A stretch of DNA of 64,000 nucleotides, from NCBI GenBank assembly GCA_019358895.1, contig JAHHIG010000007.1, positions 1 to 64,000 of the forward strand, written 5' to 3'. The notes beneath the pieces are model-generated. The model was not told where the DNA came from, ran no database searches, and saw only the letters and a list, made by a program, of their open reading frames with translations. Shown piece by piece: positions 1 through 64,000 of this stretch. A program made the translations under genes and the position numbers. The DNA is from Tildeniella nuda ZEHNDER 1965/U140 (lineage in GTDB: Bacteria > Cyanobacteriota > Cyanobacteriia > Leptolyngbyales > Leptolyngbyaceae). How positions within the stretch are numbered: the stretch's first letter is position 1; the number at the start of each line of letters is the position of its first letter.

Positions 1-195
1 GCACCACTCAGGTTGGCACCACGCAGGTTGGCACCACTCAGGTTGGCACCACGCAGGTTGGCACCACTCAGGTTGGCACCACTCAGGTTGGCACCACGCA
101 GGTTGGCACCACTCAGGTTGGCACCACTCAGGTTGGCACCACGCAGGTTGGCACCACTCAGGTTGGCACCACGCAGGTTGGCACCACTCAGGTTG
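1..195. repeat. 13 tandem 15-bp units coding pentapeptides
   Basis: Thirteen head-to-tail copies of GCACCAC(T/G)CAGGTTG lie here as read on the plus strand. The variable base reads T,G,T,G,T,T,G,T,T,G,T,G,T along the array. No other base changes. The array is the coding repeat of the minus-strand pentapeptide protein and continues to the window edge. Confidence 0.95.
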
Positions 196-287
196 GCACG
201 ATCGCCTTTCACCTCATCACTCCAACGTGTTTGCAGCCACTGATTATGCTGCTCTAACACTTGCTCTAAATCGTTGATTACGCGCAT
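1..287 (-). CDS. Pentapeptide-repeat protein (C-terminus beyond window edge)
   Basis: The reading frame starts with ATG at 287, behind an AGAGGT ribosome site, and runs off the left edge after 95 codons. A 31-residue leader ([14 protein letters not shown]...) is followed by thirteen consecutive A-N-L-S-G or A-N-L-R-G pentapeptides. Each is encoded by a 15-bp unit that differs from the others at only one base. Such A(D/N)LXX arrays fold as a right-handed quadrilateral beta-helix and are abundant in cyanobacteria; their functions range from DNA mimicry to unknown. The near-identical units point to recent expansion. The family call is firm. The cellular role cannot be told. Confidence 0.9.
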
Positions 288-350
288 AAAACCTCTAATG
301 GTTGAAAGATTAAGAAAGGCGACAAGTGCCGCCCGGTACACAAGTAAAAC

Positions 351-791
351 TCAGGCAGCGTTACGCTCTCTCACTGCTTGTCGGTTGCGCTCATACCGTA
401 CCTGCTCCCACTGCTGGAACAGATAAGCTGCTGCATCCTGGTAGGTGGCGTATTCAAGACTTTCACCGTTCTGCAAAGAATTGCGCTCGATGTAGCTGAT
501 CATCCAGCCGCCTGCACTGACCTTGATTTGCCCTAGCAGTTGAGCCTTGCCGCCGCGACTCTGCCAAGAAAGGCTGTAGCTGATTGGTTCAGTTGGTCGA
601 TCGCTGGTAAACCGACGAAAGCCACCATCTTGCAAAAAGTTGATGATGCGCGGTTCGCCGCTGATTGGGTCTTCGTCAATGTTGATGTAGGCAGGGGGTA
701 GAAGAGACGCGATCGCGCTGACTCCGCTGATGTCGCCTTGGGCGTATCGACTGAGGGCTGATCCGGCTTCATTGCTTGTGGTGAAGTCCAT
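351..791 (-). CDS. Hypothetical protein downstream of the helicase
   Basis: This is a 146-residue protein starting at the ATG at 791, which overlaps the stop of the helicase gene in a TAATG arrangement, so translation is probably coupled. A start 21 nt further upstream is possible but would lie inside the helicase gene. It shows no signal peptide or membrane segment. The C-terminus is charged and helical (region QQWEQVRYERNRQAVRERN). I do not recognise a family. The tight coupling suggests it works with, or is merely co-expressed with, the helicase fragment. Confidence 0.65.
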   Translation of the reverse strand: MDFTTSNEAGSALSRYAQGDISGVSAIASLLPPAYINIDEDPISGEPRIINFLQDGGFRRFTSDRPTEPISYSLSWQSRGGKAQLLGQIKVSAGGWMISYIERNSLQNGESLEYATYQDAAAYLFQQWEQVRYERNRQAVRERNAA

Positions 792-1399
792 TAGTTGAAC
801 CCTCCATCGCATTGAGGAAACCAGCTTTTCTGATGCTTCCAGGTGCCGCCTAACTCTGACTCGATCGCATTGGTCAAGAACGGCAGAGAAATGTCGTTGC
901 TGATTTCTTTTTGAGTTAGCTTTCCATCCTCAATCACGTCAATTAACGTGTTATGGGGAAAACACTCGTCTAAAGCTGCGCTCGAAAATTCACCAGATGC
1001 GATCGCACTCTCGAATTTATCCAAGCGATCGTAGTTCGTGATGATAATGGGCGATGTTGACTTAAGCGCTTCATCACCTGACTCTGCATACTCAACGCGA
1101 ATGCCGAACTTCTCACCCTCTTGTACGGTTTGCTCTGCTACTGCTAGGGGAGCCAGAATAAGGACGCGATCGCCTGTATATTTAGCAACGCAGTCAGCCC
1201 ACTTAAGCTGCATGTAGGTCTTGCCTTTGCCGTAACTGGCATAGATACCAGCACGACCGCAACGTAGTGACCACTTCACGATATGAGGCTGAAAGGCGTA
1301 CTTTGGCTCTGGTGTGCCTAACCATTCAGGATTGACTTCAAAGCCAGTTTGAGAGGCTGTAGAGAGCTTGGCATTGAGAAAAGTGTTGTAGTCAGTCAT
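791..1399 (-). CDS. SNF2/DEAD-like helicase N-terminal part ending in an intein N-segment
   Basis: The 202-residue product opens like a phage-type superfamily II helicase: a Walker A motif (ASYGKGKT, residues 54-61), the strand VLILAPLAVAEQT (motif Ia) and IIITNYDRLD (118-127). At motif II the sequence reads LDE-C (C146), where the family has LDES. The next 57 residues look like the start of an intein: CFPHNTLIDVIEDGKL matches block A (Cys1, TxxDV, DG), and a later GTWKHQKSWF resembles the stretch before block B. The frame then stops. No block B, F or G and no helicase C-half lie just downstream. The gene is therefore either an N-part of a split intein/helicase whose partner lies outside this window, or a truncated relic. 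The start ATG overlaps the preceding gene (ATGA). Confidence 0.75.
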   Translation of the reverse strand: MTDYNTFLNAKLSTASQTGFEVNPEWLGTPEPKYAFQPHIVKWSLRCGRAGIYASYGKGKTYMQLKWADCVAKYTGDRVLILAPLAVAEQTVQEGEKFGIRVEYAESGDEALKSTSPIIITNYDRLDKFESAIASGEFSSAALDECFPHNTLIDVIEDGKLTQKEISNDISLPFLTNAIESELGGTWKHQKSWFPQCDGGFN

Positions 1400-1590
1400 G
1401 CCACCACCCTCAACTCAGACTCGATCGCGCTCAACTGCCCCTGCCAATAATCGACCTGCGCCAACAGCGATCGCCGCTCCCCTTCATCCTTTGTTTTTGC
1501 TGCTAAAGCTTTATAGCGCGTCACCTGGAACTGGCAGTGCCCAGCCTCAGATAGTGGCTGTTCGTGCATCAATCGGAGTGATGGCTTCAC
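1396..1590 (-). CDS. Hypothetical small helical protein
   Basis: This is a 64-residue protein with a GTG start at 1590 that overlaps the upstream stop (GTGA); its own stop overlaps the helicase start (ATGA). It therefore sits in a translationally coupled run of minus-strand genes. Residues 20-60 (RYKALAAKTKDEGERRSLL...) are predicted as one charged helix, possibly a coiled coil. I do not recognise a family. Its position just before a helicase suggests the phage or plasmid early/replication region. Confidence 0.6.
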   Translation of the reverse strand: MKPSLRLMHEQPLSEAGHCQFQVTRYKALAAKTKDEGERRSLLAQVDYWQGQLSAIESELRVVA

Positions 1591-2036
1591 GCTGTCACCT
1601 CACCTTGAAGGGCTGAGATGAAGGCTTGGAGAAGCGCGATCGCGGGGTTTGCATCATCACAGCGATAGCTTGCCCCGTCGATCGCTATGCGCCCTTTGTC
1701 GTAAACGAACACATCCCACCGTGACTCATTGGTGTCTGCATGGTGGTAGGATTCTGCGTCAATTACCCAACCGCGCAGCGCGATCGCCTGCTGAATTGCC
1801 CATTGGAGCGCTGCCCAATTCTGCCATTCTGGTTGGCTGATAATTTGATCGTTTGTTAACGTAATCGTGTGCCCCTTGGCAAGCGTAAAGTGGCTTGTTA
1901 CTTCCAGCTCTTTTCCAGCGCTTTCGTGTCTCGTGTAATAGCTGCACACTTCAGGCGCTAGTTTTGCAAGAGAGACGAGGTTTGCTTTGAGAGCGGCAAC
2001 GTCGATTGATTTAGTCGTATCTGCTAGATTGGTCAT
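1587..2036 (-). CDS. Hypothetical protein, possible phage ABA-sandwich fold
   Basis: This is a 149-residue protein; I chose the ATG at 2036 (MTNLADTTK) because the longer frame reads through poor sequence. The C-terminal half has the order typical of small phage proteins of the ABA-sandwich type: a helix with W-A-A-L, a G-W-V turn, a strand W-D-V-F-V-Y, and a closing helix with A-I-A-L-L-Q-A-F. This match is by eye and weak. It is coupled by GTGA overlap to the next gene. Its function is unknown. Confidence 0.55.
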   Translation of the reverse strand: MTNLADTTKSIDVAALKANLVSLAKLAPEVCSYYTRHESAGKELEVTSHFTLAKGHTITLTNDQIISQPEWQNWAALQWAIQQAIALRGWVIDAESYHHADTNESRWDVFVYDKGRIAIDGASYRCDDANPAIALLQAFISALQGEVTA

Positions 2037-2103
2037 TAGTCGAGTCCGTACGTGTAATACGGGCGATAGGCTACTAGCCGGGGTGCACCCGGCGCAAAAT
2101 TCT

Positions 2104-2280
2104 TCAGGCGGCAGATTGCTCAGACGTTTCAGGTAACTGAGCAAGACCCTGATTAAGCAAAAAATGCACCCATTCCCACTTCTTTAGATGCGCAGGCTTG
2201 GATGCTTCAATTTGGGCATTGAGTGCGATAGGGACGTAGACTGCTACGCGATCGATGTTGATTACTTTTGTGGTTTTCAT
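2104..2280 (-). CDS. Hypothetical small protein, possible ribbon-helix-helix
   Basis: This is a 58-residue protein starting at the ATG at 2280, 4 nt after an AAAGGA ribosome site. A longer frame upstream would cross a terminator hairpin and is unlikely. The pattern of a short N-terminal strand (KVINIDRVAVYVPIAL) followed by two helices could be a ribbon-helix-helix fold, but there is no decisive signature. It is the first gene of the minus-strand run reaching the helicase and is divergent from the regulator at 2496. Confidence 0.5.
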   Translation of the reverse strand: MKTTKVINIDRVAVYVPIALNAQIEASKPAHLKKWEWVHFLLNQGLAQLPETSEQSAA

Positions 2281-2316
2281 TCCTTTAATTCCATGATTGA
2301 ATTCAAGCAAGGCTTT

Positions 2317-2355
2317 GAAAAAGCCCGCTGTGTAGTGGCAGCGGGCTGATTTTTC
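2317..2355 (-). terminator. Hairpin terminator in the leader of the minus operon
   Basis: GCCCGCTG (2323-2330) pairs with CAGCGGGC (2339-2346) around an 8-nt loop. On the minus strand the stem runs straight into TTTTTC, a good intrinsic terminator. On the plus strand it is followed by TGATTTTT. It lies between the divergent starts at 2280 and 2496, so for the minus operon it would sit in the 5' leader. Confidence 0.65.
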
Positions 2356-2495
2356 TAGATTGAGGAGACAGTAAACGTGGTGTTTGCTTCTGAAATTTAG
2401 TGTACTGGATTCCGCAGGCTGGATCAAGTAGACTTCATCGTTTCTTTACATCTCGTTTGATAGAATGAATTCGATACACTGGACGGGGCTTGCAA

Positions 2496-3194
2496 ATGTC
2501 AGAAGCAGGGGACGATTTGTTTTGGGATTCGCAGGGCTTGCGCCGCATTGCGGAGCTGATAAAAAGCCAAACTGGTCCTCAAGCAGGCAAGCGAATGACT
2601 CAAGAGCGGCTTTGCTATCTGGCTGGAGTTGGGAAAAGTAACCTTTCGCTTTTCCTCAAAAATATTGGCAACAGCAAAGGTTTCTACAGTCACATACCCG
2701 CGCCAGAGTTTCTACTCAAAATTGCACCGCACATCATTGATCCTGATACTGGTGAAAACTTTGACCCTGCCAAGTTCTTAGCGATCGCGTGGAAGTTAAA
2801 CGATCGCGTCATCGTACTTTCTCAGGCACCACAACCCGTTGCGCTGCCGACTCATATTTTGAAGCTTAAAGGTGCGATCGATGCTGTGCTTGAGGCTGAG
2901 CAAATTGATCTAAAAACGCTGGCTGAGTCAATGAAGCTGCATACAGCAGGTATTACAGAGCCGACAGCGTGGCTACAGTCGCTAATGACAGGCAGCACCA
3001 CAGTAGACCCGGATTCACTTCATTGCTTAGCAAATCGCGTACCGCTGGACGGTATCAAAAGCAATATTGAAGTCTGGGCAAAGCTTTTTGACCTGGATCT
3101 TAAGGCGATCGCCGCACAGCACGAACAGTCCAAGCAAGGCAATGGGCACAGTAAACCTGCCAAGAAAGAAGCGAAGCCTAAGCCGAAAGCTTAA
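2496..3194 (+). CDS. Phage-type DNA-binding regulator (HTH)
   Basis: This is a 232-residue protein; the ATG at 2496 is preferred over a TTG two codons upstream because GGACGGGG lies at a fitting distance. Residues 15-50 carry a helix-turn-helix pattern (RMTQERLCYLAGVGKSNLSLFL). A middle and a C-terminal helical part follow, with a second HTH-like stretch (LKTLAESMKLHTAGIT...) and a Lys/Pro-rich tail. It is divergent from the minus-strand small-gene run, which it may control. The regulator role is inferred from the HTH; the exact family is not recognised. Confidence 0.55.
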   Translation: MSEAGDDLFWDSQGLRRIAELIKSQTGPQAGKRMTQERLCYLAGVGKSNLSLFLKNIGNSKGFYSHIPAPEFLLKIAPHIIDPDTGENFDPAKFLAIAWKLNDRVIVLSQAPQPVALPTHILKLKGAIDAVLEAEQIDLKTLAESMKLHTAGITEPTAWLQSLMTGSTTVDPDSLHCLANRVPLDGIKSNIEVWAKLFDLDLKAIAAQHEQSKQGNGHSKPAKKEAKPKPKA

Positions 3195-3209
3195 GCAAAG
3201 CAGAATCAG

Positions 3210-4082
3210 CTATTCATGCCCCTGCCTCAGCTCCAAGCATTCTACACCCCGGACGATCGCACCGTTGTACAGTCCTAACCAGGCTCGTACGTGCTGATAG
3301 ATTGGATCGCCGTGATAGGTGTAGGCAGGATATTCGTATTCCACATCTTCGCCTGCATGGTTTGCTAAGAGCGTCTGAAACCGTTTGAGGTGTTCCGGTA
3401 TCCACGTGCTGACACCTTTGGGCGTGGGTTCGTCCATGCTGCGCCCAGTCCATTCTTCTACTGTCAGTCCACAGCCTGAAAGACAATTGCTGCCAGACGC
3501 TAAACCAATGTGATCAATGAAACGAATGATTTTGAGATCTGCGTTTTCTGCTACTAACTGATCGAGTACGGCTTTGCTTTCGATGATGCGTAGTCCGTTC
3601 GCCTGTCTGGGCAAAATCAGCCGTCCATTGTTTGCAGCTTGAGACATAGCACTAGCACCCTTCCCGAAGGTAGTGAGGAGATGCGGTGAGAGCGGTAAGA
3701 ACAACTCCCCTTGCACCTTCAAGTTAATGCGCCTTACGCCCATCTGTAAAGCACGGTGGGATACATTCAGCCGATCGGCGAATACTTTGCCAACTGTTTC
3801 TTCGTCTACACAATCAACTTCGATTGCTTGCTGCTGCTCCCAAGGGACAAGCGGGTTGTCGTGAGATTCTAGATCCCACCGCACCGTGCAAGGGTATGCT
3901 TCAAGCTTCAACGATCGCTTCAGTTGTGCTAAAAAGTCGGCTGCTGATTGTTCCGGGGTAGACATAGAGATCAGCAACAGAGAGGGCTGCTGTAATTCTA
4001 CGCTGAATGGCTTAACTCGACGTGTGAGCGATCGCACAACAAAGTCACGCCTGCGGGGGCGCTTGATCAAAGGTTGGGGCAT
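3210..4082 (-). CDS. Hypothetical protein
   Basis: This is a minus-strand frame of 290 residues, convergent with the HTH gene at 2496. A start at 3965 (MSTPEQSAAD, 251 residues) is equally possible; neither start has a clear ribosome site. The protein is rich in ordinary globular sequence, with two acidic segments (EVDCVDEETVGKVFADR and HAGEDVEYEYPAYTYHG), and has no membrane segment. I do not recognise a family. Its length and normal codon use support it as a real gene. Confidence 0.55.
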   Translation of the reverse strand: MPQPLIKRPRRRDFVVRSLTRRVKPFSVELQQPSLLLISMSTPEQSAADFLAQLKRSLKLEAYPCTVRWDLESHDNPLVPWEQQQAIEVDCVDEETVGKVFADRLNVSHRALQMGVRRINLKVQGELFLPLSPHLLTTFGKGASAMSQAANNGRLILPRQANGLRIIESKAVLDQLVAENADLKIIRFIDHIGLASGSNCLSGCGLTVEEWTGRSMDEPTPKGVSTWIPEHLKRFQTLLANHAGEDVEYEYPAYTYHGDPIYQHVRAWLGLYNGAIVRGVECLELRQGHE

Positions 4083-4093
4083 TGGTGAATGAT

Positions 4094-4542
4094 GGGGGCG
4101 ATCGAGTTGCCGGGTAGTGATGATTGAGTGCGTTGGAAGCTTCGCAGCTTAGTGGACAGAACAACGCTTGAGAGCACCTGAGAACGCAAAAAGACTGATT
4201 GAGTTAAGCTTTCTGGCTGTTGCCAATCGTTTATTTAGATTAACGAATCACAGGAAGGCTGGAACACCGATCGCTAAACTATACAATGCATCGGGTGCAA
4301 ATTAAAGAAGTGATGAAGCTGCAAGTGCAAGTGCATCCAACGGAGCGCGATCGGCGTAATCAAGGTGTTTTAAGTGGTGCCTCTGATGGGTGATGGGTTG
4401 TAGGGCGATCGCGCTTGATGGTGGGATAATGTGCTGAGAAAGCCGCTAGAGAAGTGCCGGGAAGCTTGTACTCTAGCGGCTTTCCGCACGTTTAGAAGGG
4501 CTTGCGGTCTAGCGCAATGCGACAACCGCAATCGTTATCAGT
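4094..4542. other. 450-bp stretch without a convincing gene
   Basis: The only plus-strand frame with a start is a 35-codon one at 4286-4393 (MHRVQIKEVMKLQ...), preceded by TATACAAT but without a clear ribosome site, so I do not call it a gene. The stretch holds several GCGATCGC octamers and, near its right end, a 13-bp inverted repeat listed separately. It precedes an HTH gene and may hold its promoter. Confidence 0.5.
4439..4483. repeat. Perfect 13-bp inverted repeat before an HTH gene
   Basis: AAAGCCGCTAGAG (4439-4451) pairs perfectly with CTCTAGCGGCTTT (4471-4483), with a 19-nt loop. Only TTT follows, so as a terminator it is weak. It lies 60 bp before the HTH gene at 4543 and could be a transcript-end hairpin or a regulator binding site. 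Confidence 0.6.
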
Positions 4543-4809
4543 ATGCCACGCTTACCTCTTACTTTTGCTGATCTGATCCGACGATCAGGTTTGACTCAAC
4601 GCGCGATCGCAGTGGCACTGAATAAACGCGAATCTACGATATCGGATTGGGTTAGACGCATCAGTTATCCAACACTCACCTTTGCTGAGATACTCCAGCT
4701 TGAAGTCTTGCTCAATGGCTCGACTGAAGAATTGAGTCTGGCGTTTGACGACTTTAGTGCTGAAGATGCCCGATCGCGGATTGAGCAGCGACTAAGGTTG
4801 ATGGAGTAG
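4543..4809 (+). CDS. XRE-type HTH regulator
   Basis: This is an 88-residue protein. Residues 8-50 have the Cro/CI helix-turn-helix order: FADLIRRSGLTQRAIAVALN, then STISDWVRR as the recognition helix and turn. An acidic tail with EDARSRIEQRLRL follows and probably forms a dimerising helix. The size fits small phage or plasmid repressors. It stands alone, preceded by an inverted repeat at 4439-4483 that could be its own operator. Confidence 0.75.
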   Translation: MPRLPLTFADLIRRSGLTQRAIAVALNKRESTISDWVRRISYPTLTFAEILQLEVLLNGSTEELSLAFDDFSAEDARSRIEQRLRLME

Positions 4810-4830
4810 TGCGATCGCAGCGACCAAGAT

Positions 4831-5106
4831 CTAAACGGCGCGTTTGGGTGGCTTGGGCAGTCTCGGACCAGGGATACCACTACCACCCGCCATCAAACAG
4901 GTGCGACCTGACCCGCGATGACACTCTTCTGGTGAGGGAGCTAGGGTGGCAAGAGGCAAGGCGATCGCCACCAAAACGACAAGGGTAGCCAGTGAGAGCG
5001 TAAACTTGTACTCTTTGCAGAAGTCGGTACAACCACACTGAGGATGCTTCGGGCACAGCGTATAGAAACTGTGGGTATTGCGCGAGACTATTGATTGACG
5101 TAGCAT
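4831..5106 (-). CDS. Small Cys-rich single-pass membrane protein
   Basis: This is a 91-residue protein, convergent with the HTH gene. The N-terminal part has a Cys/His cluster (CPKHPQCGCTDFCKEYK) that could bind metal. One membrane segment follows (FTLSLATLVVLVAIALPLATL), then a short Gly/Pro-rich tail with two further cysteines and a basic end. I do not recognise a family. The first gene of the next minus-strand run lies 0.1 kb away. Confidence 0.5.
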   Translation of the reverse strand: MLRQSIVSRNTHSFYTLCPKHPQCGCTDFCKEYKFTLSLATLVVLVAIALPLATLAPSPEECHRGSGRTCLMAGGSGIPGPRLPKPPKRAV

Positions 5107-5185
5107 GATTTTGACCTTGTAATGGGGTTGAGCGATCGCTTTGACTTACCAGGGACGGGGCGATCGCTTTGATTTGAGTAATTGA

Positions 5186-5494
5186 TTAAGCTTTCGGGAT
5201 GGCGATCGCCAACTTAACGAACCGAATCGGGAAGCCACTTGAGCGATCTTCTTCCTGTCCAATGACTGCCCATAGCAGCAGTCCGTGACGCTGTTTCACA
5301 ATTGGCAGCGCTTGAAGTTCGCTCCAGTCGTTGCACTCCAAGACCGATCGCGCCCACGCCTCTCTGTCTTCGTACGATGCCAGTAGTTCGCCTTCGTAAG
5401 CGTTTTGATTGGCTTTCACTATTGCCATTGCGCCCACGTAGTCATAGTGGTCAAGGAGGCGATCTCCTCCTCTGATAATTGCTTGAGTATTCAT
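5186..5494 (-). CDS. Hypothetical small acidic protein
   Basis: This is a 102-residue protein starting at the ATG at 5494, which overlaps the stop of the upstream gene (ATGA). Features include a helical core (YVGAMAIVKANQNAYEGELL), then a segment rich in Asp, Glu and Trp (SYEDREAWARSVLECNDW). The length and acidity loosely recall small phage anti-restriction proteins, but I see no ArdA signature and make no such call. It is the last gene of a coupled four-gene run. Confidence 0.55.
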   Translation of the reverse strand: MNTQAIIRGGDRLLDHYDYVGAMAIVKANQNAYEGELLASYEDREAWARSVLECNDWSELQALPIVKQRHGLLLWAVIGQEEDRSSGFPIRFVKLAIAIPKA

Positions 5495-5724
5495 GCTGCT
5501 TTCTGTTTTAACCATTTCTGTTGCAATTCTCTAATGGCTGCAAACCCACCTTTAATGTGAGTTTCAACCTCAATCTGAGTCATCCAATACCTTGCTCTGA
5601 TACCGTTGGACAGTCCAATGATTTCGACGCAGTAGAGCGCTTCCAAATCGCGCAGCAGTTTACCGGATGTGGTCGATCGCGCAATTTTGACAGGTTCATC
5701 CAGGAAAGTTGGTGGTTGGTTCAT
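5491..5724 (-). CDS. Hypothetical small protein
   Basis: This is a 77-residue protein; its start overlaps the upstream stop and its stop overlaps the downstream start, both by ATGA. This is typical of phage early-gene clusters. A central stretch (LEALYCVEIIGLSNGIRARYW) may form a strand pair; the C-terminal third is a basic helix. I do not recognise a family. Confidence 0.55.
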   Translation of the reverse strand: MNQPPTFLDEPVKIARSTTSGKLLRDLEALYCVEIIGLSNGIRARYWMTQIEVETHIKGGFAAIRELQQKWLKQKAA

Positions 5725-5912
5725 GCTGCAACCTTCTGATGCTTGTGCAGTGCGTAGACTGCTTTATCTGGTCGTTTGACATCGGCACCGTGACACAGCG
5801 CGATCGCTTCTGCTAGCGCTTGAGCTTCTGCTTCGTTTTGGACTGGCAGCAAATAACCGTAACGCCAACTGCCAGTATCGTGAAGGTAAATGTGGGCAGT
5901 GAATTGCAACAT
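5721..5912 (-). CDS. Hypothetical small protein
   Basis: This is a 63-residue protein, coupled to the next gene by a 4-nt overlap. The pattern of a strand with alternating hydrophobic residues (LQFTAHIYLHDTGSWRYGYL) followed by an Ala-rich helix (EAEAQALAEAIALCHG) suggests a compact alpha/beta fold. No family is recognised. It opens the coupled trio that ends at 5186. Confidence 0.5.
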   Translation of the reverse strand: MLQFTAHIYLHDTGSWRYGYLLPVQNEAEAQALAEAIALCHGADVKRPDKAVYALHKHQKVAA

Positions 5913-5967
5913 GGTTTTTAAGAGTGGGGGACTGCCGCGATCGGCTGGTAGGTGCGCCCCTGCCTAG

Positions 5968-6195
5968 TCACATCAAACCGTTATCCAGATACAACCAATA
6001 CAGTTCATGTGGGTCGCTGCTGGCTGCTGCTCGTGCCTGAATTCCATTTAGCGATAGCGATGGTCTGTAATCTTCAGGCGATGGCTCGATGCCCATCACT
6101 CGCTGAGCATTGTTGATGCTTGGCACTACTGCGATCGGCTGTACGTTTTCTGATACCAGATACCCATTGCCGTGTGGGTTCTTTAACATTTTCAT
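5968..6195 (-). CDS. Hypothetical small protein
   Basis: This is a 75-residue protein that starts two bases after the upstream gene ends. It has an N-terminal strand pair (NGYLVSENVQPIAVVPS) and a C-terminal part ending in DPHELYWLYLDNGLM. A second ATG two codons in could be the real start. I do not recognise it. Its position between a membrane protein and a coupled trio suggests one transcript from about 6.8 to 5.2 kb. Confidence 0.5.
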   Translation of the reverse strand: MKMLKNPHGNGYLVSENVQPIAVVPSINNAQRVMGIEPSPEDYRPSLSLNGIQARAAASSDPHELYWLYLDNGLM

Positions 6196-6197
6196 CG

Positions 6198-6632
6198 CTA
6201 AACCTCCAAAGCGCGATCGCTAATCTTCTGCCCCAACTCAGCCACCTTCAGCCGTGCTGCTGACTCTACCTGCTGAGCGGTCGCTTTTACTAACAGCGAG
6301 GCACGATCGCGCTGCTCCTTTAACACCCCTTTTACCGCCGCCACTGCTGCCTGAATCTTGTCAGTAGCAACCTTCTCAAAATCTTCATACTGCCAATCGG
6401 CATGAGCTTGCGCCCATTGATGAATTGCTTTCGCTCCATCGATCAACAAGAGGATCGAGGCGATGCTGAGCAAGATTGTGGTGACTGCTGCACGTCTGAT
6501 CGTGCGGTAGATGGACTGGGCGCGATCGCTTGTCACTGCTGCATAAACTTGTTCGCCGATTTCCCAAGTGCGGGAGACGAGTGCGATCGTCTTGGCTGTG
6601 AATGGATGAGTGAGTTCTGGAAGTTGAATCAT
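6198..6632 (-). CDS. Membrane protein with amphipathic C-terminal helix
   Basis: This is a 144-residue protein. A cytoplasmic helical N-part is followed by one clear membrane segment (AAVTTILLSIASILLLIDG, about residues 48-67). An Ala/Gln-rich, probably coiled-coil C-terminal half follows (KIQAAVAAVKGVLKEQ..., AARLKVAELGQK). The ribosome site AGGAGAA lies just upstream of its ATG. Function unknown; a membrane-anchored coiled coil would fit an assembly or lysis accessory, but nothing proves this. Confidence 0.6.
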   Translation of the reverse strand: MIQLPELTHPFTAKTIALVSRTWEIGEQVYAAVTSDRAQSIYRTIRRAAVTTILLSIASILLLIDGAKAIHQWAQAHADWQYEDFEKVATDKIQAAVAAVKGVLKEQRDRASLLVKATAQQVESAARLKVAELGQKISDRALEV

Positions 6633-6662
6633 GATGTTCTCCTTATGAAGTGGTTGGAGTGG

Positions 6663-6809
6663 TTAGGCAGCGAGAAAAATTAGCGCTTCATCCAGGTCGT
6701 CAGCCTCCCAGATTTCCATTCCGTCCCAAATGTCACGGATGGAAGCAAAGCCTGTCGCAACGTCGATAACGATGTAGCAGTAGTCGTGAGTGAAAGCGGC
6801 GATAGACAT
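6663..6809 (-). CDS. Very small acidic protein (48 residues)
   Basis: This frame starts with ATG at 6809, 7 nt after a GAGGA ribosome site, and ends with TAA at 6663. The product begins MSIAAFTHDYCYIVIDV and ends with an acidic helix (EIWEADDLDEALIFL). The strand-then-acidic-helix layout and the good ribosome site support it as real, despite its size. It would lead the minus-strand run that continues to 5186. Function unknown. Confidence 0.5.
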   Translation of the reverse strand: MSIAAFTHDYCYIVIDVATGFASIRDIWDGMEIWEADDLDEALIFLAA

Positions 6810-6946
6810 GGCGGAATCCTCGATCGTTTACAAAACGCCCATCATTCAGGGCTGCTGTAAACAGCGGTGTTTTTATTCCGGGTCGCCTCCGGTCTTTCGC
6901 TGCCGCTTGAAGCGCCGGGGCGTTGGGTCGAACCCATGTCTCTAAT

Positions 6947-7071
6947 AGTAATACCACCAATAGTAATACGTCAATAAAAGTAGTATTACATTAAGTGATA
7001 CTATTGTGCTTGTTGTATAAGCTATATCTATTACGATAAGTAGCACAAAAGAAAGTAGTACCACTTATAAT
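6947..7071 (+). promoter_or_regulatory. Operator cluster and promoter for the HTH gene at 7092
   Basis: The region holds repeated TAGTAATAC-like words: two direct copies (CTAATAGTAATACCACC and CCAATAGTAATACG), then the opposite orientation GTATTACATTA, then AGTGATACTATT and GTAGTACCACTT. A TATAAT -10 box sits at 7066-7071, 21 bp before the ATG, with AGGAGA as the ribosome site in between. The dense, alternating copies look like sites for a dimeric repressor, most simply the gene's own product. The binding is inferred. Confidence 0.55.
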
Positions 7072-7091
7072 AGTAGGAGACGTTTACGGTA

Positions 7092-7298
7092 ATGCCAGTG
7101 GAAATCAGATTGAAGCAAGTCAGGGAGGCAAAAGAGATCTCACAAAATGAGTTGGCTAGACGTATAAAGATGTCTCCGCAAAACATTCAAAAATTAGAGC
7201 AAGGCAGAGCTAAAGGCGTTCAGCTAGATACGCTTGATATGCTTTGTGATGCGCTTGATTGTGAAATCCAAGATATTTTGGTGAGGATTAAAAAATGA
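7092..7298 (+). CDS. Cro/CI-type HTH regulator
   Basis: This is a 68-residue protein that is almost entirely an XRE helix-turn-helix domain: RLKQVREAKEISQNELARRI is helix 1-2, and MSPQNIQKLEQG is the turn and recognition helix. It ends with the typical LDMLCDALDCEIQDIL. It closely follows the HTH_26 pattern of small phage and plasmid regulators. Its stop overlaps the start of the nuclease gene at 7295. An operator cluster lies directly upstream, so autoregulation of the pair is likely. Confidence 0.85.
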   Translation: MPVEIRLKQVREAKEISQNELARRIKMSPQNIQKLEQGRAKGVQLDTLDMLCDALDCEIQDILVRIKK

Positions 7299-7807
7299 TA
7301 GCTGCAGATGCATTGGCAAAGTATCCATACAATTCAACGCAATGGGAAGAGCTTGGTTTTAAGTCAAAACTAGACTTGGAGATGGTTTTGAAGCTTTCGC
7401 CTTCTAGCTATGGCTCTGACTACATGGAGGCGATACTTGTAACAGATGAAAAAGTGACAATGTTCAACGATTTTGCCAAGCAGTACCTTTTGCTATGGCA
7501 TCAGTCTTGTCTCAAGGTGAAGCAAAAAGAATCAAGCACCAAACCTGGTACAAACGGGTTTGACTCAGTTTATTTTTTGTTTGATGACCTTAGACAATCA
7601 ATAAAAATTGGCACCACCATTTGCGTAAAACAAAGAGTTAAAGATTTGCAAGCGGGCACATCGGCAAATCTTCAGTGCCTAAAAGTAATAAAAGGTGGCA
7701 GGAGGAAAGAGCATCAATTGCATAAAAAATTTGCACATTTGCATATTAGGGGCGAGTGGTTCAAGGCGACTCCAGAACTACTGAGCTTTATTGAGGAATG
7801 CAAATGA
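7295..7807 (+). CDS. GIY-YIG-type nuclease (T5orf172/MUG113-like)
   Basis: This is a 170-residue protein. The C-terminal 75 residues match the T5orf172/MUG113 branch of the GIY-YIG fold: V-Y-F-L-F then I-K-I-G-T-T, V-K-Q-R-V-K-D-L-Q-A-G as the catalytic helix, E-H-Q-L-H-K-K-F as the Glu/His helix, and GEWFKATPELLSFI at the end. The N-terminal part is unfamiliar. Such proteins are probable DNA endonucleases of phages and mobile elements. It is coupled to the HTH gene by a 4-nt overlap, which may limit its expression. Confidence 0.75.
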   Translation: MIAADALAKYPYNSTQWEELGFKSKLDLEMVLKLSPSSYGSDYMEAILVTDEKVTMFNDFAKQYLLLWHQSCLKVKQKESSTKPGTNGFDSVYFLFDDLRQSIKIGTTICVKQRVKDLQAGTSANLQCLKVIKGGRRKEHQLHKKFAHLHIRGEWFKATPELLSFIEECK

Positions 7808-7904
7808 CTGTCAGCACATTAGGACTGACAACATCAAAGAAATTAGACGGTTGTGGGGTCAGAAGAAGGGCAGTAGACAGAAGTTGTTAGGGGAGGGTTA
7901 AGCC

Positions 7905-8150
7905 ATGAGTAAATTGCAGGTATGCGTCAAACCGTGCAGCCAATGCCTGTTCAGCCGATCGCGCATCGTCTCAGCAGAGCGCAAGGCTGAAGTGCTGACA
8001 GAGTGCCGCAGTAGCGATTCACACTTTGTCTGCCACAAAACGGAAAGCGCTGTGTGTGCAGGGTTCTACAAGCGGTTCGATACCAACCTGATTCGTGTGA
8101 TGGGTAGGTTAGGAGGATTGGAATTTATTGAAGGAGATCAAAAGCCATGA
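7905..8150 (+). CDS. Small Cys-rich phage-type protein
   Basis: This is an 81-residue protein behind a GGGGAGGG ribosome site. It follows a common small-phage pattern: CxxCxF near the start (CSQCLF), a basic helix, then FVCHK and a final Cys (SAVCAGFYKRF), a likely zinc site. The stop overlaps the next start by ATGA. Proteins of this layout recur in phage genomes with no known function. Confidence 0.6.
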   Translation: MSKLQVCVKPCSQCLFSRSRIVSAERKAEVLTECRSSDSHFVCHKTESAVCAGFYKRFDTNLIRVMGRLGGLEFIEGDQKP

Positions 8151-8632
8151 GCAGTAAAACAACAGAGATTTTGGCAGTAGGCACGATCGCCACTTGGACA
8201 TCGCAAGCGGCTGGCACGGTTGGTCGTAGAGGGTTTGACATCCTCCCCGCTAAGGCTAACGAAAGTAAAAGTATTGGAGCAGCAGCCATGAGCAATCTAA
8301 TAGAAGCCCTTAAGTCAAGCTGGCAACAGTATCCTCAATTGGCTGAGAAGCCTAAATGCCCTCTTTGTGGGATTCCAGCAATCATCCATTTAGCGTCGAG
8401 CAATGTTACAGATCAGATTGAGATCGAAAAATTGATTGAAAACAAAGGCGAAGTAGAAGCTACGGCTAAAGAAACGTGCGAGTATCGACTGACCTTGATT
8501 AAAGCTGAATTACAAGACCTTCAGAGCAAGCTAGATAATTTCAACCCGGATAAAGCGGCGTGGGTTGACAGTGATTTACTAGGTGATATTTTGACCTACT
8601 TAGCAAAAGCGAATGGGGTAAAACTGCCATAA
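8147..8632 (+). CDS. Hypothetical protein with CPLCG zinc knuckle
   Basis: This is a 161-residue protein, overlapping the previous gene by 4 nt. An internal ATG at 8288 (MSNLIEAL) may be the true start, because the first 47 residues are of low complexity and unlike the rest. A CPLCG half-knuckle (about residue 71) is followed by a long helix-rich segment (ATAKETCEYRLTLIKAELQDLQSKL). Function unknown. A weak hairpin (AGCCTG/CAGGCT, 8632-8649) ends the unit. Confidence 0.5.
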   Translation: MSSKTTEILAVGTIATWTSQAAGTVGRRGFDILPAKANESKSIGAAAMSNLIEALKSSWQQYPQLAEKPKCPLCGIPAIIHLASSNVTDQIEIEKLIENKGEVEATAKETCEYRLTLIKAELQDLQSKLDNFNPDKAAWVDSDLLGDILTYLAKANGVKLP

Positions 8633-8647
8633 GCCTGCTTTCCCAGG

Positions 8648-8971
8648 CTAAGCCGTCCACCGCTGCCGCTGCACCTCACTTAATCCTGCCAGCGGCATCA
8701 TGGGTGCTTTTGGTTCATCCATCTGACGCAACTCCACAGCAGGCAATGGCTCATCCGATCGCAGTAGCTGATACCCACGCGCTGCACATTCAACCTGGGT
8801 TTGCATCCCACCAAAGCTCATGCGATCGGGTTGGTAATGCTGCGATAGTCGGTAATGCCTCCAGGTGTGTCCTGGGTCTTGCACGTACAGTTCTTTTTTG
8901 GCATTGGATGATAGAGAGTTGCTGCGCCATTGCATTAAACCGGGCATAGGTCAAGCTCCAAGTTTTTGCCA
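8648..8971 (-). CDS. Hypothetical minus-strand gene, possibly frameshifted
   Basis: Two overlapping minus-strand frames both look protein-like. One starts at 8971 (MAKTWSLTYARFNAMAQQL). The other covers 8947-8648 and contains ELYVQDPGHTWRHYRLSQ and SFGGMQTQVECAARGYQLL. Joining the first part to the second needs a one-base shift near an A6 run (about 8888-8900). I take the gene as ending at 8648, with the start either at 8947 (99 residues, no shift) or at 8971 with a shift. It lies just upstream of the IscB RNA on the other strand. Confidence 0.4.
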
Positions 8972-8984
8972 TTTTAGCGGATGA

Positions 8985-9221
8985 GTCGGCAACCCCGCAC
9001 TGAAGTGACGGGGCTTCAGGCGCAAGCCTAAGCCATGCTGACCAGATCACTCGCAAGAGTAGCCGTTAGTGGAGTCACGACACCCTGGGATGCGTGCTAG
9101 TCCCCTGCTCTGTCGCTGTCAGTTAAACAGTTCTAAGGTCACTGGAACAGTGCTTTCAGCCTAACAAGCTCCACTAACAAGATCGAAGCAAACATTACAT
9201 TCCCATAGAAGAGACGCTCCA
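8985..9221 (+). ncRNA. HEARO / omega RNA of the IscB element (approximate ends)
   Basis: The 240 bp before iscB lacks coding sequence. It is rich in stems, for example CCCCG-cactgaagtga-CGGGG at about 8993-9013, and then several GC-rich arms down to the ATG. This is the place and style of HEARO RNAs (HNH-endonuclease-associated RNA and ORF), now called omega RNAs, that guide IscB. An ATGA at 8981-8984 precedes it, matching the ATGA-type insertion site described for these elements. The guide would be the bases at the 5' end. The ends are estimates. Confidence 0.65.
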
Positions 9222-10496
9222 ATGTCTAACTTTGTTTTTGTCCTCGACACCCACCACAAACCGCTCAACCCTTGCAAACCAGGAGTAGCGCGTTCACTCT
9301 TAACCAACGGGAAAGCTGCCGTTTTCAGGCGCTATCCGTTCACCATCATCCTGAAAAAGTCTGTAGCTGCTGACCCCTTACCCCTCACTCTGAAGCTCGA
9401 CCCCGGTTCTAAAACGACTGGTATCGCTTTGCTGTCGGGTGATGCTGTAATCTGGGCGGGTGAACTTACTCATCGCGGGCAAGTCATCAAAGCGTCTCTA
9501 GATTCCCGTCGATCCATGAGACGTGGACGACGCAGCCGCCATACTCGCTACCGTCAAGCTCGTTTCTTGAACCGTACCCGTCCTGATGGTTGGTTAGCGC
9601 CTAGCCTTCGGCATCGGGTGTTGACGACGCTGACATGGGTAAAACGGATTAACCGTTTTACCCATGTCAAAGCACTCTCACAAGAGCTTGTGCGGTTTGA
9701 CTTGCAAAAGCTTGAGAATCCAGAGATCAGCGGGGTTGAGTATCAGCAAGGTGAACTTGCTGGCTATGAAGTGCGTGAATACTTGCTCAATAAATGGGAT
9801 CGAAAGTGTACCTACTGCGGCAAAGAAAATGTGCCGCTCCAAGTGGAACACATCCAGCCCCGTGCCAAAGGTGGCAGTAACAGGATCAGTAACCTGTGCT
9901 TGGCTTGCGAACCTTGTAATACGAAAAAAGGGACTCTAGACATCAAGGTGTTTCTAGCGAAAAAACCAGAAGCCCTTAAACGAGTCCTGGCACAAGCAAA
10001 ACGCCCATTGAAGGATGCAGCAGCGGTTAACTCTACCCGCTGGGCATTGTTCAACGCACTCAAGGCGACAGGGCTACCCGTGTCAGTGGGATCGGGAGGA
10101 CTCACTAAGTTCAACCGCACACGTCTCAACCTGCCTAAGACTCACTGGCTGGATGCTGCTTGTGTGGGTGAAACGCTCACACTGACAGTGTTGACTACGC
10201 AACCGCTGCTTATCAAAGCGACCGGGCAAGGTTCGCGGCAGATGTGCAGAACCGATAAATACGGATTCCCCAGTCGTTATGTCCCCCGGTTAAAGTTTGT
10301 GCAAGGCTTCCAGACTGGCGATATTGTGCAAGCGATTGTCACTACCGGGAAGAAGATTGGCACCTATGCAGGACGTGTGGCTGTGCGTTCTAGCGGTTCG
10401 TTCAACATCTCGGACAAATCTGGCTTGGTGCAAGGCATCAGTTACAAAGCCTGCAAAGTGACGCAACGCAAAGACGGCTATGGCTACGCACTCTGA
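9222..10496 (+). CDS. iscB: IscB RNA-guided endonuclease, apparently intact
   Basis: This is a 424-residue protein with all parts of IscB in order. The N-terminal PLMP-like domain covers 1-45. RuvC-I is LKLDPGSKTTGIAL (D60). An arginine-rich bridge helix spans 95-118. RuvC-II has E155 in SQELVRFD. The HNH domain (196-236) has CTYCG and VEHIQPRAKGGSN with H210. RuvC-III is THWLDAA with H308 and D311. A C-terminal target-binding domain follows. IscB is the ancestor of Cas9; with an omega RNA it nicks or cuts matching DNA. No transposase lies beside it, so it is either a non-autonomous element or domesticated. A bidirectional terminator lies just after it. Confidence 0.93.
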   Translation: MSNFVFVLDTHHKPLNPCKPGVARSLLTNGKAAVFRRYPFTIILKKSVAADPLPLTLKLDPGSKTTGIALLSGDAVIWAGELTHRGQVIKASLDSRRSMRRGRRSRHTRYRQARFLNRTRPDGWLAPSLRHRVLTTLTWVKRINRFTHVKALSQELVRFDLQKLENPEISGVEYQQGELAGYEVREYLLNKWDRKCTYCGKENVPLQVEHIQPRAKGGSNRISNLCLACEPCNTKKGTLDIKVFLAKKPEALKRVLAQAKRPLKDAAAVNSTRWALFNALKATGLPVSVGSGGLTKFNRTRLNLPKTHWLDAACVGETLTLTVLTTQPLLIKATGQGSRQMCRTDKYGFPSRYVPRLKFVQGFQTGDIVQAIVTTGKKIGTYAGRVAVRSSGSFNISDKSGLVQGISYKACKVTQRKDGYGYAL

Positions 10497-10570
10497 CCGA
10501 CTTTAATCAGTGTTTTTGTTCTTATTCCGCTTAAAAGACGAGGGTTTCCCAAAGGATTTTTTCACAACAA

Positions 10571-10611
10571 AACAGGGGCGATCGTGTTTAGTGCGATCGC
10601 CCCTGTTTTCT
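10571..10611. terminator. Bidirectional terminator between iscB and the RHH gene
   Basis: AACAGGGGCGATCG (10571-10584) pairs perfectly with CGATCGCCCCTGTT (10594-10607) around a 9-nt loop. TTTTC follows on the plus strand, and TTTTG on the minus strand. It lies between the converging iscB and the gene ending at 10625, and would serve both. Confidence 0.8.
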
Positions 10612-10624
10612 ATTGCGACAACCT

Positions 10625-10909
10625 CTAATTGTTTGATTTCAGGCTTTTCAGATAAGCGATTGCTTCATTCTGCTTATCAGATGGCAAAGAATCTAGCAGC
10701 GACTTGATTTCAGACCGGGCTATGGATTCATCCCACCAATTAATTTTGTTGTCTTCCTCAATCAAGATAGGCATTCCACGCTCAACCGCTTGAGCTAAAA
10801 CTTCAGCGATCGCTACGTTGGTTTTAGCTGCCAACTTCCGAGCGGCATTGTTTAAGCTGTCGCTAATCCGAATCTTGACTTCGTTTTTTGCCACTATCCT
10901 GTCTGCCAT
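10625..10909 (-). CDS. Probable ribbon-helix-helix regulator
   Basis: This is a 94-residue protein. An N-terminal strand (EVKIRIS) is followed by helix 1 (DSLNNAARKLAAKTN) and helix 2 (VAIAEVLAQAVERG), the layout of a CopG/Arc-type DNA-binding dimer. An acidic segment and a helical C-terminal tail (DSLPSDKQNEAIAYLKSL) then follow. It is divergent from the ParM-like gene. A palindrome ATCTCA-tt-TGAGAT (10925-10938), 16 bp upstream of its ATG, is a likely operator. It could regulate the partition cassette or itself. Confidence 0.55.
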   Translation of the reverse strand: MADRIVAKNEVKIRISDSLNNAARKLAAKTNVAIAEVLAQAVERGMPILIEEDNKINWWDESIARSEIKSLLDSLPSDKQNEAIAYLKSLKSNN

Positions 10910-10924
10910 CTTTAGGTTCCTATT

Positions 10925-10938
10925 ATCTCATTTGAGAT
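10925..10938. promoter_or_regulatory. Palindrome upstream of the RHH gene, candidate operator
   Basis: ATCTCA and TGAGAT are arranged head to head with a 2-bp centre, 16 bp upstream of the minus-strand ATG at 10909. The position and size fit a dimeric ribbon-helix-helix regulator. Binding is inferred from layout only. Confidence 0.4.
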
Positions 10939-10963
10939 GATTTTAACCTGCATCCCCAAAAAG

Positions 10964-10991
10964 AACCCCTCAAACGGGGTTGACTGAGGGG
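10964..10991 (+). promoter_or_regulatory. Two mutually exclusive hairpins before the ParM-like gene
   Basis: AACCCC (10964-10969) can pair with GGGGTT (10976-10981). The overlapping CCCCTCA (10966-10972) can pair instead with TGAGGGG (10985-10991). Both cannot form at once. This is the form of a small attenuator or switch, about 80 nt before the gene start. No long U run follows. Confidence 0.35.
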
Positions 10992-11020
10992 CAGATTGTG
11001 CTATCTTCAATTTGTAACCA

Positions 11021-11055
11021 CAGGTAGCCACTCGTCACCACCTGTCACCACCCGT
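11021..11055. repeat. GTCACCAC direct repeats upstream of the ParM-like gene
   Basis: CAGGTAGCCACT is followed by GTCACCACC at 11034 and again at 11044, a 10-bp period, one DNA turn. The same GTCACCAC word with the same period occurs after the cassette at 12308 and 12318. Repeats of this kind next to an actin-type partition gene are the usual form of the centromere (parC) bound by ParR. Confidence 0.55.
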
Positions 11056-11071
11056 TGAAATTAGGAGGATT

Positions 11072-12055
11072 ATGGGCGCGACTACGGCAATCAAGCCAAA
11101 GACTGAAAATTTGATCAGGGAGACGGTCGCTTTTGATGGCGGCAATCGCACGATTCAGTGGATTGACGCGCTAGGCATGGTGCATACAATCCCTTCGTTC
11201 ATCAAATTCATTGATCCTACTTGGCAGGAGATTCAGCCATCGCACAACAGCGTGGTGATTGAGCACGAAGGACAGACCTTTGTACTTGGGCAGGCAGCGA
11301 AGGAAGAGGACGGCAAGCCTATTTTTGAGGCTGGCAAAATCAGCCTTGCACCGAAGCTTGTACTGGCAGCGTTACAACCGAATCCAGGGGAGGACGTTGT
11401 ACGGATTGAGCGACTATTGCTGGCACTACCAAGCTCTCGTGTCACTGAAGATTTGGAAGTCCTCAAGTCGATCGAGGGTACGCACGAATTTACCCGCGAT
11501 GGGCAGCGTATCGTTGCAACTGTCGGTCGTGTGGTTCCAGTTGATGAAACAAAAGCGGCTCATGCTCGTGCTGTTAAAGATCGGCTCTTCAAGTCTGATA
11601 CCAAGCTCAACGGAGTTCTAGATCTAGGTGGGGGCACGGCTATCGCTCGTCTTTATAAAACAGATGGCTCCATCAAGCGCGATATGGATGTTATTTTGCA
11701 GGGTACTGACGCTCTGGCAGAAGCAATTTCAGCACGAATCAACCACAAGTTAGGGCACACAGCGCAGGCGTGGGCTGTGATGGATGGTATTGAACGTGGC
11801 GACTACGCAATTGGTGAAAATGGTCAGAGCTTCAAAGATGCATTTGATGACGCACATGCCGAATGGTTGACCAACATCCGGCAGAAGATTGGCAGTAAGT
11901 GGAAGCCGCTAAATCAATCGGGTCAGATTGGTGAAGTGCTCATCATCGGTGGTTCTGCCCCTTTAGCAAAACCACTGGAAGAGTTAACTAAAGGTCGATT
12001 TTTTGTTGCTGATATGCCTCAAGTGATCTCTATTCGTTCCATGCCTCTGCTATGA
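11072..12055 (+). CDS. parM: ParM/StbA-like actin ATPase for plasmid segregation
   Basis: This is a 327-residue protein behind TTAGGAGGAT. It has the actin-fold nucleotide motifs in order: phosphate-1 (VAFDGGNRT, residues 20-27, D22), phosphate-2 (GVLDLGGGTAIA, about 181-192) and adenosine (VLIIGGSAPLAKPL, about 301-314). ParM proteins form dynamic filaments that push plasmid copies apart; some phages use relatives to place their DNA. The length matches the family. The small overlapping gene at 12052 and the flanking repeats fit a partition cassette. The gene symbol rests on motifs and context. Confidence 0.85.
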   Translation: MGATTAIKPKTENLIRETVAFDGGNRTIQWIDALGMVHTIPSFIKFIDPTWQEIQPSHNSVVIEHEGQTFVLGQAAKEEDGKPIFEAGKISLAPKLVLAALQPNPGEDVVRIERLLLALPSSRVTEDLEVLKSIEGTHEFTRDGQRIVATVGRVVPVDETKAAHARAVKDRLFKSDTKLNGVLDLGGGTAIARLYKTDGSIKRDMDVILQGTDALAEAISARINHKLGHTAQAWAVMDGIERGDYAIGENGQSFKDAFDDAHAEWLTNIRQKIGSKWKPLNQSGQIGEVLIIGGSAPLAKPLEELTKGRFFVADMPQVISIRSMPLL

Positions 12056-12294
12056 CTTCCCCGCTGCGTGTTCAGTTCTCAGGCGATAAAGCTGAGTACG
12101 CTCGGCATTTGGCTAAAGTCGCTGGTCTTGATGATGATGTTCACCGCTTGTTTTGCCAAATGATGCACTTGTATGGATCTGACTGGGAGAGTCGATGGGC
12201 AGCGGATAGCAACCAGTTCCGACCACCAGCAGCAAGCTTTTCGCCACCGACTGTTGAAGTCGATCTTTCAGTTGATTCGATACCTGGCTTGTAA
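12052..12294 (+). CDS. Small partner of the ParM-like protein, candidate ParR
   Basis: This is an 80-residue protein whose start overlaps the ParM-like stop (ATGA). It has an N-terminal helical part (DKAEYARHLAKVAGLDDDVHRLF) and a Pro-rich acidic tail (PPAASFSPPTVEVDL). In actin-type partition systems the second gene codes the centromere-binding adaptor, which is small and varies greatly in sequence. No ribbon-helix-helix is obvious here, so the role is inferred from position only. Confidence 0.55.
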   Translation: MTSPLRVQFSGDKAEYARHLAKVAGLDDDVHRLFCQMMHLYGSDWESRWAADSNQFRPPAASFSPPTVEVDLSVDSIPGL

Positions 12295-12340
12295 CAGGTG
12301 GCTATACGTCACCACAAGTCACCACTGATAGCCACCTGTT
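12293..12340. repeat. 13-bp inverted repeat enclosing GTCACCAC repeats
   Basis: AACAGGTGGCTAT (12293-12305) pairs with ATAGCCACCTGTT (12328-12340). The loop holds GTCACCAC twice, at 12308 and 12318. The first arm includes the stop codon of the small gene. It may end the transcript, but the shared repeat word with 11034-11052 suggests a second copy of a binding site for the partition adaptor. Confidence 0.6.
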
Positions 12341-12363
12341 GTTTCGCGTCCTCACCATTAGCC

Positions 12364-12738
12364 ATGTCCAACCACTTAACTAAAGCTTTCCACCGTCTGA
12401 GCCTGAAAACACTAAGCAGCGCGATCGTTAGTGGTGTTGCTGCTTTCCTTGCCACTGGCGCTGCCACCAATCACTACCTGGAGAACTATCCAGAAACCAC
12501 AATTCAGGGGCGTGAGCGCTTTCTGGGTGTGGTGATGACGCACATTGCGCCTTTTGCGGGCTTGACTGCTGTAGCGGCAGTAATCGCCACAGCCTTAGCC
12601 ATACCAGAGCGAGATGATGATGCAGTGGTAGCCAAATTCATTGCTCGACAGTTTAATCGAGGCACACTTACGGCTACTGAGCTAGAAGTACTCAGCAACC
12701 TGGTTTCGCTCCGAGAGGATCAAAAAACCAATCCGTAG
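12364..12738 (+). CDS. Two-pass membrane protein
   Basis: This is a 124-residue protein starting at the ATG at 12364; a longer frame from 12298 would run through the repeat region. Two hydrophobic segments are clear: LSSAIVSGVAAFLATGAATN and APFAGLTAVAAVIATALAI. A cytoplasmic tail follows (DDDAVVAKFIARQFNRGTL...). No family is recognised. It opens the run of membrane-associated genes that continues to 17.3 kb. Confidence 0.6.
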   Translation: MSNHLTKAFHRLSLKTLSSAIVSGVAAFLATGAATNHYLENYPETTIQGRERFLGVVMTHIAPFAGLTAVAAVIATALAIPERDDDAVVAKFIARQFNRGTLTATELEVLSNLVSLREDQKTNP

Positions 12739-12792
12739 AAAGCCCAGTTTCCCACCAACAACAAGCCTCAAAGACCGATTCTTGCGTTCATT

Positions 12793-12822
12793 TAGTGGGA
12801 CAAATTCAAATCTAGTGGGACA
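12793..12822 (+). promoter_or_regulatory. TAGTGGGACA direct repeats before a membrane-protein gene
   Basis: TAGTGGGACA occurs at 12793-12802 and again at 12813-12822, exactly 20 bp apart (two helical turns). The second copy ends 5 bp before the ATG at 12828. Two same-face copies this close to a start suggest a binding site for a regulator, or for translational control of the ATPase operon. Confidence 0.4.
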
Positions 12823-12827
12823 TTTTC

Positions 12828-13529
12828 ATGCTTTCAGACACACCAGATTTCGGCTCTCAAAATGGGCACACACCAACTCCACCAACGCCTCAGCCAAGCG
12901 CGATCGCCAAACCCACTTTTTTCAGCAAGCTACTGTTCTTTGGTGCTGTTGGTGGGGCGTTGATCTTACCTCTAGTCACACGTCCCCACCAATCACCATC
13001 TGTTGCACCAACCCGCGACACGCCAGTAGTGAGGCAGCAACTGAAGGATGGACAGCCTGTAGCACCTGCAACTGATTCTCCTTCAATGGATGAGTTGATC
13101 AGTACGTTAGATAAGGCGGTAGTGACAGGCGATCGTGACTTTGGTTTACTGCTCAAGATTCGGGCTGACCAATTCCAGCGTCAGGCGCAAAAGAGTAGCA
13201 ATGCTGAGTATTGGCTGGTGCAGACCTACGTTGCGCAGTACAACCAGTACATCAAAGCCTCCAAGCGCTACGGTTCTCTCTCTGGCGATGCCGAACAGTT
13301 TCAAGTGATCAAAGACTACTTCATCGATTCGCTTGCTTGTCTCTACGCCCTGAGAGCCGTCAAAAAAGGCGAGGCTGTGAGTGGCAAGGCGATCGCGCCT
13401 AAAGAGTACCTGGACGCTGCCAACGAAGCGATCGCGCAATACTCTCTGATTCTCGGTACAAACTTTCTCAATCCTTCGGTGCCTCAAGATGAACCCAAAA
13501 GCGATCGCAAGCCTGTTGCTGTTAAGTAG
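12828..13529 (+). CDS. Membrane-anchored protein of the ATPase module
   Basis: This is a 233-residue protein. A Pro/Gln-rich cytoplasmic start (about 30 residues) is followed by one membrane segment (LLFFGAVGGALILPLVT). A helical outer domain follows, with LISTLDKAVVTGDRDFGLLLKIRADQF and a Tyr-rich middle (AEYWLVQTYVAQYNQYIKAS). It overlaps the ATPase gene by 41 nt, so the two are probably coupled. The bitopic layout fits a scaffold in an envelope complex. The family is not recognised. Confidence 0.55.
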   Translation: MLSDTPDFGSQNGHTPTPPTPQPSAIAKPTFFSKLLFFGAVGGALILPLVTRPHQSPSVAPTRDTPVVRQQLKDGQPVAPATDSPSMDELISTLDKAVVTGDRDFGLLLKIRADQFQRQAQKSSNAEYWLVQTYVAQYNQYIKASKRYGSLSGDAEQFQVIKDYFIDSLACLYALRAVKKGEAVSGKAIAPKEYLDAANEAIAQYSLILGTNFLNPSVPQDEPKSDRKPVAVK

Positions 13530-14781
13530 CGCTACTCTCACCATGTCTTTGCTGCGTAGTCCGGTAGGGATGTATGCAGGGTTGGCAATGGTGGGCGGTG
13601 CGTATGGCATCAACCGCAAGCACCAGCTCACAAACGGCGATTATGCTGCTGTTTTGCGTGAACCTGTCAATGGCTTTACCGAAGGCTGGCAGCACTTATT
13701 CGAGACGTTTGCCTTCAGTCGCAAGGACATTGGTGAAGCTCGCAAGTTAATCCAAGTGCAGAACCTGCAAAAAGAACTCAAGACAAATGTGCAAGCTTGG
13801 GTAGAAGCAGAGTCCATCAAAGGCGAGTGGCTAGGCGATTGCATCCGACGATCGTTGTTGGTCTGCGGTGTGAGTGGCGATGGCAAGACTACCTTTCTGC
13901 TGTGGGTCTTAGCCAAGCACTTTGAGATTGTTGCTGATCTGCATGTCACTATCTGCGACTTGGATTATGGTTCGTCGCATGAGGGCAGTGAGCCGAATTG
14001 GTGGTTTAACCTGCCGCGAGGACGCTATATCCGTGCCAGCTACGAAGAAATCCGTGATTCGATTCTGGCTGAATCGGCAGAAGTCGATCGACGTGCCAAA
14101 CTGAGCCAGGATCCAATGCAAGTGCGTAACTTCCAATCCAGGCTCTTAGTGATTGACGAGCTGATTGCAGTGATTGACATTGCGCGGTCAAAAGGTAAAG
14201 ACGAGTTTGATCCGTTTATCTCTGCCTTTAAAAATATTCTTAACCGTGGACTCAAACAGCGGGTGAAGGTAATCTGCGGTGTGCAGAATTTGACCGTGAC
14301 CGACACCGGGTTATCACTGGCGGCACAAGACTCGTTTAATACGATCGTCCTTCACACATCAGCCTTGAAAAAAGACCCATTGAAGCGCATGGGTGTTGAA
14401 GATGTAGATGCAATGCTTGAACGCGCTAAGGGCATCACAAGGATCCCAGGCTGCGATCGCATTGGTGTTGTGCGGACTAATCAAGAGATCAATATTCGCA
14501 TCATGCCGTATCTCAGCGTGGACAGCGTTGAGCTTAAGTTGCCAGAAGACGACACAGACCCGCTTGAAGTTTGGCATCAGCAAGTGTTTACAACCGCAAA
14601 GTTGGCTGAAATTGAACAGCTGGCTGAGCAGTTTTTAGCAAAAGAGATCAAGAGTCCGTTAAGGCAGATTGCGATCGACTGTGGCTTGAAAGAACTCCGC
14701 AACGCTGACCCGAAATACCAACGGGTGAAGCAGGTCTGGGAAAGTGCATTACAAAAAGTGGGGGTATTGGTTCATGGTTAG
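13489..14781 (+). CDS. Membrane-anchored P-loop ATPase, FtsK/HerA or Zot-like
   Basis: This is a 430-residue protein with two N-terminal membrane segments (IASLLLLSSATLTMSLL and VGMYAGLAMVGGAYGI). Walker A is GVSGDGKTTFLLW (about 127-139), and Walker B is SRLLVIDELIAVID (about 216-229). A later KVICGVQNLTVTDTG is placed like the sensor strand of the FtsK/HerA group (typically followed by Gln/Asn). The layout, two helices then a motor, matches DNA-pumping coupling proteins (VirD4/FtsK-like) and filamentous-phage assembly ATPases. Either role would fit the neighbouring tiny membrane proteins and wall hydrolase. Which substrate it moves is unknown. Confidence 0.65.
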   Translation: MNPKAIASLLLLSSATLTMSLLRSPVGMYAGLAMVGGAYGINRKHQLTNGDYAAVLREPVNGFTEGWQHLFETFAFSRKDIGEARKLIQVQNLQKELKTNVQAWVEAESIKGEWLGDCIRRSLLVCGVSGDGKTTFLLWVLAKHFEIVADLHVTICDLDYGSSHEGSEPNWWFNLPRGRYIRASYEEIRDSILAESAEVDRRAKLSQDPMQVRNFQSRLLVIDELIAVIDIARSKGKDEFDPFISAFKNILNRGLKQRVKVICGVQNLTVTDTGLSLAAQDSFNTIVLHTSALKKDPLKRMGVEDVDAMLERAKGITRIPGCDRIGVVRTNQEINIRIMPYLSVDSVELKLPEDDTDPLEVWHQQVFTTAKLAEIEQLAEQFLAKEIKSPLRQIAIDCGLKELRNADPKYQRVKQVWESALQKVGVLVHG

Positions 14782-14971
14782 ATTGGTTGGCACTTTGGTT
14801 ATTGCTTCGCTGCTACTGAACCTTCTAGGCTCAGGCACCATCAAACTTTCAGTGGACGTAAGCGGCACGATCAAAGTGCTCTATAACGTCGCTACGTTCA
14901 TTCTGACTGGGCAAACCCGCACGCCCACACCAGAGCAGCGCAACCCAGTACCACCAAACGGGGTTGAGTGA
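14774..14971 (+). CDS. Tiny single-pass membrane protein
   Basis: This is a 65-residue protein starting at the ATG at 14774, overlapping the ATPase stop by 8 nt. The N-terminal MVRLVGTLVIASLLLNLLGSG is a membrane segment or uncleaved signal. A beta-prone stretch and a Pro-rich tail (TRTPTPEQRNPVPPNG) follow. The gene is coupled to the next by TGATG. Small membrane subunits of this sort surround ATPases in secretion and phage-extrusion systems. Confidence 0.55.
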   Translation: MVRLVGTLVIASLLLNLLGSGTIKLSVDVSGTIKVLYNVATFILTGQTRTPTPEQRNPVPPNGVE

Positions 14972-15147
14972 TGGTACGCACAGCGATCGCCACTTACTAC
15001 TTCGTCATGCTCTGGATTGCCATGCAGATTCTTACGCCTGGGTTGATTGCGCCTGCCAACCAGGAAATTCAACGGGCGACAGGGTGGGATCTGCCAAGCA
15101 TGGGTAAAGACTCAAGTCAGATGCAGCCACCGACACCGAAGGAGTGA
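14971..15147 (+). CDS. Tiny membrane protein (58 residues)
   Basis: The frame starts with ATG at 14971, overlapping the previous stop (TGATG), and ends at 15147, three bases before the next gene. The product begins MVRTAIATYYFVMLWIAM, a membrane segment, followed by a short polar tail ending in PPTPKE. Both flanking genes are tightly spaced and it uses HIP1-containing codons like its neighbours, which supports it as real. Function unknown. Confidence 0.5.
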   Translation: MVRTAIATYYFVMLWIAMQILTPGLIAPANQEIQRATGWDLPSMGKDSSQMQPPTPKE

Positions 15148-15150
15148 GCA

Positions 15151-16875
15151 ATGGCTGAGAACGCTGACTTAGTAAGAGCCCTTACAAAAATAAATCAACG
15201 GCTGGATGGCATTGAGTCAGGACTAAAACGATCGCAGTCATCAACGAAGCGCGATCGCAAGAGCAAAGATCATGATGCTGAAAAGTTGGTCAAGTTTGTC
15301 AATCGCAAACTTAAAGCAGCTTCAGACGACATCCAGGAAGCGCTCTATCTCAATACGCTAGGCTTTCATCTGATTGCGCCGTGGGTTTGTATTGGAGTGC
15401 TGCTAGTGGGACAGCAAGCAAAAACGCTAGACCCGAAGGATTGGGTGCGCGTGGTCTTGACGATGATTAACCCTGTGGCTGGTCTAGTGCCGATGGACAG
15501 CAAGACACCTGAACCGAGCGGCGATACTGTGATTGATCTTGCCAAAGTTACAGCAGGCGAGAAGATTGGCAGTTACGAAGTCACTAGTGGCTACGGACCG
15601 CGTAACTCCCCCGGTGGTATCGGATCGACTTCCCATAAAGGTGTAGATGTGGCTTTGCCATCTGGCACACCCATTAAAATGCCTCTAGATGGCAACGTGA
15701 AATGCCATGACCAAAGTGAAGGCAATGCAGCAGGCACTTATGCAGTGATTGTGCCGACTGAAGGCACTTATGAGTTTATGGCAGCGCATCTGTCACAGTG
15801 CAACTCAGGCACCTATAAAGCAGGAGCTACGATCGCCCTTTCTGGTAACACAGGCAATTCAACTGGACCGCATTTGCATTGGGCGCAAAAGCCCAAAGGT
15901 GGTAGCTACATGCCGCCGATGCGGGGTTACTTAGAATTAGCTGTGGTGGGGCAAGCGTCGATCGTTGTGGCAAATCCAGTGATCAAGGCGATCGCCACCC
16001 AGGAATCAGGCGGCGACTATACTCAGGTCAACCGTGATTCTGGAGCGCTAGGCAAGTATCAGATCATGCCTGACAATGTGCCGTCCTGGTCGAAGGAGTG
16101 CTTAGGGCAATCGATTAGTGCTCAACAGTTTTTAGGTAGTTCCAGTCTCCAAGAAAAAATTGCGACTTGCAAACTAACACAAGAGTTTGAGCGATCGCGT
16201 AAGGCTGGTGAGAGCAGTTTTGAAGCCTGTCGATCGACCGCTGCATTCTGGTACTCAGGCAATGCCAGTAATAAGAACAGCAGCAAGCCTCAAGGCGGTT
16301 ATCCGTCTATTCAGGATTACACGATTCAGGTTTGCTCTAAGGTTGGCAAGCAGACTGAGGTTGCTGCTAGTCGTGGAGCACAGACGACCTTTGCAATATA
16401 TGCAGGTTACGAAATCGGTAGCGCTGTGAGTCTTGGCAGAGGGAAGCTGCTCACGAATTACCACGTGGTCAAAGGCAGCAATACAGTTAACGTCAAATTA
16501 TCAAACGGCTTTATTACTCGCGCCAAGTTAATCAAGCAATCCCCATCAGAAGATTTAGCGTTGTTGTCAGTCTCTACTGCGTTGCCTGGTGTGCCGCTGG
16601 CGGCAAATGTGCGTCAGGGTGAGCGAATTACAGCGATCGGTAATCAGCTTGGCAAGATGACACGCACAACGGGTAGTGTGAGCGCTATCAGTGCCATGGT
16701 GCAGCATTCAGCCCATCTCGATCGCGGCAACAGCGGTGGGGCATTGCTGAACGATCGAGGGCAGTTAGTCGGCATCAATGCTCAATGTGATGCTGATGAG
16801 CGTGGCAATTGCAAAGCTGGCGGCAATGGTTTTGCAATTCCAGTCAATAAAGTCAGGAGGTTCATCGATGGCTGA
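15151..16875 (+). CDS. Triple hydrolase: M23 peptidase, lytic transglycosylase, trypsin-like protease
   Basis: This is a 574-residue protein. A cytoplasmic coiled coil and one membrane segment (about 73-88, FHLIAPWVCIGVLLVG) lead into three enzyme domains. (1) A LytM/M23 metallopeptidase has HKGVD (H162, D166) and GPHLHW (H241, H243), the zinc ligands. (2) A lysozyme-like transglycosylase has AIATQESGGDY (E285) and GALGKYQIMP. (3) An HtrA-like S1C protease has LLTNYHVVKG (H438), EDLALL (D468) and DRGNSGGAL (S528). All key residues are present. The first two cut peptide and glycan parts of the cell wall; the third cuts protein. It lies in an ATPase/membrane-protein operon, as VirB1-type hydrolases do. 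This exact domain order is new to me. Confidence 0.88.
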   Translation: MAENADLVRALTKINQRLDGIESGLKRSQSSTKRDRKSKDHDAEKLVKFVNRKLKAASDDIQEALYLNTLGFHLIAPWVCIGVLLVGQQAKTLDPKDWVRVVLTMINPVAGLVPMDSKTPEPSGDTVIDLAKVTAGEKIGSYEVTSGYGPRNSPGGIGSTSHKGVDVALPSGTPIKMPLDGNVKCHDQSEGNAAGTYAVIVPTEGTYEFMAAHLSQCNSGTYKAGATIALSGNTGNSTGPHLHWAQKPKGGSYMPPMRGYLELAVVGQASIVVANPVIKAIATQESGGDYTQVNRDSGALGKYQIMPDNVPSWSKECLGQSISAQQFLGSSSLQEKIATCKLTQEFERSRKAGESSFEACRSTAAFWYSGNASNKNSSKPQGGYPSIQDYTIQVCSKVGKQTEVAASRGAQTTFAIYAGYEIGSAVSLGRGKLLTNYHVVKGSNTVNVKLSNGFITRAKLIKQSPSEDLALLSVSTALPGVPLAANVRQGERITAIGNQLGKMTRTTGSVSAISAMVQHSAHLDRGNSGGALLNDRGQLVGINAQCDADERGNCKAGGNGFAIPVNKVRRFIDG

Positions 16876-17296
16876 TTTAGGTTACTACGCACGGCTAGAA
16901 AGGATGAGGCGGCATCATAAGCGCTGGCTTTGGCTGGTTTGTGGGCGCTGCTGCATCACATTGCAAGCGATCGGGCAACAGCGCGGCGGCTATACAGGGT
17001 ACGCCTGCCATCACCTGAACTATGGTAGCGATCGCTTATGGTGGTCTGTTTTACCAGTTTCTAAAAGCTTTCACGACAGCGTTTTGCACGGCGTTTTATC
17101 TGGTGGTCTTTCGGCAGGCGAACAACGACGCAAGCATGGGCGCTACCCAAATCTTTTGCAAACGCTGTTGCATTGGTGGGGGAGGTTTGTGCTGTTGTGC
17201 CTGCTGCTATGTCGTTTTGTGTTGACGGTATGGCGCTACAAGTTTGAGTTAGCAACTATGACAGCGATCGGTCTTGTTCTGCACCGTTTTCTTTGA
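16868..17296 (+). CDS. Cys/Trp-rich membrane protein
   Basis: This is a 142-residue frame starting at the ATG at 16868, overlapping the hydrolase stop by 8 nt. It has a basic Trp-rich start (RHHKRWLWLVCGRCC) and a C-terminal hydrophobic segment (FVLLCLLLCRFVLTVW). A second plus-strand frame at 17022-17225 also looks membrane-like, ends in a run of cysteines, and could be the real gene or a nested one. I favour the longer frame for its coupling to the operon. Confidence 0.45.
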   Translation: MADLGYYARLERMRRHHKRWLWLVCGRCCITLQAIGQQRGGYTGYACHHLNYGSDRLWWSVLPVSKSFHDSVLHGVLSGGLSAGEQRRKHGRYPNLLQTLLHWWGRFVLLCLLLCRFVLTVWRYKFELATMTAIGLVLHRFL

Positions 17297-17314
17297 TTCA
17301 ACTGGAGCAATAAA

Positions 17315-17620
17315 ATGTCGAAGATTCTTATAGTGATTTTTGGACTTACTTTTCTAGGCGCTTTGCCTGCTTCTGCTGCAACTAAAGTTTGTGTTAATGG
17401 AGGCAGCACAGGTTTATCTGTACGTGGTGCCGACCAAAAAGCTATTGCCAAGGTGCCAATCGGTTCTCGGTGGTGTGGCGTGACAAATTATAAGGTTAAG
17501 TACAGGATTGATTTTGGGCGTGATGGCTTGGTTGATTATGTTGATGTCGCTTTTCTTAATGGCACAAAAGGTTATGTAGCAAAAACTTTTTTATTCCCTT
17601 TTAAGATTCAACGTCGTTGA
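17315..17620 (+). CDS. Secreted small SH3b-like protein
   Basis: This is a 101-residue protein behind GGAGCAA. A clear signal peptide (MSKILIVIFGLTFLGALPASA) is cut after ASA. The mature part has KVCVNGGSTGLSVRGADQ and then VPIGSRWCGV, resembling bacterial SH3 (SH3b) domains, which bind cell wall, with two Cys that could pair. It ends with a basic FPFKIQRR. It would add wall-binding capacity to the envelope module upstream. Confidence 0.6.
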   Translation: MSKILIVIFGLTFLGALPASAATKVCVNGGSTGLSVRGADQKAIAKVPIGSRWCGVTNYKVKYRIDFGRDGLVDYVDVAFLNGTKGYVAKTFLFPFKIQRR

Positions 17621-17706
17621 CACTCCCACGGCTAAAGCACGATCGGTTTTGCGGGTTCTCAGCCTCTCCCTTTTCTATAAAATTGTTATGTGTTCCAGGT
17701 TGCCCC

Positions 17707-18072
17707 ATGCAAAGTAGATCTAAGCCCGTTGTCGTCGGTGGCAGAGTTAAAGCAGAAGAAGTGAATGCGCCTGCTGAATGGCTAGAAGCGATCGCTGCTG
17801 CCATGTTTCATATCGGTGCTCAATGTCGGCGGGCGCATAAAGCGCTGGTCGATCGCTCTAGTGCTGATTCCGACTTCATGACGGATGAAGAGATTAAGGA
17901 TAAGCTCGACATGATGCATCAGAAGTATTTGGAAGCGCAGGGCGCATTGCGAAATCAGCTTTCGGAGCATCGCGCACTTCGGGCAATCCATTTCAATCGT
18001 AAAGCTGTGAAACGTCGCCTGCAAGAATTGAAAGAGGCAGAAGATAAGCACCTATACAGGAGGGAGGGCTGA
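17707..18072 (+). CDS. Hypothetical helical protein
   Basis: This is a 121-residue protein starting at the ATG at 17707 (MQSRSKPVVVGG); the longer frame from 17617 begins over the previous gene's stop and looks non-coding. It is highly charged and helical: WLEAIAAAMFHIGAQCRRAH, EEIKDKLDMMHQKYLEAQGAL and a Lys/Glu-rich tail. The stop overlaps the next start (TGATG). Function unknown; it leads a new run of small phage-type genes. Confidence 0.55.
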   Translation: MQSRSKPVVVGGRVKAEEVNAPAEWLEAIAAAMFHIGAQCRRAHKALVDRSSADSDFMTDEEIKDKLDMMHQKYLEAQGALRNQLSEHRALRAIHFNRKAVKRRLQELKEAEDKHLYRREG

Positions 18073-18470
18073 TGGACGCTAAGACACTAGCAGCATTGTT
18101 AGACGGTCGGCAGATGGGCGATGAGATTACTAAAGAGGAAGAAGCGATCGCCAAAGAGCATAGCTTGGTTGTAGCGTTTGGCTACTCCGACGACAATGTT
18201 GAATTTAGAGGCGCGATCGATGATGAGGTAGGGGCTTACGATGGCGCTGAAGTAGCAATAGTAAACGGGGCGATCGTCACTTCTAAGGATGAGTTAGCTT
18301 TCTTGGCGAAGTATCCTACTGCATCCCTGACAGGCGTTCGCAAAGTTACAGCAACATGGGAACCAGAAGGGCTAGATGCTTCATGGCTGATTGACACTGA
18401 AGGTGGCGAACCATTTGATATTTACGAGGACGAGAAATTGTTCTGTCGCGGCATGGTGTTCAAGCTATGA
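18072..18470 (+). CDS. Conserved phage-type hypothetical protein
   Basis: This is a 132-residue protein. The segment SLVVAFGYSDDNVEFRGAID followed by DEVGAYDG is a pattern I know from many phage and prophage proteins of unknown function (FGASDDLMEFRGAI-type). The C-terminus has TATWEPEGLDASWLIDTE and ends in RGMVFKL. It is coupled to genes on both sides. No activity is known. Confidence 0.65.
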   Translation: MDAKTLAALLDGRQMGDEITKEEEAIAKEHSLVVAFGYSDDNVEFRGAIDDEVGAYDGAEVAIVNGAIVTSKDELAFLAKYPTASLTGVRKVTATWEPEGLDASWLIDTEGGEPFDIYEDEKLFCRGMVFKL

Positions 18471-18673
18471 ACGACGATCGCAACCTAGACGCAATTAAGG
18501 ATAGGGCTACGACAGATGCGATCGCGCAGGCTCTGAGCACTATCGACAGCACTCTGGAGTATTGCGCTGTCTTTGTGGAAAGCAATATCGAGTATTTTGT
18601 GGACCCGAAGGACAAGCGGTTGGCAGGTACGATCGCGCAAGCTTTGAGGAACAGGAAGGTGAGCAATGGATAG
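18467..18673 (+). CDS. Hypothetical small protein
   Basis: This is a 68-residue protein overlapping the previous gene by ATGA. It is rich in short helices (DAIKDRATTDAIAQALSTID) and has a strand (LEYCAVFVESNIEYFV). It overlaps the next gene by 8 nt. No family is recognised. Confidence 0.5.
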   Translation: MNDDRNLDAIKDRATTDAIAQALSTIDSTLEYCAVFVESNIEYFVDPKDKRLAGTIAQALRNRKVSNG

Positions 18674-19031
18674 TGATCGTTTTGTGATTGAGTCGATCGA
18701 CCTTGCGCGTAATCTTTTTGGGCTATCAACTGAAGATGCAGTCGCAGCGCTAATCAGGCTTAAAATGATTCGTGGTTTGACATGGCAAGGGATACGCGAT
18801 CGTCTTCGGGCTGATTTTATTTATTTGGATGCTGACGGGCAACTAGAAACCACACCCCACTTCACATCGATCGATTGGGATGATGTCATCCAAACGCTCA
18901 CACCACCACGCCGATCGACCTGTGTTGGCTGCCGTTTTTACCACGGGGAAGTGCATCGGGGCACGCAGTTGATCTGCGCGGTGCATCCGAAAGGCTGGCA
19001 AGGTGATGTTTGCCCTGATTGGGACAGCTAA
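18666..19031 (+). CDS. Hypothetical protein with C-terminal zinc site
   Basis: This is a 121-residue protein. A helical N-part (IDLARNLFGLSTEDAVAALI) carries the sequence LTWQGIRDRLRADF. The last 30 residues hold CVGCRFYHG, ICAVHPKG and VCPDW, four cysteines plus histidines placed like a zinc ribbon. It could bind nucleic acid or a protein. It ends the coupled run; a membrane-protein gene follows after 9 bp. Confidence 0.55.
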   Translation: MDSDRFVIESIDLARNLFGLSTEDAVAALIRLKMIRGLTWQGIRDRLRADFIYLDADGQLETTPHFTSIDWDDVIQTLTPPRRSTCVGCRFYHGEVHRGTQLICAVHPKGWQGDVCPDWDS

Positions 19032-19040
19032 GGCTCCAAA

Positions 19041-19406
19041 ATGAATAAAACATTGAGACGATGGTTGATTTCTGGTTGCATGGTTGGCGCTTGCTCGATC
19101 GCGCTATTCTGGCAAGCCCCGCAAGTAGTTAACTCAAATTACTGGTACTTAGGTTTTGCGATGGATGGCGTAGCGATCGTGATGCCCGCTGCATTAGGCA
19201 TGAACATTTTCAGGCGTATGCGCCGAGCAACAAAAATGGCTGTGTTGATCTACAGCCAGACGAAGGTATGGGTTTCAAGCTGGGACTGCTTAACCTTGCC
19301 GCAGATGACCGGGGATGAGTTGTTAGAGCGATTGGCAATATTCAAAGCCGATCGTGAGTTGTTTGAATCACCGTTGAATGTTCTTAGAGGCAAAAAAGTT
19401 AGCTAA
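19041..19406 (+). CDS. Two-pass membrane protein
   Basis: This is a 121-residue protein. A first membrane segment (WLISGCMVGACSIALFW) and a second (YLGFAMDGVAIVMPAALGM) precede a cytoplasmic C-terminal domain with MTGDELLERLAIFKADRELF. No family is recognised. Its end overlaps the convergent ribbon-helix-helix gene by 8 bp. Confidence 0.5.
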   Translation: MNKTLRRWLISGCMVGACSIALFWQAPQVVNSNYWYLGFAMDGVAIVMPAALGMNIFRRMRRATKMAVLIYSQTKVWVSSWDCLTLPQMTGDELLERLAIFKADRELFESPLNVLRGKKVS

Positions 19407-19596
19407 GAGCGTGCTCTTCCCTCCTATTCGCCAACAATTGCTTGCTTTCGGGAGTGAGTGAATCTTCCAGTCCTCTCACCCACTCCCGAATCAATTCCGT
19501 TTTTGACCGCGCCACCTGATCTGAGTAGACTTCCAAAATGTCCATCTCACCAACCAAAATATCTGCGTTCAACCTGACACCTTTTCGCTTTGTCAT
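19399..19596 (-). CDS. Ribbon-helix-helix protein divergent from tnpB
   Basis: This is a 65-residue protein: KRKGVRLNADILV then YSDQVARSKTELIREWVRGL has the strand-helix-helix pattern of CopG/Arc regulators. It starts 37 bp from the TnpB start on the other strand, so one short region must hold both promoters. It may repress tnpB or be an antitoxin-like passenger. The role is inferred from fold and position. Confidence 0.55.
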   Translation of the reverse strand: MTKRKGVRLNADILVGEMDILEVYSDQVARSKTELIREWVRGLEDSLTPESKQLLANRREEHALS

Positions 19597-19633
19597 TTGC
19601 TATAATGTGAGTAGTAGTTACTCACAGCTTATC

Positions 19634-20737
19634 ATGCTCCTAGGTTTCAAGACGGAACTCAGGTTAAACAACGAGCAGCGCATAGTGTTGGCGAAACATG
19701 CTGGCACTGCTCGTCACGCTTACAACCAGGGTCTTGCTTTAACCAAACAGGTGCTTGATTGGAATACTACACACCCAGAAGATAAGATCAAGTTCCCGAC
19801 AGCAATTGACTTACACAAGTGGTACGTTGCATCTATCAAATCTGCCAATCCTTGGATATACGAAGTGTCTAAATGCGCTGGTCAATACGCGCTGAAAGCG
19901 TTGCGTGATGGGTGGGATCGGTGCTTTAAGAAAATCTCTAAGCCGCCAAAATTCAAGAAAAAAGGACAGCGTGATGCATTTAGATTAGATGGTACGATCA
20001 AAATTTTAGGCGTTAATCATCTTCAACTGCCCGTAATTGGAGTGTTGCGGACGTTTGAAAACTTGCCGCAATCGTTCAAGCCAAAGAGTGTCACGATTAG
20101 TCGTCAGTCCGATAAGTGGTTTGTTAGTTTCAATCTAGAAGTTGAGCCAACCCAGACAGAAAAAACCAATCTATCTGTAGGTGTTGACCTTGGCGTGAAG
20201 CATTTTGCTACCTTGTCTAACGGTCAAGTGTTCGACGTGCCTGCGTTGTACAAGCGGCTCAAAGTGAAGATTGCGAAGTTGCAATATGTCAACCGTCATA
20301 AAGTCATTGGCTCTCAAGGTTATAAAGACTTTCAAGCTAAAGTCGCTCGACTTCACTACCGTTTGTTTTGCGCTCGCAAGGACTTCTTAAATAAGCTGAC
20401 AACCTATCTAGCCAAAACTTTTCAGGTCGTCTGCATTGAAAATCTGAACGTATCGGGGATGCTGAAGTTTGGCAGGCTGGCGGGTGCTGTAGCCATGCTG
20501 GGCTTTTACGAGTTCCGTAGGCAACTGGCTTATAAGTGCAAGCTTTACGGTTCTCGACTGTCTGTAATCGGACGCTGGGAGCCTTCTAGTAAACTACATC
20601 ACAAGTGTGGTTGGAAGCATGAAACGCTCAAACTCTCAGACAGAATTTTCTACTGTCCTGAGTGTGATGAATCAATTGACCGTGATCTAAATGCGTCTCT
20701 GAATATAGAGCGCATCGGGCTGAGTCTCAGTTCGTGA
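19634..20737 (+). CDS. tnpB: TnpB RNA-guided nuclease of an IS200/IS605-type element
   Basis: This is a 367-residue protein; the ATG at 19634 (MLLGFKTELRL) gives the normal TnpB start. The RuvC residues are complete: D185 in GVDLGVKHFATL, E269 in CIENLNVSGM and D351 in DRDLNASLNIE. The zinc part is unusual: where relatives have SSKTCSxCG, this one reads SSKLHHKCGW (H322/H323, C325), then CPEC (C341, C344), so a His may replace the first Cys. TnpB cuts DNA guided by an RNA from the element's right end. No TnpA is present, so the element cannot move alone. Confidence 0.88.
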   Translation: MLLGFKTELRLNNEQRIVLAKHAGTARHAYNQGLALTKQVLDWNTTHPEDKIKFPTAIDLHKWYVASIKSANPWIYEVSKCAGQYALKALRDGWDRCFKKISKPPKFKKKGQRDAFRLDGTIKILGVNHLQLPVIGVLRTFENLPQSFKPKSVTISRQSDKWFVSFNLEVEPTQTEKTNLSVGVDLGVKHFATLSNGQVFDVPALYKRLKVKIAKLQYVNRHKVIGSQGYKDFQAKVARLHYRLFCARKDFLNKLTTYLAKTFQVVCIENLNVSGMLKFGRLAGAVAMLGFYEFRRQLAYKCKLYGSRLSVIGRWEPSSKLHHKCGWKHETLKLSDRIFYCPECDESIDRDLNASLNIERIGLSLSS

Positions 20738-20800
20738 AGGCTTGTGGACGTAGAAGTGCCGTCACCTACGGTTGAAGCAAGTAAATTTCAGTTTGTTCGC
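20700..20800 (+). ncRNA. Putative omega RNA / right end of the tnpB element (approximate)
   Basis: The last codons of tnpB and the next 60-70 bp (CCGTCACCTACGGTTGAAGC and surrounding bases) have the GC-rich, hairpin-prone form of TnpB right ends, from which the guide RNA is processed. CCGT-caccta-ACGG forms a small stem. The exact element end is not determined because I cannot align it to an empty site. Confidence 0.4.
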
Positions 20801-20928
20801 AAATGTAAGTAAACTATGGACGGTTAGAAGCTTTGTCGAAAGATTGCATACGATCGCTGGTTTGGAAGTGCCAAATCTTGATCCCTACGATTACGACAAA
20901 GACCCTGATAGCATTGAGAAGGTTATAG

Positions 20929-21159
20929 ATGACTGAAACTATCGATCTAATTGCTAAATACCGTCTGACGATCGTGCCAGACGATGAAGATGATGCCGTT
21001 TGGTACGCTGGTGTATTTTCATACGACTACTTTTCGACGTATGAGATATACGCTGCATTAGAAGGCGAGCTTGAGCGGCTAGGTACTGGCAGAACGATCG
21101 ACGAAGCCGTAACCGCAGCAGTAGCACTGATAGAAGCGGCTAATTCGGCATTACACTGA
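20929..21159 (+). CDS. Hypothetical small acidic protein (HicB-like layout)
   Basis: This is a 76-residue protein. YRLTIVPDDEDDAVWYAGVF, ELERLGTGRTIDEAV and AAVALIEAA form a strand-strand-helix pattern, loosely like a partial RNase-H-type HicB antitoxin, but no HicA toxin lies beside it, so I do not call it one. An open frame just upstream (ending at 20936, GLEVPNLDPYDYDKD) looks like the tail of another gene cut off by the tnpB element. Confidence 0.5.
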   Translation: MTETIDLIAKYRLTIVPDDEDDAVWYAGVFSYDYFSTYEIYAALEGELERLGTGRTIDEAVTAAVALIEAANSALH

Positions 21160-21421
21160 TCGTCGGCGTACCCTGATCAGTAGTATTTAGCGCTACAGGC
21201 TTCCCCTGCCCATTCGCATCGATTTCTATGGCACCAGTCGAGATGCTACGGCAGGTATATATTCTGCCACTGCCATCGTTTGCACGTACCTGATATAGTT
21301 CGCCTGCCACGCCAACTACTGTACCTGTTGTGGGTGGCTGTGGGACGGCATTGGCGCGATCGTTGTAGCGACTGCGGGCAAGATCTAACTGATTGCGTAG
21401 GTTAGCAGTAACGTCAGACAT
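21140..21421 (-). CDS. Short paralogue of the tail-associated protein at 21428
   Basis: This is a 93-residue protein. It begins SDVTANLRNQLDLARSRYND, like the start of the next gene (DVTDNLRSLLNTKRGDYN), and shares a small beta domain (ELYQVRANDGSGRIYT... GAIEI.. GKPVAL versus DRVVVRGHNGTVTTKN.. GAIGL.GDPVTV). It therefore looks like a copy of that gene's first domain. It is the last gene of the minus-strand tail operon. A structural or tail-tip role is inferred. Confidence 0.6.
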   Translation of the reverse strand: MSDVTANLRNQLDLARSRYNDRANAVPQPPTTGTVVGVAGELYQVRANDGSGRIYTCRSISTGAIEIDANGQGKPVALNTTDQGTPTISVMPN

Positions 21422-21427
21422 TGTTAA

Positions 21428-22891
21428 TTAAATTTGCCCTGCGTTAAACGTCAAAATTTTAATCGTATTGTCAGCACTGCCTAACCCTTTGACCTTCACT
21501 CGCTTAACCCGTTTAACTTTTTTCTCGATCAGTTTATAGGCAGGGTTGGTCGTGCAATTTTCAGCCGAACCAGTGTAGTTAGGATTAGTCTTGAGGTCAA
21601 AGTATCGCAAGTTTATTTGGATGTCTTCGAGGCTGACGAGGTTAGAGGCGATCGCGCCATAGGTGTAAACTGCTTCGCCAACCAAATCATCAAGCGGCGA
21701 ATCTTCCCCTGTGATGGGGTCGATCAAGTACAGCCCTTTTGTGAGCTTCAAGTTAGTCAAATTGCGATGGGTGAAGCATTGGAGTTTAACGTTCAGCTTG
21801 CCTGCCATCACGAGGGCGGCAAGGTCAAGCTCCTCTGTTTTGGTTTTGGAGGCAGCGATCGCGTAAAACAGATTCTGCGTTTCTTGTAAAAACGTCTCCA
21901 GTGAAACTGCCTGAGTCCAACTGTAGATAGTCTCACTACTTGTTAAGTCAGAAGTGCCAACGATTTCAAAGAGGCTCATTTTGCACCAATCGTCAGCAGA
22001 CCCGCCATCATTGCCAGCGCCGCCGTATTTCAGCACCACGTAACTGAGGGAGGCTGATTTGTGAATGATGTAGGGCTTTGCATCAAGAGGCTGGTTAGAG
22101 GCAAACTTCTTCAGCCTGATCGGTACTGTTGCTTTACCGCCGTTGTACCAAAACTCAAAGCTGCTCGTAGGATTCGGCGTAGAGTCAGGCGGTGGCAAAA
22201 CAACGTCGAAAGCACCAACTCTTTGCGACCAGTTATCCAGCTCAGGATGATCTGGATAAGTTCTGTCAAGACGCAGGTTTAACAAAAAAGAGCCGCCGCC
22301 ATATTGCAAAGTTTGCTGATTTGTTACAGTAACTTGGCGTATAGACCCATAACCAGTAATGAACACAAATGTGTCTTCATTGAGACTTTGACTAGTTAAA
22401 AAAGGTTGAACACTTGCACCACCAAGAAACGATCGCGGACTAGTAAAGCTGAATCCTGCACTATTTGTCTCCGTATAAGATACATAGACTGAACCGAAAG
22501 CGGTTCCGCCCACATTGCCGCCGCCTGACACTGGTGAAGCACAGACGATCGCCGTACTCCCTGTCACAGTCTTGCTAAACACGTACCCAATCTTTGTCTT
22601 AACTGCTGTCTTTTCTTCTGCCACCGCTTGCCGCCTTCTCACTGGCATCTCATTAGCAGTATTGCCGCGCACAGTCACCGGATCGCCCAGCCCGATCGCG
22701 CCATTGGTGATCGCATTTTTGGTTGTAACAGTGCCATTGTGACCGCGCACCACCACGCGATCGTCTGACCAGGCAGTGACAAAACTTTGCGACTGAGTAG
22801 GGTCGTTATGCTTGGCTAAAACCTGCTTATTGTAATCGCCCCGCTTAGTATTTAGAAGGCTCCGCAGGTTGTCAGTAACATCATCAGGCAT
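21428..22891 (-). CDS. Tail-associated structural protein
   Basis: This is a 487-residue protein. The N-terminal helix DVTDNLRSLLNTKRGDYNKQ is followed by a small beta domain and then long, beta-rich, Ser/Thr/Gly-rich sequence typical of phage tail-tip or fibre proteins. A basic tail follows (KLIEKKVKRVKRVKVKGLG). The start overlaps the stop of the upstream structural gene by 1 nt. Host-facing tail role inferred from position in the operon and composition; no named family. Confidence 0.5.
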   Translation of the reverse strand: MPDDVTDNLRSLLNTKRGDYNKQVLAKHNDPTQSQSFVTAWSDDRVVVRGHNGTVTTKNAITNGAIGLGDPVTVRGNTANEMPVRRRQAVAEEKTAVKTKIGYVFSKTVTGSTAIVCASPVSGGGNVGGTAFGSVYVSYTETNSAGFSFTSPRSFLGGASVQPFLTSQSLNEDTFVFITGYGSIRQVTVTNQQTLQYGGGSFLLNLRLDRTYPDHPELDNWSQRVGAFDVVLPPPDSTPNPTSSFEFWYNGGKATVPIRLKKFASNQPLDAKPYIIHKSASLSYVVLKYGGAGNDGGSADDWCKMSLFEIVGTSDLTSSETIYSWTQAVSLETFLQETQNLFYAIAASKTKTEELDLAALVMAGKLNVKLQCFTHRNLTNLKLTKGLYLIDPITGEDSPLDDLVGEAVYTYGAIASNLVSLEDIQINLRYFDLKTNPNYTGSAENCTTNPAYKLIEKKVKRVKRVKVKGLGSADNTIKILTFNAGQI

Positions 22892-23541
22892 TACAAATAA
22901 TCGTCAATTTTTAGCAGGTAGGCAGGGAAAGTAAACGCGAAATCAGCACCACCGGAAGCGGTCGGTGGTGTGTAGGAATTAGGCGTTTTGACCGTGACCG
23001 TGACCGTACCTGAAGCCGTAGCCCGTTTAGAAAGCACGATCGTTGTACTGGTCGGAATCGCCAGAATCGTCGTCTCCGATGGGATGCCAGTACCCGTGAT
23101 GGTCTGCCCGACACTTAAAGCTGAGAAGCTATTGGTCGTGCTGATGTTGGGTGAGGCAGAGACGGTAGTGGTAGAGGCGATCGTTGTGTCAGTCGTAAGC
23201 TCGATCGCGTCAATGATGGGGTCAGATGACGCATAACTACCACCGATCCGCTTGGTAAACCCAATGTGAGTGATGGCAGTAGCAGCCCCTGCATAAAGTC
23301 CCGTCCAGGTTAGAGACGTGACACTGGGGACTGTTTTGGCACCTGAACCATCGGCAGACGGTGAACTAAGTGTAAAGTTTTGACGGCTAACATTACCACC
23401 ACTGGCAACGGTAAGATCGGCTCCTGTGGTGGCAGATTCGGCAGGCGCTGCGGTCAACAGATGAGCGTCGATCGTGGTTGAGCCCGGTAGGTAGGCAGTC
23501 AGAAAGTCCAACGACAAGCGATTTGGGATAACAGAGGGCAT
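22891..23541 (-). CDS. Phage structural protein, probably tail fibre or appendage
   Basis: This is a 216-residue protein, very rich in Ser, Thr, Ala and Gly (for example TTTVSASPNISTTNSFSALSVG), with a repeated beta pattern including VGQTITGTGIPSETTILAI. This last motif, G-T-G-I-P, is common in phage and cyanobacterial surface proteins. The composition and operon place suggest a fibre or head/tail appendage. No enzymatic motif is visible. Confidence 0.5.
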   Translation of the reverse strand: MPSVIPNRLSLDFLTAYLPGSTTIDAHLLTAAPAESATTGADLTVASGGNVSRQNFTLSSPSADGSGAKTVPSVTSLTWTGLYAGAATAITHIGFTKRIGGSYASSDPIIDAIELTTDTTIASTTTVSASPNISTTNSFSALSVGQTITGTGIPSETTILAIPTSTTIVLSKRATASGTVTVTVKTPNSYTPPTASGGADFAFTFPAYLLKIDDYL

Positions 23542-23665
23542 GAGAAGAAGCAGTGACGATGCTTATATGATGCCACTTGTCAAGTGTTTCGCTTCATTGT
23601 TAGAGCGCTAGTACAGTTGATCCTTGCCGATCGCCTCTTGCAGTGGCTAGGCTAAAGCGAAAACA

Positions 23666-24472
23666 ATGACACTCCAAGAAGTTCTCGCTGGCACGGTTGG
23701 ACTGGTGCTTTTGGTTGGCTGCAAATCTATTCCACAGCCTCAGTCGTCAACACCTCAAGCCTTAAAAGGAGAGATTGCTGTACTTTTTGAATCAAAATCT
23801 GACTCAGCATGGCGACTTAGGCATGTTAAAGATGCACCAGCAGTTCAGCAGTGCGATGGTAGTTCAGCAAGCGTTTCCAACGGTGCCGCGATCGGGAAGC
23901 AAATAAGATTAAAAAATGGAGCTGGCAATTTAATTGCTGCCGGAGCATTAAGCAATGGCGAAGTCCAAAAAATTAGCAGTTCTGGGGCTTGCGTCTTCAG
24001 TTTCGCAATGCAACCAATACCCGCAGCCGACTTTTATACGATTGAAATAGATCCTTATGGCAGTCTAAGCTTTTCCAAGCTCGACCTTGTTGCTAAACAA
24101 TGGACTCTAGGCATAACAGTTGATTTAACTGCTCAGACTCTTTCTGACAATCTTGCCGCAGTTCGTGAAGAGACAATAGCAAAAAGAAAAGAATATGATG
24201 CTGCCGACAGGTTGATTGCTAGCCTGGAAAATGCGACCAGCAAAATTGCAGAAAACGAAGAAAAGACAAACCGAGAATATAAGGAAAGACTGTATTGCAT
24301 CAACGAACAGAAATTAGCAAACTTCAATGACGTTGACAAAGAAGTTTTATCAAATGAATGCCGCAAATTTCTGGCTAAAACTGGCGCGCTGAATGAACTG
24401 GTGAAAGGCGCTTCCGGCGAACTGAAGTATAGAACAGAACTCGATCCTCCAAAGCCAAAAGTGAAACCTTAA
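23666..24472 (+). CDS. Lipoprotein with C-terminal coiled coil
   Basis: This is a 268-residue protein. The start MTLQEVLAGTVGLVLLVGC gives a short signal and a lipobox (LVGC, C19), so it is probably a lipid-anchored envelope protein. A beta domain (residues 35-150) is followed by a Lys/Glu-rich helix (ETIAKRKEYDAADRLIASLE). It stands on the plus strand inside an otherwise minus-strand operon, ending at a bidirectional terminator. A superinfection or lysis accessory is possible but not shown. Confidence 0.6.
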   Translation: MTLQEVLAGTVGLVLLVGCKSIPQPQSSTPQALKGEIAVLFESKSDSAWRLRHVKDAPAVQQCDGSSASVSNGAAIGKQIRLKNGAGNLIAAGALSNGEVQKISSSGACVFSFAMQPIPAADFYTIEIDPYGSLSFSKLDLVAKQWTLGITVDLTAQTLSDNLAAVREETIAKRKEYDAADRLIASLENATSKIAENEEKTNREYKERLYCINEQKLANFNDVDKEVLSNECRKFLAKTGALNELVKGASGELKYRTELDPPKPKVKP

Positions 24473-24477
24473 CCCAC

Positions 24478-24515
24478 AAAAGGGGCGAGTGATGGGTTGT
24501 CGCTCGCCCCTTTTT
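24478..24515. terminator. Bidirectional terminator
   Basis: AAAAGGGGCGAG (24478-24489) pairs with CTCGCCCCTTTT (24503-24514), a perfect 12-bp stem with a 13-nt loop. T runs lie on both sides. It separates the lipoprotein gene (ending 24472) from the convergent regulator (ending 24535). Confidence 0.85.
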
Positions 24516-24534
24516 GCTGATTTTCGATCTCAAC

Positions 24535-25938
24535 TCAACCCATCACAGCCTTAATCGCCTCATCCAATATGTCTAAGTCGGCACTACTGTAGACATTGAC
24601 CTTGCTGGTCGTACCGTTTGTTGATTGAGTTACCTTGGCTGGATTGACCCCATGCCGAAGCGCATAATTCCTGGAAGCTTTACGGGCAATTTCCAGCAAA
24701 GTATAGGTATCGGGTTGATAGCCCAGTTCTACACACCGATCGCTGATGAAATAAACCGATTCCTCTACTCTTTCGCTTGGCGCTGCTGACTTACTTTGTG
24801 TTGATGAGCGATCGGACATCAGCAAATGCATCACCTCGTTCTTGAGCAGCAGTCTGTCTTGGTCATCAGCAACACCAATCTGCTCCAATAGCTCAAAGCC
24901 TTCTTTCAGCAACGCTAGTTTCGCCTGAGACTCTGACTTGTGCCGCACTAACTTCGTCGGCTCTGTTTTTGCTTTGGTTGATTGCCTATGCGAAGCCTTA
25001 ACTGGCTCTGCTTTGACCTCGATCGTCTCCTGTAGTTTTGATTTAGATGGCAAACCTAGCACTTGGCAAAACTTTGCGGCTGGTTCAGAGCCTCTCACCA
25101 TCTGCACCAATTTTAAGAACGCTTGTGGTGTCCAAATGACAGCACTACTGGTTGGCACCGCCAGGTTTAACTTCTTCCGCAAGCCTACTTTAACGGGACG
25201 TGTGATCACCCCATCCTTGATTAGCGCTTCACGGTGTCGATGCCGAAAACCTGCTACTTTGCTACTCGTCACTTCTAACCACTCAGCTACGCCTTCATTG
25301 GTTGCAATCAGATCGCCATGCCATTTGGTGAATGGGTGAGGCTTGATCGCAGACATCACTTCAAGAATGCGATCGTCTGAGATTTCAGGGGCAGAAGTAG
25401 AAATTGGTTCAGGCTGTGTTGAGACAACCTTATCCACTGGCAAACCCGATTCACGCCAGCCTGTTTTAGCTTGAATGTGCGTCCTCAGTCCAATGCCTGT
25501 GCAAATCATCAAAGCAAGCTTGGCTGCTTGAGTTTGATCCTTGGGACTAGCAAAAGAAGCGTAGTAAACTATAACCGCTGCACAGAAATCATCGGGCAAG
25601 ATTTCAGAGCCTTGTGGATCAGAGTTGTTTACAAGCTTCAAAGCCTTGCCTGCAAATGATTTGAAGACTTCTGGAAGGGAGTTGTTTACAGGGTCAGAAG
25701 TACTAATCTTGCGTTCCCAATAGATGATGGACGGATGAGCTACTCCTGCCATGCGTCCTAATCCACTGTGGCTCATACCCGATCGCCCGGTTGTCTGCTC
25801 TGTGTAATATTCAATACCATCTTCCACTTGCTTAATGAAGTCCCCTGCTTGGGGCTGTCGAAAGAAAGCGTCAAAAGTACTGGGGAGAGTAGCGCCGTTG
25901 TTAGAGCCGTTGTTTGTGGAGTTGTGCGAAAATGTCAT
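24535..25938 (-). CDS. Large phage regulator-like protein
   Basis: This is a 467-residue protein starting at the ATG at 25938 (MTFSHNSTN). Residues about 50-80 resemble an HTH (SGMSHSGLGRMAGVAHPSII, then YWER). The middle has ATNEGVAEWLEVTSSKVAGF and RHRHREALIKDGVI, a second possible winged-helix like those in phage Rha/antirepressor proteins. A Lys-rich linker leads to a helical C-terminal domain. It is divergent from a small coiled-coil gene at 26032. Regulatory role inferred from the two HTH-like parts. Confidence 0.5.
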   Translation of the reverse strand: MTFSHNSTNNGSNNGATLPSTFDAFFRQPQAGDFIKQVEDGIEYYTEQTTGRSGMSHSGLGRMAGVAHPSIIYWERKISTSDPVNNSLPEVFKSFAGKALKLVNNSDPQGSEILPDDFCAAVIVYYASFASPKDQTQAAKLALMICTGIGLRTHIQAKTGWRESGLPVDKVVSTQPEPISTSAPEISDDRILEVMSAIKPHPFTKWHGDLIATNEGVAEWLEVTSSKVAGFRHRHREALIKDGVITRPVKVGLRKKLNLAVPTSSAVIWTPQAFLKLVQMVRGSEPAAKFCQVLGLPSKSKLQETIEVKAEPVKASHRQSTKAKTEPTKLVRHKSESQAKLALLKEGFELLEQIGVADDQDRLLLKNEVMHLLMSDRSSTQSKSAAPSERVEESVYFISDRCVELGYQPDTYTLLEIARKASRNYALRHGVNPAKVTQSTNGTTSKVNVYSSADLDILDEAIKAVMG

Positions 25939-26031
25939 GAGGTTACCTCTAGATAAGTGATTTGGGTGCAACTGAACAGGCGATCGCTACTTTGGAAGGT
26001 GGGCGATCGCTTCAAACTTGGAGCGAGAACA

Positions 26032-26271
26032 ATGACTGTCAACGGAAATAATGAGAAGTTAGACATCTTGACTGAGCAGATCGGGCACCTGACCGAGACG
26101 ATGACCCATCTCTCAAGCACTGTTGACCATTTGGCGCAGACCGTTGAAACGGGTTTTACGGAGCTGAAAACGCTTGTTCAAAAACAGTCGGAGACAGCGG
26201 ATAAACAAGCTGATACGATCCGGTCATTAGCTGATAGCGTTGCTGTGCTGGTAGCGCAGCTCAACAAATAA
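26032..26271 (+). CDS. Small coiled-coil protein
   Basis: This is a 79-residue protein starting at the ATG at 26032 behind GGAGCGAGAAC. It is one long heptad helix: LDILTEQIGHLTETMTHLSS, TVDHLAQTVETGFTELKTL, then IRSLADSVAVLVAQL. Hydrophobic residues repeat every 3-4 positions, as in a parallel trimer or dimer. Short coiled-coil proteins of this type are common in cyanobacteria; the function is unknown. Confidence 0.6.
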   Translation: MTVNGNNEKLDILTEQIGHLTETMTHLSSTVDHLAQTVETGFTELKTLVQKQSETADKQADTIRSLADSVAVLVAQLNK

Positions 26272-26289
26272 TGTTAGGGGTTTAAGGCT

Positions 26290-26508
26290 TTAATCAACCT
26301 CTTCGACCGCCGCGCCATGAGTGTTATGCGGGCTGTTCTTTCCTTCCCAGGGGCTACCTTCCCAAGGATCAAGCCCTCGCTCTGCACACCATTGCTTAAG
26401 AAAGGCAAGGTCTGCCCGAACTTTTGCGTTCTTCGCCTGTTTTTCAGCAGTCATCTCACGAATACGATCGGATAACTTCTGAAGGCGCTCTAAAAGCTCA
26501 TCAGTCAT
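26290..26508 (-). CDS. Small helical protein next to the antirepressor
   Basis: This is a 72-residue protein starting 3 bp after the antirepressor gene ends, so the two are co-transcribed. A charged helix (ELLERLQKLSDRIREMTAEK) is followed by KVRADLAFLKQWCAERGL and a Trp/Gly-rich tail. No family is recognised. Confidence 0.5.
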   Translation of the reverse strand: MTDELLERLQKLSDRIREMTAEKQAKNAKVRADLAFLKQWCAERGLDPWEGSPWEGKNSPHNTHGAAVEEVD

Positions 26509-26511
26509 GGC

Positions 26512-27396
26512 TTAACCCTCTAATTGCCGTGCTTGTCTTACCTGCCCATTCAAGGCTTTTTGCTGCATTCCCCAAACAAACAGGTTGGCAGCAGCATTGT
26601 CTTGGGTCAAAATGCGACGAGCTTCAGCATACCTTGACTCTGCAATGACGTAGTGCTGACGCAAATAAGCAGCCTCTTCCAGCCCGTCTCCAGTCTCGTA
26701 GTCAATGCCGATCGCTTTGAGCCGCTCTTTAGCTTTGCTCATGTCTTTCTTTGAGCTTGGATTTAGACCAGCATCCTTTAAGAGAGATGTCAGCGATCGA
26801 CCTTTAGCTGTCTTGCCAACTACTAAATCGGTACCCTGCTCAATGAAAACGGTTTCTGGAGCTGGTGGTGCTAACTGAATTAGCTGTTCGCCTCTAGCTT
26901 CTGCCATCACACGTCGCCCAGTTTCCTCCCCCATCGTCGCAGTGACAGCAAAAAACGTCGTCTCACGATCGCGTTTCAATTTTTCAAGCTCTAACTCTAG
27001 TTCTAATTCTCTCAGTCTTTCATTTTGAGCGGGAACGACTACTTCTGCTTCCCTAGTTTTCACAGCGAAATACGACTGAGCGGAGGCAATTTCCGGCTTG
27101 CGTGGATCTCCGTTCATCGCAACTAAGTAAGCACCAAGTCGCGAAAGTTTGTAATCTTCCATCGGTCTACCCCCTAAAGGGTTTTTTCCGGTATCGCGGC
27201 TAAAGTGCTCTATGACTGGGTTTCCAGTGTTTTCACAGGCAAGCTTTGCACGGCTAATCACAGGGCTGAAATGCTTCCATTCGGAATAGCCAAGCAACGG
27301 CATCAATTCACGACCAGACCAATACTCATTACCTGCTTCGTCAATACGGCAGATTGAGTCAAAGAGATTAGAGGCTGCACGAGAAAGGTTAGGCAT
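26512..27396 (-). CDS. DinD/BRO-type antirepressor
   Basis: This is a 294-residue protein. Residues 20-115 match the DinD/BRO-N pattern: NEYWSGRELMPLLGYSEWKH, RAKLACENTGNPVIEHF, DYKLSRLGAYLVAMNGDPRK and EIASAQSYFAVKTREAE. A Glu/Leu coiled coil (LRELELELELEKLKR) and a C-terminal helical domain follow. DinD in E. coli is SOS-induced and acts on RecA; phage BRO proteins act as antirepressors. It overlaps the HTH gene at 27389, so the pair is probably a genetic switch. Confidence 0.82.
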   Translation of the reverse strand: MPNLSRAASNLFDSICRIDEAGNEYWSGRELMPLLGYSEWKHFSPVISRAKLACENTGNPVIEHFSRDTGKNPLGGRPMEDYKLSRLGAYLVAMNGDPRKPEIASAQSYFAVKTREAEVVVPAQNERLRELELELELEKLKRDRETTFFAVTATMGEETGRRVMAEARGEQLIQLAPPAPETVFIEQGTDLVVGKTAKGRSLTSLLKDAGLNPSSKKDMSKAKERLKAIGIDYETGDGLEEAAYLRQHYVIAESRYAEARRILTQDNAAANLFVWGMQQKALNGQVRQARQLEG

Positions 27397-27610
27397 TAGC
27401 CCGCCTCCCCTGTCTTTCTATTTCAGCCTGAACAAGCTCATCAAAAGTACACCCGTATACAGCCATTACCTGCTGCATATGCACAGGAGTCATTCTAGGC
27501 ACAGTCTTAAGCTGCTCCCAGTTTCGGACAGTAGACATCGCCACTCCTAGCTCTGCGGCGACCTCTTCAGCCCTTTTACCAGATCTGAGGCGTAGTTGCT
27601 TCATATTCAT
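27389..27610 (-). CDS. XRE-type HTH repressor
   Basis: This is a 73-residue protein: MKQLRLRSGKRAEEVAAELG and MSTVRNWEQLKTVPRM form the helix-turn-helix, followed by MQQVMAVYGCTFDELVQA. A start at 27610 or two codons later is possible. It overlaps the antirepressor by 8 nt and is divergent from the gene at 27784. The inverted repeat TGGTAC-N9-GTACCA between them is a likely operator. Confidence 0.8.
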   Translation of the reverse strand: MNMKQLRLRSGKRAEEVAAELGVAMSTVRNWEQLKTVPRMTPVHMQQVMAVYGCTFDELVQAEIERQGRRANA

Positions 27611-27647
27611 ACCAATAGATTACTACGGCTAGTGTATCACATGTAAA

Positions 27648-27702
27648 TGGTACGTTGTTAAAGTACCAAGCAGTTGACAGGTACTAACTAATTAGTAATA
27701 AT
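27648..27702 (+). promoter_or_regulatory. Operator and sigma70 promoter of the plus-strand cassette
   Basis: TGGTAC (27648-27653) and GTACCA (27663-27668) form an inverted repeat with a 9-bp centre. Just after it, TTGACA (27674-27679), a 17-bp spacer and AATAAT (27697-27702) form a near-consensus promoter pointing at the gene at 27784. TACTA-actaat-TAGTA (within 27682-27697) lies in the spacer. The layout suggests repression of this promoter by the divergent HTH protein. Confidence 0.6.
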
Positions 27703-27783
27703 AAGGCATAGAGAAACCGCTGCCCCTCCCGCGAAGAAAAAGCAACGGCTCTCTGAATCCATACACAAGGACTCCTGCTCATT

Positions 27784-28047
27784 ATGACACCCGCAACCGC
27801 TCAAGTCTCTCCTGCTAAGCGCTTTACCAGCCTTCCTTTGTCCGCTCCACGCCCGATCGCTACTCCTCCGCAAGTCCGTCACATTGTCACCCTTATCAAC
27901 CGACGCACTGAGGATGAGCGCACCCTGACCATCACGACCAAGACCGATCGCTTCACCGATGTGATCCGCGAGATTGCTCATCAGAAAGTGATCAACGGCT
28001 TGATGGGTTACGAGATTTGGGAAACCCTCTCAGAACCTGGCTTCTAA
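27784..28047 (+). CDS. Hypothetical small protein, first gene of the plus cassette
   Basis: This is an 87-residue protein. A Pro/Ala-rich start (MTPATAQVSPAKRFTSLPL) is followed by a strand pair (HIVTLINRRTEDERTLTITT) and a helix (TDVIREIAHQKVINGLMGYE). It is driven by the promoter at 27674. Two genes follow it that have mirror copies at 34.2-34.9 kb; this one does not. Confidence 0.5.
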   Translation: MTPATAQVSPAKRFTSLPLSAPRPIATPPQVRHIVTLINRRTEDERTLTITTKTDRFTDVIREIAHQKVINGLMGYEIWETLSEPGF

Positions 28048-28120
28048 CATCCTCTACTTGCTGCACGGGTGAGCCTCCTCACCCCTCCTTTACTCACTGC
28101 ACTTTTAGAGGAATAGAACC

Positions 28121-28405
28121 ATGCACCTGACCTATAAAGATGTTTTGCCGATTACGCGCCGTGCCTTTAACTTCACTCAGCGACTGCTCTACGCTCATTC
28201 TCAACCATACAAGGATTGGCTGATCATACCGACAGCCACACCAGAAGGGCGTTTTGCCTTCCGTGTCTTTGACCCCGATGGCATGGATTGGACTGATCCG
28301 TATGGCGAAAACTACGTTTCGCTTACTGCTGCCCTAGAGATGGGTGAGCACTACATCAACCTGCAACTGGCGGAGTTAGAGGAGTCGTTACGTGAATCAG
28401 ACTAA
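28121..28405 (+). CDS. Duplicated cassette gene B (paralogue of 34651-34935)
   Basis: This is a 94-residue protein. It aligns without gaps over its whole length to the 94-residue product at 34651-34935: both begin MHL-Y-D, share NFTQRLLY/NLTQRLLY, DWLI(I/V)PT-TP-GRFAF-VFDPDG, and end in ESD/RESD. The leader upstream is also alike (CACTGCACTTTTAGA before both). It overlaps gene C by 14 nt. Function unknown; the acidic FDPDG stretch could bind a partner or metal. Confidence 0.75.
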   Translation: MHLTYKDVLPITRRAFNFTQRLLYAHSQPYKDWLIIPTATPEGRFAFRVFDPDGMDWTDPYGENYVSLTAALEMGEHYINLQLAELEESLRESD

Positions 28406-29156
28406 CCCCTACCAGTTTCCGCAACCGAAGTACAAAGCGGGTCAGCATATCCAGACTGAGTGGCGCACTGATGACACAAAAGAACTGGTGATCGAACAGG
28501 GCGTAATCATTGCGCTGACCTATACCGATTACGAAGCCGATCGGCATCATTACGAATCCGGCTTCACCTACCACGTGCAGTTTTACAAGCCGCGTGTCTT
28601 TGTTGATGACGTACCAGAGAACGATATTGAAATCATTGGAGACATTGCTATGAGCCAATCTACTGCTACATCGCGTCAGTACAAGTTTCCACAACCTAAG
28701 TTTGAGGAAGGTCAACATGTCCAGACCCCAGGAGGCAATTGCGGCGTGGTGTCTGCCTTTACCTACACGACCGACACAGAAGATTGTCGCCTTGAGCCTG
28801 GTTTCAATTACCGCATTGATTTTTATAAGCCTATTCAGATGAGCGATGTGTCGCACGAAAGCAAGCTCTTTCCACTAGATGAGAGAGGCGCGATGGAGCG
28901 TTTGATCATTGCCGTACCTGAATCTGTACCAGTGCCTAAGTTTCAACTCTTTGAGGAGGCTTTCTACGGCAAGCACAAAGGGGTGATTGTAGCGATGGCT
29001 TATGAAAATCCGTTTGAAGCGCTGCGGCATAACTCGGAACCCGGTTGGCGTTACGACTTAAGCTATTCGCTCAATCGGACTCCGCTAGAAGCTGTATCTG
29101 TCAGTGAAGATGACACTCTGATCTATGAAGACTCGCTAAGCCGTTGTAGCTGTTAG
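28392..29156 (+). CDS. Duplicated cassette gene C, three repeat units (paralogue of 34170-34664)
   Basis: This is a 254-residue protein made of three related small beta units: QFPQPKYKAGQHIQT...TYHVQFYKP, KFPQPKFEEGQHVQT...NYRIDFYKP and a more divergent KFQLFEEAFYGKHKGVIVAM...WRYDLSY. It ends in EDSLSRCSC. The paralogue at 34170 lacks the first unit. Units of this size with GVV-A-TY strands look like SH3/KOW-type barrels. An internal ATG (MSQSTATSRQY) may once have been a separate start. A terminator follows directly. Confidence 0.7.
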   Translation: MNQTNPYQFPQPKYKAGQHIQTEWRTDDTKELVIEQGVIIALTYTDYEADRHHYESGFTYHVQFYKPRVFVDDVPENDIEIIGDIAMSQSTATSRQYKFPQPKFEEGQHVQTPGGNCGVVSAFTYTTDTEDCRLEPGFNYRIDFYKPIQMSDVSHESKLFPLDERGAMERLIIAVPESVPVPKFQLFEEAFYGKHKGVIVAMAYENPFEALRHNSEPGWRYDLSYSLNRTPLEAVSVSEDDTLIYEDSLSRCSC

Positions 29157-29180
29157 ATAGCGCCATCATTTGGCAAATAA

Positions 29181-29212
29181 AAGCCCGGTAGATTCACGTC
29201 TACCGGGCTTGC
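29181..29212 (+). terminator. Terminator after the plus-strand cassette
   Basis: AAGCCCGGTAGA (29181-29192) pairs with TCTACCGGGCTT (29199-29210) around a 6-nt loop. It closely resembles the hairpin after the mirror copy of the cassette (34120-34144), which shares GCCCG and TAGA at the same places. Confidence 0.75.
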
Positions 29213-29234
29213 ACCTTTTATGGAGATAGAAACC

Positions 29235-29768
29235 TTATTTACCCAAATCCGCAAAATCCGGCTCAGCGCAAGACGGACCAACATTAGCGACGAAAGTTAC
29301 TGCTGCTGGGTTACCGCTAGCAGGTTTTACTGACTGACAGAGCACGGCTAGAGTGGTAGCTTCCCCTTCTGTCGTGCCAGTCGTGAAGCCGATGCCGACA
29401 CCACCTGTATACGCCCTTAGTGTAGTGGTGAAAAGGGGGTAGGCAACATTAGCGACAGCGGATTCAGAGGCATCTTGGATCGCGTAAGTGTAGTTAGTCG
29501 TCTCGGTTTTGATGCCTAAGCCCAATAACGAAACATCACTAGAGAAAGCGTTGTTTTCCAGAAAGTGAGCCTGTTGAGCACGGTTCATAGAACCTGCATA
29601 AGTCTTAGCTTCAGACTCTTTCGCTTTGTTTGCCTGGTTCAGGAAAGATGGCAGGGCGATCGCGGAGAGAATGCCGATGATGATGATAACAACTAGCAGT
29701 TCAATCAAAGTGAAGCCGTCGTCTGACTTTTTGATAGCGTTGATGAGCTTGAATTGAATTGGTTGCAC
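29235..29768 (-). CDS. Type IV prepilin (major-pilin-like) within the tail operon
   Basis: This is a 177-residue protein from a GTG start at 29768, set 6 nt after TGGAG. A basic 18-residue leader (FKLINAIKKSDDG) ends in Gly, followed by FTLIELLVVIIIIGILSAI, the prepilin peptidase site (G/F, with Glu at +5) and the N-terminal pilin helix. The globular part (LNQANKAKESEAKTYAGSMN and beyond, with two Cys) resembles cyanobacterial type IV pilin-like G/H proteins. It would be cleaved by host PilD and enter host pili. It is located 32 bp after the largest tail gene, a very unusual place. Confidence 0.85.
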   Translation of the reverse strand: MQPIQFKLINAIKKSDDGFTLIELLVVIIIIGILSAIALPSFLNQANKAKESEAKTYAGSMNRAQQAHFLENNAFSSDVSLLGLGIKTETTNYTYAIQDASESAVANVAYPLFTTTLRAYTGGVGIGFTTGTTEGEATTLAVLCQSVKPASGNPAAVTFVANVGPSCAEPDFADLGK

Positions 29769-29799
29769 AAGGAACTCCAGATTGGATTGAGTAGAACAT

Positions 29800-32700
29800 T
29801 TACAAGGCACGACCTGCACCACTGTTGTAGTAGTACGAGAGGTCAACGTTGCCACCCTCAGAAGTTGGCAGGTCTTTGAAGAAACCCGTGTAGCGCATCC
29901 TGCCCCATAAGTTAGCGCCGTCTTCAGAGCGATACCCCAGCGTTAGATTCTGTGCCGTGTCGCCGTGCTGTATGGTGGTAGTTGCCTTATTGAATGCGCC
30001 TGCATTCACGCTAATGCCAATTTCGTTTGGGGAACCAGGCTTGTAGTAAATGGTGAGAAAATAGAACGTGCTAGAGGTAGCTCCACTAAAATTACTAGCC
30101 AAAACTGTTTGCGAAGTAGGCGCACCCGTTGCAATGTTATACAAAACATAAACAAACCGTGACCCGTCGAAGTACAAGACGTATTCAAAAATAGCATTTG
30201 AATAATTCGTACCCGGCACAAAACCCTTTTGAAGAATGAAGTAAGCAGTAGTTGAATTTAAATAAGCCCATGTACACCAAGTAAAAGCAGCATTGCCTAC
30301 GGATATGTCGGCAGTATCAGCCCCGGTCAAAGTAGAGTTAGAACCCCCGCTTAGAGTGACATAATCGCCACTTGTAAAAGTTGCGCCTGCACCAGCATCA
30401 AGGTTAGGTGTACCCACAACCGCATTGCCATTACTTGTGAGGTTCCAATAAGCAGAAGGAGAACCAGCAGAAGGAACACTAGCAGCTAGGGTTGCGGGGG
30501 TAGCATTTAACCTGAGCACAGGTGCCACACCCGATCGCGCTACAGATGCATTCCGGCTACCACTCAACGCACTCAACCTGAGTACAGGTGCCACACCGGA
30601 ACGAACCACGGGCAAAGCGTCAAAAGGATATTGAGGATTAGAGACTAGGCTAGTGATTTCGGCGCTACTCAGAACGCGGTTCCACATCGTTACGCAGTCA
30701 ATCCATGTGCCAGCGAAGAAACCTGAGTTGGGCTGATTCAGTAAGAAACGATTACTGCCACCTGTCCGTACAATCAGCGGCTTACCTGTTGCTGTAACGG
30801 TTGTGAAATTAACACTATCAGTTAAGTTTCGGACAGCTAACCCTGCGGTGCCTGTAGGATTATTCCAAATTACTACGAGGTAGGTTTTGTTGATGCTGTA
30901 CGATTCGCTTGTCTCTAGCCCCACATCTTGAGCCGAATCAAATAGCGCTACGTCTCCGTTGCCAGTCGTAGACGCATACTGGAAGGTGATTTTAGTGCCA
31001 TTAAAGACAACCTGCATTTGAGTGGCACCAGAGCTTGTGTTGTAGTAGCACAACGGAATATAAGTGTAGCTAGAGCTTTGCGGTCTGAAAACAAAGGCTT
31101 GCGTAAACGATTTGTCGTCAATCCGCAGCGCTGTGCCAGTAGCAATGCTGATTTGCAGGAAAGAACCATAGACACCAGAACCAGCAGTGTCGCTACTGGT
31201 AAAGGCTTGACCGTTATAGCCAGTGACATAGGTAGGTGTTGCTGTTTGTAGGCTGCCAGCATTTTGATCAAAGTAGCGACAGATCCAATTATTCGTACTA
31301 ATTGCATCATTGAGGCTGTTGTCAAGCTTCCAGGCACCGATCGCGCCTGTAGCCAGAGAGCTGCCGCCAATCACTCCGACACCTGAACCACTCAAGGCAG
31401 AAAGCCTGAGTACAGGAGCTACGCCCGATCGCGTAATTGTTGTAGCAGCTTTGCCACTAGGGGCAAACAAGCGAATGATCGGTGCCACACCAGAACGACT
31501 GATCAACGAACCGAACGAGCCAGAGATACTACTGAGTTGCAGGACTGGCGCTACACCTGATCGCATCACTGTAGGCACATAGGGCAGCACTGGCACAGTA
31601 GCGTTAGCGGGGATGGTTGCCAGCCAGATTAACTCACACCCCACAGTGGCGCGAGTGCGATCGTGCGAGAAGCTCAGCCCGTCAACTTGATAAACAATCG
31701 TGTCATACACCTTTGACCAAACACCACTGCTAAACACAAAGCGCGGTTCTCTGACGTGGATGACCGGGTAAGGGTTTTCATTGGTCAACCATTCGTCAGT
31801 CAGCCCTAGCAGGATTTGCGCTCCTTGTCTGCGTCCGACGAGATCCTCACCTATTTCTTGAGCGATCGCGCTTGCTTGCTCATTGCTGATCATCCAGGGG
31901 ATTGAGATAAAGCGGCGACGGTCTTGCTGATTGGAACCTGCAAAGCTGCCAAATAACGCCACGCCGTCTAGCTGTCGTTCATTGCGTCCGTAGCGCTGTG
32001 GTCGCCGTTCAGCAGCAGGAGGGTTGTTTTGCCCACTGCCGCTCACCGTAGAAATTGGATTGGTTGTAGTGAGTCTGATTTTCTCGCTGACCGTTGCCGT
32101 ATCAGGCACAGCATCAGGAAAGACATCAATCAGCGGTGCGGCTGGCGCTTGTGTGTACTCCCATTGCCCCGGTCTGATTTCGCGGTACGTCTGGATTTCA
32201 CTCGCAGCAGGGACTTGGAAAATCACGCCTGCTGTCAATGGATTCACGTCAGGCAGAACGCTTGCCAGCATGCGGCTAGTGCGGCTTTCAATCTCGTCTA
32301 CTACTTCTTTGGGCGTGTAGTGGTAGTAGGTGATCGTGCGAGTATCGATCGACGGACTAAAAGCCGCGTAATTTGCCTTCTGAGCAGTGCTTAAGCCACT
32401 CCAAAATTCGCTGGCTGCTACTCGAAACGGACGCACGATCGTTGTCTCGTCTTGCAGCAACTTCCCATTGCCGCAGACATTAACCTCGTAAGTCTTGATA
32501 TTAGTCGTGCGGCGACTGAAGATGAGCGAATCATCACCTGGCGAATCGTCAGGTGCTAATAAGCCACGAGGCTCAAGTTCCTCGACTTCATGCAGGATTT
32601 GCGTTGCGTCCTGTGCGTCTCTAGTGCAGGTAATCCGAGTGACAAGATTAGAGCCAGGGGCATAAGTGATTTTGCAAACGGTTGTGTCTTGCCAGGTATC

Positions 32701-33513
32701 CGTGATGTCGTAGGTTGAGCCTTGCACGCGAATTTCTTCGCATGGCGTTTCTTGCCCAGCGACAGGCATATACTCAGCCTCGTCTTCTCCGATCGTCACT
32801 GTTAGCAACGGCGTAGCATTGACATCAGCACGATAGTCTACAGCGGTGAGATTGCCAGCAGGCGATCGCTTCTGCACCAGCGAGTAAAACCGGGCATAGG
32901 CAACCTCTCCTGCAACCGCTAAATAGCTGCCACTGTCATTAGAAACAGGGTAATAGAAAGGATAGTTTTCGATTGAGCCTTCCCATGTGCCCTGTACGCC
33001 TGCTTTTACTAGTAGCTTACGGACTACTTCACCAGGGCTTTGCACAATGCCAACATTGCTGAGAGTTGGATCTTCAGGGTCACACGCTAGCAAAGGGTTA
33101 GGGTTGGGTGCTGCATAATCTTTTAGCTTCAACCAGCAACCAACTTCTAGCGTAATGCGTGCATCTTGGGGTTGCGGTGATTTTGGCGGTAAAGGCTCCT
33201 TAAGGATGAAGAGTTCACTGAAGCGATGGTCAATCCATGCCCCGCTGCTATTTAAGACCTGTACACGAAAAAACTGCCCGCGACTCCATAAAGCACGGGG
33301 AATGATGCCGCCCCCAATGTCATAGTTAAGCCTGGGGTTAAGCAGCGCTACATTGTTGTCTAATGCTGTCAATACTAATGTGCCGCTGATTTTGGCTAAG
33401 CCACCGCGATCGCGCTTGTCAAAGCCTGCTGCTAAGGTGACAAAGGCTTCATCAAACAGGATCTCATCCGGTCCTACTAAGATTCTAGTTTTAACAGCAG
33501 TAGCGTTTACCAT
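29800..33513 (-). CDS. Large tail hub / host-recognition protein with LamG-like domains
   Basis: This is a 1237-residue protein. The first 600 residues look like a tail-tip hub (VNATAVKTRILVGPDEILFD, DVVEIRVQGSTY-like strands, a late IPWMISNEQASAIAQEIGED typical of baseplate hubs). Then the decamer RSGVAPVLRL and variants recur five times (about residues 650, 671, 696, 971 and 994) as linkers around two lectin-like LamG/concanavalin domains (about 720-965 and 1015-1225; GAWKLDNSLND, SAYWNLTSNGNA). It probably binds a host sugar. Its start overlaps the upstream gene by 1 nt. Confidence 0.75.
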   Translation of the reverse strand: MVNATAVKTRILVGPDEILFDEAFVTLAAGFDKRDRGGLAKISGTLVLTALDNNVALLNPRLNYDIGGGIIPRALWSRGQFFRVQVLNSSGAWIDHRFSELFILKEPLPPKSPQPQDARITLEVGCWLKLKDYAAPNPNPLLACDPEDPTLSNVGIVQSPGEVVRKLLVKAGVQGTWEGSIENYPFYYPVSNDSGSYLAVAGEVAYARFYSLVQKRSPAGNLTAVDYRADVNATPLLTVTIGEDEAEYMPVAGQETPCEEIRVQGSTYDITDTWQDTTVCKITYAPGSNLVTRITCTRDAQDATQILHEVEELEPRGLLAPDDSPGDDSLIFSRRTTNIKTYEVNVCGNGKLLQDETTIVRPFRVAASEFWSGLSTAQKANYAAFSPSIDTRTITYYHYTPKEVVDEIESRTSRMLASVLPDVNPLTAGVIFQVPAASEIQTYREIRPGQWEYTQAPAAPLIDVFPDAVPDTATVSEKIRLTTTNPISTVSGSGQNNPPAAERRPQRYGRNERQLDGVALFGSFAGSNQQDRRRFISIPWMISNEQASAIAQEIGEDLVGRRQGAQILLGLTDEWLTNENPYPVIHVREPRFVFSSGVWSKVYDTIVYQVDGLSFSHDRTRATVGCELIWLATIPANATVPVLPYVPTVMRSGVAPVLQLSSISGSFGSLISRSGVAPIIRLFAPSGKAATTITRSGVAPVLRLSALSGSGVGVIGGSSLATGAIGAWKLDNSLNDAISTNNWICRYFDQNAGSLQTATPTYVTGYNGQAFTSSDTAGSGVYGSFLQISIATGTALRIDDKSFTQAFVFRPQSSSYTYIPLCYYNTSSGATQMQVVFNGTKITFQYASTTGNGDVALFDSAQDVGLETSESYSINKTYLVVIWNNPTGTAGLAVRNLTDSVNFTTVTATGKPLIVRTGGSNRFLLNQPNSGFFAGTWIDCVTMWNRVLSSAEITSLVSNPQYPFDALPVVRSGVAPVLRLSALSGSRNASVARSGVAPVLRLNATPATLAASVPSAGSPSAYWNLTSNGNAVVGTPNLDAGAGATFTSGDYVTLSGGSNSTLTGADTADISVGNAAFTWCTWAYLNSTTAYFILQKGFVPGTNYSNAIFEYVLYFDGSRFVYVLYNIATGAPTSQTVLASNFSGATSSTFYFLTIYYKPGSPNEIGISVNAGAFNKATTTIQHGDTAQNLTLGYRSEDGANLWGRMRYTGFFKDLPTSEGGNVDLSYYYNSGAGRAL

Positions 33514-34019
33514 TACGCAGGCACGACCTTATACTCTTCAAACGCTAAGTCAATGATGACTTTCCCACCTTCCTGTGCAAAAGTAGGTTGCTTAGAGAAC
33601 CACACATCAAACTGTGCGAAATACTCAGTTAGTCCATAAGTATTTGTGGTCACAGTATTAAAGGGAGACGGCGCTACAGCACGGGTACGGGTGCCCAGTT
33701 CATTAAAGCTTTGATACGCATCAATGAGCCTGATTTGTGCTGCCTGTTTTTTCACAAACAAATCGTTGTGAATGTCATACATTGCTTGCACAACGGGCTG
33801 AAGCGCGATCGGTGCTAATACTTTCAACGTCCACACATGAGGTTCTGGCAGGAAACCGCCATATTTCACAGGGGTATTGTAGGCACTGCGTTCAATCCCC
33901 GGCGCTTCTGCCCTCACCCGTGGGAAGCTGTCCTGTTTCGCAAAAATAACTTCCCCAGATCCGGCGTAAATTGGCATGGTGATGCCTGCAATACTAAATG
34001 ATATGTAATTGATCGCCAT
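33513..34019 (-). CDS. Distal-tail-like structural protein
   Basis: This is a 168-residue protein. It begins MAINYISFSIAGITMPIYAG and has beta-rich sequence with VWTLKVLAPI and EGGKVIIDLAFEEYKVVP at the end. The size, fold pattern and place, directly before the hub and after the tape measure (with an island between), fit a distal tail protein that links the tube to the tip. No sequence family is certain. Confidence 0.55.
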   Translation of the reverse strand: MAINYISFSIAGITMPIYAGSGEVIFAKQDSFPRVRAEAPGIERSAYNTPVKYGGFLPEPHVWTLKVLAPIALQPVVQAMYDIHNDLFVKKQAAQIRLIDAYQSFNELGTRTRAVAPSPFNTVTTNTYGLTEYFAQFDVWFSKQPTFAQEGGKVIIDLAFEEYKVVPA

Positions 34020-34114
34020 TAGATATTCGCGTTAACAGGCAGTTTGGAACAAAACTCAGTATGAGTCTATTATGCCCTTCGATCCTGAAACTGCTTGCTC
34101 TGCTTACGATTAGC

Positions 34115-34144
34115 AAAATGCCCGTAGATCATTGATCTACGGGC
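34115..34144 (-). terminator. Terminator after the mirror cassette
   Basis: GCCCGTAGATCA (34120-34131) pairs with TGATCTACGGGC (34133-34144). On the minus strand it is followed by ATTTTGC. It ends the transcript of the minus-strand cassette (gene at 34170) before the distal-tail gene at 34019. Confidence 0.7.
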
Positions 34145-34169
34145 TAAAGGCTTCTCAACAAAACCAATC

Positions 34170-34664
34170 CTAGCAGCCGCACCGACTCAGCGAATCCTCA
34201 AAAATCAGCGTGTCATCTTCACTGACAGAAACAGCTTCCAACGGTGTGCATCCGAAGGAAAAGCTTAAGTCATAGCGCCATCCGGTCTGTGAGTCCTGCC
34301 GTAGTGATTCATAGGGATTTTCATACGCCATCCCCACGATCGTACCCTTGTACTTGCCATAATATGCCTCCTCAAACAATTGGAATTTAGGGGTAGGCAC
34401 AGAAGTAGGGATGGCAATAATCAAGCGCTCCATGACACCTCCTTTATCCAATGGGAAAACTCTGCTCTCGTGCAGCACATCGCTGATCTGATGCGGCTTG
34501 TAGAAATCAATGTGGTAATTGAAGCCTGGATCAAGCCGACAATCATCCGTTTTAGTTGTGTAGGTGAAAGCGGCAATGATGCCACACTCACCCGATGATG
34601 ATTGGATGTGCTGCCCTTCTTCGTATTTGGGTTGTGGGAATTGGTAAAGGTTAGTCTGATTCAC
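34170..34664 (-). CDS. Duplicated cassette gene C', two repeat units
   Basis: This is a 164-residue paralogue of the product at 28392-29156. It begins MNQTN-YQFPQPKYEEGQHI, continues with GIIAAFTYTTKTDDCRLDPGF and FQLFEEAYYGKYKGTIVGMA, and ends EDSLSRCGC. Compared with its partner, it lacks one of the three units, so one copy gained or lost a unit. It overlaps gene B' by 14 nt, exactly as in the other copy. Function unknown. Confidence 0.7.
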   Translation of the reverse strand: MNQTNLYQFPQPKYEEGQHIQSSSGECGIIAAFTYTTKTDDCRLDPGFNYHIDFYKPHQISDVLHESRVFPLDKGGVMERLIIAIPTSVPTPKFQLFEEAYYGKYKGTIVGMAYENPYESLRQDSQTGWRYDLSFSFGCTPLEAVSVSEDDTLIFEDSLSRCGC

Positions 34665-34935
34665 GTACCATCTCCTCTAAATCAGCCAAATGGACGTTGA
34701 CCCAGTGTTGCGCCATTACTAAGGCAGCTTCAGCAGAGCAGTACGTTTCGCCGTACATATCCTCGTGCCGATCGCCATCGGGATCGAACACCACAAAAGC
34801 GAAACGACCATCAGGCGTGACGGTAGGGACGATTAGCCAATCCTGATAAGTCTCAGCGTGGCTATAGAGCAGGCGTTGCGTCAGGTTGAAACCAAAGCGG
34901 GTGATTTCGGATAAGTCTTCGTAAAGTAAGTGCAT
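34651..34935 (-). CDS. Duplicated cassette gene B'
   Basis: This is a 94-residue paralogue of 28121-28405, collinear throughout, with NLTQRLLYSHAETYQDWLIV, TPDGRFAFVVFDPDG and the end VRESD. The order, overlap and leader are the same as in the other copy, but in the opposite orientation. The two copies face each other across 29.2-34.1 kb, which holds the pilin, hub and distal-tail genes. Confidence 0.75.
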   Translation of the reverse strand: MHLLYEDLSEITRFGFNLTQRLLYSHAETYQDWLIVPTVTPDGRFAFVVFDPDGDRHEDMYGETYCSAEAALVMAQHWVNVHLADLEEMVRESD

Positions 34936-35006
34936 CGTTCTAAGTCCTTCTAAAAGTGCAGTGGGTAAGGAAGGGGCTAGGTGCCCCTGTTGCAGCAGGT
35001 AGAGGA

Positions 35007-35237
35007 TTAGAACCGTGCAGCGTGACCTCTGCGCCAGCCATTCATGTAGTCAGCGTTGCTGTAAAGCGAACCACGTAAACCCAGGTTGTTAAACCCATCG
35101 CGAAAGCCAGCACTTTCCATTTCATCAGGCGATATCTGACGGGCACGGACAAGAGCAAGATTAAGACTCGGATCAGAGGAGCCGTAGAGAATGGTTGCGG
35201 TTTCTACGGTCTTGGAAGGGGTGATTGCTTGAGGCAT
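35007..35237 (-). CDS. Hypothetical small protein, first gene of the minus cassette
   Basis: This is a 76-residue protein: a Thr/Ser-rich start (ITPSKTVETATILYGSSDPS) and a Gly/Asn-rich C-terminus (FRDGFNNLGLRGSLYSNADY, NGWRRGHAARF). It is not related to the gene in the same place in the other copy (27784). It is driven by the minus-strand promoter at 35315-35343. No family is recognised. Confidence 0.5.
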   Translation of the reverse strand: MPQAITPSKTVETATILYGSSDPSLNLALVRARQISPDEMESAGFRDGFNNLGLRGSLYSNADYMNGWRRGHAARF

Positions 35238-35314
35238 AATAATGAAGTCTGCTAATAAGTGGACTGAGTGGGAGGGCGGTTAACTTTGGTCGGTGAGCCG
35301 CCTTTCCTTTGTCC

Positions 35315-35343
35315 ACTATATCTATTTCTATGCAGATAGTCAA
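35315..35343 (-). promoter_or_regulatory. Minus-strand promoter of the mirror cassette
   Basis: On the minus strand, TTGACT (35343-35338), a 17-bp spacer and TATAGT (35320-35315) form a near-consensus sigma70 promoter, pointing at the gene at 35237. The divergent HTH gene at 35426 lies behind it, the same layout as the promoter at 27674 in the other copy. Confidence 0.6.
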
Positions 35344-35425
35344 CTATTTATAAATGGGTATATGCTTAATTACATAAGGGTTCAAAACCTTTGTATCAAC
35401 CTGTTAACTGGAGGTGTGTAGAAAG

Positions 35426-35713
35426 ATGAGAGTCATTTTCATGCGAAAAGAGATCCTTCAGGATCGACTAAAGCAATTAGGGTGGACGCGGTATCGTCTC
35501 ACTCAAGAATATTGCCGTGTCCGTGGTGAGCCTACTACGGCAGACTCTGTAAAGCGCTATGAGGGGACTGTTAAAAGAGCGCTAGAAAATCCTAACCGCT
35601 CAAGCACTGAAGTTATTGAGGCGTTGGTTAAAGCGCTCGACGGTGAGCAAGTAATTAAGTGGAACAATCGGGAAGAGATTGTCACTGGTCAGGAAGAGGT
35701 CAAAGTTGGCTAA
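35426..35713 (+). CDS. Small DNA-binding regulator (HTH-like)
   Basis: This is a 95-residue protein; I prefer the ATG at 35426, 9 nt after GGAGGTG. Residues 6-50 (KEILQDRLKQLGWTRYRLTQ, TADSVKRYEGTVKRAL) have an XRE-like helix-turn-helix pattern with a long loop, and STEVIEALVKALDGE follows. It is divergent from the mirror cassette and probably represses its promoter, matching the HTH gene at 27389 in the other copy, although the two regulators are not clearly related. Confidence 0.6.
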   Translation: MRVIFMRKEILQDRLKQLGWTRYRLTQEYCRVRGEPTTADSVKRYEGTVKRALENPNRSSTEVIEALVKALDGEQVIKWNNREEIVTGQEEVKVG

Positions 35714-35787
35714 TAAACACCCTAGTATTTAGGGTGTTAAACCAAAAATAAAGACTAATAGATTAATAAAATTCAACCAGCGGTAAA

Positions 35788-36741
35788 ATGACTGACTTTG
35801 ACACGGCTAAATTCTTTGTGGGAGATCTATGCCCTCACAATCATTTTTGGCAAGGTGAACCGCGATCGTTGCGTTACACAAAAGATCGTGGCTGCGTTGA
35901 GTGCAAGAAAGCTTATCACCAGCGCAACAAAGAACGCATCCTAGCCAAAAAGTCTGAATACCACAGAGAAAACATTGATAGCAGGAAGGCTTACAATAAG
36001 CAATACATTGACAAGAACCTAGAGAGGATAAAGGCTCAACAAAAAGAGTATCGTTTAGCGAACAAAGATAAAATTACAGCTAGAAGCATTGAATACAGGA
36101 GAAAAAATAGAGAAAGAAAGCTTGAATACATGCGTCGATATTACGCATTGAACAAAGACAGAATAAATGAATACAGCAGAGCGTATCATCATCGAAACGC
36201 TGACAGAAACAACGCCTATAAAAAAGCTTGGCATAGAGCAAATAGGCAGCATGTTTTAGATCAGAAAAAACTGGATCGAAAGCTGAATCCACAGAAGTAT
36301 AAAGAAAAAGACCGGGAAAGGTATTCCAAGCACAGAGAGACTTGTCTAGCTAGAAATAAAGCTTATCGGCAGACAGAAAGGGGAAGACTGGTACGAAGGC
36401 AACTTGAAAGAAAGAGAGAGGCGGTCAAGAAGGGCAACCATAGCGCCAAATACATCCCTGAACAACTATTGTCGCTTCGTCAAGAGTTCGGCAATTTATG
36501 CGCTTATTGTCAATCGGGCGGAGCCAAAACTATGGATCACTTCATACCAGTCAGCAAGGGCGGATCTGATGTTTTAAGCAATTTACTCCCTTGTTGCTGG
36601 TCGTGCAACAGCAGCAAGCAGGATAAAGACCCAAAAGAATGGTATTTTAGTCAGTCGTTTTCTCAGAAAAAGCGGTGGGCTAAAATTCTAAAAGTGCTAG
36701 GAAAGACGGATAGCAACTACTTGGTACTGCCTTTGTTGTGA
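35788..36741 (+). CDS. HNH endonuclease with a long basic repeat region
   Basis: This is a 317-residue protein. An N-terminal Cys/His module (LCPHNHFWQGEP, RGCVECKKAY) is followed by about 150 residues of repeated basic helix units (KERILAKKSEYHRENIDSRK-like: Y-(R/K)-x-x-N-(R/K)-(E/D)-(R/K)-(I/x)). It ends in an HNH domain: CAYCQ (C238), TMDHFIPVSKGGSD (D250, H251), SNLLPCCWSCNSSK. The basic array probably binds DNA. It looks like a homing endonuclease in an island of the tail operon. AT-rich codon use differs from neighbours, suggesting recent arrival. Confidence 0.85.
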   Translation: MTDFDTAKFFVGDLCPHNHFWQGEPRSLRYTKDRGCVECKKAYHQRNKERILAKKSEYHRENIDSRKAYNKQYIDKNLERIKAQQKEYRLANKDKITARSIEYRRKNRERKLEYMRRYYALNKDRINEYSRAYHHRNADRNNAYKKAWHRANRQHVLDQKKLDRKLNPQKYKEKDRERYSKHRETCLARNKAYRQTERGRLVRRQLERKREAVKKGNHSAKYIPEQLLSLRQEFGNLCAYCQSGGAKTMDHFIPVSKGGSDVLSNLLPCCWSCNSSKQDKDPKEWYFSQSFSQKKRWAKILKVLGKTDSNYLVLPLL

Positions 36742-36775
36742 CTTGTAAATAGCATGGTAGATGATTTCTCTAGCG

Positions 36776-37423
36776 CTATTTCTTGGTGTAGTACATTGCC
36801 GCAAAGACAACCCCTAAAATGATTAGAATTATTCCTGCTGGAGGGAACACAAGAAGCATTAAAACGCCAAGCCCACCAAAGATAAATCCCATCCGGTTGT
36901 ACTGATCTGCCTGTTGGGTGGATCCCTGTTTTTTGAGGTCTGAACTAAGTTCTGCCAAGTCTTTGACATACATCCATTGATCAAGGGTTGGGTTATAAAT
37001 ATAGTCGCTTGGCTTAACACTGCCATCCCTAAGCCATTGTCGCAGCGTTTCAATGTCAGGCACTTCTATTTCTTTATCGCTCTGCTTGACCCTGAAAACC
37101 TTTAGCTGGCTCACTTCTGAGACTTGTATCCGCGCTAACTCCACCCGATCGCTCCACGCTGGCACATCCTCACCCGTTAGCTTGCCGTAGACAACAAGAC
37201 TACTTACGTTTGCTACTCCTAACCCTTGCACTCCTTTGACAATAAAAGGGACGATCGCTCTCTGCTCAGGCACCGTCGCTCCTTCAACCATGACGTGCAA
37301 ATAGCCATCGGCAAGTCTAACTTTAGCGACGAGTTGTTGGGGCTTGAGCGATCGGTTAATCAATGCTGCTATAGCTTGCGGGTTGCCTTGTCTGGCAGCA
37401 GTTAGCACTTCCTGTGGGGTCAT
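36776..37423 (-). CDS. Cyanobacterial membrane protein with GYF_2-like domain
   Basis: This is a 215-residue protein. The N-terminal half (EVLTAARQGNPQAIAALINR, LVAKVRLADGYLHVMVEG, VPFIVKGVQGLGVANVSSLV and PAWSDRVELA) is a domain I know from many cyanobacterial chromosomal proteins. A GYF_2-like part (DIETLRQWLRDGSVKPSDYI, then DQWMYVKDLAEL) and a C-terminal membrane segment (FGGLGVLMLLVFPPAGIILI) follow. It is host-like and lies between phage tail genes, so it is probably captured cargo. Confidence 0.7.
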   Translation of the reverse strand: MTPQEVLTAARQGNPQAIAALINRSLKPQQLVAKVRLADGYLHVMVEGATVPEQRAIVPFIVKGVQGLGVANVSSLVVYGKLTGEDVPAWSDRVELARIQVSEVSQLKVFRVKQSDKEIEVPDIETLRQWLRDGSVKPSDYIYNPTLDQWMYVKDLAELSSDLKKQGSTQQADQYNRMGFIFGGLGVLMLLVFPPAGIILIILGVVFAAMYYTKK

Positions 37424-37549
37424 AACTAAGTTTGTGGAGGATGTTTAAACCATTCCTCTACCTTAGAGAAAATCCGCACGAGGACAATAAAGATTTTGCA
37501 AAGGTAGCATTAGAGGTTAACAACAATGCCGCTAACCTCTGGAAGTACG

Positions 37550-40500
37550 TCAAATGTTGGCATTGGAAACTTGTTGGGCAGAAATGTCTGAGTAAATCTT
37601 GGCTGCATCATTCACGGGTGACGGACTAGAAACTGTGAGATTCGGTCTACCCATTGCTGAACTGATGACATTAATTAACTGATCGAGCTTGCTAGAGACA
37701 TCACCGCCTCCAGAACCACCCACAGCACCGCCGCCGAGTGATGGTATAGGTTTGTCTGCCAGTCCGCTGCTACCCAGTGGTGGCGCGTTGTTCATGCCTG
37801 CACCAATGACAGTTGGACGGAATGATGTATCAGCGATCCCATTGCCAGCGATCGCGGGTCTAATAGCCGTATCAAGTTGACCGTTGCCTGCGATCGTCGG
37901 TCTGATCGCGGTGTCTGCCATGCCGTTACCGGAAATCGTCGGTCTAATGGCAGTATCGATCGCGGCGTTGCTCATCTCTTGAGCAGGTTTCTTGATGCCC
38001 GACGCTGTGACTCCAATCAGCGTGATGAGAGCGCCTAGCCCTGCCAGTAACTGACCAATCCCGTCCGCTGAGCCACTACCGGACGGTGCAAACGCTTCAG
38101 CCCCACGTTCGCCCACTAAGTACGGCTGCCCAGCGTTGACGGGTCCACCTGTGGCGCGGGCTTGAATTGCCTGCTTTGCCCCTTGCATATTCTGTCCGCT
38201 CAGTATCGTGGCAGTCTTAGAAGCGTCGATAATCTCGCCTGACACTTTTGGAATAAAGAGTTCCTGACCTTTTTCACCAACGACATAGGGTTTGCCTGCC
38301 TGAACGTCGCCGCCTTTGGCGCGACCGGGAATACTACCTTGCATTCCTGATTTGATAAGCTGCTCAATGAATGAAACGTCATTATTAGCGCGTCGATTCT
38401 GATCTTGCCCTTCAAATTGTTCTCTTGCCGTCTCTTGGTTTAACGCCAGAACTTGACGGCTATTTTGCGCCATTTCTTTTTGATTTGCCAAGCCTTCCAG
38501 CGCTGTCTGAATTTGAATGTCAGCCACCTTAGACATATTGTTGGCGATCGCAAGCGACATTTGAGCGATCGCCATCCCCTCTTTATCACCTGACTTGATC
38601 GCTGTGGAATAGTCTTTAACTGCTTGGAGCTTGGCACGATCGGCATCGAGTTTATATCGCTGCCCCTCAATCACCAGTAACTTTGCTGCTATTTCTTGCT
38701 TGCGGATATCAAACTCAAGCGATTTTTTAGAAAGCTCAGCCTCTTTCTCGCGGGCACCTCTTTGCTTATCAGCAATGCTGTCTTCAATCTTCTGCCGAGC
38801 CAGTAGAATTTCGTAGGATTTTGAGTTGGCATTAACGCCACTAGCGCCAGACTCGTTTAACTGCTTGCCGATCAGTGCTTTTAGGCGCGGATCCATCTTC
38901 GGATCGCTTTCCACTCGATCTTGCAAACCGACGAGTCGATCGATTTTGTTTAGCTGCGTCGTGTCACGGGCGATCGCTAAGTCAGATTGAGCCTTTGCTA
39001 ACGCCCCCTGACTCTCAAGTAATTGCTTGGAGCGATCGAGCTGATCCGTCTCTAATTTGGCAACAGCTTCCAGTGACTTGATACGTGAGTCTCGTAACTG
39101 CTGCTGCATCTGCACCTGACGCTGTGCTTGAGCCAGTTGAATATCGGCTGTTTCTTTATTTAGCCTTTGCTCTTCTAGAATGCCTTCTTTCCGTGACCTG
39201 CTACCCTCTGCCACTAACGCTTTGTTGTCCTCTATGGCTTTGCGGTTGAGCGCTAGAGTCGCTACAGAAGTGCCCTGCTCAATCAGTGTTTGCGATCGCC
39301 CTGCTTGAGCTTGAGAGAATTCGCCAGCGTCGGGGCTGTTAAGGAGATTACCTTGTAAAGCCGTAGTTTGCTGAGTTTGAGCGAGGGCGATCGCGGCGGC
39401 AGCGCTTTGATTGAGAAAATTAATCTGCTCAATCTTTTGCCTGGTCGTTGCTTCAATTTTCTTCGCGTATGATTCCTCAAGCGATGCCGCTGCCTCTGTC
39501 CCTCTTGCTCTTGCTTCAGTAAGCTTGTCCCCTAGTGCTAGTTCATCATCATGAAACTTTTTAGCGTTGATGCGGCGCTCCTGGTAAAGCTGCTTATTGC
39601 GCTGCATCTCTCGCTCAACGTTGACAATGGCTTGACCCGCAAGGTCTTTTTGAGTTTTAGCTTGACTGATGCCCAAATCTGCATCGGCTACACCCGCTTC
39701 GGCATCGCTAAAGAAAACATTCTTCGCCTTCTGCATAGTCAGCTTTGCCCTTTGGGTGGCAAAATCCGCATTAGCCAGCGCTTGCCGTCTACTCAATGCG
39801 CTAGCTTCAGCCGCAGTGACTTTCTGAATCTGCTCAATGCGCTTGCGGTTAATGGCTTCAATACGTTTGCCCTTGGCTTCCTCGATTTGGGCTTCGGCTT
39901 CAGCACTTTTCGCCCTCGCCTGTGCCACCTGAGTAATTAAGTCACGCTCCTGATTCTTGAAGTCAATCTGATCAATTTTCCCTGCCTTGTAGTCTTCACG
40001 TAGTCGGCTCAAGGCAGCGCCAGAGTTAGCCAGCCCAGCCCCTGCACTTTGTTGTTGTGATTGGGCTTGGCTCAGTCCTAAATCTGCTTCTGCTACGCCT
40101 GCATCAGCGTCAGAGTAATATTGATTGCGCGATTTTTTAACGTTGATTGCTGACTGGTCTTTTCTCAGTTGAGTATTCCGGGTTAACTCAACCCGCGTAG
40201 CATAGGCAGCATCATTTGCATCTGATCTCTGTCTGAGATTAGCGGCTAACTGTCGTTCGGTTTGCTGCTGCTGTAGTTTGGACTGGTCAACCTGTAGTTG
40301 CTGTGCTGGTAACTGGTCTTGTAGATCTTTGAACTCTGCTGTAGACTCGATAGCTTTTTTAAGCTGTGGATTAGACGCTTGCCCTGCTTTCAGCTTTAAT
40401 TCTGCTGCGCCCGCATTCGGATCAATACCAGCAGCTTTGAGCGTACTTGTAGCATCGATCGATTGCAAATACTGTTGTTTCTTCGCAAGCTCATCTTGGC

Positions 40501-43500
40501 TAGCGCCAAGCTTTTGCTCTACCCCTTGCGTGTCAAGTTGCGCTGTTTTTTGCTGCGCCTGTTCTGAATTCAAACCACCAGTTAATTGTTGTTTTAGTAC
40601 ATCCGATTTACTGCCTGACACTGATGCATCGATCGCTTTTTGTGCGTCTTGGGCTTTAGCGGTGGCAAGATTCCATTTATCAGCAAAATTAGCGGCTAAA
40701 ACTGCCGCCTCAGACAGTTTGCGGTTGTACTGTGTTTGGACGCTTTGAGCCTTTTCCAGTAGTTTGATCGTAGCTTCGTATTCTTCTGTGGGTAAGCCTA
40801 GTTCTTTAGCTTGTTTGACAGACTCTCTAAAATTCTTCAGCGCCGAGTCAATTTGGGCTGATTGCTCCAAAATGGGTGAAGCTTGCTTGTCTCGCTGCTC
40901 TGATAATGCTTGCCGCTGCTGGCGCAACACTTCTAGCTGATTCTTGTCAGCATTGGGCTGCATCTGTAATTTTTGGCGTTGCATGTCGATCGCTTTCATT
41001 TGATCGTCAAGCGCTTTTACTTTGGCGATTTGAGCATTCATGCCACTAGCGTCAAAGGCTTTAGCAGCCACGTCCTGAGCAGCTAACGCTTGATCACCTA
41101 AAGATACTTGCTGATCGAACTGTTTTGATTCTGCCAGCGTGGTCATTCGCCCTAGACCAGTAAGCCCCATCTTTTCAACTAAGTTGTTGCGAATTTTAAT
41201 CGCATCATCTGTTTTGAACGACTTACCGAACATCCCACCCAATCCAAGCGTTAAGTCAAAGCCTTGCGAAGGCAAATCTTTTTTGTCGTTACCGATCCCA
41301 GCGACTTCACCTCTAGCGGCTTTTGCCGCTTCCTCTATGCGCTTCAGCCCGCTAACTGCCTCGTCTGTAAACTTGTTAAACTGTTTGGTGTTTTCATCAG
41401 GGGTGAACTGCCGCATCAGAGACTGCACAGACTCGATCGCGGCTGAAAAAAGCAGAAATTTAGCCGCGATCATGACTGATTGTTCAATCATTCGGGCTGT
41501 TGTGGCATTAAAGATTACGCCAAGTGACGCAACAGCCGTGCTACCAGTGATCGCCGCTGTTGCCATTCCAGTCAGTCGGACAATCAGATTGCCGCCAATA
41601 TAAGCAGCAGTTATAGCAATGATTGATCCCAACTTTTCCATCGCTCCTGCCAGTAAATCGACAGCAATCGTAGCAGTATCTAATCCCGCTTTTTGAGCTG
41701 GCTGAATAACCAAACCAAAAGCTTCCTGAGCACGTTGATTGGCAGCATTGAAGCGATTTTCGGAAGATTGGACATTTTGAGAAGCTGTTTTTGCAGAAGC
41801 ACCATAAGCAATCTGTAGCTGTCGCCCAAATTTAGGGATAAATTCTTCTGCTGATAACTGACCTGATTCAGTAAGTTTTGCTAATTCTTTTTCAGTGATC
41901 CCCATAGCGTCAGCAGCCGTTTTCATCACGCCTGTCAAGCCTGCGTCTCCTAGCTGTCCTTTTAATTCCTCCATCTGGACGGAACCCTTAGAAGCCATGT
42001 CACTTAGCGCTTTCATGACTTGCGCCGTTTGTTCGCTAGTTAGCCCTAAAACTGTTGCAGCTTGAGAAACACCCGTAATTGTTTCTTTGACAGCAAAACC
42101 TTCTGCCGCTGTGCCCTTGGTTGAAGCTGCCAGATTCTTGAAACCCTGCCTAGTTGATTCAAGTGGGATGCCTAAATCATCAACAGTCTTGTCGACAAAC
42201 TTAAAGTCTACTCCTGCCTGTGCAGCGCTACCACTGGCAAAATCTAGCGCTGTCTTGAAATTATTCAAATTACGGGCGGCAACCAAAGATTGATCAACGA
42301 TTGGCTTGAAAATATTGACAGCGGCTATGGTTAGACCAATTGCTCCTACGCCTTTCACAATCAATCCAAAATTACCAAGAATGCCTTTGACAGCCCTATC
42401 AGCAAACCCTGGCAACTTGGACAAAATACCTGGAATCGTATCGATTGCAGACTCAACAATCTTTGGTATAAAAATACCTAGTTGCTGCAACCCTTGTTTA
42501 AATGATTCAACGTAGCTAACGGCATTCTCTAAAGCCTCAGCCTTCAGGCTGCCTGTTGCTTGAGGCGATCGCGCTACTGACACCTGACTACCAAGACCGC
42601 CGAGTGCTGATTCTTTGAGCGCTCCAAACGCATTACCGATCGCGCCTAGTGGATTACCAATGGCGTTACCAACCGACTGTTTCGCCTGAAGTGCTTTGAC
42701 AAAGAAGTCAACCATCCGCTGATTCGGCTGCGCTTCCTGGATAGGCTGTGGCAGCGCTTCACCACTACGCACGCGAGTCGCAACATTGCTGAAGACTTTC
42801 GGTGCTTGCGTCTCAAACGCATAAGCGTCAGCTTCGGTCCGGGCGATCGTGCGTTGGAAATTCTGAGGCAGCAATCCGCCTGCCTGCTGATTGGCTACTT
42901 GAGCCGATCGCATGGCGTTGTACTGCATCGATCGCGGTAGCTCCTGGATCGGTGCCAAGGCTACGCCAGGTTGAGCAAAGCCTAGCGATTGCTTAGCAAT
43001 GCTGGAACGCCCAAAGTCAAACTGGAAGGCATGACGGGATTCGTGGACAACATCCTTAATTGCTTCTTGCTGTTTCTCAATCTGATCCACCGTGCCGCTG
43101 AGCATCGCAGCGACTTCTTTGGTGATGATGATCTGATTATTTTTGATGTTGTACAGTGCCCTAGCACCAATGGCTTGCAGCTTGGCATCATCGACTACCA
43201 GTTTAGGCAAATCACCGGGCTTGATTGTGACCTTAGAAAGTTTTGCCGCTTCCTGTACTAGCAATTGATAGGTTTGATCAGTCGTTAACTTAAGCTGTTG
43301 AGGCAGACGTTCTACTTGCTTCTGCGCTTCTCTTGCTGCTGCCTGCACCTTGGCAGCCATTGAAGGTGGTTGTGCAACGGGCGTAGGCTCTTTGATATAA
43401 CGTTCTTCTAGAGCATCCATTGTCTTATTCAGACCTGACGCGATCGCTGCTTTAGCTTTCTCAGTGTCAGCTTTCGCTCGGTTGATCAAACCGCCTAACA

Positions 43501-46500
43501 ACCCTTGCTTGGGCTGATCGCCAACTCGTGCTAATTCTGCAACGTCAGGTTCTAAAACTCGCTCTCTAGCATTCACAATACGAGGCACCGTAGCCATTGC
43601 CACAGCAGCACCTTTGAGCGGTATTTTGCCTAGCAGTCCTGCACCGGGCACAACACCATTCAGCGCTGATAGCCCAGCATTAGCCGCCATTGCTGAAACA
43701 TTGCCAATGGCAAAACCAGTCAAGTCGCCTGTGAGGTTTGCGCCCATTTCTTTCTGGAACGCCGCACCACGCATCCCGTTTAGCGCTGCTCGTGCAATCT
43801 CCTTAAACTGCCTACCAGTACTAGACTGATAAGCCTTGAACACTTCAGCCGATGCTGCGATCGCCTGACGCGCTACCAATGCCCCGACCAAATCGCCTGC
43901 AAGACCAGGGACAACGCCAAAGTTATTGCCTAGCTGAGAAGCGGCAAACCCAGCCGTATTCACTGCTAAATCAGTAGCGATCGCTTTTGCTTTGGGTGTA
44001 CGCGCCGTCTGCGCCAAATTGCCACGAATGGAACCAACAGGTTCAGCATTAAAGGATTTTGCTAAAGCGCCTGTAGCGTCTCTCAGTGTTTCTCTAGGCG
44101 ATCTTGCTAGCCCTTCAACATCGGCTGCGTTAAAGTTGGTTCGCAGTGACTCTAAGCGTCCGCGCGTCCTGCCTGCTTGCAAGCGAGTATCAGGAGACTG
44201 CGAAGCGCGTAGCTTTTCAAGCTCTGCTAAGGTGGCATTGATTTCATTGTTTGCTGCTGCGGCAATCTCTTCACGACGCTTGCCTTGGGCATCAACAAAA
44301 ATACGTAGCGAATCATTGATGCGTTTCTCGGCGTCTTTAGTAGCCGCGATCGCCTTTTTCTCTTCAGCCGACTGCGGCAATTTTTTGATCGACTGCCCAC
44401 CCTTCGGACCCGTTTGCACCAAAGGCGCGATCGCATCAAACGCTTCACGCACGGACCGGGCATCGGCTTCTAGTAATTCTTTGACTAGCCTGTCTTTTGT
44501 ACCTTTGCCAGCACCACCAGAAAGACTGGAGACTTCCTTGAGTATTTCGGTGTTATAGCCACTAATGATCGAGCGATCGAGCGGTTTCGTTTGCAGTGGT
44601 TGCGCCATCTGTGGGGGAGGGATGGCAGCCGCTTCTACGATCGCCTGCTCACGCTGTCTTGCTTTGAGTGCGGGTGCCGCTTGCTGCTGCGTGCCGAACG
44701 CCTGATACAGCATTGTTTCAGCTTCAGCCAGTTGCTCATCATAGCCAGCAAGTGTCTGATCAAGATTGCCCGTGGCTTGCTCCATCAGCAATTGCAGCTT
44801 TTCACGGTTGATCTTAATTTTGGCAATGACCGTTTTATAGAGTCCTGTTTTCAGGTAAAAGTCAGAACCTTGCATTGCTGCCATGAAATCATTGGCTGCC
44901 GCCTCCATGTCCTGCTCAACCGACTTCATCTCAAACGCCACAGCCGATTTTAATTCGGCAGGAATCTGGCGCTTGATATTGAGTTGCTTGAGGATTGCCC
45001 CTTGCGTGTCATCAGCACTGAGGTAGCTCGATAGTTTATGCCCCTTACCACCCTCAGCATGAATCTGAGCATCCTTTGCGCCTGACAACCTAGCGATCTT
45101 AGATAATGGGTCACCTTCACCTAAAACCGTTTGAAACTGTTCTTTCGTAGTGCTGGCAGTGCTGCTAAAGCGCGGTGTACCAATACCAACGGCGCGAACA
45201 TTATCAACGTTTGCCGCATTGAGTACTTCAGAGGATTCTCTAGCAGTAAAGCCACCTGCTGAATAACCCGCAATGCCGATCGGTAAGTCTGGATTTTCCC
45301 GACGCACCGCGATCGCCTGCGCTGCTGCCTCAATAGCATCTTTGCTAACTACGAGGTTTTGCATGACGATCTTGTTGATCGCTTCAGCAAAGAATCTGAG
45401 CTTACCTTCACCCAAATTCACTGATAAATCAGTAGCCTGGTTTTCAACAGGGATAACGGGATTCCGCTCACCCGTCAGCAGTTGCAAGCGTTCAGCGACA
45501 GGAATACTGCTTTTACCTCGTTGCGCCTTATCTTCATTGCCAGCAAAGCCACCAATCCCAAACACTACAGAATCAGCATTGTCGTATTTTGGTGCTTCAA
45601 TTTGTTCTGATCTTGCCTGCGCTGTTTTGGCTGCTTCCTTAACTAAGCGCTGCCGCCTGTCTTCAATACCTTCCAGCGGTGTAGCAGCAATATCGGCAAC
45701 CGCTCCAGCAATACCCTGGAGATTGCCGACCTGGACACCCACCCCTTTAAGCCGCAGCAGGTCGTCAATGAGTTTGCCGATCTGGGTTTCAAGAACACTG
45801 AATTTGCGATCGAGCGTTTTGGTATCAATGATTTCATTGAGGAACTCAGTGGCTTGCGCTACTTTAGGCTTTAGCCCTGCCAGACCTTCTTCAATGCCTA
45901 ACCGTTTGACAAAGCGATCGCCTGCAAACTTGCCAGCCTTGCCAAACCCAGCACTAAATTTCTCGCCTAGTTTATCTAGTGATGTGCCTAGCTCAGCTTC
46001 GATATTCTTGATAGAGCCTTCTGTAAACTTGCGGGCATAGGTAGCACCTACGCCTTCCTGAAAGCCTCGAATCGTGTTTTGTAGCCCACCTGTAATCGGT
46101 GCAAACAAACCCGATCGTGCCTGTGCTTTCTTCGTGCCTTCAGTAACTGCCTTAGTTAAATCCTCTTCTAATCCTTTAGTGTCTAGCTCAACCTTGCGGC
46201 TAGTATTTGATGGCGTGTCAGCACTGACTGTGACCTGTAGTGATCGCTCTAGCCGTGCCCTGACTTGCTCAACATTGCTACTGTTGATTGTTAGCGTAGC
46301 TCTCAGGTCAAGCGTGGTAGAAGTAGTCTGACTGATTTCGTGGGCTACCTGTAAGCGATCGACCTTGACACCGATGGCAATTGTAGGCTTTTGACTTTCA
46401 GTTTGTCTGATCTGATTTTGTAAAACCTTGGCATCAAAAGTAGGAGCAACTTTTAGCGATCGCTCCAAGTCTTTACCCATTGCCGCAGTCTGGTTTTTGA

Positions 46501-46573
46501 TACTGGCAAGAGAGCGATCGAAGTTATCTGTCTGTAGCCCCAACTCAAGATAGAGAGATCCAAGTGAGGTCAA
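37550..46573 (-). CDS. Giant tape measure protein with embedded hydrolase and zincin motifs
   Basis: This is a 3007-residue protein starting with TTG at 46573, 4 nt after GGAGGTGA. It contains, in order: a helical start; a lipase-like alpha/beta-hydrolase region (IGIAGYSAGGF with S438, GEGDPLS with D488, GHKLSSYL with H512); glycine/alanine helices; a metallopeptidase motif VVHESRHAFQ (H1177, E1178, H1181); the tape-measure domain (about 1440-1600, VQMEELKGQLGDAG and beyond); coiled-coil repeats of about 137 residues (2149 and 2286); and, near the end, two copies of GG-V-AG-PY-VGE-G-E and four of TAIRPTISGNG. It sets tail length, and parts may be released to open the host envelope. Confidence 0.9.
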   Translation of the reverse strand: MTSLGSLYLELGLQTDNFDRSLASIKNQTAAMGKDLERSLKVAPTFDAKVLQNQIRQTESQKPTIAIGVKVDRLQVAHEISQTTSTTLDLRATLTINSSNVEQVRARLERSLQVTVSADTPSNTSRKVELDTKGLEEDLTKAVTEGTKKAQARSGLFAPITGGLQNTIRGFQEGVGATYARKFTEGSIKNIEAELGTSLDKLGEKFSAGFGKAGKFAGDRFVKRLGIEEGLAGLKPKVAQATEFLNEIIDTKTLDRKFSVLETQIGKLIDDLLRLKGVGVQVGNLQGIAGAVADIAATPLEGIEDRRQRLVKEAAKTAQARSEQIEAPKYDNADSVVFGIGGFAGNEDKAQRGKSSIPVAERLQLLTGERNPVIPVENQATDLSVNLGEGKLRFFAEAINKIVMQNLVVSKDAIEAAAQAIAVRRENPDLPIGIAGYSAGGFTARESSEVLNAANVDNVRAVGIGTPRFSSTASTTKEQFQTVLGEGDPLSKIARLSGAKDAQIHAEGGKGHKLSSYLSADDTQGAILKQLNIKRQIPAELKSAVAFEMKSVEQDMEAAANDFMAAMQGSDFYLKTGLYKTVIAKIKINREKLQLLMEQATGNLDQTLAGYDEQLAEAETMLYQAFGTQQQAAPALKARQREQAIVEAAAIPPPQMAQPLQTKPLDRSIISGYNTEILKEVSSLSGGAGKGTKDRLVKELLEADARSVREAFDAIAPLVQTGPKGGQSIKKLPQSAEEKKAIAATKDAEKRINDSLRIFVDAQGKRREEIAAAANNEINATLAELEKLRASQSPDTRLQAGRTRGRLESLRTNFNAADVEGLARSPRETLRDATGALAKSFNAEPVGSIRGNLAQTARTPKAKAIATDLAVNTAGFAASQLGNNFGVVPGLAGDLVGALVARQAIAASAEVFKAYQSSTGRQFKEIARAALNGMRGAAFQKEMGANLTGDLTGFAIGNVSAMAANAGLSALNGVVPGAGLLGKIPLKGAAVAMATVPRIVNARERVLEPDVAELARVGDQPKQGLLGGLINRAKADTEKAKAAIASGLNKTMDALEERYIKEPTPVAQPPSMAAKVQAAAREAQKQVERLPQQLKLTTDQTYQLLVQEAAKLSKVTIKPGDLPKLVVDDAKLQAIGARALYNIKNNQIIITKEVAAMLSGTVDQIEKQQEAIKDVVHESRHAFQFDFGRSSIAKQSLGFAQPGVALAPIQELPRSMQYNAMRSAQVANQQAGGLLPQNFQRTIARTEADAYAFETQAPKVFSNVATRVRSGEALPQPIQEAQPNQRMVDFFVKALQAKQSVGNAIGNPLGAIGNAFGALKESALGGLGSQVSVARSPQATGSLKAEALENAVSYVESFKQGLQQLGIFIPKIVESAIDTIPGILSKLPGFADRAVKGILGNFGLIVKGVGAIGLTIAAVNIFKPIVDQSLVAARNLNNFKTALDFASGSAAQAGVDFKFVDKTVDDLGIPLESTRQGFKNLAASTKGTAAEGFAVKETITGVSQAATVLGLTSEQTAQVMKALSDMASKGSVQMEELKGQLGDAGLTGVMKTAADAMGITEKELAKLTESGQLSAEEFIPKFGRQLQIAYGASAKTASQNVQSSENRFNAANQRAQEAFGLVIQPAQKAGLDTATIAVDLLAGAMEKLGSIIAITAAYIGGNLIVRLTGMATAAITGSTAVASLGVIFNATTARMIEQSVMIAAKFLLFSAAIESVQSLMRQFTPDENTKQFNKFTDEAVSGLKRIEEAAKAARGEVAGIGNDKKDLPSQGFDLTLGLGGMFGKSFKTDDAIKIRNNLVEKMGLTGLGRMTTLAESKQFDQQVSLGDQALAAQDVAAKAFDASGMNAQIAKVKALDDQMKAIDMQRQKLQMQPNADKNQLEVLRQQRQALSEQRDKQASPILEQSAQIDSALKNFRESVKQAKELGLPTEEYEATIKLLEKAQSVQTQYNRKLSEAAVLAANFADKWNLATAKAQDAQKAIDASVSGSKSDVLKQQLTGGLNSEQAQQKTAQLDTQGVEQKLGASQDELAKKQQYLQSIDATSTLKAAGIDPNAGAAELKLKAGQASNPQLKKAIESTAEFKDLQDQLPAQQLQVDQSKLQQQQTERQLAANLRQRSDANDAAYATRVELTRNTQLRKDQSAINVKKSRNQYYSDADAGVAEADLGLSQAQSQQQSAGAGLANSGAALSRLREDYKAGKIDQIDFKNQERDLITQVAQARAKSAEAEAQIEEAKGKRIEAINRKRIEQIQKVTAAEASALSRRQALANADFATQRAKLTMQKAKNVFFSDAEAGVADADLGISQAKTQKDLAGQAIVNVEREMQRNKQLYQERRINAKKFHDDELALGDKLTEARARGTEAAASLEESYAKKIEATTRQKIEQINFLNQSAAAAIALAQTQQTTALQGNLLNSPDAGEFSQAQAGRSQTLIEQGTSVATLALNRKAIEDNKALVAEGSRSRKEGILEEQRLNKETADIQLAQAQRQVQMQQQLRDSRIKSLEAVAKLETDQLDRSKQLLESQGALAKAQSDLAIARDTTQLNKIDRLVGLQDRVESDPKMDPRLKALIGKQLNESGASGVNANSKSYEILLARQKIEDSIADKQRGAREKEAELSKKSLEFDIRKQEIAAKLLVIEGQRYKLDADRAKLQAVKDYSTAIKSGDKEGMAIAQMSLAIANNMSKVADIQIQTALEGLANQKEMAQNSRQVLALNQETAREQFEGQDQNRRANNDVSFIEQLIKSGMQGSIPGRAKGGDVQAGKPYVVGEKGQELFIPKVSGEIIDASKTATILSGQNMQGAKQAIQARATGGPVNAGQPYLVGERGAEAFAPSGSGSADGIGQLLAGLGALITLIGVTASGIKKPAQEMSNAAIDTAIRPTISGNGMADTAIRPTIAGNGQLDTAIRPAIAGNGIADTSFRPTVIGAGMNNAPPLGSSGLADKPIPSLGGGAVGGSGGGDVSSKLDQLINVISSAMGRPNLTVSSPSPVNDAAKIYSDISAQQVSNANI

Positions 46574-46589
46574 CTGTCACCTCCGATCA

Positions 46590-47935
46590 GCTAAAACAAC
46601 AGGACTCCTGCACTCTAATGAGGTCGAGAGTCGGGAGGAATGCGGATCTGGCGGAGACACGGAGCCGGACAATAATTCACCGGGCATACAGTTGTACTCC
46701 TGTTTCTGATGAGGTAGAATAGGGCTATGAATCAAGTCCTGACTGTCTCCTGCAAGCTCAAGGTATCCGAATCGCAAGCTATAAAACTTGCTGCGACACT
46801 GAACGCTTTTGGGCAGGCGTTGAACTGGGTGAACCAGAACACACCTGAGAAGATAGCCAATGCGGTCAAACTGCAGTCCCTTTGTTATTACGAAGTCCGC
46901 GCTCGTTTTGGTCTGTCGAGTAATTTGGCTCAACAGGTCTGTAGGCGGGTAGCAGGTTCTCGCAAGGTCGCCAAACAAAAGCACCGTCCGGTCAAGGCGT
47001 TCAAGCATAGCTTTGCGACCTACGACGCTCGGATCTTCTCGTTTCGAGAAAAGGACTGGACGGTTTCGCTCACTACTGTTGATGGTCGTGAGCGGTTTGA
47101 GTTGGCAATTGGTAACTACCAACGGGGAATGCTGGCAGACGCTAACCCCAAGTCCGCCACACTGATCAAGCGACAGGATGGTTCTTACTACATCCAAATT
47201 TGTCTGGAGTCGGAGCCGCCAGAGCCGCAAGACGGTGGCGATATTTTGGGTGTGGATTTGGGGCGCACTGACATTGCTCATACTTCTGAGGGTCAAACCT
47301 GGGAAGGTCAGAGTATCAACAAGGTGCGTGACCACTACACCAACTTGAGAGCGAATCTCCAGCATAAAGCCAGTAAAGGCACACGCAGTACACGCCGCCG
47401 AGTGCGTGAACTGTTGCAACGGTTGTCTGGTCGTGAGCGTCGTTTTCAAAGCTGGTTGAATCACAACATCTCGAAAAGTCTTGTTCAAACCGCCAAGTCC
47501 AAACAAGCCAGCATCGCGCTGGAAGATTTGACAGGCATTCGTGAGTGCACGAACCAACAACCCCGCAACAAAACCGAGCGCAGACGGTCGAACAGTTGGG
47601 CATTCAACCAACTGAGACTGTTTATTGACTACAAAGCTTTGGGAGCAGGGGTAAAGGTCATCATGATCAAGCCTGCCTATACCAGCCAAACCTGCCACCA
47701 ATGCCTGCACATTCACCCCGTCAAAAGGGAGTCGTACAGGCACGGTAAGCGGTTTAAGTGTGGTCATTGCGGTTGGCATGGTGATGCGGATTTGAACGGG
47801 GCGAAAAACATTCAAAGAATCGGGTTGTCGGTAATACAGCCTGGAGGCTCCTGGTTATCTTGCGAGATCGCTGGCGGGCTACTGAAACTTCCTGGGCTTT
47901 TGGAAAGCCCGCGATGCACTGCCTAAGCGGTCAGC
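46590..47935 (+). mobile_element. IS200/IS605-type element, tnpB only (approximate ends)
   Basis: The element lies between the tail-chaperone frame (ending 47931) and the ribosome site of the tape measure gene (about 46578-46585). It holds a 130-bp left part rich in small palindromes, tnpB, and a right part with GGGCTT-ttgg-AAAGCCC just before the tnpB stop, likely the omega RNA stem. There is no tnpA. Its orientation is opposite to the tail operon. Exact ends cannot be fixed without an empty site. Confidence 0.7.
46727..47926 (+). CDS. tnpB: TnpB RNA-guided nuclease
   Basis: This is a 399-residue protein. The RuvC residues are complete: D177 (ILGVDLGRTDIAHTSEG), E266 (SIALEDLTGIRE) and D355 (HGDADLNGAKNIQ). 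The zinc finger has CHQC (C323, C326) and CGHC (C345, C348). The type (long spacer with Arg-rich TRRRVRELLQRL) differs from the TnpB at 19634, so the two elements are not copies of each other. The final 35 residues overlap the right-end RNA part. It is expected to cut DNA at sites matching its RNA guide. Confidence 0.92.
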   Translation: MNQVLTVSCKLKVSESQAIKLAATLNAFGQALNWVNQNTPEKIANAVKLQSLCYYEVRARFGLSSNLAQQVCRRVAGSRKVAKQKHRPVKAFKHSFATYDARIFSFREKDWTVSLTTVDGRERFELAIGNYQRGMLADANPKSATLIKRQDGSYYIQICLESEPPEPQDGGDILGVDLGRTDIAHTSEGQTWEGQSINKVRDHYTNLRANLQHKASKGTRSTRRRVRELLQRLSGRERRFQSWLNHNISKSLVQTAKSKQASIALEDLTGIRECTNQQPRNKTERRRSNSWAFNQLRLFIDYKALGAGVKVIMIKPAYTSQTCHQCLHIHPVKRESYRHGKRFKCGHCGWHGDADLNGAKNIQRIGLSVIQPGGSWLSCEIAGGLLKLPGLLESPRCTA

Positions 47936-48419
47936 ATTGGGAAGACGTTACCGATTCCATCTCGCCTAGCAACTCACTAGCAGCACCAATTACTTGCACA
48001 GGTATCAGCCCTTGAGCCTCTAACCCTAAAAAAATCCGCGCCGTTTCCTTGGACACGCGGCGACGATCGCGTGTCTCGCCAACAGCATCAGGGAAAGGTA
48101 GATATTGAATCCAGGTTGTTTGCACTTCTCTACCTTTACCACCGTTCGCTTTTTTCCAGGCATCCACTAATTGATCAACGCCTGCCCACCCGATCGCGTT
48201 AGTCTTCGCTGCGATATTCGCGTCTAACTGTCGCTGCTTTTCGTAACGCTCTAGGAACCAAAAGATCAGCCAATCGGGGCAGTTTCCAAAGTTCTCGTAA
48301 TTGGCAAGCCGTTCGTCTCTGATTCCGTAGGTGTGGACTCTACCGAAGATGTCATCCCAGTCAATGCAGGCTGATCTGTAGTAGGTTTCAAGATTTTGCT
48401 TTTGCTCTGAGACTTTCCC
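47931..48419 (-). CDS. Tail assembly chaperone T part, made by -1 frameshift
   Basis: This frame is open from just after a TGA to the stop at 47931 (162 residues). It has no ATG in its first half; GTG at 48167 is internal. It starts exactly at the frameshift heptamer and reads GKVSEQKQNLETYYRSACID, then NCPDWLIFWFLERYEKQRQL, WAGVDQLVDAWKKANGGK and DRRRVSKETARIFLGLEAQG. It is ordinary protein sequence throughout, so it is translated as the C-part of the GT protein. In lambda, G and GT coat the tape measure while the tail forms. The end (SVTSSQC) lies at the tnpB element border and may be altered by it. Confidence 0.8.
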   Translation of the reverse strand, partial: GKVSEQKQNLETYYRSACIDWDDIFGRVHTYGIRDERLANYENFGNCPDWLIFWFLERYEKQRQLDANIAAKTNAIGWAGVDQLVDAWKKANGGKGREVQTTWIQYLPFPDAVGETRDRRRVSKETARIFLGLEAQGLIPVQVIGAASELLGEMESVTSSQC

Positions 48420-49231
48420 TCACGCTTTGGCTCCTCTTCGCTACCTTCTAGCTGTGGCTTATCAGTCAGCGTCTCTAGCTTTGGCTCCACAAACTGACCG
48501 GACTCACGCAGATAGAAGTTATAGATTGATTGAATCTGTGAGTCGCTACCATCGGCATTCTCTAGCGATAGTTCCTTGGTATGTTCGATCGTCCAAAATG
48601 GATCGCCCATTGCATAGGTCTTGCGATCGCTGTTGAGAAGAAAGCCAGCCGCGCCGACTGGCAAGACTGTATCAATCTGAGCAATGCCGATCGAACCATC
48701 CTCAGCATCGTAAGGTTCAGTGATGGATACCTTTAATTGGTCAAACTTAAACACAGCACCGACGCTGATTTCATACCACGGCTCACGCACGTAGAGTTTA
48801 CGGGCTTTACCTTCTACTGGTTCAAGTAGTGTCAAGTCATAGGCAACCCTGAAGCGCATCATCAGTGTGGCTGCTAGCAGTGGCAATTCAGCCGCTTCAG
48901 CCGTCAGCCCAAAATACTCGGTTTTTTGTTCCAGGTTTAGGTAGGAAAGTGGATTGACTTCGATCGCAGTGCCCTTTTCTTTGTCATCAGGAAAGATGAG
49001 CGATCGTGCTTGCTCTGAAGTGATGCCTTGGCGTACCGCTAGGGTTTCGATCGCTTCTAGAATTAACGCATTAATCCGGGCTTGTTTGCGTTGTTTTTCC
49101 TGAATGGAAACAGGTGATGTGTTTGGGTCAATGCTGCCAGTGCTGACAAAGTAGACGATCGCGCCATCGGGCATCGTCACAACAGGTCGGATTTCTTGTT
49201 TGAGTGAGGCAAAGGGTGAACGGCTACGCAT
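48266..49231 (-). CDS. Tail assembly chaperone G
   Basis: This is a 321-residue protein upstream of the tape measure gene, as expected for the tail chaperone. It begins MRSRSPFASLKQEIRPVV, has a helical middle (RKQARINALILEAIETLAVR, then EQARSLIFPDD) and a beta part, and ends in a Lys/Glu/Ser-rich low-complexity tail. The frameshift site lies at codon 272. Normal termination gives G; slipping back one base gives GT. The long G part is larger than lambda's 140-residue G. Confidence 0.75.
   Translation of the reverse strand: MRSRSPFASLKQEIRPVVTMPDGAIVYFVSTGSIDPNTSPVSIQEKQRKQARINALILEAIETLAVRQGITSEQARSLIFPDDKEKGTAIEVNPLSYLNLEQKTEYFGLTAEAAELPLLAATLMMRFRVAYDLTLLEPVEGKARKLYVREPWYEISVGAVFKFDQLKVSITEPYDAEDGSIGIAQIDTVLPVGAAGFLLNSDRKTYAMGDPFWTIEHTKELSLENADGSDSQIQSIYNFYLRESGQFVEPKLETLTDKPQLEGSEEEPKREGKSQSKSKILKPTTDQPALTGMTSSVESTPTESETNGLPITRTLETAPIG
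48413..48419 (-). promoter_or_regulatory. Programmed -1 frameshift site GGGAAAG
   Basis: In the zero frame the codons read GAG GGA AAG, so the heptamer is G GGA AAG, the same as the slippery site of lambda G/GT. In the -1 frame, a TGA lies immediately before it and the frame is then open for 162 codons. Codon 272 of the zero frame is the GGA. Confidence 0.85.
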
Positions 49232-49292
49232 GGTTTATTCTCAGGAATCAAGAAAGGGCGCGGATTTTAGGGAGACAGCGTGAAGCAGGAAA

Positions 49293-49517
49293 CTATTTGG
49301 TAGCGGGCTTAGCAGGTTCCACGGTTGGCAATACAGGCTCTTCGCCAAACTGTGAGACACCGACTAGCGGAGTGACAGCAGGAACATCACCGGGCTTGGC
49401 TGCCGCTTTGATTTCAATCAAGGACTTTGCCATCGCATCAGGTAGTTCAAACTCGGCACCGGGCTGATGCACAATGCCTTTGTCGTCAGAGCAAGCGGTA
49501 ATCGCAACGAGTTTCAT
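49293..49517 (-). CDS. Small phage structural accessory
   Basis: This is a 74-residue protein, overlapping the upstream gene by ATGA. It begins MKLVAITACSDDKGIVHQPG, followed by a helix (PDAMAKSLIEIKAAA), and ends in a Pro/Glu-rich tail. Small proteins of the form strand, HxPG, then E-(L/V)-P-(D/E) are frequent near phage tail and head genes; their role is unknown. Confidence 0.55.
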   Translation of the reverse strand: MKLVAITACSDDKGIVHQPGAEFELPDAMAKSLIEIKAAAKPGDVPAVTPLVGVSQFGEEPVLPTVEPAKPATK

Positions 49518-49765
49518 AGGAGTTTCTCCACGTCGATTTGTAGGTTGTCGTTAGGGCTGCTGAGCAGCGTTGGCGTTTGATTGCGTTGAATCTGAGGCGC
49601 GATTTTGATGATGCAAGTTTTTTGGAACTGTGGGTTGTAGAGCGCGATCGTGGGTGGCAGATTCCCAGCGAAATAAAGCAAACCCGCCAACACGCGACGC
49701 GCTGATACCTCGCAATTGCAAGCGAAGACCTCGCCATTCTCGGAAGTGAGGTAGTCGTAAACCAT
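49514..49765 (-). CDS. Small tail-region protein
   Basis: This is an 83-residue protein starting 2 bp after the tube gene ends and coupled to the next gene by ATGA. It begins MVYDYLTSENGEVFACNCEV, then a helix (SARRVLAGLLYFAGNLPP), then beta-prone sequence. I chose this frame over an overlapping one (49486-49737) because it is tightly coupled on both sides. Function unknown. Confidence 0.55.
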   Translation of the reverse strand: MVYDYLTSENGEVFACNCEVSARRVLAGLLYFAGNLPPTIALYNPQFQKTCIIKIAPQIQRNQTPTLLSSPNDNLQIDVEKLL

Positions 49766-49767
49766 CG

Positions 49768-50694
49768 TTAGTAGAAGGCGTAGGTAGACTTCGTGTAAAC
49801 GTAGGTCTGACCCTGAACTTGCAACTTACATTGGATTTTCCGCAAATCTTGGACTGAACCTGTTTCAGGACCAGCGGTAATGATGGCAACACCCTCATGC
49901 CGTTCGCCGTCATCCATCGTCACTTGGAAGTAAATTTCCTTGTTGTACTTGTCTTTGTCGCGCAGGATTTCTACCAGCAGCCCACCACCCAAGTCACCGC
50001 GCACGATGTTGAAGTCAACACTCATTTCTTGCGAAATGGCAGTGATGACCTTCTCCATCCCGATACCGGATAGCAGGTTGGTGGTATCGACCACCTTGGG
50101 AGTCGGACTAGGCACCGGGCTAACAGTACAACCAACGACTGCATAGAGCGCTTTAGTTGAGGCAGAGTTGCCAGCGGTTAGGGCTGATGTAATTGCATTA
50201 ACCCGTAGCTGTGTGGCACCAGCAGGCGATCGCCCAGTCACAGTTAACGTTTGAGGAATGGTGCTGTTGAATAGCAGCGTATCGCCCACGTCAATCAGTG
50301 CGGGTAGAGCAGTGACAGGGATGACCCTAGAACCGATGGTGAGCGTGCCTGGGTTGTAGACAAAGGTTGTGCCGTTGAGGATCGTGAAGTTGGCAGGGTA
50401 GATCGTGAGCGATGTAGCAGACGAAGCAGCCGCAGCGGATGTGACGACAACTTGACCGCCGATCGATAGGATTGAGTTAGCAGGAACTGCAGCAGTCAGC
50501 GCACCGACCGTTAAAGTCGTAGCACCGATCGCAGCATCAGCAGCCACAATCACGTTGACAGATGATCCACCCGTACCAACAGTGACGGTATAGGTAGCAG
50601 GGGTACGCACACCGAGCGGTAGTTCACCAACTCGGAGCGCAATACCCGTAGTGACTTTGGCACCACCGGGATAATTGAGAACAGCAGTAGACAT
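49768..50694 (-). CDS. Major tail tube protein
   Basis: This is a 308-residue protein, mostly beta: repeats rich in Val, Thr, Ala and Gly (VIVAADAAIGATTLTVGALT, SIGGQVVVTSAAAASSATSL, GATQLRVNAITSALTAG) look like Ig-like inserts. The C-terminal third (KVITAISQEMSVDFNIVRGD, EIYFQVTMDDGERHEGVAII) is a tube-type fold. Position before the G/GT genes and after the tail-completion genes matches the major tail protein. Confidence 0.7.
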   Translation of the reverse strand: MSTAVLNYPGGAKVTTGIALRVGELPLGVRTPATYTVTVGTGGSSVNVIVAADAAIGATTLTVGALTAAVPANSILSIGGQVVVTSAAAASSATSLTIYPANFTILNGTTFVYNPGTLTIGSRVIPVTALPALIDVGDTLLFNSTIPQTLTVTGRSPAGATQLRVNAITSALTAGNSASTKALYAVVGCTVSPVPSPTPKVVDTTNLLSGIGMEKVITAISQEMSVDFNIVRGDLGGGLLVEILRDKDKYNKEIYFQVTMDDGERHEGVAIITAGPETGSVQDLRKIQCKLQVQGQTYVYTKSTYAFY

Positions 50695-50718
50695 TCAGGA
50701 ACTCCAGTAAGTAAACAG

Positions 50719-51150
50719 TCAGCGAGACACCAAAACTTGCTGCCCAGACACGAATTGCCGAACAGTGATTTGGAAGATTGCCTGTGGTGGTAGATCCTCT
50801 CTGTATGAAGGGATGGACTCACGACGCACAGGGAACGCCGATCGCATTAGCGCGATCGCGCGGTCAAACTTTTGTAAATTGGCTTCGTAAATTGCGTATT
50901 CTGCTGGTGTCTTACCGGGTGAACCATGCAGTACTAAATCCACACGCCATTGATAGGTGTCATTGGTTAATTGTGTGAAATGCCGCTGGACAATGGCATG
51001 TACACCTTTACCAACTGGCGTTACTTGGGGAGGCTCCGCACGAACTGCTTGCTTCCCATCGGCAAGGGTGCCTAGTTGGGCAGAGAGCAGCGATCGGAGT
51101 TTGGCAACTAAATCAGCAACGACTGGATTGTGAATTTCTACAGCGCTCAT
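50719..51150 (-). CDS. Tail completion / tail terminator protein
   Basis: This is a 143-residue protein: a helical start (NPVVADLVAKLRSLLSAQLG), a strand HAIVQRHFTQLTNDTYQW, VDLVLHGSPGKTPAEYAIYE, and a helical end. The size and place, between a gp10-like gene and the tube gene, fit the tail terminator that caps the tube and joins it to the head. It overlaps the upstream gene by 4 nt. Confidence 0.55.
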   Translation of the reverse strand: MSAVEIHNPVVADLVAKLRSLLSAQLGTLADGKQAVRAEPPQVTPVGKGVHAIVQRHFTQLTNDTYQWRVDLVLHGSPGKTPAEYAIYEANLQKFDRAIALMRSAFPVRRESIPSYREDLPPQAIFQITVRQFVSGQQVLVSR

Positions 51151-51530
51151 GCGTCTCTGACCTCCATTTGCAGGGAGTCACGCAACGCGCCACTGTCAGT
51201 TATTTTTTGCCAAGTCGGAACGCCTGGACGGTATTGTTTTGGGTTGTCGCTGGCAATACTCCAATTGTGGTTGTCGATCGTGTCGCTGAATCTGCCTGCC
51301 ATATCGTGAGCAAAAGCAGCAAAGGCAACGCGAATATCACCTCTATAGTGATCAGCAAATACTTTGGGGCAATTAGTCTCAGAAATTGCTACCGTTGTCC
51401 AGGGGCGAGCAACGCCACGACCGCCGATGTAATGCAACCCCATATGCACCTCATCTGCGTATGGGGCGCTCCATTCGTAGGAAGCAACTAAGCTAGGGGC
51501 TTCAAAGTCTTCATTCCACTTGAGTTCCAT
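51147..51530 (-). CDS. Head-tail joining / HK97 gp10-like protein
   Basis: This is a 127-residue protein from the ATG at 51530, overlapping the upstream stop (TAATG). It begins MELKWNEDFEAPSLVASYEW, has HMGLHYIGGRGVARPWTTVA and ends KITDSGALRDSLQMEV. The final ALRDSL-type phrase is a common feature of phage tail/neck proteins such as HK97 gp10 and phage virion morphogenesis proteins. The assignment is by pattern and place. Confidence 0.5.
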   Translation of the reverse strand: MELKWNEDFEAPSLVASYEWSAPYADEVHMGLHYIGGRGVARPWTTVAISETNCPKVFADHYRGDIRVAFAAFAHDMAGRFSDTIDNHNWSIASDNPKQYRPGVPTWQKITDSGALRDSLQMEVRDA

Positions 51531-51982
51531 TAGGCAGCCCCCGTTAAAATGAGACTGCCTGATATTTTTTGACCAAACTTCTGAGTGATACCGCTGATTC
51601 TTGCTTGAGTTGTTGGGAGAAACACCCACTCGCCTTCGTAGGCTGCCTTGGAAATAGAATCGCTATAGACAGCAAAAGCTTTGAGTTGATTGTTGATACT
51701 GGCTGGCAAGAACTTAGGTTTAACAAGCCGTCCTTCTAGCTCTAGCTCCTGCCTGCCTGCGCCAGCGATCGGCGTGTTCGTTGCTTGCTTTGTCGGTCGT
51801 CTCACTGATGCCTGAACAACGATCGCCTGAGTATTGGAAACCTCATTGCCCGCACTGTCAAACGCTACGCCACCTGCTAAAGGCACCAAAAAAGTCAAGA
51901 CCAAATTAGGTCTTTGATAATCAGGTGTAGGAAGTGAAGCTACAGCGGCGTCAAGGGCAGCGTTGACCACAGCAAAAGGCAA
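51530..51982 (-). CDS. Head-tail connector, first gene of the tail operon
   Basis: This is a 150-residue protein: MPFAVVNAALDAAVASLPTP, then beta-rich sequence (PNLVLTFLVPLAGGVAFDSA, TQAIVVQASVRRPTK, AYEGEWVFLPTTQARISGIT). It begins the minus-strand tail operon and is divergent from the small-gene array at 52.1 kb, so the promoter of the operon must lie close to 52.0 kb. A connector role is inferred from order. Confidence 0.45.
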   Translation of the reverse strand: MPFAVVNAALDAAVASLPTPDYQRPNLVLTFLVPLAGGVAFDSAGNEVSNTQAIVVQASVRRPTKQATNTPIAGAGRQELELEGRLVKPKFLPASINNQLKAFAVYSDSISKAAYEGEWVFLPTTQARISGITQKFGQKISGSLILTGAA

Positions 51983-52071
51983 ACTCTACGCCTTCAATCT
52001 GCCCTGCTCATCCCTTGAAACACGGGCTATACTTGGGAATCGGACATCATGTTTGCAAATTGAACACAACC

Positions 52072-52320
52072 GTGATATGCAAGAAACAGCGTGATCGCAA
52101 ATTGCCCAATCAATTGGGTGGCAACATTGCCGCATTGCGTCGGTACTGGTGCATCACGCAGTCTGATTTGGCTGATTCAGTTGGACTCAGCAGACAGCAG
52201 TTAGGCAGGGTTGAGCGTGGTGAAGCGCAATTGAAAGCTGAGTACTTGCCTAAACTGGCGATCGAGCTTCGGTGCTTACCGGAAGAGTTGACAGATCAGG
52301 ACTATACGGAGAAAAACTAA
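52072..52320 (+). CDS. XRE-type HTH regulator, first gene of the small-gene array
   Basis: This is an 82-residue product if started at the GTG at 52072; a longer ATG start at 52015 is possible. GNIAALRRYWCITQSDLADS, VGLSRQQLGRVERGEAQL and LPKLAIELRCLPEEL form a complete Cro/CI helix-turn-helix. It leads the plus-strand array and is divergent from the tail operon, so it is well placed to control both. Its stop overlaps the next start (TAATG). Confidence 0.8.
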   Translation: MICKKQRDRKLPNQLGGNIAALRRYWCITQSDLADSVGLSRQQLGRVERGEAQLKAEYLPKLAIELRCLPEELTDQDYTEKN

Positions 52321-52598
52321 TGGGTGAGTTTAAGGCTGTCGCTAAAAGATACGGTTCGTTTGAAATACACGAGTACTCATCGATGGATGAAGCTATTAGC
52401 GATATAGAAGGAGGCAACGACTTAGGTGAGCATTACGGCATCGGTATCTACAACGAGCAAAGCAATTCAGTTTGGCTCCCAGAAACTACCGCTGTACAGA
52501 TTGATCATGATGGTCATTCGGGAGTCATAAAGAAAGCACTTAATTTACCCCAGGCTCTAGAGTTTGACTCTATTAGCAAGTTTGGAGAGGCAGGATGA
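52320..52598 (+). CDS. Hypothetical small protein
   Basis: This is a 92-residue protein, coupled to the HTH gene by TAATG. GEFKAVAKRYGSFEIHEYSS and DEAISDIEGGNDLGEHYGIG, then YNEQSNSVWLPETTAVQI, form an alpha/beta pattern. It overlaps the next gene by ATGA. No family is recognised. AT-richer codons than the tail genes are seen from here to 54.4 kb. Confidence 0.5.
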   Translation: MGEFKAVAKRYGSFEIHEYSSMDEAISDIEGGNDLGEHYGIGIYNEQSNSVWLPETTAVQIDHDGHSGVIKKALNLPQALEFDSISKFGEAG

Positions 52599-52855
52599 AA
52601 GTTGAAATAGTATGTCCTGAAGGTCTTGCCCGTGGTACACGTGTTTTTGTCGATGGCAAAGAGATGACGTGCTTAACAGGGCTAACACTAACAATCGACG
52701 TTGATGAAATAGCACGACTAGAGTTAAGAACGATCATGGTAGGGCACGGTGATCAGCCTATGCTTAGAACGCTTGAAAATGGCGATCGAGAAATTAGGAA
52801 AGAATGCCTAGTCTTTACTGGCGAATTCGCCAATCTGGAGCGTGAAGAACTATGA
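52595..52855 (+). CDS. Hypothetical small beta protein
   Basis: This is an 86-residue protein, overlapping its neighbours by ATGA at both ends. VEIVCPEGLARGTRVFVDGK, then LTLTIDVDEIARLELRTIMV, is a beta-rich pattern. The acidic end (LEREEL) leads into the next gene. Function unknown. Confidence 0.5.
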   Translation: MKVEIVCPEGLARGTRVFVDGKEMTCLTGLTLTIDVDEIARLELRTIMVGHGDQPMLRTLENGDREIRKECLVFTGEFANLEREEL

Positions 52856-53055
52856 AAAACTTATTTCTTTGGTTCAAATACATTGTTGTCAAGCATGAAT
52901 CTACTTTGAACTTTGGCTGGTTGCGGCAATACGAAGTTGCCGCTACGAGTAATGGCGATGTTTTGGGTTATAGAGGCACAGTTTTAACGTTTCCATCTGG
53001 TACGGCTGTTGTTTTGAATGCTACGTCAACAACTTTAACGATCGCTAAATTATGA
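52852..53055 (+). CDS. Hypothetical small protein
   Basis: This is a 67-residue protein, coupled at both ends. A short hydrophobic start (KNLFLWFKYIVV) is followed by beta sequence (YEVAATSNGDVLGYRGTVLT, TAVVLNATSTTLTIA). It could be membrane-associated at its N-terminus. No family is recognised. Confidence 0.45.
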   Translation: MKNLFLWFKYIVVKHESTLNFGWLRQYEVAATSNGDVLGYRGTVLTFPSGTAVVLNATSTTLTIAKL

Positions 53056-53471
53056 AGTGGGCGTACCTCAAGAAAAACGCGCTTTACCTCACTGAGTCAG
53101 ACCTAAATAAACTCGGTGAGGAGCATTGGGAGTTAGTAGGTTTCGATGCCGGCAGCGCTTACTTTAAGCGTCCTCTGTCAGCTTCGCAGCAGTTACCTAA
53201 AAAGCCTAAATCAGTGCCACAGCTAGATACGGTATTGACTTATGAGGGAAGGGCGATCGAGATTTTCTCTAAGCCATATTACGAACCTAGTAGCACCATT
53301 GAGAAGGTTTATCGCTATCAGGTAGAAGGATTGCCAGAAGGGTTTTGGTTGTCAAGCGTTGAAACGGCAATCGCTGCTGCGAAGAGCGCGATCGATGAAT
53401 ACATTGCATACACAGGGCATACACAGGCGCGATCGATGCTTTACAGCAAACAAATGCGGCAATGGGATTAA
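53052..53471 (+). CDS. Hypothetical protein with a YxGxxI...AKxAID domain
   Basis: This is a 139-residue protein. The C-terminal half (TYEGRAIEIFSKPYY, then ETAIAAAKSAIDEYI) shares a small alpha/beta domain with the next gene (IYKGFRISYS, then VAIENAKSAIDKAM). Domains of this form are common in bacterial and phage small proteins of unknown function. It is coupled by ATGA to the previous gene. Confidence 0.55.
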   Translation: MKWAYLKKNALYLTESDLNKLGEEHWELVGFDAGSAYFKRPLSASQQLPKKPKSVPQLDTVLTYEGRAIEIFSKPYYEPSSTIEKVYRYQVEGLPEGFWLSSVETAIAAAKSAIDEYIAYTGHTQARSMLYSKQMRQWD

Positions 53472-53486
53472 GCACTGAGGTTTCTG

Positions 53487-53855
53487 ATGGATAAGAGCGC
53501 TATCTATAAAGGCTTTCGGATCTCATATAGCAACGAAAGAGACTTAGCTAACGCAAAGACTGATATTGACCTTTACTTTGAAAACATTGAAGGTGGCTAC
53601 CCTAGAGTCGCTACAAATCTACTTCGCACTGAAACATACAAAGGCATAGACGTTAGGGTAATGGAAAGGTACAAAGGGCTTAACCCAATCGAATATCAAT
53701 GCATTTTTTCAGGTGAAAAGCTGCCATTAGCAAAGGCTGGCAATGTAATGTATGTAAGTACTAATAACAATGAAACTGTTGCTATAGAAAACGCTAAGAG
53801 CGCGATTGATAAAGCAATGGCAACAGCAACCAAAATTGTAGACAGCAATGATTAG
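53487..53855 (+). CDS. Hypothetical protein related to its neighbour at 53052
   Basis: This is a 122-residue protein. SAIYKGFRISYSNERDLANA, IDLYFENIEGGYPRVATNLL and ENAKSAIDKAMATATK repeat the small domain seen in the preceding gene, so the pair probably arose by duplication. It overlaps the following gene by 8 nt. Confidence 0.55.
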   Translation: MDKSAIYKGFRISYSNERDLANAKTDIDLYFENIEGGYPRVATNLLRTETYKGIDVRVMERYKGLNPIEYQCIFSGEKLPLAKAGNVMYVSTNNNETVAIENAKSAIDKAMATATKIVDSND

Positions 53856-54363
53856 CACAAGACAAGAAGAGTTTATTTTTGCTTGCTTTAAGCACAAGAA
53901 CTTGACGTGTGGGGAGGTTCAACATGGTTTTGTTAAAGTACAAAGCGGCATGTTTGTTGAGCATGTTTCTACGGGCGTGCAAACAGTTAAGCTTTCATAT
54001 ATTTGCAATAAAGGTGAATCTGTTGCTTTAGAACTACGGCAACAATTAAATGCCTATCTCGAAGTAAGAAACAAAACGGCAGCACAAGAGCTTGAAAACT
54101 GGTTCCAACGTTGGGAGTCGCCACAGCGTACCCCAGTCGGGATTTTTGCCATTCCTAGACCCAACGGTGTGATGCCTGTACCGATCGGAGACGACAAACC
54201 CCACCTACTACGATTGTCTTGTGATGTCTGGTATGTGCAGGAGCGAAGCCTGTTTGATATATGCAAAGGTGAAATAGTTTGCAGGGTTGTATCTCAATCT
54301 ATAAGTGCAGGCATTCCAGAAGCAGAGACAATAGAGCTAGATACCGACGAGTACGACTACTGA
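53848..54363 (+). CDS. Hypothetical protein
   Basis: This is a 171-residue protein, the largest of the array. TRQEEFIFACFKHKNLTCGE, a helix (VALELRQQLNAYLEVRNKTA) and a beta C-terminus (HLLRLSCDVWYVQERSLFDI) give no family that I recognise. The end is very acidic (ETIELDTDEYDY), as in DNA-mimic and anti-defence proteins, but that role is only a guess. Confidence 0.45.
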   Translation: MISTRQEEFIFACFKHKNLTCGEVQHGFVKVQSGMFVEHVSTGVQTVKLSYICNKGESVALELRQQLNAYLEVRNKTAAQELENWFQRWESPQRTPVGIFAIPRPNGVMPVPIGDDKPHLLRLSCDVWYVQERSLFDICKGEIVCRVVSQSISAGIPEAETIELDTDEYDY

Positions 54364-54366
54364 ACC

Positions 54367-54612
54367 ATGAACAATCTCTCTGAGTTAGCAGCCTCTAATC
54401 TGGTTGCCACAATGGGGCAAATCGCTGCCTGTATGAACCGCTACACGGAGTCACCAGATTGCCGCAATTTGGAAGATGCTTTGCTATTGTCTGAGACGCT
54501 AGGAAACTTGAGTGAAGCGATCGCGCAGCTCAAGGCATCGGGCTTGGTCGAGGAAGAAGCTTTTGCTGTGTGGGTGGCACGAGTGGGTCTGATGGTGAGT
54601 GAGGGACAATGA
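54367..54612 (+). CDS. Small helical protein
   Basis: This is an 81-residue protein, 3 bp after the previous gene. It is nearly all helix: NNLSELAASNLVATMGQIAA, LEDALLLSETLGNLSEAIAQ and LVEEEAFAVWVARVGLMV. It is coupled by ATGA to the next gene. Function unknown. Confidence 0.5.
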   Translation: MNNLSELAASNLVATMGQIAACMNRYTESPDCRNLEDALLLSETLGNLSEAIAQLKASGLVEEEAFAVWVARVGLMVSEGQ

Positions 54613-54791
54613 AAGTAGAGTTAAAACCCGGCGTTAGAATATTCGCTAAAGATCTCAAAACTGGTGAAGTAACAGAGATCACTGATTGGTTGTACTTCTT
54701 TGAAGAAGAGGGCATTCGAGACTTGAGTGGCGAAGGTCATGGAGCAAGTTATACGTTTTGGATAGAAACGCCAGATGAGGCAAATAAGTGA
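54609..54791 (+). CDS. Small acidic protein
   Basis: This is a 60-residue protein, coupled on both sides by ATGA/GTGA-type overlaps. VELKPGVRIFAKDLKTGEVT, then ITDWLYFFEEEGIRDLS, has a beta start and an acidic aromatic stretch. No family is recognised. Confidence 0.45.
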   Translation: MKVELKPGVRIFAKDLKTGEVTEITDWLYFFEEEGIRDLSGEGHGASYTFWIETPDEANK

Positions 54792-55024
54792 ATAAATTAA
54801 CGAAAGCTGATATAGCCAAGATTACGCCCGTCCATAAGGCATTGGTCAATAACCTGGTGTTTTGCCTTGCTCCTGGAGATCTTGTGCTGAAACATGACGG
54901 ACTGACGGCGATCGTCTATATGCCATCATGCAATACTGTGATGCAGTGGGAAGCAGAAGAAGTCAGTGGCGGTGAGGACAAATGTCTGTCTTGGCGCGTT
55001 GCAGGAAACTATCAGCCAGATTAA
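54788..55024 (+). CDS. Hypothetical small protein, last gene of the array
   Basis: This is a 78-residue protein with a GTG start. KADIAKITPVHKALVNNLVF and GDLVLKHDGLTAIVYMPSCN form an alpha/beta pattern. It ends the plus-strand array; the next 80 bp hold two GCGATCGC copies and then the end of a convergent coiled-coil gene. Confidence 0.45.
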   Translation: MNKLTKADIAKITPVHKALVNNLVFCLAPGDLVLKHDGLTAIVYMPSCNTVMQWEAEEVSGGEDKCLSWRVAGNYQPD

Positions 55025-55103
55025 GCCAAAAGAAAAAGCGATCGCAGTAGTCCTAAAACCACACGCGATCGCCCCAATCTACAACAGAGAGCATTAGAAC
55101 AGT

Positions 55104-55346
55104 CTAAGCAACAGGCTCAGCAGGCTCAACAGGTGCCACTTCATCAGGTGCAATATTCTTGACACCAGCGATCGCAGCATCAACAGCAGCAATTTCTGCC
55201 GATAGGTCAACTTCTACTTCAGCTTCAGCCAAAGCAGCTTTCAATTGCTCGATCGTGGTGATCAAGGTGCCAACCTGAGTACGCTCGTCAGCGATCGTGG
55301 TTTGCAGTTCGTTTAGTTTGGTGTTCAGTTCAGCGACAGAAGCCAT
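55104..55346 (-). CDS. Small coiled-coil protein
   Basis: This is an 80-residue protein from the ATG at 55346, 8 nt after GGAGAA. ASVAELNTKLNELQTTIADE, VGTLITTIEQLKAALAEAEV and LSAEIAAVDAAIAGVKNIA are perfect heptad repeats, followed by a Pro/Glu tail. It stands between the small-gene array and the terminase genes, on the opposite strand. Such proteins are common in phage neck or scaffold regions; the role is unknown. Confidence 0.6.
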   Translation of the reverse strand: MASVAELNTKLNELQTTIADERTQVGTLITTIEQLKAALAEAEVEVDLSAEIAAVDAAIAGVKNIAPDEVAPVEPAEPVA

Positions 55347-55516
55347 GATGAATTTCTCCAGATTAGTAAGCGTTTTCAGGATACGAGGCAACAAGGCAAG
55401 GTAGCCCAGCGATTGAAATGGATTCATCAGTTTGTCCAGAGTGGACAGTTCTATTTTAGCCGCGACTCTTGACTGCGATTACAATTTGTGTATTGGGATA
55501 GATAGGTTCCTTTTTA

Positions 55517-56155
55517 GTGGCAAAGTCTAAATACACTCCAGACCGAGTGCAAACCATCATCGACGCGATCGCTCAGACTGGGGCAGACCGTGCAGGTTGG
55601 CAAGCGGGTAAGATCAGCGAAGATACTTTTTATGACTGGGTAAAGCGATATTCCGAGTTTTCCGAGTCGGTATCTAGGGCTAAGGATGAATACCGTGACA
55701 CGTGTCCAGGAACGTTGGTAAGGCAAGCTAGAAAGGCGTTTGCCGACTATCTGTTTGGTCGGATGGAACGTGTCACATACACGAAAGAAACGGGCATCAA
55801 TGCACGCACTGGTGAGCCTTACGAAAAAGAGATCACGCAAAGGGTGCCAGTAGGAGTTCCTAAATGGGCGATCGAACGAGTTTTAGGCAAGCCGTTAGAC
55901 ATTCTAGAAGCGGTTAGCACCCTTTCTGAAGCAGGAGTTTTACCACGCTGGTTAGTGCAGGCTGTAAGCGATGAAGTGGGCAACGCTAGAGAAGGGATTA
56001 CAGAAGTATTTGCAGGAGTCATCCCCGATCGCGACAATCGACGGGTTAGACCTGGACTCTCTGAAGAAACAGCAGCAGCGATTAGAGCACACCTTTTGGG
56101 CATCCAGCCCACCGATGCTACTGCCTTACCAACAACGGTGGATCTCAGACAATAG
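55517..56155 (+). CDS. terS: Terminase small subunit
   Basis: This is a 212-residue protein with a GTG start at 55517. The N-terminal DNA-binding part (YTPDRVQTIIDAIAQTGADR, ISEDTFYDWVKRYSEFSESV) is the HTH typical of small terminases, followed by RAKDEYR and a coiled region. It recognises the packaging site and loads the large subunit. The large subunit begins inside its last 41 bp. It opens the plus-strand head module. Confidence 0.85.
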   Translation: MAKSKYTPDRVQTIIDAIAQTGADRAGWQAGKISEDTFYDWVKRYSEFSESVSRAKDEYRDTCPGTLVRQARKAFADYLFGRMERVTYTKETGINARTGEPYEKEITQRVPVGVPKWAIERVLGKPLDILEAVSTLSEAGVLPRWLVQAVSDEVGNAREGITEVFAGVIPDRDNRRVRPGLSEETAAAIRAHLLGIQPTDATALPTTVDLRQ

Positions 56156-57452
56156 TCCCATCAAGATAGCGGAGAAATCGCGGCGGATCGGGTTTAGTTG
56201 GGCAGATGCAGCAGACTCAGCTTTGGAAGCAGCGCAAGCAGGCGGACAAGACACTTACTACATTGGCTACAATATTGAAATGGCTCAACAGTACATCAAG
56301 GATGTAGCGTATTGGGCTAAAGCTTATCAATTAAGCGTTAGTGATTTTGAAGAGTCAGTCATCGAAGAAAACGGAAGAAGTATTTTTACTTACACAATTC
56401 ACTTTCTGAGTGGCTACAAAGTTTCCGCCTTGTCGTCTAGACCAGCTAACCTGAGATCAAAAAAAGGACGTTTACGTATCGATGAAGCTGCTTTCCACGA
56501 AGATTTAAAAGAATTGATCAAAGCAGCTTTAGCGGTTGTGATGTGGGGCGGGTCTGTCGGTATCTGGAGCACTCATGATGGAGAGGATAATCCTTTCAAC
56601 CAATTGATTAAAGCAGTCAAAGCAGGCGATCTCGATTATGGTTATCATCGTGTTTCGTTAGATGATGCCTTGTCTGAAGGTTTTTACCAGCGTATCTGCT
56701 TGACTCAAAATCAGGTATGGACACCAGAAGCTGAATTTGCATGGCGATCGCAGCTATACAAAGACTACGGTGATGCCGCAGACGAGGAGCTAGGCTGCAT
56801 ACCTAAAAAACGGCAAAACGGCGATCCTGTTTACCCCAAATTCGATCGCGCCTTAAACAACTGCACAGATACGGTGCAACTTGGTGATCGCTTACATATT
56901 GGCATGGACTTTAACGTCACTAACATGAATGCTGTGGTGCATGTTGTCAGGAATGGGATACCAAGAGCGGTCAGTGTGTTGTCAGGCATTGCAGATACAC
57001 CTGCCATAATTGCAGCAATCAAAAACCGCTACCCTAACCACACCTCTTTAATTTCTGTTTACCCTGACGCATCAGGGCAAAGCCGTAAATCTACTAATGC
57101 ATCAACTTCAGACGTGGCATTGCTGCGGCAGGCTGGCTTCACGGTAATAGTTGATGGTTCAAACCCCGCTGTCAAAGATCGCATCAACGCAATGAATACA
57201 GCTTTTTGCAATCCATTAGGAGATCGCTGTTATCTGGTAAACGCCAGCGAGTGTACGCCTTACGTAGAAGCGCTAGAAAAGCAGGGTTGGAAAAATGGGG
57301 AGCCTGACAAATCACAGGGTTTTGACCACTTACCGGACAGCGCAGGCTACTTCATCTGTAAATTTATGCCGATCTCGGCAGCATCAGAAACCACCTTCGC
57401 GGCATCAGTACGATCGCACTCTGCCTCTAGTCGCTTCACTGGCAGGCGTTAG
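56115..57452 (+). CDS. terL: Terminase large subunit
   Basis: This is a 445-residue protein; the start at 56115 (MLLPYQQRWISD) gives the standard terminase beginning. ATPase: Walker A AEKSRRIGFSW (19-29), Walker B RLRIDEAAFHED (D123, E124) and coupling motif IWSTHDGEDNPF. Nuclease: GMDFNV (D265), YPDAS (D318) and FDHLPDSAGYF (D404, D408). Both activities are therefore complete. It pumps DNA into the head and cuts it. Related terminases occur in siphoviruses and in cyanobacterial prophages. Confidence 0.93.
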   Translation: MLLPYQQRWISDNSPIKIAEKSRRIGFSWADAADSALEAAQAGGQDTYYIGYNIEMAQQYIKDVAYWAKAYQLSVSDFEESVIEENGRSIFTYTIHFLSGYKVSALSSRPANLRSKKGRLRIDEAAFHEDLKELIKAALAVVMWGGSVGIWSTHDGEDNPFNQLIKAVKAGDLDYGYHRVSLDDALSEGFYQRICLTQNQVWTPEAEFAWRSQLYKDYGDAADEELGCIPKKRQNGDPVYPKFDRALNNCTDTVQLGDRLHIGMDFNVTNMNAVVHVVRNGIPRAVSVLSGIADTPAIIAAIKNRYPNHTSLISVYPDASGQSRKSTNASTSDVALLRQAGFTVIVDGSNPAVKDRINAMNTAFCNPLGDRCYLVNASECTPYVEALEKQGWKNGEPDKSQGFDHLPDSAGYFICKFMPISAASETTFAASVRSHSASSRFTGRR

Positions 57453-57511
57453 CACAAAAACGGCAACTTAGCATGTGTAGGGCATCATAGAAGAAAGATT
57501 GATTGTGAGTT

Positions 57512-58807
57512 ATGCGATCGCCCATCCCTACACCTGGCAGAAATCGGCGTTTAGAAAACCTTTGGCAGACGATCACAGGTTTTGTCCGCTCAATCTTTGG
57601 TGGCAGTCAGCGCCCAGTCGCCTTCCAGCAATTTTACGGTTCAGATCAGACATCAACACGGGCACGTAACTACGATTTAGAGATTGGCGAGTATCCGATC
57701 AGGGATTACGATCGCGCTGTCGAGTTAATCGAGATGGCGGAATGGTGCCCTGAAGTTGCAGCAGCTACTGACATTCTCAAAGGGGCAGCATTGTCCTCTG
57801 AAGATGGGGACGACCAGGGGTTTACCATTGCCACCGAATTGAATGATGGCAGCGCGATCGACAAGCAAGTCTATACCGTTTGCCTCAATACTCTAGAGCG
57901 CCTATTCCCGCACTCTACTTCTCAAGTGGTGTTAGAGCGGATGCTGAACTGGGGTGATGCGTTCGCTGAGTTGGCGATCGACCTTTCTAAGAATCAAGTC
58001 AATTCTCTAATGTTTCTGCCCACGTGGGAAATGTTCAGGGTAGAAGCACAAGGCGAGTTATTAGGCTTTCAGCAACGACGCAGACTCTATGAAGAGGAAC
58101 CAGCGAAAGTCTTTGTACCAGGGAAGGTAGTACATTGGCGCTATCGTCGCAAGAACCTATACGGTCGATCGCTGTTCCATGAATCGCCGCAGGACTGGGC
58201 ACGGCTGAAGCGGGCAACAGATGCACTGGCGATCGCGGCTGACACGGTAGGCTATAACCCAAATCTACACGCAATGCAGGAGGGTACGACCCGCGAACAG
58301 TTGCAGGATTATCAACAACGGTTAGAGCAGCGACAAGCGGACGGCATCATTACTGACTATTATTTGATGCCGGGGCAAGACATTAAAAAGCTAAGCAACA
58401 TAAACCCAGACATTGAGGCTTTAGCGGCTAATGTCTTGCAGTGGCGTAGTCGCATTGTGATGCGATCGCGTGTCCCTCCCTATTTGTTGGGATTGCCCGC
58501 GATCGGTGCTCAAGAGATTGCAGGACAGCCTGCATTGGAAAATGCCCGTCATGTGAACGAGATCAGAATGTGTTTGACTGAAGGCGTGATGCAAGTCTTG
58601 CACACTGAGCTATATCTGAAGGGGATTAATACTGGGCTGTGGTTGAATAAGCTGAAGCTGGTATTCCCCAAAATCATTACTAATGCGATGGCACCGGGTC
58701 AAGGGGCAAGTAGCGAGGGTGATCCCGGTGAGTTGGATGAACCGGGGATTACTGATTTAGATTCAACGCGAGTACCAATTTTTAGCACCAATGGGAGGCA
58801 CCATTAA
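57512..58807 (+). CDS. Portal protein
   Basis: This is a 431-residue protein directly after the terminase. It has a basic start, then YPIRDYDRAVELIEMAEWCP, PEVAAATDILKGAALSSEDG, VVHWRYRRKNLYGRSLFHES (the G-x-S-x-x-x-x-x-W-type portal phrase), a long helix (EQLQDYQQRLEQRQADGIIT), RSRVPPYLLGLPAIGAQEIA, and a C-terminal acidic tail. Twelve copies are expected to form the ring through which DNA passes. The family is clear from pattern and place. Confidence 0.85.
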   Translation: MRSPIPTPGRNRRLENLWQTITGFVRSIFGGSQRPVAFQQFYGSDQTSTRARNYDLEIGEYPIRDYDRAVELIEMAEWCPEVAAATDILKGAALSSEDGDDQGFTIATELNDGSAIDKQVYTVCLNTLERLFPHSTSQVVLERMLNWGDAFAELAIDLSKNQVNSLMFLPTWEMFRVEAQGELLGFQQRRRLYEEEPAKVFVPGKVVHWRYRRKNLYGRSLFHESPQDWARLKRATDALAIAADTVGYNPNLHAMQEGTTREQLQDYQQRLEQRQADGIITDYYLMPGQDIKKLSNINPDIEALAANVLQWRSRIVMRSRVPPYLLGLPAIGAQEIAGQPALENARHVNEIRMCLTEGVMQVLHTELYLKGINTGLWLNKLKLVFPKIITNAMAPGQGASSEGDPGELDEPGITDLDSTRVPIFSTNGRHH

Positions 58808-58962
58808 TGAAACCTACAGAGCGGCAGGTAGTAGTACATACAAAGACTATTGACGGCTATGAGTACATCTCTCATTTTGAGTGGAAGCCTGAAGGTTTCT
58901 TTGATCCAACCATTCCTAGATATACGATTTGGGATATATCAGTAAAACCTAAAGATGCTTAA
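58807..58962 (+). CDS. Very small protein (51 residues) after the portal gene
   Basis: The frame starts at ATG 58807, overlapping the portal stop (TAATG), and ends at 58962, three bases before the next gene. The product begins MKPTERQVVVHTKTIDGYEY and is beta-rich with many aromatic residues. Both borders are tight, which supports it as a real gene. Function unknown. Confidence 0.5.
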   Translation: MKPTERQVVVHTKTIDGYEYISHFEWKPEGFFDPTIPRYTIWDISVKPKDA

Positions 58963-58965
58963 CCA

Positions 58966-59157
58966 ATGGACATCATCGCTAAAGACGATGCATTCAAGCC
59001 ACCATCTGAGACTCTGCCACCTATGAAAGAATTAGAGGCGATCGCTGAAATTGACGATGCAGCAGTGAGTAACGCAATCGACCAGTGGAAAGCTAACCCA
59101 CCTGATGCAGAGTTCAAGTTGATTCTAGAGGCGACTGACGATGCAGAAACGAATTAA
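58966..59157 (+). CDS. Small acidic helical protein
   Basis: This is a 63-residue protein. PPMKELEAIAEIDDAAVSNA and IDQWKANPPDAEFKLILEAT give a highly acidic, helical chain, as often seen in small head-assembly factors. It overlaps the next gene by 17 nt. No family is recognised. Confidence 0.5.
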   Translation: MDIIAKDDAFKPPSETLPPMKELEAIAEIDDAAVSNAIDQWKANPPDAEFKLILEATDDAETN

Positions 59158-59392
59158 GCTTTTGAACAGCAGCGATCGTGATTTTCATTACGGTGCAGAC
59201 CGCGATCGGATTGTGCGAATCTTTCAGGAACGAGGCTACAGCATCAGTGCCTACGAAGCGCGATCGCTCTGGGAACAGTTTTCAGAAATGATGGCGGCGG
59301 GCTGGATGTCCCCACCTGAAGATGATGAAGAGGTTTTCAACAGTGTCAAAACCTTCTTTGAAGTAGAAGAGGCGACTGATGGCGAGTCGTGA
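59141..59392 (+). CDS. Small acidic protein
   Basis: This is an 83-residue protein: DRDRIVRIFQERGYSISAYE, ARSLWEQFSEMMAAGWMSPP and a strongly acidic end (EDDEEVFNSVKTFFEVEEAT). It overlaps the head morphogenesis gene by 14 nt. The pattern of SxxEAxxLWExxSExxAAGW recurs in small phage proteins of this location, with no known function. Confidence 0.6.
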   Translation: MQKRIKLLNSSDRDFHYGADRDRIVRIFQERGYSISAYEARSLWEQFSEMMAAGWMSPPEDDEEVFNSVKTFFEVEEATDGES

Positions 59393-60101
59393 GTTTGCCT
59401 ACGATGCCTCATCCGGTCGTTACCGTGCCACCAGTGGTGCGGGCAAGGGGCAGTACATCAGCAGTAAGGCTATAACCGCTCTCACTGAGTCCTACATTGA
59501 CCAGTCAAAAGAGAAGGCGCGATCGCTCACCTCTGATCTGTTAGCGGGAAATCTGCGAGTAGGTGAATGGGAGAAGGCGATCGCGCTTGAATTGAAGTCT
59601 GCCCACATCAACGCTTTCACTTTAGGCAGAGGTGGTCAAGCACGGTTAGAAACGGCAAAAGAGCGATCGTATGGGCTGATTGGTGCCGAACTGAAGAAAG
59701 AATACGGCTATCTCAGGGGCTTCAGCAAAGATATTTTGGCAGGCTACCTGAGTGAGTTGCAAATACAAAACCGCGTCTCTATGTACCTGGATGCCCTACA
59801 CGGCAGTTTTGAGCTAGGAAGGTTAGAAGCACATAAAGCAGACGGCTTCATCAGAGAACGGCGCATTAGAGACTCTAGAGAATCGTGTGATGACTGCGTT
59901 GGGTACGCCGCTCAAGGGTGGGTAGACATTGGCTCACTACCGAATCCTGGCGACAAGTCGAGTTGCCGATCGATGTGCCGCTGTAGCAAGCAGTTCGACA
60001 AAGGCGATAGTGGTCAGGATAGTTTGTTAGCGCGATCGTGGGGATGGACAGGTGCTGCAATCTCTAGACCGCTGAGTATGATGGCTTTAAGTAAGAGTTA
60101 G
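59379..60101 (+). CDS. Head morphogenesis (MuF-type) minor capsid protein
   Basis: This is a 240-residue protein. It begins REFAYDASSGRYRATSGAGK, then GEWEKAIALELKSAHINAFT, LGRGGQARL and DILAGYLSELQIQNRVSMYL, the pattern of SPP1 gp7/Mu F-like minor head proteins. A late Cys group (ESCDDCVGYAAQGW, SCRSMCRCSKQF) is also typical of these. A few copies go into each head, often next to the portal. It follows the portal gene by three small genes. Confidence 0.75.
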   Translation: MASREFAYDASSGRYRATSGAGKGQYISSKAITALTESYIDQSKEKARSLTSDLLAGNLRVGEWEKAIALELKSAHINAFTLGRGGQARLETAKERSYGLIGAELKKEYGYLRGFSKDILAGYLSELQIQNRVSMYLDALHGSFELGRLEAHKADGFIRERRIRDSRESCDDCVGYAAQGWVDIGSLPNPGDKSSCRSMCRCSKQFDKGDSGQDSLLARSWGWTGAAISRPLSMMALSKS

Positions 60102-60105
60102 AACA

Positions 60106-60876
60106 ATGCTGCAATTCCCATCGTTTGATAGCGCGATCGCGTCCGTCCCTGGCATGGGGCAACCTGAACCCTGGCAACTAGACCAGATGAACAAATTCAG
60201 ACCCAAAGGCATGAAGCCCTACACAGCCGATCAGATGGTATCGGTGCCCATGCTGGCATCCCACAACCTGATGAGCTTCAGTAATGGCGTGTGGGATGAC
60301 CAATCGATTGAAAGCATGGCGGCATTCTTCCCCGGCAAGCCCATGAACCTTAACCACTCGTGGGAGGACGTGCAGCAAAATGTCGGGTTTGTATACTCTG
60401 CCTATGCCATCCAGACACCAGACGCACCCGTTAACATTCTGAATGCGGCTGATTATTTTGACATCAACCGAAGCATCGTCGCTAACCACGGCTTTCAATT
60501 CTTGCTGACCTATGCTGCGTTCCCTGCTGATAGTCCAGCGGTCAATGCAATCGGCTACGGCATGGCAAAAGATGTAAGTACAGGTGGCATCACTGACAGC
60601 ACGATGATTTGCCCCTTGTGCGATGGGGAGTTCTTCACTGATGAATGTGACGGGCACATGCCACCCCACCCCATGCTGCTATTCTTTTTGGGCGATGAGG
60701 AAGGGATTGATTGGGCACCTTATTACATTCGTGCTGGTTTCCACACCGCTGTAGAGCTGACCCTATGCGTCAGTGGCAATTTACCCGGCGCTGAAGTGCT
60801 GACAGAACCTGAAGAAGCAGGTGATCCAGTAGAGGAAGAAGCAGGGCAGGCGATCGGGCTTCAGGTGATTCGTTAG
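60106..60876 (+). CDS. Putative prohead protease or scaffold protein
   Basis: This is a 256-residue protein between the MuF-type and capsid genes, where head proteases or scaffolds lie. PGKPMNLNHSWEDVQQNVGF recalls the N-H-x-W/H-x-x-x-x-x-V-G region of S78-like proteases, with a possible catalytic His. A CPLCDGEFFTDECDGHM segment may bind zinc. The end is acidic. I cannot see a certain catalytic Ser, so the enzyme role is uncertain. Confidence 0.55.
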   Translation: MLQFPSFDSAIASVPGMGQPEPWQLDQMNKFRPKGMKPYTADQMVSVPMLASHNLMSFSNGVWDDQSIESMAAFFPGKPMNLNHSWEDVQQNVGFVYSAYAIQTPDAPVNILNAADYFDINRSIVANHGFQFLLTYAAFPADSPAVNAIGYGMAKDVSTGGITDSTMICPLCDGEFFTDECDGHMPPHPMLLFFLGDEEGIDWAPYYIRAGFHTAVELTLCVSGNLPGAEVLTEPEEAGDPVEEEAGQAIGLQVIR

Positions 60877-61100
60877 TAATTGATGAAGTAAGCTCGCTCT
60901 ACGAAGGCGCTGTTGATTGCATTAATCATTCTGCGGTTTGGATGAAGATTGCCAGATTCAATTATTTCTAATTGCGAAAGATCTATATCAATATCTTTAG
61001 CAAGATGCTCTTGCGCCATCCCTAACCGCTGACGCATTTCTCGTATTGCCTGACCACCCACACTCTCGCTTAATGTTAATTCTCTATATCTAGTCATCAT
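60873..61100 (-). CDS. XRE-type HTH regulator
   Basis: This is a 75-residue protein: QAIREMRQRLGMAQEHLAKD, DIDLSQLEIIESGNLHPN and INAINSAFVERAYFI form a Cro/CI domain. It overlaps the next upstream HTH gene by 4 nt. Both point against the head genes that flank them. It may act on the capsid promoter region or be a moron regulator. Confidence 0.7.
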   Translation of the reverse strand: MMTRYRELTLSESVGGQAIREMRQRLGMAQEHLAKDIDIDLSQLEIIESGNLHPNRRMINAINSAFVERAYFINY

Positions 61101-61327
61101 CCCTCCAAATCTGGTAACGGTTTTTCTACTAACAGTCGGGCATCAATCTTCAAGGCATGGGCGATCGGAAATAAACAGGTGGCAGGCAGAGTGCGTCCAC
61201 GCTCAATACTGCTAACCCATCGCTGCGATCGACCCAGTACAGATCCAAGCTTTGCTTGAGAAAGTTCTAAAGACAATCTTCTGATTCTGATATTACGAGC
61301 AAGGATTCTATCAGGATCGTGCAACAC
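61097..61327 (-). CDS. XRE-type HTH regulator
   Basis: This is a 76-residue protein: ARNIRIRRLSLELSQAKLGS, VLGRSQRWVSSIERGRTLPA and LFPIAHALKIDARLLVEKPL form a canonical Cro/CI domain. It is the first gene of a two-gene regulator operon in opposite orientation inside the head module. The 106 bp between it and the capsid gene must hold promoters for both directions. Confidence 0.8.
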   Translation of the reverse strand: MLHDPDRILARNIRIRRLSLELSQAKLGSVLGRSQRWVSSIERGRTLPATCLFPIAHALKIDARLLVEKPLPDLEG

Positions 61328-61433
61328 TTTTTAGTCTCAATCCCGCTAACTTAGCCAAATACTGGTTACAACCAATTATACCCGCAGAGATAGAGGGCAG
61401 CATGTAATTAAAGTTTCTGAAAACTGCTGCCCA

Positions 61434-63290
61434 ATGCGTACCCGTAAACAATCTGTGTTCGTAAAAGACGAACTGAACCAGGATGCAGCCATGAGCGAGA
61501 CGGATCGCATTGTGGCTGCTGCTAAAGCTTCAATCGCCTCCAAGTCTGCCAACAGTGGTAAAGGCTTCACCAAAGATTCTACAGCGGCAACTGTCGCGGT
61601 GACACCTGAACCAGAAAAAGAGCCAACCGAAGAGCCTGAACCCGTAGCGCCTAAAGTTGAGCCAGTTACAGAAGTAGCTGCTGAATCTGTAGCTGTGACC
61701 GCTTCTATTACGGCTGATCAATTGGCTGATGTTGTTAGCAGTGCCGTGCAAGCTGCGATCGCACAGCACAAAACGGAAACTGATAGCGCGATCGCGTCAA
61801 TCAAAGAACAATCGCAAACACAAATTGACGCTGCCAAAGCCGCTGAACAGGAAGCCAGAGACAAGGCTGAAGCATCTGAAGCGTCACGCCTGAACCTAGT
61901 GAAAGCTTTCAACCTTGACAAACTCTCTGGAGAACAAACACCCGTGACCAGCAAAGAGGCAGGGATGCCGATGGTAAACCGTCTCACTTCTACCAAGTCG
62001 GACGTGCCGATCGGTTCGGTTAAAGAGTTTCTAGAACTGGCTCAGTCATTGCCTAAAGTCGTTCGCAACTCGCAACGCGCTGGGCAAATGGTTTCTTACG
62101 ACTGGCGTGAGCTTGACGCTTACACCCGCGACAACAAGAAGCAGATGATCAAGGATATGGAATCCTGGGGTAAGGGCATTGGCTTGTTCCGAGGTTCCAA
62201 CCAAATTACTACTGATTCGGCGACCATCATCAACAACATCCCCGGCGGTTTCCTGGAAACGTTATCAAGCATGATGCGTTCCAATAACCGCCCTGCCTAC
62301 GTGTTCTGGCAATTCATTGATTATCAATTCGATTTTGCCGCTCGTATGGGTAGCACAATTGACATCCCTCGCGCTGCTTACATCACCGGACCACAGCAAG
62401 CTAGCGATCGTCTACTGTCTGGCGGCGGCGTTTACTACCCAATCGATGCAGCCCGTCAGCCTGTACAAACAGGGATTGTGCCTGTCACGATCAAGGAATG
62501 GGGTTTAGGCAAGGATTCGACCGCAGCGCCGATCGGTATACCTACGTTTGTCGAAGCCTATTCAATGATCAACCTGCTCGACATCGTGAATCGCAACCTG
62601 ATGCACGATTTTTACGCTTGGGAAGATCAAAGCGTGATTGAAGCGTGGGACGATACCAGCCGAGTCGTCTACAACAATGGTGGCGAGGTCACAACGCTAG
62701 CATCGGATGTTGTTGCCACTAAAGATGGCACGATGACTGAAGATTACCTGCTGTCAATGTTTGGCTACATGCAAGATTTGCAGATTCCTACTCTGACCGA
62801 TGGTTGCTATATCGGCTGGCTCAATTCTCGCTCTGTCACTCAGCTTAAAAAGTCTTTCCAAACCGTCTGGCAAGCCTCCACGCCTGAAGAATTAAGCGAT
62901 CTGACCAACATCCTTAATCCTGGCGTCTTGAATGACACAGGCAAGATCAACGGCTATGTTGGCAACTACGGCGGCTTCCACCTGTTTACTTCAAACAACT
63001 GGGGGAATGTTTCTGGTCGTGGTTTGCAAACAGAGACGATCGGCGTGACAGCTGGCACCGAAACCCGCAAAAATTACTTTGCAGGGGTGAACACGATCGC
63101 TAAAGGCGTAGGGATGCCAGTAGAAATTCGTCAGGACAGCTTGACTAACTTCGATCGTATACATAGTTTTACGTGGCTAGAACACTCATCGGGGTGTATC
63201 GGCATCGATGTTGACGGCGCAGGTGATACGTCGCTCGTGCCCCAGCAATTACGTGTGATTGAATCGCGCAACACGACAATCAAGCAATAG
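61434..63290 (+). CDS. Major capsid protein with N-terminal scaffold-like region
   Basis: This is a 618-residue protein; a start at 61491 (MSETDR) is also possible. Residues 20-170 are Ala/Glu/Pro-rich with a coiled coil (IKEQSQTQIDAAKAAEQEAR), like a delta/scaffold domain removed on maturation. The rest (WRELDAYTRDNKKQMIKDME, GNWGNVSGR, VNTIAKGVGMPVEIRQDSLT, FDRIHSFTWLEHSSGCIGID) is the capsid fold of an HK97-type or N4-gp56-like protein. Its position after the protease-like gene and the size support this. Confidence 0.75.
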   Translation: MRTRKQSVFVKDELNQDAAMSETDRIVAAAKASIASKSANSGKGFTKDSTAATVAVTPEPEKEPTEEPEPVAPKVEPVTEVAAESVAVTASITADQLADVVSSAVQAAIAQHKTETDSAIASIKEQSQTQIDAAKAAEQEARDKAEASEASRLNLVKAFNLDKLSGEQTPVTSKEAGMPMVNRLTSTKSDVPIGSVKEFLELAQSLPKVVRNSQRAGQMVSYDWRELDAYTRDNKKQMIKDMESWGKGIGLFRGSNQITTDSATIINNIPGGFLETLSSMMRSNNRPAYVFWQFIDYQFDFAARMGSTIDIPRAAYITGPQQASDRLLSGGGVYYPIDAARQPVQTGIVPVTIKEWGLGKDSTAAPIGIPTFVEAYSMINLLDIVNRNLMHDFYAWEDQSVIEAWDDTSRVVYNNGGEVTTLASDVVATKDGTMTEDYLLSMFGYMQDLQIPTLTDGCYIGWLNSRSVTQLKKSFQTVWQASTPEELSDLTNILNPGVLNDTGKINGYVGNYGGFHLFTSNNWGNVSGRGLQTETIGVTAGTETRKNYFAGVNTIAKGVGMPVEIRQDSLTNFDRIHSFTWLEHSSGCIGIDVDGAGDTSLVPQQLRVIESRNTTIKQ

Positions 63291-63313
63291 ATCAGCACTG
63301 AGGAATATTCACC

Positions 63314-63703
63314 ATGCCTGATCTAACTGCCCGCGCCAATGAAATCAGATCGCTGCATTGGAAGCGCCAAAAGCAAATGGCTGACGCGCTTGGCTTAGTT
63401 AAACCTGACTCTGTGAGTTGGGATGAGCTTGCCGAAACGATCGCAGAAGCTGAAGCGACCAACCCTGACGCAGCGGCGATCGAATCACAATTACCTGCCG
63501 AAAATTCTGAAGACGATCCGGCAGTGATGCCAGGTGCTGTCACAGAACTTGGAGAGGATGTATTAATTGCGCCTCTCGCGCTGAGTTTTGCGCTGCGTGG
63601 CAACGTTTGCCCTGCCTGCAATGAAAAGCTACGCTCCGACAATAACGGGGTTTTCTGCCCTGTCTTTAATGCTGATTGCCCACGTAACCGAAAGGTAAGC
63701 TAA
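63314..63703 (+). CDS. Hypothetical zinc-site protein in the head module
   Basis: This is a 129-residue protein. A helical, acidic first part (NEIRSLHWKRQKQMADALGL, DELAETIAEAEATNPDAAAI) is followed by four cysteines (VCPACNEKL, VFCPVFNADCP), a likely zinc knuckle. It lies between the capsid gene and a further structural gene, in the same direction. Function unknown; head completion is possible. Confidence 0.5.
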   Translation: MPDLTARANEIRSLHWKRQKQMADALGLVKPDSVSWDELAETIAEAEATNPDAAAIESQLPAENSEDDPAVMPGAVTELGEDVLIAPLALSFALRGNVCPACNEKLRSDNNGVFCPVFNADCPRNRKVS

Positions 63704-64000
63704 ATGGCTGTTTCTATCCCTGTTAAAGCCACCCGACTGCATCAAGACGACCTAGGTGGCTTGGTCAAAGTGCAATACGATTTTGCTGTCCACGGTGGCG
63801 CGATCGGTGCTATCGCCATCCCGCTGCTGCTGCCAAATAAAGCTGTCATCTTTGACGGTTTTATGGATGTTGTCACTGCTCCAACGTCATCAGGCTCTGC
63901 CACGATCGCAGCTGGCTTCAATACAACTACCGACATTAAAGCAGCTACGGCGATCGCCTCTTACACAGGCATTGTTGCGGTTGTTCCTGTTGGCACGGCT
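63704..64000 (+). CDS. Structural protein after the capsid (C-terminus beyond window)
   Basis: The frame starts with ATG at 63704, one base after the previous stop, and is open to the window end (99 codons). It begins MAVSIPVKATRLHQDDLGGL and continues beta-rich with VIFDGFMDVVTAPTSSGSAT and AASYTGIVAVV-like strands. Proteins of this pattern (GAIGAIAIPLLLPNKAVIFD) are frequent as phage head-decoration or minor structural proteins. The identity is inferred from place and composition. Confidence 0.55.
   Translation, partial: MAVSIPVKATRLHQDDLGGLVKVQYDFAVHGGAIGAIAIPLLLPNKAVIFDGFMDVVTAPTSSGSATIAAGFNTTTDIKAATAIASYTGIVAVVPVGTA

What the first reader, a model, noticed from the sequence alone, without database searches (positions are those of the whole stretch)
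791..1399. Helicase interrupted at its DE-S motif by the first 57 residues of an intein, then a stop
Seen: Walker A GKGKT, then LDE followed by C146 and an intein-like block A (CFPHNTLIDVIEDGKL), with the stop 57 residues later. The next gene starts in the TAATG overlap, and its product does not look like an intein C-part. Known: split inteins occur in cyanobacteria and phages, often in conserved active-site motifs. Inference: this is the N-half of a split helicase/intein pair, with an N-part shorter than the usual 100 residues, or a dead remnant.
Basis: partly seen in the sequence, partly recalled or inferred. Interest (0 to 1): 0.75.

Follow-up and report, generated by a model that had tools for sequence, protein, structure and literature searches.

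The report
Broken phage helicase, probable intein stub
A cyanobacterial prophage carries only the first third of a DNA helicase gene, cut off exactly where a self-splicing protein element (an intein) could have inserted; no matching second half was found, so it is most likely a dead gene remnant and not a working split protein.

Summary
ORF 791-1399(-) encodes 202 aa. Residues 1-145 are the N-lobe of a phage SF2 helicase, and profile similarity ends exactly at motif II "DE". A Cys follows; 47 of 48 relatives have Ser there. The 57-residue tail is not helicase. Its first 22 residues resemble intein block A: 2 of 3,552 Cys-start decoys and 48 of 20,000 shuffles score as high. The likeness is weaker than nearly all held-out true inteins, and the NCBIfam intein model misses the tail while finding 4 of 4 real inteins cut to 57 aa.

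The split-pair reading found no support. The prophage continues on contig C33, shown by a 67-base overlap inside one repeat gene and by two complementary radC parts flanking it. No helicase C-half and no unpaired intein C-part was found in the prophage or the 96.25%-complete assembly. The next gene has a stand-alone homologue in a related prophage.

Best reading: a decayed helicase gene, probably once interrupted by an intein whose remainder was deleted together with the helicase C-half. Low interest.

The parts
965..1399 (-). N-terminal lobe of an SF2 phage helicase, residues 1-145, with Walker A SYGKGKT and motif II LDE at its very end
   Evidence: phrog_62 E 1.3e-11; ResIII E 2.3e-4, just under its cut-off; helicase profile 135.4 bits ending at residue 145; alignment with 14 relatives
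899..964 (-). Intein block-A-like stretch, residues 146-167 (CFPHNTLIDVIEDGKLTQKEIS); probable intein start
   Evidence: Score 12.3; 2 of 3,552 decoys and 48 of 20,000 shuffles reach it; 1 of 43 held-out true inteins is below 12.3; no hit to TIGR01445 at E up to 10
791..898 (-). Rest of the tail, residues 168-202, and the stop codon; origin unknown
   Evidence: No Pfam, NCBIfam or PHROGs family at E up to 10; only the identical contig in viral contigs; chance-level hits in 388 genomes
351..791 (-). Next gene, overlapping the stop as TAATG (an in-frame ATG also lies at 812); a conserved separate phage gene, not an intein C-part
   Evidence: 40% identity over 125 aa to a stand-alone gene in L112, directly before the RDF homologue
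1..341 (-). 5' part of a pentapeptide-repeat gene (named by eye) that runs off the contig and continues on contig C33
   Evidence: 67-base exact overlap with the end of C33 inside the same repeat

Best explanation
This is a decayed gene. The ancestor was a phage SF2 helicase of about 450 residues, of the kind that sits before or is fused to a DNA methyltransferase. An intein probably sat between the motif II 'DE' and the following Ser (inferred). A deletion then removed most of the intein and the whole helicase C-half, leaving about 20 residues of block A joined to unrelated sequence that ends at the next gene (inferred). Shown: the exact break, the Cys, a block-A likeness above chance for that place, and no partner found. 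What is made, if anything, is a helicase lobe without motifs III-VI. It cannot splice in cis because the intein core and C-part are missing, and no C-part for trans-splicing was found.
For: The helicase profile stops exactly at DE and the tail is not helicase. The residue after DE is Ser in 47 of 48 relatives, a residue that can follow an intein. Block-A score beyond 3,550 of 3,552 decoys. Four collected cyanobacterial inteins also begin directly after a '(V/I)(V/I)DE' (L139, L140, L147, L150). No helicase C-half in the prophage or assembly; no unpaired intein C-part. A related prophage lacks the helicase at this place, so it seems dispensable. Broken or partial members of this helicase family also occur in plasmid records (3 of the 12 matched: CP045836, NZ_CP040811 and NC_011887).
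Against: The intein assignment is weak. TIGR01445 and Pfam find nothing in the tail at E up to 10, while 4 of 4 real inteins cut to 57 aa and 1 of 2 cut to 25 aa are found. That model also misses, at E up to 0.1, the intein-like insert of Pacc40 gp60, so its silence is not decisive. The tail scores below nearly all held-out true inteins and ranks only third of 1,079 Cys in the prophage. No relative was found with an intein at this site. The reading frame and helicase motifs of the N-lobe are intact, which an old pseudogene need not keep.
Confidence: 0.6

Rival explanations
1. A truncated helicase with no intein involved: a deletion or replacement joined the N-lobe to unrelated coding sequence that happens to begin with Cys and to look like block A.
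For: No intein-family hit; two decoys and 0.24% of shuffles score as high; third of 1,079 Cys in the prophage; partial genes of this family are seen elsewhere.
Against: Needs the break to fall exactly after DE, a Cys as next residue and a block-A score in the top 0.1% of decoys, all by chance. No gene was found that the tail could come from.
Confidence: 0.29
2. A working split intein: this gene makes the N-extein plus a short N-part, and a second gene makes the C-part plus helicase motifs III-VI; the two splice in trans.
For: Intact frame and N-lobe; site and +1 Ser suit an intein; natural N-parts of 25 and 37 residues are known (PMC11766414, passages). About 4% of the genome is estimated missing.
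Against: No helicase C-half by single sequences or by profile in the assembly or prophage. Both intein C-termini of the genome have an N-part 1.2 and 2.0 kb upstream. The prophage is covered except for repeats inside one gene.
Confidence: 0.07
3. An intron or frameshift: the helicase goes on after an RNA intron or in another frame.
For: An abrupt end at a conserved motif would fit an intron insertion.
Against: No helicase C-half in any of six frames of the prophage. Eleven tblastn rows at E up to 1, best 0.012, are short and scattered; the best pair lies in two different frames of the conserved next gene. Rfam finds no intron in 1-3000 at E up to 1.
Confidence: 0.04

Closest known systems
Phage SF2 helicase of helicase-methyltransferase modules (e.g. 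Synechococcus phage S-H1 AZB50546.1; mycobacteriophage 'DNA helicase/methylase')
   Same: Residues 1-145 match from the N-terminus to motif II
   Different: The window gene lacks everything after motif II and has no methyltransferase behind it in the two genes that follow
Naturally split inteins with short N-parts (AceL-TerL, GOS-TerL)
   Same: An N-extein followed by a Cys-started short block-A-like stretch and a stop
Intein pseudogene of phage origin (Arthrobacter FB24 Arth_1007, PMC3196547, abstract and outline seen)
   Same: Inactive intein in a gene of phage origin whose host protein is not an intact helicase
   Different: There a whole intein remains but lacks catalytic residues; here at most the intein start is left
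Mycobacteriophage inteins in active centres, including helicases and N6/N4 methyltransferases (PMC5050341, passages)
   Same: Inteins in phage DNA-metabolism enzymes; Pacc40 gp60, of the same helicase-methyltransferase family, has an intein-like insert
   Different: The Pacc40 insert lies in the methyltransferase part, not at the helicase DE motif

Membership tests
SF2 phage helicase (phrog_62-like) | Walker A and motif II in an N-terminal RecA lobe | tested here: met
   Profile 135.4 bits over residues 4-145; phrog_62 E 1.3e-11
SF2 phage helicase (phrog_62-like) | Second lobe with motifs III-VI | tested here: not met
   Absent from the ORF and from all six frames of the prophage
Class 1 intein | Cys1 and block A directly after a conserved extein motif | tested here: inconclusive
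   Cys at DE| with Ser in 47 of 48 relatives; score 12.3 beyond 3,550 of 3,552 decoys; no TIGR01445 or Pfam hit
Class 1 intein | Block B (TxxH) and blocks F/G ending in (H)N before Ser/Thr/Cys | tested here: not met
   By eye not in the 57-residue tail; block-F pattern absent from prophage ORFs of at least 60 aa, and a loose block-G pattern gives 3 hits with no helicase motif in those ORFs
Split intein | A separate gene with C-part and C-extein in the same genome | tested here: not met
   TIGR01443 finds only two places, each with an N-part upstream; C-half profile finds two ORFs that also match the first lobe, and one hit at E 0.9. Assembly 96.25% complete
Split intein | Trans-splicing activity | not testable with these tools
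   Needs expression and mass spectrometry

The most novel reading that the evidence does not exclude
A naturally split intein at the DE|S motif of a cyanophage helicase, with an N-part of at most 57 residues and a partner gene in the unassembled few percent of the genome or supplied by another mobile element.
Probability: 0.06. Interest if true: 0.45.

Novelty: new member of a known kind. Interest (0 to 1): 0.18.

Why it matters
As a remnant it is one more example of a phage helicase gene breaking down, perhaps at an intein site, and it warns that 'N-half plus block A plus stop' does not make a split intein. If a partner existed, it would add a site to the small set of natural split inteins with very short N-parts, which are of use in protein labelling.

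Tried and rejected
Tail as diverged helicase: BLAST ran past DE in two alignments (P0002 to residue 181, L110 to 174), 7 of the 20 phage rows listed end at 181, and phrog_16259 ran to residue 167. The profile test and a local-alignment shuffle test (191 of 500 shuffles as good) show that this extension is chance.

Tail as the end of a known gene: in 388 genomes the best match outside G000 had E 0.0016, which is within chance for so many genomes. Ten loci were looked at. Those I recognise by eye as an EgtD-like methyltransferase (L115, L120) and a rhodanese-like protein (L119, L122) were dropped as chance-level.

Direct repeat GCGATCGAGTC(A/T)GAGTT at 846-868 and 1406-1428 (pattern chosen after seeing it): possibly a deletion footprint, but its core GCGATCG is a word that recurs across this sequence. 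Not pursued; the repeat finder did not list it.

Intron remnant: none in Rfam at E up to 1; one sub-threshold sRNA match at 2316-2370.

Searches (exact pattern in two genomes; papers) gave nothing; one search listed nothing used. C-half profile in 388 genomes at 1e-20: no match, but without a positive control in that set. No structure was predicted.

Full report
WHAT IS THERE. The ORF 791-1399 on the minus strand is 202 aa. Pfam gives ResIII at E 2.3e-4, just under its cut-off; PHROGs gives phrog_62, DNA helicase, at 1.3e-11. tblastn finds 304 phage records and 7 plasmid records. Of the 20 phage rows listed, 13 end at residue 145 and 7 (Flavobacterium phages) run to 181; the 7 plasmid rows end between 100 and 146. 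Full relatives are helicases of 456 aa (S-H1) and 468 aa (snusmum9-1), or a 759-aa fusion with a methyltransferase (Deinococcus plasmid). In an alignment of the window with 14 relatives, 22 columns are invariant, among them G57, G59, K60, D144 and E145.

WHERE IT BREAKS. A profile of 28 non-redundant relatives (of 47) aligns to residues 4-145 and stops at the E of DE. The tail lowers the score slightly (135.4 against 136.4 bits for the N-part alone), and 1,677 of 2,000 shuffled tails reach 135.4. So the tail is not helicase. All 48 loci examined (L004-L050 and L110) run through this place without interruption; 47 have Ser and 1 Val after DE. Of 306 phage records matched by the S-H1 helicase, 304 have one place covering at least 80% of it; the 60 rows listed are single pieces, one of them (Pacc40) partial.

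IS THE TAIL AN INTEIN START? I took 45 intein N-parts from cyanobacterial genomes (39 by place; 6 of the 30 loci), dropped 2 whose profile match did not start at Cys (L126, L135) and built a 22-position profile from 43. The tail scores 12.3. Of 3,552 other Cys-start stretches from ORFs of at least 120 aa in phage, plasmid and genome loci, 2 reach this; of 20,000 shuffles with Cys kept first, 48 do. When whole groups of inteins are held out, true members score 9.3 to 34.0: 1 of 43 is below 12.3, and 2 of 43 are below the tail scored with the same held-out profile. The recalled AceL-TerL N-part scores 25.7. Against an intein: TIGR01445 finds nothing in the tail at E up to 10, but finds 4 of 4 real inteins cut to 57 residues and 1 of 2 cut to 25; Pfam and a search of solved structures show no intein. 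The same TIGR01445 model also misses the intein-like insert of Pacc40 gp60 at E up to 0.1, so it is not fully sensitive. Over the prophage the stretch ranks third of 1,079 Cys; the score alone is therefore no proof, and its weight comes from lying exactly after DE. Four of the collected inteins (L139, L140, L147, L150; DnaX by recall) also begin directly after a DE. I judge an intein origin likely, not shown.

IS THERE A PARTNER? The window is the left end of contig C34 (279,196 bases) of a 6.08-Mb, 38-contig, 96.25%-complete assembly. The contig starts inside a pentapeptide-repeat gene. The end of contig C33 (37,839 bases) is identical to this start over 67 bases and carries the rest of such a gene. 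Independently, radC is in two complementary parts in the same orientation: C34:70726-71337 matches TIGR00608 positions 1-165 and C33:23172-23387 matches positions 162-217 of 218. The C33 part lies next to a serine recombinase at C33:23203-24813. C33 also carries a Gp3-like recombination directionality factor, an AAA_25 ATPase with a sub-threshold Prim-Pol match, and a family A DNA polymerase. The prophage, about 85 kb, is thus covered except for an unknown number of 15-base repeats. In it, a C-half profile scores at most 3.6 bits against 456 for a control; tblastn of C-halves gives 11 rows at E up to 1, the best 0.012 and 0.014, short and scattered; motif patterns for the helicase C-half give none in ORFs of at least 60 aa (the best pair was inspected). 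In the whole assembly the C-half profile meets ORFs of 1,179 aa (C38) and 1,405 aa (C11) and one hit at E 0.9; both ORFs also matched the first lobe, so they look like complete helicases. The intein C-terminus model finds two places, C1:81823 and C5:11225, with N-parts at C1:80404 and C5:9007. No unpaired C-part is left over.

SURROUNDINGS. The next gene has a homologue (40% over 125 aa) in a related prophage, L112, directly before a homologue (73%) of the RDF gene; L112 has no helicase match over the 19 kb held. In 388 genomes of the class the N-part query matches only this genome at E up to 0.001; the C-half profile matches none at 1e-20, without a positive control. A genome-contig scan gave one distant relative, in Methylopila. 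A viral contig (70,214 bases) carries an identical stretch ending in the same repeat. It may be the same strain, so it is no independent witness.

MECHANISM. Most likely the gene is dead: an N-lobe lacking motifs III-VI, ended by an intein stub and some unrelated residues. Shown: break, Cys, likeness, no partner found. Inferred: that an intein was present, that a deletion removed the rest, and that nothing splices.

KNOWN CONTEXT. Phage inteins lie in active centres of terminases, helicases and methyltransferases (PMC5050341, passages). Pacc40 gp60, of this helicase-methyltransferase family, has an insert in its methyltransferase part that reads like an intein (by eye; weak matches to intein-bearing protein models). 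An inactive intein of phage origin is described (PMC3196547, abstract and outline). Short natural N-parts are described (PMC11766414, passages). No paper on an intein at this site of this helicase family appeared in the searches; only listings and the passages named were seen.

Noticed in passing
C34:70726-71337 (L051:6726-7337, beyond the window) and C33:23172-24813 (L077:3172-4813): radC is split by the prophage: the N part lies at one end, and the C part lies at the other end beside a serine recombinase. Excision would be expected to restore radC (inferred).
   Followed up: partly
L165:3447-7472 (Mycobacterium phage Pacc40 gp60): Helicase-methyltransferase fusion annotated as DNA methylase, with an intein-like insert (starting CLARGSLVLTKGGYKP, ending ...VVKN before Cys) in the methyltransferase part.
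   Followed up: partly
window 37550-46573, minus strand: A 3,007-residue ORF without a Pfam match at E up to 0.001.
   Followed up: no
window 11072-12055, plus strand: A phage partition-protein-like gene (phrog_691, E 8.4e-14) in what looks like an integrated prophage.
   Followed up: no
window 19538-20737, plus strand: An OrfB_IS605 (TnpB-like) transposase gene inside the prophage.
   Followed up: no
window 846-868 and 1406-1428, minus strand: Near-identical words GCGATCGAGTC(A/T)GAGTT in the helicase tail and at the end of the gene upstream; both read AIESEL in frame.
   Followed up: partly
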